Positions 1-14,437 of a stretch of DNA of 14,437 nt are shown piece after piece. The notes under the pieces are model-generated. The model saw nothing but the letters and a program-made list of their open reading frames with translations, made no database searches and was not told the DNA's origin. The stretch covers positions 1 to 14,437 of the forward strand of contig DKGO01000069.1 of assembly GCA_002453315.1 (NCBI GenBank), given 5' to 3'. A program made the translations under genes and the position numbers. Origin of the DNA: Caryophanales bacterium UBA6768 (GTDB lineage: Bacteria > Bacillota > Bacilli > Bacillales_D > Amphibacillaceae). Each line of letters begins with the position of its first letter. Position 1 is the first letter of the stretch.

Positions 1-98
1 TTTAATTTTTACCCATCATTTTTTTTACTCCCAAATAAAAAGGACCTACCGAAAAATCACCATTAATGACTCTCAAATAAGTCCCATGTTTACCTTAA
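1..98. other. downstream flank of the M14 gene pair, no gene seen
   Basis: Short AT-rich stretch after the stop of the leftmost gene. I see no ORF with a ribosome binding site and no convincing terminator hairpin. The 10-bp palindrome CTTAATTAAG at 94-103 overlaps the stop codon but has no T-tract, so it is not called a terminator. The transcript may end beyond the left edge. Confidence 0.4.
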
Positions 99-1502
99 TT
101 AAGAATAACCATGATTTGATATGTTATTTTTAGTAATATGATTGGCTATAATTAGTCCACTTTCTATCTGGATTTTTACCAGTTTTTGAATTGGTATGAC
201 AGAATAATCAAAGGAATCCTCTATCTCCTTACAAAGCTCTATTAATGCCTCATTAGCTTTTTTATAAGTATTCCTTATCGTCTGAATAACTGACTTATCT
301 CTGCTGTTTTCGCCTTTGAGTTTCTCAAACTCAAATTCACAAGTACGAACAGTTAAACCTAAATATAAGCTAGAATGAAATAGAGGTAATAGATTATTAT
401 CAAAAATCTGAGAAACAGTTGCTAATTCTTCAAATTCCTTATTTTCTAAAATCCAATCCCGTTTTGCATCTATATTCTCGTCTTTTGTTTTAATTAATTG
501 GCTTACTAATTTAACAAACGGGTTTTCTCTACTTATATAAGGGCTTATTTCATCTAATAAGGTAGCAATCATATTATGGTAAACGTTCGATTCTTCAATG
601 TTTTTTAAAAGTATTTCCTTACGTGTCAAATCACCTTGACTCATATCTCCAATACGATGATCGAAGAAATATGGCAACTCCGTCATTAATGTCACACAAT
701 TTGCCCTAGTTAAAGCGTAGTCTGCACTAGTTGTCCCCGCTTCATAATTAGGTGTTTTCCCGGTATACTTTTCCATGAAATCATAAATTTGTTCGGCTTT
801 AAGCATGTTAAACACTGCAGGGGCAAATTCTTTAATAAATGGTGCTTCCGCCTCTCCTAGTGCTAGAGGAACCCCCTGTTTTCTAGCCGATTCATATAGA
901 CCCTCGTATAATTCTGGTATGTCGTGTGTTATATACCAATAAGCCCCATTAAATTCCGTGTTGTGCAGTGAATACATGAACACAGGCTTAATATCATCAA
1001 TGATATCCATTAAAATTTGTGTTTCAGGTAGCGGGTTATCAAAGTCAAGTTGTTTGTATTTAATCGGAAATGTCCACTCTACCTGTTCATAATCTGCCGG
1101 CCGATAATAGTTTTTAGCAAAATGATAGATATCATTCGGTCCCTGATATCCTTTTTCACCCAGACGAGTTCCATCTGGATCAATACATTTAATTATATAC
1201 CACGTCAGGTCTAGCCCATCACGCAATGCCTTATTTTCAGCTAATTCTCTCGATAAAAACTCCATAGACATAGCACCAATAGGTTCACTGGGATGGGGAC
1301 AAGCGAATGATAATGCATTTTTAGAACCATTACCTATTTTAATGCATTGAATAGGATGTCCATTTCTAGAATTTCCTACTTCAAATACATGAACAATTTC
1401 GGGATATTCCCTTGCTAATTTAAACGTACTTTCGTCCAATTCATCAACTGTTAAAAAAGTTTCGTAGTTTGGGACCTTATCAATAATATCTTGGAAGTTC
1501 AA
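99..1502 (-). CDS. M14 family zinc carboxypeptidase (second of a tandem pair)
   Basis: 467-residue M14-fold metallopeptidase or amidohydrolase. Visible zinc ligands are H70 and E73 in CPHPSEP and H180 in YSLHN. E275 in TELPYFFD fits the catalytic glutamate, and DPDG (109-112) matches the NPDG-like segment seen in M14 enzymes. There is no signal peptide or membrane helix, so it should act in the cytoplasm, presumably on an imported peptide or acyl-amino acid; the substrate is unknown. The start is TTG, preceded at 8 nt by a GGGGGAG ribosome binding site. It lies 34 bp after the stop of its paralogue (1537-2928), in the same direction, and has no promoter of its own, so the two form an operon. 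The paralogues match along their whole length, roughly 60% by eye, with all catalytic residues kept in both. The last 150 residues or so are helical and not recognised as a known domain. Confidence 0.82.
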   Translation of the reverse strand: MNFQDIIDKVPNYETFLTVDELDESTFKLAREYPEIVHVFEVGNSRNGHPIQCIKIGNGSKNALSFACPHPSEPIGAMSMEFLSRELAENKALRDGLDLTWYIIKCIDPDGTRLGEKGYQGPNDIYHFAKNYYRPADYEQVEWTFPIKYKQLDFDNPLPETQILMDIIDDIKPVFMYSLHNTEFNGAYWYITHDIPELYEGLYESARKQGVPLALGEAEAPFIKEFAPAVFNMLKAEQIYDFMEKYTGKTPNYEAGTTSADYALTRANCVTLMTELPYFFDHRIGDMSQGDLTRKEILLKNIEESNVYHNMIATLLDEISPYISRENPFVKLVSQLIKTKDENIDAKRDWILENKEFEELATVSQIFDNNLLPLFHSSLYLGLTVRTCEFEFEKLKGENSRDKSVIQTIRNTYKKANEALIELCKEIEDSFDYSVIPIQKLVKIQIESGLIIANHITKNNISNHGYS

Positions 1503-1536
1503 AACTAACTCTCCCCCTACACTAAAGTTTTTAAAT

Positions 1537-2928
1537 CTAGGCTAAAATTTTATTGTTAGTAATATGATAAGCCACTTTAAGTCCACTTTCTATTTGGATC
1601 TTTACAAGTTTCTGAACTGGTATGACAGAGTAGTCAAATGTATTCTCCATTTCTTGACAAAGTATTATTAGTTTTTCGCTACCCTGTCTATGAATCTCTC
1701 TAATCTTATTGATAGCTGATTTATCTTGATGATTGTCATGATCAAGCCTTTCTAATTCAAATTCACAAGTACGTACTGTTAAACTTAAAAATAAACCATA
1801 ATGAAATACAGGCAATAATTTATTATCAAATATTTGGGATACTGTTGCTAACTCCTCAAATTCCTTGTTATTTCGAATCCAATCTTTCTTAGCCTCGTTA
1901 TCATCATCTTTAGCCTCTAACATTTGATTTACCAGTTTAACAAAGGGATTGCTTTTACTAATATAGGATCTTATTTCTCTCAAGAGGTCCTCGATCATAT
2001 TATAATATACAATCGACTCTTCGATGTTTTTTAACAGCACTTCCTTTCGCGTCATATCCCCTTTACCCATATCTGCAATTCGTTTATCAAAAAAATGTGG
2101 TAATTCCGTCACTAATGTCACACAATTAGCCTTTGTTAGTGCATAGTCGGCACTTGTTGTACCAGCCTCATATTTTGGTGTACTACCAGTATGTTTTTCC
2201 ATAAAGTCATAAATCTCCCTAGCAAAAGGCATTTTATACACTGCCGGGGCAAATTCTTTTACAAATGGAGCCTCTGGTTCACCTAGAGCTAAAGGCATAC
2301 CCTGTTTTTTAGCTGCTTCATACAAGCTATCATATAGTTCCGGTATATCATGGCTCATATACCAAAAGGCCCCACTAAAATCCGTGTTGTGTAATGAATA
2401 CATAAATTCTGGCTTAATATCATCGATGATGTTCATTAAAACTTGAGTTTCTGGCATTGGTTTATCAAAATCAATTTCTTTATAGTTAAAAGGAAATGTA
2501 AACTCCACTTGTTCATAATCTGCTGGTCTGTAATAGTTTTTAATATAATTATAAAGATTATACGGTCCTTTATACCACTTTTCACCGAGACGCGCGCCAT
2601 CTGGATCAATACATTTAATTAAATACCATGTAAAATCTAAGTCTTCACGGAGTTTTTTGTTTTTAGCTAATTCCTGGGTGAAAAACTCCAACGTCATAAC
2701 CCCAATTGGTTCACTAGGATGGGGACAAGCAAATAATAATGCATTTTTAGAACCATTACCTATTTTAATACATTGGATTGGTTCTTGGTTACGAGATTTC
2801 CCAACTTCAAATACACTTACAGTTTCAGGAAACTTTTTTGCTAATTCAAATGTACTTTCATTCATCTCATCAACTGTGAAAAATGATTCATAGTTCGGAA
2901 CCTTATTTATAATTTCTTGAACATTCAA
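1537..2928 (-). CDS. M14 family zinc carboxypeptidase (first of a tandem pair)
   Basis: 463-residue paralogue of the gene at 99-1502 and the promoter-proximal member. Zinc ligands H70, E73 (CPHPSEP) and H180 (YSLHN), catalytic E275 (TELPHFFD) and DPDG (109-112) are at identical positions. No export signal is seen, so a cytoplasmic enzyme is expected. The start is TTG at 2926-2928, with GGGAGG 8 nt upstream. The leader GTTAGTTTTGAA is shared with the paralogue, so the duplication included the translation start. The differences lie mainly in residues 115-150 and the C-terminal helical part, suggesting related but distinct substrates. The gene diverges from a two-component system whose regulator probably controls it (see 3032-3077). 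The M14 assignment is firm; the reaction is open, as M14 members also include amidases and deacylases. Confidence 0.82.
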   Translation of the reverse strand: MNVQEIINKVPNYESFFTVDEMNESTFELAKKFPETVSVFEVGKSRNQEPIQCIKIGNGSKNALLFACPHPSEPIGVMTLEFFTQELAKNKKLREDLDFTWYLIKCIDPDGARLGEKWYKGPYNLYNYIKNYYRPADYEQVEFTFPFNYKEIDFDKPMPETQVLMNIIDDIKPEFMYSLHNTDFSGAFWYMSHDIPELYDSLYEAAKKQGMPLALGEPEAPFVKEFAPAVYKMPFAREIYDFMEKHTGSTPKYEAGTTSADYALTKANCVTLVTELPHFFDKRIADMGKGDMTRKEVLLKNIEESIVYYNMIEDLLREIRSYISKSNPFVKLVNQMLEAKDDDNEAKKDWIRNNKEFEELATVSQIFDNKLLPVFHYGLFLSLTVRTCEFELERLDHDNHQDKSAINKIREIHRQGSEKLIILCQEMENTFDYSVIPVQKLVKIQIESGLKVAYHITNNKILA

Positions 2929-3006
2929 AACTAACGCCTCCCTATCATTTTTTTATAAACCATTGGTATATCTAAGTGGACTTTACTCACACACGATTCT
3001 TACATC

Positions 3007-3029
3007 ACGAAAAACACTTGCGTTTTCGT
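3007..3029 (-). promoter_or_regulatory. inverted repeat at the predicted start of the M14 transcript
   Basis: On the minus strand ACGAAAA and TTTTCGT form a perfect 7-bp inverted repeat around a 9-nt loop. It straddles the position about 7 nt after the TATAAA box at 3032-3037, so it could be a DNA operator or a partial 5' hairpin. No gene ends here on either strand, so a terminator role is unlikely. Confidence 0.3.
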
Positions 3030-3031
3030 TT

Positions 3032-3077
3032 TTTATAATGTTGTTAAAACTAATCATTTTAACACTAACATTTTAAC
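3032..3077 (-). promoter_or_regulatory. activator-type promoter of the M14 operon with direct repeats
   Basis: Read on the minus strand: GTTAAAATG (3077-3069), 5 nt, GTTAAAATG (3063-3055), 17 nt, then TATAAA (3037-3032). The promoter-proximal repeat occupies the -35 position and no TTGACA-like hexamer is present. This is the layout expected for a promoter that needs an activator touching RNA polymerase. A third, inverted copy (GTTAAAA on the plus strand, 3043-3049) makes a perfect 7-bp dyad with the proximal repeat. The AraC-type regulator at 4303-5361 is the obvious candidate ligand, since AraC proteins use two HTHs on direct repeats. The repeats are seen; the binding is inferred. Confidence 0.5.
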
Positions 3078-3117
3078 GTCTCTATTTATTTTAAAAAAAT
3101 AGCCTTTTTTCTTTAAT

Positions 3118-3148
3118 TTTCGCTCAAAAATGGGTTTCCAAAGCGAAA
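3118..3148. repeat. inverted repeat in the divergent intergenic region
   Basis: TTTCGCT (3118-3124) and AGCGAAA (3142-3148) are perfect 7-bp arms 17 nt apart. The site lies about 80 bp upstream of the direct repeats of the M14 promoter and about 135 bp upstream of the kinase promoter. It could be a regulator site; no known box is recognised. Confidence 0.25.
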
Positions 3149-3169
3149 GTTAGTTAGGAAAAACATGAT

Positions 3170-3185
3170 GAAAATATACTGTCAT
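3170..3185 (+). repeat. GAAAATAT-ACTGTCAT motif, copy 1
   Basis: GAAAATATACTGTCAT lies upstream of the kinase gene. Almost the same string, with two extra T, recurs at 4251-4268 just upstream of the response-regulator gene. It is a possible shared operator; AT-rich chance similarity cannot be excluded. Confidence 0.25.
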
Positions 3186-3283
3186 ATAAGTCCAAGATAG
3201 GCAAAGGAATGGGATGTTTAACGAAATTATGTGAATAAAAAATATTGTTTTCTGTGTTCTTTATAAGGACATATACAAAAAGA

Positions 3284-3312
3284 TTGCAATAATTAACTGC
3301 GATTTTTATATT
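3284..3312 (+). promoter_or_regulatory. sigma-A-type promoter of the histidine kinase gene
   Basis: TTGCAA (3284-3289), a 17-nt spacer and TATATT (3307-3312) form a good vegetative promoter. Transcription would begin near 3319, which argues that translation starts downstream of that point (see the kinase entry). Confidence 0.5.
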
Positions 3313-3338
3313 CGGGATATGATATACTATAAAATAAA

Positions 3339-3353
3339 AAAGAGCGCTTACAA
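3339..3353. promoter_or_regulatory. candidate CcpA cre box in the kinase leader
   Basis: The minus strand reads TTGTAAGCGCTCTTT, which differs from the cre consensus WTGNAANCGNWNNCW at one defined position. It sits about 20-35 nt after the predicted transcription start and directly before the ribosome binding site, a usual place for repression by roadblock. This suggests the two-component system is shut down when preferred sugars are present. Confidence 0.4.
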
Positions 3354-3363
3354 GGTGATCATT

Positions 3364-4164
3364 ATGATAATGACTGAATCACTGTTTACCATTACTATAA
3401 TTATAGGCTTAGTGGGCGGAGTTGTTTGTCTTACAACTCTAGTCCTACTTCTTGTTATTGAAAAAGAATATGAATATTTAATTGCGGATAAAAGAAAAAC
3501 AGAATTAGAGAAATTGCTTAAGGAGGCGCAACTTGAGAATGTGGCCTCCCAAATTCAACCCCATTTTTTATTTAATGCACTTAACATCATAACATCTTTA
3601 ATCAGGCTAGAAAAAAATAAAAAGGCGGAAAATGCAATTTACTCTATATCCTTATTGTTGCGTTATTCCACAAGGGAATCGGAGGAGTTAGTAACGATAA
3701 AGGAAGAAGTTTTTTATATTAAAATGTTTCTTAATATCCAAAATCTAAGATTCGGTAATAGACTTACTTGGTCAATCGATGAAAGTGATGAAATAAGCTA
3801 TTTTAAAATTCCCAAATTCCTCATCCAACCATTTGTTGAAAATGCCTGTAAACACGGTATTGAACCAAAAATAAACGGAGGATTGATTCACATTGTTACC
3901 GAGAGAAATCACAATCAACTAGTTATTAAAGTAGTGGATAATGGTTTAGGCATACCCGAGAAAATAGTAAATGAATTTAATGCATGGAAGAATGAAAATA
4001 TTAGTACTGAAACATTTGGAATTGGGATTAAAAATACTTATAAAAGAATTAAGCACTTCTATGGATCTAACGGTAATTTAGAAATAAGTAGTCTATCACC
4101 AGGAACAAGCTGCATTATTAGGATAAATAACTACCATGATTTGTTAAGTGAGTCAAAGTCATAA
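3364..4164 (+). CDS. YesM/LytS-type sensor histidine kinase with minimal input domain
   Basis: 266-residue kinase of the His_kinase (PF06580) plus HATPase_c type. One hydrophobic segment at residues 7-32 anchors it. A short linker follows, then the phosphoacceptor block QPHFLFNAL with H67, the N-box QPFVENACKHG (155-165), the G1 box VDNGLGI (191-197) and the G2 box GIGIKN (219-224). There is no extracellular loop, HAMP, PAS or GAF domain, so the signal probably comes from a partner. The ATG at 3364 was chosen because AGGTGA at 3353-3358 is well spaced from it; the ATG at 3370 is a near-equal alternative. The more upstream ATG at 3319 lies at the predicted transcription start and has no ribosome binding site. 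The partner is surely the response regulator 138 bp downstream. A candidate cre box precedes the start. Confidence 0.85.
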   Translation: MIMTESLFTITIIIGLVGGVVCLTTLVLLLVIEKEYEYLIADKRKTELEKLLKEAQLENVASQIQPHFLFNALNIITSLIRLEKNKKAENAIYSISLLLRYSTRESEELVTIKEEVFYIKMFLNIQNLRFGNRLTWSIDESDEISYFKIPKFLIQPFVENACKHGIEPKINGGLIHIVTERNHNQLVIKVVDNGLGIPEKIVNEFNAWKNENISTETFGIGIKNTYKRIKHFYGSNGNLEISSLSPGTSCIIRINNYHDLLSESKS

Positions 4165-4197
4165 AGGCTCATTTAATAAATCTATACCTATTTTATA

Positions 4198-4210
4198 AAA
4201 GGTGACCTTT
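4198..4210. repeat. 13-bp palindrome between kinase and regulator genes
   Basis: AAAGGT-G-ACCTTT has perfect 6-bp arms around a single central base. It lies about 20 bp upstream of the -35 box at 4231. The arms are too short and lack a T-tract for a terminator, so an operator is more likely. Confidence 0.3.
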
Positions 4211-4230
4211 ATCATTCTAATTAATAACAC

Positions 4231-4259
4231 TTGACTGTTAAACGAACATAGAAAATATT
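4231..4259 (+). promoter_or_regulatory. candidate promoter of the response-regulator gene
   Basis: TTGACT (4231-4236), a 17-nt spacer and AATATT (4254-4259) form a strong -35 with a fair -10. It would let the regulator and the membrane protein be made separately from the kinase, which fits the unusually long kinase-regulator gap of 138 bp. Confidence 0.4.
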
Positions 4260-4268
4260 TACTGTCAT
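4251..4268 (+). repeat. GAAAATAT-ACTGTCAT motif, copy 2
   Basis: GAAAATATTTACTGTCAT overlaps the -10 box of the regulator promoter. It matches 3170-3185 apart from a TT insertion. At this place a bound protein would block transcription, so autoregulation is possible. Confidence 0.25.
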
Positions 4269-4302
4269 CAATTCATAAAATGACGAAAGGGAGGGAATAT
4301 AC

Positions 4303-5361
4303 ATGAAAATTCTTGTAGTGGATGATGAGTATATAGAATTAATCACGATTAAAAAGATGCTACATGAACAAGGCTATGATGCTGTTAAGACAGCAGAAAA
4401 TGGGTTTGAAGCATTAAAATTGCTTCAGTCGGAATCCTTCGACAGTATCTTGTTAGATATTAGTATGCCTGGATTAAGTGGATTGGAATTACTAGAAATC
4501 ATCAATAGAAAATGGTCAGATGTTGTTGTTTCTATTGTTTCAGCCTATGGGGAGTTTACTTATGCCAAAAAGGCATTGGAATTAGGAGCCCATTGTTATT
4601 TGCTAAAGCCTTTTTCTATATTAGAATTAACCGATACACTGAAACGACTAAAATTCCAATATGATAAAAAAATCCATATGAAAGAGATGATCAAACAGTC
4701 ACTAATGGAAAGTGTCATTTATGCTGAGGAACAAAGTGTTTCCTCAACAGAATTAATAGCAGTATTTGGATTTAAACCAGAAGTTATTGTTGCGACAAAG
4801 TCTTTTCAACGGCACTGGGAACAACAATTCCCTACGTATTTTAAGGATATCAATGATATAGCCATCTTTAAACCGATTAATGGCTATAGTCTTTTTGTAA
4901 CAAAGAAGGAAAATTTAAAACAGGTAAAAGAGAAGCTATTATCCATTCAAGTTCTTTTGGGTGATTCCTTTCTTTATGGTATTGGGTGCTCGTATGATGT
5001 CAAAGTAGCTTATGGAAAGGCAATACAGGATTTGTCTGACAAGAATACGACAATTGCTACAAAATCCACCCTATATATTCGTGAAAACTATTCAAAACAA
5101 TTAACACTTGAAAACGTTGCTAATGCCGTCCATGTAAGTTCGTCCCACCTTAACAGACTGTTAAAAAGGGAAACTGGAAAAACATTTACTGAAATATTAT
5201 TAACAACGCGAATTTACAAGTCTCAAACCCTTTTAAAACAAAATTATAATATTGATTTTGTCTCAGATAAGGTAGGTTTTAATAGTTCAGCATATTTTGC
5301 TGTCTGTTTTAAAAAAGTAACTGGTCTTTCCCCCAGTGAATACAGGAGAGATGTTAGGTGA
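4303..5361 (+). CDS. YesN-type response regulator (receiver + AraC HTH)
   Basis: 352 residues. The receiver domain (1-120) has acidic pocket D7/D8, phosphoacceptor D52 in LLDISMPG, S80 and K102 in LLKPF. Residues 125-250 are a variable linker with no recognised domain. The C-terminus (about 250-350) is an AraC-type double helix-turn-helix: HTH1 about 268-289, HTH2 about 316-338, ending in the usual GLSPSEYRR signature. The ATG follows a very strong AAGGGAGGG ribosome binding site. It should be phosphorylated by the kinase at 3364-4164 and bind paired direct repeats; the best candidates in the window are the GTTAAAATG repeats of the divergent M14 promoter. Its stop overlaps the start of the membrane-protein gene (GTGA), implying translational coupling. 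Confidence 0.9.
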   Translation: MKILVVDDEYIELITIKKMLHEQGYDAVKTAENGFEALKLLQSESFDSILLDISMPGLSGLELLEIINRKWSDVVVSIVSAYGEFTYAKKALELGAHCYLLKPFSILELTDTLKRLKFQYDKKIHMKEMIKQSLMESVIYAEEQSVSSTELIAVFGFKPEVIVATKSFQRHWEQQFPTYFKDINDIAIFKPINGYSLFVTKKENLKQVKEKLLSIQVLLGDSFLYGIGCSYDVKVAYGKAIQDLSDKNTTIATKSTLYIRENYSKQLTLENVANAVHVSSSHLNRLLKRETGKTFTEILLTTRIYKSQTLLKQNYNIDFVSDKVGFNSSAYFAVCFKKVTGLSPSEYRRDVR

Positions 5362-6500
5362 AAGGTGGATTAGGGACACAAATCATTAAATTATTAATGC
5401 CTTGGATTAATCCGATTACCTTTTTATTAGCTTCGGTGATAGCCTATGAATTTGGTATGTTGGGATTGTTAGTATTCGCATTTATAACAGCTGTTTCATT
5501 CTTAATCATCTTTTTTATTTCAAAAAGACCTATAACGTTCGTAAAGGATATTCAACTAAGAAAAGTTATCTATATAATATTTGTAACGGAGATTTTTATT
5601 ATCATATTATTGGTTAGTAAGAAAATCATCCTTGGCTTACACAAAGGTTATTTTTCAATTATTTACATTCTTATTACTGTATTATTGGTCAGTATTTTCT
5701 ACATTGGAAATCGGTCCAAAAATTGGATATCAAATAGTATTGTCGTTCTGGGATTGATTATTTCATTTTTAATACCAACCGTCTCTTACTTAAAAGTAGG
5801 TATTCCCACAGTCTATTCTGGTTTATATTATTTAGATGCAGATATGCTTACATTTAACCTTAAACATGTTTGGACTTCCTTTATTGTTTGGGCAATTATC
5901 GTTACAATACATCAATACCTTTTTTATTTCCATTACATGAAAAATGGAGTTTCTAAATTAAATAACAAGTCATTATTAATTTCATCTCTAATTTGTATGA
6001 TCATCCCCATTTCCGCAGGTTCTTTAGCATTTTTAGCTAAAGCATCGGTTTTATGGGTAGACTCTGTCGATAATGTTAGTTTATTAATCATTTATGAATA
6101 TGGGGGATCTTTCGGCAAAATATTATTTGTGATTATCTCCCTTTTTATTTTAATAAATCTATTTTTAAAGGTAGGGGCTTCTTTAGGTACATATGGATTT
6201 AAAGGAAAGTTAGAAATTTTGTATTTCTTAACCATTCCCATAATCGTAGTAACAGCGTTAGATATATCTATCCTTAATGTGTTTCTCTTTTTTGCTGTTT
6301 TTTGGGGACCATTAATTAGTATGATTTTATTTGCCGGTAATTTGAACCAAGGATTAAAAGTATCCTACACGATTGGTGTCATAACCGCACTTCTTACTAT
6401 GCATGTTTCAACACTCCCTTTTGCGATTATTTTAAGTTGTCTCTCGACAGCGCTAATTTTATTATCATTTAAAGTTATAAGATGGCTATCCAAAAAGTAA
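5358..6500 (+). CDS. polytopic membrane protein, possibly related to sodium:solute symporters
   Basis: 380 residues with about 12 hydrophobic helices, roughly at 13-32, 34-54, 68-88, 97-117, 124-144, 169-192, 205-228, 252-274, 286-303, 304-326, 333-350 and 352-371. I do not recognise it firmly. Residues 165-350 resemble the middle and end of SSS (PutP-like) transporters: a helix ending in HQYLFYFHYM, then a GS..FLAKA helix, a GGSFGKILF helix and AVFWGPLISMILF. The usual SSS sodium-site serine/threonine segment is not evident (LKVGASLG instead), and at 380 residues it is short for the family. The GTG start overlaps the regulator's TGA and has AGGAGA 8 nt upstream. Translational coupling to the regulator suggests it is a co-sensor or a transporter of the inducing compound. 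Another APC/LeuT-fold family is possible. Confidence 0.6.
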   Translation: MKGGLGTQIIKLLMPWINPITFLLASVIAYEFGMLGLLVFAFITAVSFLIIFFISKRPITFVKDIQLRKVIYIIFVTEIFIIILLVSKKIILGLHKGYFSIIYILITVLLVSIFYIGNRSKNWISNSIVVLGLIISFLIPTVSYLKVGIPTVYSGLYYLDADMLTFNLKHVWTSFIVWAIIVTIHQYLFYFHYMKNGVSKLNNKSLLISSLICMIIPISAGSLAFLAKASVLWVDSVDNVSLLIIYEYGGSFGKILFVIISLFILINLFLKVGASLGTYGFKGKLEILYFLTIPIIVVTALDISILNVFLFFAVFWGPLISMILFAGNLNQGLKVSYTIGVITALLTMHVSTLPFAIILSCLSTALILLSFKVIRWLSKK

Positions 6501-6513
6501 TGATTCATTACTT
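6495..6513. terminator. palindrome shared by convergent gene ends
   Basis: AAGTAATGA-T-TCATTACTT gives perfect 9-bp arms. It covers the stop of the membrane-protein gene (TAA, 6498-6500) and, on the other strand, the stop of the small ORF (TAA, 6508-6510). No clean T-tract follows on either strand, so it would be a weak bidirectional terminator at best. Confidence 0.3.
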
Positions 6514-6651
6514 ATTTAGGGTGGATGCTGTTCTGGACCCATGAACATTTTCAGCTTTTCCTTTTGGACTCATCAATATTTCGCTGGGTCTGTCGTTGGC
6601 ATATTCATCATACACTTGAAAACCATCTCCTCCTTTTGCATACCGTTTCAC
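6508..6651 (-). CDS. possible small protein of 47 residues, unknown
   Basis: From GTG at 6651 the minus strand encodes a polar peptide beginning KRYAKGGDGFQVYDEY and ending SRTASTLNK. It has no membrane segment, cysteine or recognised motif. Its composition is protein-like and it lies 39 bp after the FAD oxidoreductase in the same direction and, by chance or decay, in the same frame with two stops between. The ribosome binding site is weak (AGAG), and the AAAGGAGG inside the ORF is part of codons for KGG. It could be a real co-transcribed small gene, a vestige of a longer gene, or chance. I do not recognise it. Confidence 0.3.
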   Translation of the reverse strand: MKRYAKGGDGFQVYDEYANDRPSEILMSPKGKAENVHGSRTASTLNK

Positions 6652-6690
6652 ATTTATCTCTAATTATGAAAAATGTTCTGTTGGTCTTGG

Positions 6691-8121
6691 TTAATGGTGA
6701 CTTAGTCGTTCAGCTAATGTCCTTCCCTTAGGGGCATTATCAGTCATCTCTGCTTTCTTATCCAATCTTTCAAGACCATATTGTACATAGCGTGCCCCAA
6801 TCCAACGAAATGGCTCAATTTCCCATCTTTTTGAAATATGTTGTGTCATCGGTAAATTAGTGATTGTACTAGTTTTTTCTGTCATGAGGTCAGATAATAT
6901 CCTTCCGGCTAAATTTGCCACTGATACCCCTACCCCAACATAACCCCATGCACTCGCAATACGTGTTTGTTTGTCATATACGATATTTGGCGTCCAGTCA
7001 CGGGTTATGCCTAATGGACCACCCCAGGAATGTGTAAACTTTATTCCAGAAAGGGAGGGAAACCATTGAATAAGCCTCTGTTGCAACCTGTTATGTGTTT
7101 TTCGGTGAACATCATAGGAATCCTTAATTTTTGACGCAAACGGATAAGGCCGCCCTCGCCCTCCAAATAGAATCCTGCCGTCTTTTGTTCGCTGCAAGTA
7201 ATCTACAGAAAGACGTGTCGAATTAATAATCTCTCTCTGTTCCCAGCCAATGGTCGACCATTGTTCTTTGCTTAAAGGCTCTGTTATCGTGATTAAAGAA
7301 TATGTTGGAAGTATGTTTCGATGCAAATTGTTAAATCTACTAGTATATGCTTCACCTGCCAATACACAAGAATGCCTTGCTGTGACGACCCCATTACGTG
7401 TCATTAATCTTGGATGGTTATTGGCATTTCCCAATTTGTAGTCCAAAACCTCCGTCTGTTCGTAGATTTTGACCCCTCGTTGTTCAAGTACCTTTGCTAG
7501 TTGTCTAACTAACTTTCCCGGATGAAGCACCGCTGAATATTTAGTAAATAGGCCAGCCTTCACGCCATTAATAGCAACCCGTTCATCGACTTTCTCCTTA
7601 TTTAGGCACCGAAAATGATGTTCAAAACCAAGACTTCGGTATATTTTGAGTTGATTTTCTAGACTAGGTAAACCATACTCACCAAGCGCAACTTGTATGG
7701 ACCCACCCCGTTTCCAGTCTGCATCTATATTTTCTTCCTTGATTACCTGCTCTATTTCCGTTACTGTCTCAAACATTGACGCTAGTAGATTTTGAGCAGT
7801 TTCTTTCCCGTATCGCTCTATCGTTACAGCCGGACTGACAGGAAAAACAGGCATACAGGCGCCCCCATTTCTTCCAGAAGCACCAAATCCTACAACATTC
7901 TTTTCTAGAATAGCAATATGAAGGGATGGATTTTGACGTAATAAATAATATGCAGTCCATAATCCAGTAAAACCTGCTCCCATGATTGCTATATCAACTG
8001 TTAACGATTCTTGTAACATTGGTCGAACTTCTATTTGGTCTTCATCCGTATCAAACCAATAGTTTTCAGGGCGATGACCGAGGGCTCTACCTTTTTCTTT
8101 ATCAAATATCAATTTACCCAC
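6691..8121 (-). CDS. DAO-family FAD-dependent amine/amino-acid oxidoreductase
   Basis: 476 residues of the D-amino-acid oxidase superfamily (PF01266), nearest by feel to gamma-glutamylputrescine oxidoreductase (PuuB/OrdL)-like enzymes. The Rossmann motif GAGFTG (48-53) and ribose-binding acid E73 (ILEK) bind FAD. The second signature GFGASGRNGG (78-87) is typical of this subgroup, and the late glycine-rich GYVGVGVSVANLAG segment closes the FAD site. It is probably cytosolic and oxidises a secondary or primary amine with oxygen as acceptor; the substrate is not determined. Two starts are possible: GTG at 8121, and TTG at 8112, which has a better spaced AGGTGG site 5 nt upstream. It stands alone upstream, with its own -10 at 8161-8166. 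Before the mobile unit arrived it lay about 0.5 kb beyond the doeA-like terminator, so a functional tie to that cluster is only suggested. Confidence 0.8.
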   Translation of the reverse strand: MGKLIFDKEKGRALGHRPENYWFDTDEDQIEVRPMLQESLTVDIAIMGAGFTGLWTAYYLLRQNPSLHIAILEKNVVGFGASGRNGGACMPVFPVSPAVTIERYGKETAQNLLASMFETVTEIEQVIKEENIDADWKRGGSIQVALGEYGLPSLENQLKIYRSLGFEHHFRCLNKEKVDERVAINGVKAGLFTKYSAVLHPGKLVRQLAKVLEQRGVKIYEQTEVLDYKLGNANNHPRLMTRNGVVTARHSCVLAGEAYTSRFNNLHRNILPTYSLITITEPLSKEQWSTIGWEQREIINSTRLSVDYLQRTKDGRILFGGRGRPYPFASKIKDSYDVHRKTHNRLQQRLIQWFPSLSGIKFTHSWGGPLGITRDWTPNIVYDKQTRIASAWGYVGVGVSVANLAGRILSDLMTEKTSTITNLPMTQHISKRWEIEPFRWIGARYVQYGLERLDKKAEMTDNAPKGRTLAERLSHH

Positions 8122-8643
8122 CTACCTATAGATTTTACTATTATTTAAGTCTATGTTTAAATTATAGTTATTTATCCAAATTTTAAGCCACATGATTTTC
8201 TGGTCCCGAAATCTTGTTCTTTCTAACTAACAAACGTCGTGGTGGGAGCTGTAACAAAGTCGTAATTTGCACCTATTTCAATGTTATCAGTTTTAATTTA
8301 AGAAATATTTAAAAAAACGACTTGATTTCTTTAAAAATCATGTATAATTTTTTTATCTGTAAGGGATATGTTATAAAAGGAATTTCTAATGATGTTGTCA
8401 TGCATACTGGAATTGTAGCATATGAACTGAAGTTAAATATCATATTTTAGGACAAAAAAAGCCATATAGTATCTTTCTTTGTTAAAAAGAATTTGAATTA
8501 TCATTGAAAAAACATCGCCCATTAATTTAATTGAATACTGTAGATAGAATGCAAATCAAATAGTAAAAAATAGTGAACATAGTATTCTAGCGGAATGAAT
8601 ACCCCTTTATTAATAGAACCCCTAGATTCCCCTATCAATATTT
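8122..8643. other. intergenic region without a convincing gene
   Basis: About 520 bp. It contains the FAD-gene promoter (8161-8190). A TATAAT on the plus strand (8343-8348) has TTGATT only 15 nt upstream and leads to no gene. A 36-codon plus-strand reading frame (ATG at 8341) lacks a ribosome binding site. An inverted repeat GTATTC/GAATAC lies at 8582-8602, and three CCCCT blocks fall between 8601 and 8633. No RNA gene was recognised. Confidence 0.4.
8161..8190 (-). promoter_or_regulatory. probable promoter of the FAD oxidoreductase gene
   Basis: The minus strand has a perfect TATAAT (8166-8161). The -35 region (TGGCTT or GGCTTA, 17-18 nt upstream) is poor, so the gene may need an activator. 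The leader to the start codon is about 30-40 nt. Confidence 0.4.
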
Positions 8644-8677
8644 AAAAAACTTGCACTCATTTTAACATGAATGCAAG
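8644..8677 (-). terminator. rho-independent terminator, displaced from the doeA-like gene
   Basis: The minus strand reads CTTGCATTCAT, loop GTTAAA, ATGAGTGCAAG, then six T. The 11-bp stem includes one G-T pair. It points leftward, away from the doeA-like gene. If the mobile unit 8715-10677 and one target copy are removed, the hairpin falls about 30 nt after that gene's stop, the normal distance. Confidence 0.75.
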
Positions 8678-8706
8678 CCTTCCTTTGGTTCTATTATTAT
8701 TTATCT

Positions 8707-8714
8707 TTTTATTT
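8707..8714 (+). repeat. 8-bp target-site duplication, left copy
   Basis: TTTTATTT directly abuts the left inverted repeat and is identical to 10678-10685. IS1595-family insertions make 8-bp duplications. The low complexity of the string is the only reservation. Confidence 0.7.
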
Positions 8715-8737
8715 GGCTCTGTTAAAGTTTGTTGTTG
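8715..8737 (+). repeat. left terminal inverted repeat of the IS1595-type unit
   Basis: It begins GGCTCTGTTAAAGTTTG. Aligned to the reverse complement of 10655-10677, the mismatches are at positions 1, 4 and 16-18 only. It lies 74 bp before the transposase start. Confidence 0.75.
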
Positions 8738-8810
8738 ATAAATGCTTTTATAGAACATACGATCTACAGCAAGGGGTAAGGTGGTATAAATAACGGAGTT
8801 GGTTAAGGAT

Positions 8811-9650
8811 ATGAAGGTTCCTGAAATTATAACAGCTATTAGAAGGCTAAGTCTAGGTGAAAAGCATCGGTTAATAGAATTTCTTATTGATGGGCTTACT
8901 TCTTTATCTGTAACAGGGACTGTACTAGAAGAGATTTCTGAACGGAAAAACAAAACATGAAATCAATGTCCTGACTGTGAATCAGTACATATTATTCGAT
9001 TTGGAAAATATACAACCTTAGTTGATGGCGAAGAAGTTGTAAAATAACGTTATCTCTACAAGTTTTGTAGACGTTTACAGACTTAACTAATACCGCTATG
9101 TACCGAACTCGCTATCTAGATAAATGGATTAAATTTATAGAGTATATGATAGAAGGCTATTCTCTTTGCTGCAAAGAAACGAGGTAAAATTAAAGAACAA
9201 GTATGTGTTTTGGTTGCGGGAGACCGTGATAAATTAACTTTTTCTTGTACTTCAGGTATGGGCAGGTTAACTAAGAAACAATTGGATAAGGCAATTGGGA
9301 ACAAATTATCAAAAGAAAATGTATTATGTACTGATGCCTGGCGAGCTTTTGGAGTCTATGCTGGTGAAAAAGGTATGGAAATATCAATTCAAATCAGACG
9401 GAAGATTCGACAAAAGGTCTTTATCATATTCAGAACGTTAACAGTTATCACAGAAGGCTAAAGTGTTGGATACAACGGTTTAACGGCGTGGCGACCATAT
9501 CTTGATAATTATCTTGCCTAGTTTCAAATCCTTGAGGTTATCCACCATTAAAACAGCAAAGTCACTATTAAGGACTTGATTATTCTAGGAAATCTTATAC
9601 AAAACATAGAAACGTATGATACACTAAAGTTTAGTAAATTCACAGTATGA
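8811..9650 (+). pseudogene. degraded IS1595-family transposase
   Basis: The remnant starts intact with MKVPEIITAIRRLSLG and shows the zinc-ribbon part (CPDCES, IIRFGKY). DKWIKFIEYMIEGYSL follows, then, after a gap, EQVCVLVAGDRDKLTFSC, GRLTKKQLDKAIG and VLCTDAWRAFG. The order and wording are those of IS1595-type ISXO2-like transposases. Damage includes a stop after ERKNKT with a frame change, a CAA-to-TAA change after GEEVVK, and another frame change near 9080. A deletion of probably 60-70 codons after EGYSL removes the first catalytic aspartate region. Further shifts follow GEKGME and the WIQRFNGVAT region, with stops in the tail. No functional enzyme can be made. The end at 9650 is the last stop in the tail frame and is approximate. 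Confidence 0.88.
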
Positions 9651-9791
9651 AATATAATGTTTTATACGGCACACGGGCCAGATTGTCGAATGGTTAGTTG
9701 GGGGATTTTAAAACCTATTCAAGTTTATTTTGTATTATTAATTGGAATAGTTTTAATTAAAGTTTGATTAAAAAACAAAGGAGTTTCATTG

Positions 9792-10565
9792 ATGCAGAAA
9801 AAATGGCGAATTAAACTTGTATTATTTCTTACTTTATTAGGTGCAATAGGCATTGTTGCAATCATTCCATATGAGATTACAACCTTAATGAACACGGAGT
9901 TTTATCAAACTAATTCAGAAGCGATACCAGTTTCACTAACTGTAAACTCAATATTTCAGATTGTCCTTTTGTTTTTATTAGTATTAATAGGTGTACGTCT
10001 ACAAAGGAGAACAGGTTTAGGCACCCCTAAACTGGAGGGTTTTGTTTACGAAAGGAAATTACAAAGCTTTTCAAAAAAGTGGCTGATAATTGGTATCTCC
10101 ATTACATTTATTTTTTCTTTAATCACCGTCCTGTTAGACTTATTTGTGTTTTCTTCTGTTATAGAAATACCCAAAGAACAAATCACCATTTGGTGGCATG
10201 GTTTACTCGCAATGTTTTATGGAGGTATAACGGAAGAATTAATGGTTCGATTATTTGGAATGACATTAATAGTGTGGTTATTAGCACGTATCACTAAAAA
10301 AGAAAAAGAAGAGATTCCTGACAGTTTTTATTACATAGCAATTTTTCTTACAGCAGTTTTGTTTGGGTTAGGACACTTGCCAGCGGCTATTCAAATTTTT
10401 GGGGAACTATCTACCATTATTGTTACACGAACCTTGGTGTTAAATGGATTATTGGGTCTATGGTTTGGTTACCTGTACTGGAGAAAAGGATTAGAATATG
10501 CAATCATTGCACATATGTCAGCAGATATATTTATACACGTGTTATTTATGCAGATATTTTATTAA
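9792..10565 (+). CDS. CPBP (Abi/CAAX) family intramembrane metalloprotease
   Basis: 257 residues with about 6-7 hydrophobic helices (for example 9-30, 51-69, 96-121, 136-166, 180-200, 206-228, 235-256). The family signature (PF02517) is complete: E148-E149 with R153 in ITEELMVRLFG, H195 in FGLGHLP, and H241 with D245 in IAHMSADIF. These are the residues expected to form the membrane-embedded active site. Bacterial members include bacteriocin self-immunity and signalling proteases; the target here is unknown. AAAGGAG at 9777-9783 fits the ATG at 9792 (8 nt) better than the adjacent TTG at 9789. It lies inside an IS1595-type unit, 140 bp after the dead transposase, and ends in its own terminator. 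It has no frameshift or stop, in sharp contrast to the transposase, which suggests selection for its function. Confidence 0.88.
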   Translation: MQKKWRIKLVLFLTLLGAIGIVAIIPYEITTLMNTEFYQTNSEAIPVSLTVNSIFQIVLLFLLVLIGVRLQRRTGLGTPKLEGFVYERKLQSFSKKWLIIGISITFIFSLITVLLDLFVFSSVIEIPKEQITIWWHGLLAMFYGGITEELMVRLFGMTLIVWLLARITKKEKEEIPDSFYYIAIFLTAVLFGLGHLPAAIQIFGELSTIIVTRTLVLNGLLGLWFGYLYWRKGLEYAIIAHMSADIFIHVLFMQIFY

Positions 10566-10608
10566 GTAATCGGACAAGATTGTTGCATAAAGAAACCTAT
10601 ATAACCAA

Positions 10609-10646
10609 ATGGGCCTCCAATAATAACTGGAAGCCCATACTTTTTT
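10609..10646 (+). terminator. rho-independent terminator of the CPBP protease gene
   Basis: ATGGGC-C-TCCA, loop ATAATAAC, TGGA-A-GCCCAT, then AC and six T. It is a strong hairpin with one C/A internal mismatch, about 45 nt after the stop and 9 nt before the right inverted repeat, so it belongs to the mobile unit. On the minus strand no T-tract follows, so it should not stop doeA-like transcripts. Confidence 0.8.
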
Positions 10647-10654
10647 CATAAAAA

Positions 10655-10677
10655 CAACACTGAACTTTAACAGGGCT
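10655..10677 (-). repeat. right terminal inverted repeat of the IS1595-type unit
   Basis: The minus strand begins AGCCCTGTTAAAGTTCAG and ends the mobile unit. The inner part GTGTTG lines up with GTTGTTG of the left end without gaps. Confidence 0.75.
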
Positions 10678-10685
10678 TTTTATTT
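10678..10685 (+). repeat. 8-bp target-site duplication, right copy
   Basis: TTTTATTT is identical to 8707-8714. It contains the last lysine codon and the stop codon (TAA, 10682-10680) of the doeA-like gene, read on the minus strand. Confidence 0.7.
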
Positions 10686-11846
10686 AATAAATAACTTTCT
10701 CTCAACATCAGATAAAACTTCACAGCCAGTTTCGGTGACAATAAAAGTTTCACTTATTTCAACACCATATGAATCTAACCAGATTCCAGGAATCATATGA
10801 AAGACCATATTTGGTTGCAATACTGTTTTATCCCCTGGACGTAAACTTGCTGTATGCTCGCCCCAGTCTGGTGGATAATTTAACCCTGTAGAATAACCAA
10901 TCCGAGATTCCTTTTCAAATCCACGACTTTTGATAGAATTTCTCCATGTCGCTTCTATTTCCTCACAAGTAACACCCGGCTTAATCATATCAATTGCTTT
11001 ATTTATGCCTTCCACTGCAGCAAAGGCAACAGCTTCCATTTCCTTCGTCGGCTCTCCTAACACTAACGTACGTGCTAATGGAGAATGATATCGGTGATAT
11101 GCACCAGCTAACTCAATAATCACTGGACCTTTTTCAAACGGGGCATCAGACCAGGTTAAGTGGCATGCATCTGTTTTATCTCCGGTCGGTAATAGGGGAA
11201 CGATTGACGTATAGTCTCCACCAAATTCTTCTGTTCCACTAATTTGTTTGTGAACAATATTAGCTACAGCATCACATTGTCTAACCCCTTGCTCAATACT
11301 TTCGATCCCTTTTTTCATGGCTAAAGAGGCAATTTCTGCAGCTTTCCTAACCAAAGAAATTTCTTTATCTGATTTGATAATTCTTACCCAATTAACAATA
11401 TTTGTTCCATCAACAAAACGAGCATTAGGAAGTTTATTCGTTAACTGCAAATAATTTTTAGCTGTGAAATAATAAGCATCAAATTCAGCGGCAATCACTT
11501 TATTAGCTAAATTTCTTTCTTCTAGCACCTTTGCAACGACATCCATCGGATGTTTTGTTGTGGAATGAACGTGGTCATCAGGATATGGAATCACATTTTC
11601 GTGTTTTAAATAGGTAGTATAATGTGCCGCCGTTTCATCGATGATTCTCCCTATCCAAATTGGTTCATCTTCATCTATTGCAACAATTAATAATTGATGT
11701 ACATAAAATGCCCAAGCATCATAACCACTTAAATAATTCATATTTGCTGGATCTGTAACGAGTAAAACGTCAATACCCTTTTTGGTCATACTTTCTTTTG
11801 TTTTTTGTAAGCGTTGACGAAATTCGTCAGTAGTAATTATGGACAA
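10680..11846 (-). CDS. doeA: M24-fold ectoine hydrolase-like protein (DoeA/EutD type)
   Basis: 388 residues with a creatinase N-domain (1-155) and an M24 pita-bread C-domain (160-388). Segments recalled from ectoine hydrolase DoeA/EutD are present: TDPANMNYLSGYDAWAFYVHQ-like (31-51), KHPMD (98-102), GGDYTSIVPLLPTG (209-222), HLTWSDAPF (229-237), GAYHRYHSPLART (248-260), YPPDWGE (324-330) and FHMIPG (349-354). As in that group, the usual M24 metal ligands are largely replaced (AYHRYHSPL instead of a DxxxxxxD pattern), while E245 sits in the active-site strand. The expected reaction is hydrolysis of ectoine to N-acetyl-diaminobutyrate in the cytoplasm. The start is TTG with AGGGGG 8 nt upstream (11855-11860). 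It has its own promoter (11925-11953), a CodY-like box and an internal cre-like box. The mobile unit abuts the stop codon. The M24 fold is certain; ectoine as substrate is likely, not proven. Confidence 0.78.
   Translation of the reverse strand: MSIITTDEFRQRLQKTKESMTKKGIDVLLVTDPANMNYLSGYDAWAFYVHQLLIVAIDEDEPIWIGRIIDETAAHYTTYLKHENVIPYPDDHVHSTTKHPMDVVAKVLEERNLANKVIAAEFDAYYFTAKNYLQLTNKLPNARFVDGTNIVNWVRIIKSDKEISLVRKAAEIASLAMKKGIESIEQGVRQCDAVANIVHKQISGTEEFGGDYTSIVPLLPTGDKTDACHLTWSDAPFEKGPVIIELAGAYHRYHSPLARTLVLGEPTKEMEAVAFAAVEGINKAIDMIKPGVTCEEIEATWRNSIKSRGFEKESRIGYSTGLNYPPDWGEHTASLRPGDKTVLQPNMVFHMIPGIWLDSYGVEISETFIVTETGCEVLSDVERKLFIK
11805..11819 (+). promoter_or_regulatory. candidate CcpA cre box inside the doeA-like coding region
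   Basis: TTGTAAGCGTTGACG fits the cre consensus at all but the last position and differs at two positions from the 14-base amyO core TGTAAGCGTTAACA. It covers nucleotides 28-42 of the coding region, about 100 nt after the predicted transcription start. Intragenic cre boxes near starts are known to repress by roadblock in Bacillus. Confidence 0.42.
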
Positions 11847-11872
11847 CTGTCATTCCCCCTAGTGTTATTCTG

Positions 11873-11887
11873 AATAATCAGAAAATT
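11873..11887 (-). promoter_or_regulatory. candidate CodY box in the doeA-like leader
   Basis: The minus strand reads AATTTTCTGATTATT, 13 of 15 matches to AATTTTCWGAAAATT. It sits about 30-45 nt after the predicted start of transcription. The overlapping dyad TTCTGA-TTAT-TCAGAA is an alternative reading as another regulator's operator. Confidence 0.45.
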
Positions 11888-11898
11888 TATTCATATTT

Positions 11899-11915
11899 AT
11901 GCACAATTGTTGCAT
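11899..11915. promoter_or_regulatory. imperfect palindrome at the doeA-like transcription start
   Basis: ATGCACAATTGTTGCAT contains the 8-bp palindrome ACAATTGT flanked by ATGC/GCAT offset by one base. It overlaps +3 to +19. A GntR-family operator is conceivable, because GntR-type regulators control ectoine catabolism in Proteobacteria, but no regulator gene is in the window. Confidence 0.3.
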
Positions 11916-11924
11916 CTTACCTTA

Positions 11925-11953
11925 ATTATAAAAAAGCTTATTCCCGTTATCAA
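11925..11953 (-). promoter_or_regulatory. consensus-like promoter of the doeA-like gene
   Basis: The minus strand reads TTGATA (11953-11948), a 17-nt spacer and a perfect TATAAT (11930-11925). The leader to the TTG start is about 70 nt. The gene can therefore be transcribed independently of the aminotransferase upstream. Confidence 0.65.
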
Positions 11954-11993
11954 TCCTCAAATTGTAAGAATTTAATTTCGATGAAATAGACAA

Positions 11994-12053
11994 TTTGGCT
12001 AAAAGTTTCCGCCAAAATGGGAGGATAGTACCAACATATGGCACTATCCCCAT
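11994..12053 (-). terminator. two hairpins after the aminotransferase gene, possible attenuator
   Basis: Arms GGATAGTACCA (12023-12033) and TGGCACTATCC (12039-12049) form a strong stem, extended by ATGG/CCAT with a small bulge. Directly beyond it on the minus strand, TTTGGC/GCCAAA (12016-12011 and 11999-11994) make a second stem. Only a short ATTTT follows the first stem, so termination of the aminotransferase transcript is plausible but may be partial. Confidence 0.45.
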
Positions 12054-12078
12054 AAAAACTATATCATTTTTCTATTTT

Positions 12079-13395
12079 TTATGATTTTGTTGCAGCTTTA
12101 ATTGACTCGTTAATTATATCTGTCAAATCATCAATTTGTTCTTTTGTAATAATAAATGGTGGGGCAAACGCTAGTGTATCTTGACCTCCATAGACAACGG
12201 AGCGACAAATAGCACCTCTTTTTAATGCTTCTTGAACTACCTTTGGTCCAATTGGGTCAACATCCGCTGATTCCCTTCTCAGGCGAATAGCCCCTAATAA
12301 CCCGATACCTTCAACAGTATCAACGATGTCGTTTTGCGCTTTAATCCACTCAAAACGTTCTACCATATATTTTCCTACTTCACGTACATTTTCGATTAAA
12401 TTTTCTTCCTTAACGATTTCCAATGCACGTAACGCAATCGCTGCTGCTGTTGGGTGCCCACTATACGTATATCCATGCCAAAAGATACCGTCTGTTTTAT
12501 CGATAATTTCTTTATGAAGTCTTTCTGAAATAATCATTCCTCCTAAAGGAGCATAACCACTTGTAATGCCCTTTGCCATCGTAATTATATCAGGAGTAAC
12601 ACCGAAGTTTTCCATTCCGAAGTTAGTACCTGTACGACCGAAGCCACAAATTACCTCATCAGAAATAAATAAAATATCATTTTCATCACATACTTTTCTT
12701 ACTTGTTCAAAATAGCCGTTTGGTGGTAAGTTAACTCCTCCAGACCCTTGAACTGGCTCAGAAATAAAGGCGGCAATTGAGTCAGCACCTTCCTTCTCAA
12801 TCATTTCCTTCAAAGATTCAACGGTACTATCCACATAATGGAAGTCTGGTGCGATTGATTCTGTAAAAGTATGAAATTCTGGAATTCCTGTAGCACTTGT
12901 CGCTCCCATAGCTACACCGTGATAAGACTTTTTACGGGAAATAATTTTTTTCTTACCTGGTTTGCCATTAACTTTCCAATAATGACGAACTGTTTTAAAG
13001 GCTGTATCATTGGCTTCAGATCCCCCTGAAGTAAAGAACGTTACATTTAAATCGCCTGGTGTCCAGTTAGCAAGTTCCTCTGCTAAACGGATGACAGGCT
13101 CATGACTCCAGTTACTAAATGCTGATGTAAATGCTAATTTACCCATTTGCTCTTTGGCAACTTCTCCTAATTCTTCACGGCCATGACCAATATTTACATT
13201 CCAAAGTGATGATAAACTATCAATAAGCTTTCTTCCTTCGATATCTTTCAAATAAATACCGTCACCCTCTGTAAAAATAAAGGCAGGGCCATCTTCTTGT
13301 TGTTGCTTTAAATTTGAAGTTGGATGAATAAAATGCTTTTTATCCAACTCTGCTAATTCTTGTTGTAGTTTAGTATCTTTCATTACTTTTGACAT
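12079..13395 (-). CDS. class III PLP-dependent aminotransferase (candidate diaminobutyrate transaminase)
   Basis: 438 residues, full length for the omega-amino-acid:pyruvate/GABA aminotransferase group. Visible are the phosphate-binding SGGSEAND (123-130), YHG (158-160), SEPVQGSGG (212-220), D246 in ISDEVICGFGRTG, the Schiff-base lysine K275 in TMAKGITSGY, and YTYSGHPTAAAIAL (309-322). The ATG follows AGGAGG by 7 nt. It lies 29 bp after the aldehyde dehydrogenase, clearly the same operon, and upstream of the doeA-like gene. In ectoine catabolism this position is filled by DoeD, which transaminates L-2,4-diaminobutyrate to aspartate semialdehyde; the substrate here is inferred from context. 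Polyamine or beta-alanine transamination are alternatives, given the amine oxidase further left. Confidence 0.85.
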   Translation of the reverse strand: MSKVMKDTKLQQELAELDKKHFIHPTSNLKQQQEDGPAFIFTEGDGIYLKDIEGRKLIDSLSSLWNVNIGHGREELGEVAKEQMGKLAFTSAFSNWSHEPVIRLAEELANWTPGDLNVTFFTSGGSEANDTAFKTVRHYWKVNGKPGKKKIISRKKSYHGVAMGATSATGIPEFHTFTESIAPDFHYVDSTVESLKEMIEKEGADSIAAFISEPVQGSGGVNLPPNGYFEQVRKVCDENDILFISDEVICGFGRTGTNFGMENFGVTPDIITMAKGITSGYAPLGGMIISERLHKEIIDKTDGIFWHGYTYSGHPTAAAIALRALEIVKEENLIENVREVGKYMVERFEWIKAQNDIVDTVEGIGLLGAIRLRRESADVDPIGPKVVQEALKRGAICRSVVYGGQDTLAFAPPFIITKEQIDDLTDIINESIKAATKS

Positions 13396-13424
13396 GTTGT
13401 TTCCTCCTAATTTTAAAAACCTAT

Positions 13425-14437
13425 TTATAATTTAAATTGTACTAATTTCGGCTCTGTCATTTCTTGAATCGTATATTTAACACCTTCGCGACCAAGTCCC
13501 GAACCTTTCACACCACCAAATGGCATCCCATCTATTCGATAATCACTACTATCATTAACGAGTATACCACCGACCTCTAGTTGTTGAATGGCTGTAAAGG
13601 CTTGATCAATATTTTTTGTAAAAATCCCTGCTTGTAAACCATAATTTACATTATTCGCTTTTTCAATCGCTTCGTCAAGAGTTTTTACTGAAAATAATGA
13701 AACGACCGGGCCAAATATTTCCTCTTTAGCAATTTTTGCATCGATAGATACATTAACTAATACTGTTGGCTCATAAAATGCACCATTTCGTTTACCGCCG
13801 GCTAATATTTTTGCCCCTTCGTTTACCGCTTCGTTTACCCAATTTTCGATACGTTTTGCCTCTTTTTCATCAATGAGAGGCCCCATATTGGTTCCGTCAT
13901 TTTTCTTATTACCAACCACATATTGTTCTGTTTTAGCTACAAATTTATCGACAAACTGTTGGTAAATTGATTCATTAATAAATATCCGTTGTACTCCTAA
14001 ACAATTTTGACCTGCCGTCCAAAATGCCCCAGACACGTTAGCATTTACTGCTTCATTTATATCCGCATCCTCAAGAACGATGACCGGTGAATTGGAGCCT
14101 AACTCCATCGATAATTTTTTCAAACCTGCTTTTTTAGCAATTGACTCCCCAGTTTCAAGGCCACCAGTAAATGAAACCATGCGAATTGCTGGATGTGTTA
14201 CCAATGTATCTCCTATTTCACCACCACTACCAGTAATTACTGATAATATTTTTGGTGGTAGCCCCGCTGCCTCAAATGCTTCAGCTAATAAGATAGCACT
14301 AATTGGTGTCATGGTCGCAGGTTTCACAATGATTGCATTTCCCGAAGCTATAGCTGGACCAACCTTATGTGCTACTAAATTTAATGGGTCATTAAACGGT
14401 GTAATGGCTGCGACAATCCCGATAGGGAAACGATAAA
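13425..14437 (-). CDS. NAD(P)-dependent aldehyde dehydrogenase, 5' end outside the window
   Basis: The C-terminal 336 residues of an ALDH-superfamily enzyme. The reading frame runs off the right edge without a start; the GTG at 14327 is an internal valine, because ITPFNDPLNLVAHK and SGNAIIVKPA continue upstream. From the window edge the fragment shows the catalytic asparagine N15 in TPFN, K38 in VKPA, the general base E111 in MELGSNSP, and the nucleophile C145 in GQNCLG. The usual EEIFGPV and PFGGVKGSGLGREG motifs are also present. The end resembles the lactaldehyde/phosphonoacetaldehyde/succinate-semialdehyde type. It is the first gene here of an operon with the aminotransferase (29-bp gap). 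With a DoeA-like protein nearby, oxidation of aspartate semialdehyde to aspartate (DoeC role) is the best guess. About 130-150 N-terminal residues are missing. Confidence 0.88.
   Translation of the reverse strand, partial: YRFPIGIVAAITPFNDPLNLVAHKVGPAIASGNAIIVKPATMTPISAILLAEAFEAAGLPPKILSVITGSGGEIGDTLVTHPAIRMVSFTGGLETGESIAKKAGLKKLSMELGSNSPVIVLEDADINEAVNANVSGAFWTAGQNCLGVQRIFINESIYQQFVDKFVAKTEQYVVGNKKNDGTNMGPLIDEKEAKRIENWVNEAVNEGAKILAGGKRNGAFYEPTVLVNVSIDAKIAKEEIFGPVVSLFSVKTLDEAIEKANNVNYGLQAGIFTKNIDQAFTAIQQLEVGGILVNDSSDYRIDGMPFGGVKGSGLGREGVKYTIQEMTEPKLVQFKL

Follow-up and report, generated by a model that had tools for sequence, protein, structure and literature searches.

Transporter insertion sequences (IS) of the IS1595 family consist of a transposase gene and one passenger gene between ends of 25 bp; they insert into AT-rich targets and are bordered by 8-bp repeats, as described in the excerpted text of one report (PMC5704250); the excerpt of a second also uses the term for this family (PMC9330008). 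Two described members, tISCpe8 and MTnSag1 (tISSag10), measure 1.7–2.0 kb and place a DDE transposase and a lincosamide-resistance passenger between 25-bp ends bordered by 8-bp repeats (PMC5704250, excerpt). The transporter IS covered in that excerpt carry resistance genes (PMC5704250).

Here, we describe an element in a 14,437-nucleotide stretch of DNA (the window) from Caryophanales bacterium UBA6768. The element is a decayed IS1595-family transporter IS with an unusual cargo, a gene for a CPBP (Rce1-like) intramembrane protease. It has the features of IS1595-type membership, namely a DDE transposase (as a remnant), inverted ends with an 8-bp duplication, and a passenger between the ends. 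It resembles tISCpe8 and MTnSag1 in this organization, whereas their resistance passengers, as given in the excerpt, contrast with its membrane protease cargo and dead transposase (PMC5704250). The transposase of ISSag10 is 37% identical, over 87% of its length, to that of L001, an IS1595 element on a Pontibacillus plasmid whose 347-aa transposase served for comparison. Passenger-free IS1595 elements share the 8-bp duplications and the PF12762 transposase, a model that scores above its cut-off in the transposases of two relatives of the window element, L001 and L031; they differ from the window, which has a separate gene between the transposase and the right end.

Structure of the element and its insertion site

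The element proper occupies positions 8715–10677 (1963 bp). The first-pass annotation had given 8707–10685, a span that correctly describes the enclosing structure but not the limits of the element, as it adds both copies of the duplication. The left end, GGCTCTGTTAAAGTTTGTTGTTG, matches the reverse complement of the right end at 18 of 23 positions, and the duplication TTTTATTT is exact and abuts both ends. As a chance control, inverted pairs matching at 18/23 or better and spaced 300–4000 bp apart were collected over the whole window; among 48 such pairs, an exact 8-bp direct repeat lay outside just one, the pair belonging to this element. TTTTATTT is itself common in the 14.4 kb window (7 forward and 4 reverse copies), so the repeat by itself would be weak evidence; what matters is that it abuts the element on both sides.

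Table 1 Features of the element and its surroundings in the window
Feature	Position	Strand	Basis or remark
Left 8-bp target duplication copy TTTTATTT	8707..8714	.	Sequence
Left terminal inverted repeat	8715..8737	+	18/23 against right end; resembles left ends of relatives
Dead IS1595-family transposase gene	8811..9647	+	tblastn of L001 transposase; stops, frame shift, residues missing
Ribosome-binding-site-like AAAGGAG ahead of CPBP start	9777..9783	+	Sequence
Intact CPBP (Rce1-like) intramembrane protease gene, passenger	9792..10565	+	ORF from ATG, 257 aa; PF02517
Possible decayed palindromic site, weak	10555..10599	+	Best R1 match in the window, over CPBP stop
Terminator-like hairpin and T-run between CPBP and right end	10609..10647	+	Sequence
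Right terminal inverted repeat	10655..10677	-	Paired with left end, 18/23
Right target duplication copy TTTTATTT	10678..10685	.	Holds doeA stop codon, 10680-10682
doeA-like ectoine hydrolase gene	10680..11846	-	TIGR02993 470.5 bits, below cut-off 613
Terminator-like hairpin, behind doeA if the element is taken out	8640..8684	-	Fold of joined flanks

The transposase gene survives as a remnant that matches residues 1–88, 89–120, and 186–347 of the L001 transposase, with 60–81% identity over the three stretches. Residues 121–185 (L001 numbering) are missing, a frame shift lies at positions 9071–9074, and at least five stops interrupt the frame. The missing residues include MDETY, which we take to be the site of the first catalytic aspartate. 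One fragment of the remnant scores 33.5 bits against the NCBIfam model NF033547, the cut-off of which is 75.

The CPBP open reading frame (ORF) matches PF02517 with an E-value of 1e-12 and retains E148, E149, R153, H195, H241, and D245, residues that are invariant in 34 aligned sequences (the window's own included) and that correspond to the EExxxR, H, and HxxxD motifs of CPBP/Rce1-like proteases. Comparison with four homologs (L048, L049, L019, and L017) yields dN of 0.17–0.26 and dS of 1.8–2.0 (0.172 and 1.96 for L048), differences that are mainly silent; dS is near saturation here (and not computable for L018), and the values are not specific to the window's branch. The pattern fits a conserved protein. 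Judged by its sequence, the protein may act as a protease or in bacteriocin immunity; PADLOC returned no match. The hairpin behind the gene forms ten pairs at 10609–10638, with one C.A mismatch on the plus strand, and is followed by ACTTTTTT; a terminator pattern scan reported it on the minus strand only. The inverted ends with their exact duplication, the dead transposase, and the complete protease gene that the first-pass annotation had claimed are all borne out by these observations.

The closest relatives of the CPBP protein (P0002–P0008; 80–93%) are known as proteins, mostly on short contigs. None of the CPBP homologs in 28 fetched loci is enclosed by IS1595-type ends like those of the window, and no CPBP relative was found in viral contigs. 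Searches for a second copy of the 1.96-kb unit found none in a plasmid collection, where 6 records matched in transposase parts only, and no match in a phage collection.

The stop codon of the doeA-like gene lies inside the right copy of the duplication, so the doeA reading frame is whole. For the hairpin at 8640–8684, a 60-nt stretch gives a folding energy of −21.1 kcal/mol, and a T-run follows. Joining the flanks computationally places this hairpin and T-run just behind the doeA stop, which indicates that the element landed between doeA and its apparent terminator. For doeA relatives, the 150 bases behind the stop were viewed in six cases. No empty site in a close strain was found among 159 genomes of one family: the left flank gave short matches in 12 of them (best E 4.6e-5), and the nearest doeA relative in the set is 73% identical. 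A CPBP relative (E ≤ 1e-30) is present in 7 of the 159 genomes and doeA (E ≤ 1e-100) in 86; two genomes contain both, on different contigs, and doeA (E ≤ 1e-10) was found in none of the 28 fetched CPBP loci. Conserved synteny of CPBP with doeA, which had been named beforehand as an observation that would speak against the passenger reading, is thus not seen in these sets. Elsewhere in the window, two adjoining, similar-looking carboxypeptidase-like genes lie on the minus strand at 99–2928, the first of which matches PF00246.

Related elements and their passengers

A related transposase was matched in 16 of the 159 family genomes and in 24 of 398 genomes drawn from the same class, one of which is also among the family's 16. 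The distinct places with a related transposase number 48, including L001, L002, and L011. Both ends together with the 8-bp repeat (at most one mismatch) were located at 20 of these places; the repeat is exact in 17 and has one mismatch in 3 (L036, L084, and L096). Both ends without a matching 8-bp repeat were located at L074, L080, L081, L083, and L092. The profile used for the ends was built partly from the same elements; its scores for ends of L031, L077, and L091 are low.

In 17 of the 20 relatives with ends and repeat, the space between the transposase and the right end holds an ORF of 50 aa or more on the same strand. The remaining 3 are L001, with 33 aa; L075, with 34 aa that look broken; and L082, with none. 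L082 is a distant element of 1170 bp whose right end lies 45 bp behind the transposase, and it is the only one of the 20 that lacks space for a passenger. An intact relative ending directly behind its transposase had been put forward as evidence against a passenger; with 17 of 20 relatives carrying an ORF of this size, we judged that the objection does not hold. In the window and in 14 of the 20 relatives (a count made without a shuffle control), the right end is preceded closely by a hairpin that has 8 or more pairs and no more than one mismatch and that often takes the form GAACTTCCA...TGGAAGTTC. The position of this hairpin means that the passenger is framed by the transposase and the hairpin.

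The passengers themselves are diverse. We compared 29 of them by blastp: that of the window, the 17 just described, and 11 more from places where no repeat was confirmed. Three pairs are similar at E ≤ 1e-3 (L027/L095, L042/L078, and L083/L091), and no pair at this threshold joins two of the 17. Passengers scoring above Pfam cut-offs are NUDIX (L027), DUF4362 (L029), CPBP (L031), metallophosphoesterase (L036), GNAT (L076), alpha/beta hydrolase (L079), RibD_C (L097), and a WapI-like immunity protein (L084). The others in the scan, which covered passengers apart from those of L001, L032, L077, and L096, had no score or fell below the cut-offs. Outside the 20, L030 holds an Imm5-like gene and L095 a NUDIX-like gene that is below NCBIfam cut-offs.

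Among the intact relatives, L031 has a transposase and a CPBP gene between its ends, the layout that the first-pass annotation had proposed to look for, with a CPBP unrelated to that of the window. Its transposase frame is open (62% identity), its duplication TTTCATTT is exact, and its 219-aa CPBP gene matches PF02517 with an E-value of 3e-20. BLASTP gives no meaningful similarity between this CPBP and that of the window (E 0.99). As the two cannot be aligned by BLASTP, CPBP genes entered the slot at least twice.

The first-pass annotation had also held that a protease is not a standard example of IS1595 cargo. This needs qualifying, as passenger genes as such belong to a named kind of element, the transporter IS (PMC5704250 and PMC9330008, both in excerpt). 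New to us were CPBP as cargo and the range of genes carried within the clade. A search of the open-access literature returned no earlier report of a CPBP passenger in an insertion sequence, and we do not claim its absence from print.

Two further loci deserve mention in their own right. At the end of an Enterococcus faecalis plasmid (L002:1–3071), a transposase of the same clade (90%) is accompanied by a slot with a dfrD gene between palindromes; a 390-aa minus-strand ORF there is, by eye, another putative transposase. L011:11420–12274 (855 bp) derives by deletion from a related IS1595 element and has an exact 8-bp duplication; it lies about 2.7 kb from a CPBP relative and does not enclose it.

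Palindromic sites and gene arrays in Bacilli

The slots of several relatives hold palindromes of about 30 bp: type A behind the transposase (loop GGGGCAG) and type B behind the passenger (loop CGGGTGC). Palindromes of the same kind punctuate same-strand gene arrays in these Bacilli. The half pattern TTCAACTAACGGG has 30 matches in 40 genomes versus 4 for its reversed control; one full-palindrome pattern, searched as an exact match, is rare and occurs in 3 of 159 genomes. A reading of the palindromes as RNA structure was rejected: their paired columns show no covariation beyond that of shuffles. A search of Rfam with 10 palindrome sources gave no match above the gathering score and one sub-threshold match (E 0.87). 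On these two grounds, we treat them as palindromic DNA.

Sites were searched with three models, of which R3 was built from array sites only and R1 and R2 partly from IS loci, so that matches of the latter two in IS loci are not independent. R3 was run on the window and on 35 of the 48 transposase places, the 13 omitted being mostly distant elements with ends not located. At E ≤ 0.01, it found slot sites in 8 of these 36 loci (L076, L002, L037, L043, L047, L028, L036, and L092). Five loci have two R3 slot sites; in these, site A follows the transposase, and the gene and then site B come after it. The window has no R3 site, and across the CPBP loci that were searched the model gave a single match, at E 0.31. 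The best R1 match in the window has an E-value of 0.042 when the window is searched alone and 0.46 in a larger search. At L097:306–1107, two palindromic sites frame a neighboring minus-strand stretch; they are strong with R1 and R2 (one is a seed of the models) and weak with R3. A palindromic site lies about 35 bp from the start of the related IS1595 element of that locus, at 1143–2999.

With R3 at E ≤ 0.01, at least one site was found in 93 of the 159 family genomes, with a maximum of 37 per genome, in a search whose stricter filters lose weak matches. Same-strand sites cluster between short genes in several Bacilli genomes (L180–L198; for example, L181:2792–12026). Ten arrays contain 86 distinct sites, of which 85 have the prevailing orientation of their own array and 5 lie inside ORFs; these arrays were chosen for their clustering, and the counts draw on 100 matches down to E ~0.005 with overlaps merged by best score. 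Among 29 B sites, 22 have an upstream neighbor on the same strand at a median distance of 18.5 nt, and in 8 an A site comes next within 160 nt. Ten genes picked from one array all have Pfam matches, which include glyoxalase, ASCH, LysE, ACT_7, and Cass2 (PF14526), the last a domain named for integrons. In a viral contig (L118:3285–4095), two same-strand palindromes enclose two genes that by eye encode a putative XRE-type regulator and a membrane protein.

The minus-strand gene at L144:12–869 encodes a 285-aa Xer-like tyrosine recombinase and is one gene removed from a palindromic site; Xer-like recombinases occur near sites at L215 and L220 as well. One genome has two broken copies within arrays, and an A site lies about 100–120 nt upstream of them on the opposite strand. 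We take this layout, a recombinase divergent to the array with a site upstream, to resemble that of integrons, and we would liken the array palindromes to attC sites. The array recombinase is present in 6 of 16 genomes, and its link to the sites is imperfect: one genome (G109) has 20 A-type sites without the recombinase, and another (G120) has a broken copy without sites. The array recombinase scores below the cut-offs of the XerC, XerD, and integron-integrase models, and none of 20 genomes contains an integron integrase above the TIGR02249 cut-off. Given these scores and the uneven distribution of the recombinase, we call the arrays integron-like rather than integrons.

The resemblance extends to the slot, which, like integron cassettes, presents single, short, varied genes in one orientation beside palindromic sites. 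Integrons differ in having the IntI integrase, for which none of the 20 genomes exceeds the TIGR02249 cut-off. For Firmicutes, the excerpted text of one survey records a single complete integron and a small number of clusters that lack an integrase (PMC9024848). We recognized no earlier description of integron-like arrays in Bacillus or Bacillota in the open-access literature. It is tempting to speculate that Bacilli hold an unrecognized integron-like system, in which short same-strand genes alternate with B sites, often right after a stop codon, and A sites ahead of the following gene, in places beside a divergent Xer-like recombinase, and that IS1595 elements carry its single cassettes, including the CPBP gene of the window; we regard this as a tentative proposal that could well be wrong.

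The same evidence bears on how the CPBP gene came to occupy the element. The slot could be a landing place for integron-like cassettes moved by the Xer-like recombinase, and the gene could have arrived in this way. The R3 sites found in the slots of 8 of the 36 IS loci, the order of transposase, A, gene, and B in five of them, the B-like R1 match over the CPBP stop (E 0.042), and the gene arrays bounded by like palindromes all point in this direction. However, R3 detects no site in the window, its one match in the CPBP loci (E 0.31) lies away from the gene, 28 of the 36 loci have no R3 slot site at E ≤ 0.01, and the R1 and R2 matches in IS loci are not independent. We therefore consider arrival by this route unlikely.

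Origin and significance of the unit

The unit is very probably a relic of an IS1595-family transporter IS that was inserted as one piece with its CPBP passenger and whose transposase then decayed. That the protease lies inside the element and arrived with it is the most likely reading, as the first-pass annotation had suggested; the ends and duplication, the slot ORFs in 17 of 20 relatives, and the separation of CPBP from doeA elsewhere support it. On the other side stand the searches that yielded neither a second copy nor an empty site, the CPBP homologs of 28 loci that lie outside such ends, and the five related places with both ends but no matching repeat. The original layout would have comprised the left end, the transposase, the passenger with its own ribosome-binding site, the terminator-like hairpin, and the right end. 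A transposase acting on the two ends would have placed the whole stretch from one to the other, as a single piece, in AT-rich DNA directly after the doeA stop codon, with 8 bp copied in the process. The transposase would later have decayed while the CPBP gene stayed open. CPBP would now be a fixed chromosomal gene, and further movement would require a related transposase to act on the ends. The gene slot that follows the transposase is exchangeable; relatives hold other single genes in it. We infer transposition as one unit, this order of decay, and possible movement in trans.

If the IS had instead arrived free of cargo and CPBP had inserted later in place, the two would need no shared history, and the decay of the transposase but not of CPBP would be accommodated. 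Against this, the passenger occupies the slot used in relatives, inside a hairpin placed as in relatives, and among the 25 of 45 inverted pairs listed, none suggests that CPBP was inserted separately, with borders or repeats of its own; later acquisition is improbable. Still less credible is the reading that CPBP was already resident, that an IS1595 element without cargo landed upstream of it, and that the right end and duplication are coincidental: the region is AT-rich, TTTTATTT is frequent, and the distant L082 does end 45 bp behind its transposase, but of the 48 comparable pairs in the window just one has an exact 8-bp repeat adjoining it, the right end of the element resembles those that lie behind passengers in relatives, and CPBP was not found near doeA elsewhere.

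The clade shows how a minimal IS of about 2 kb with one exchangeable slot carries genes for enzymes, immunity-like proteins, and membrane proteins among Bacilli. It also shows that a passenger gene can outlive the transposase. The exchangeable slot of the clade and its possible tie to the arrays deserve follow-up above this single copy. If the IS1595 elements do carry cassettes, the presence of a different gene in each of them would be explained; and if the slot shares the sites of the arrays, insertion sequences would be tied to an integron-like system in bacteria where integrons are almost unknown.
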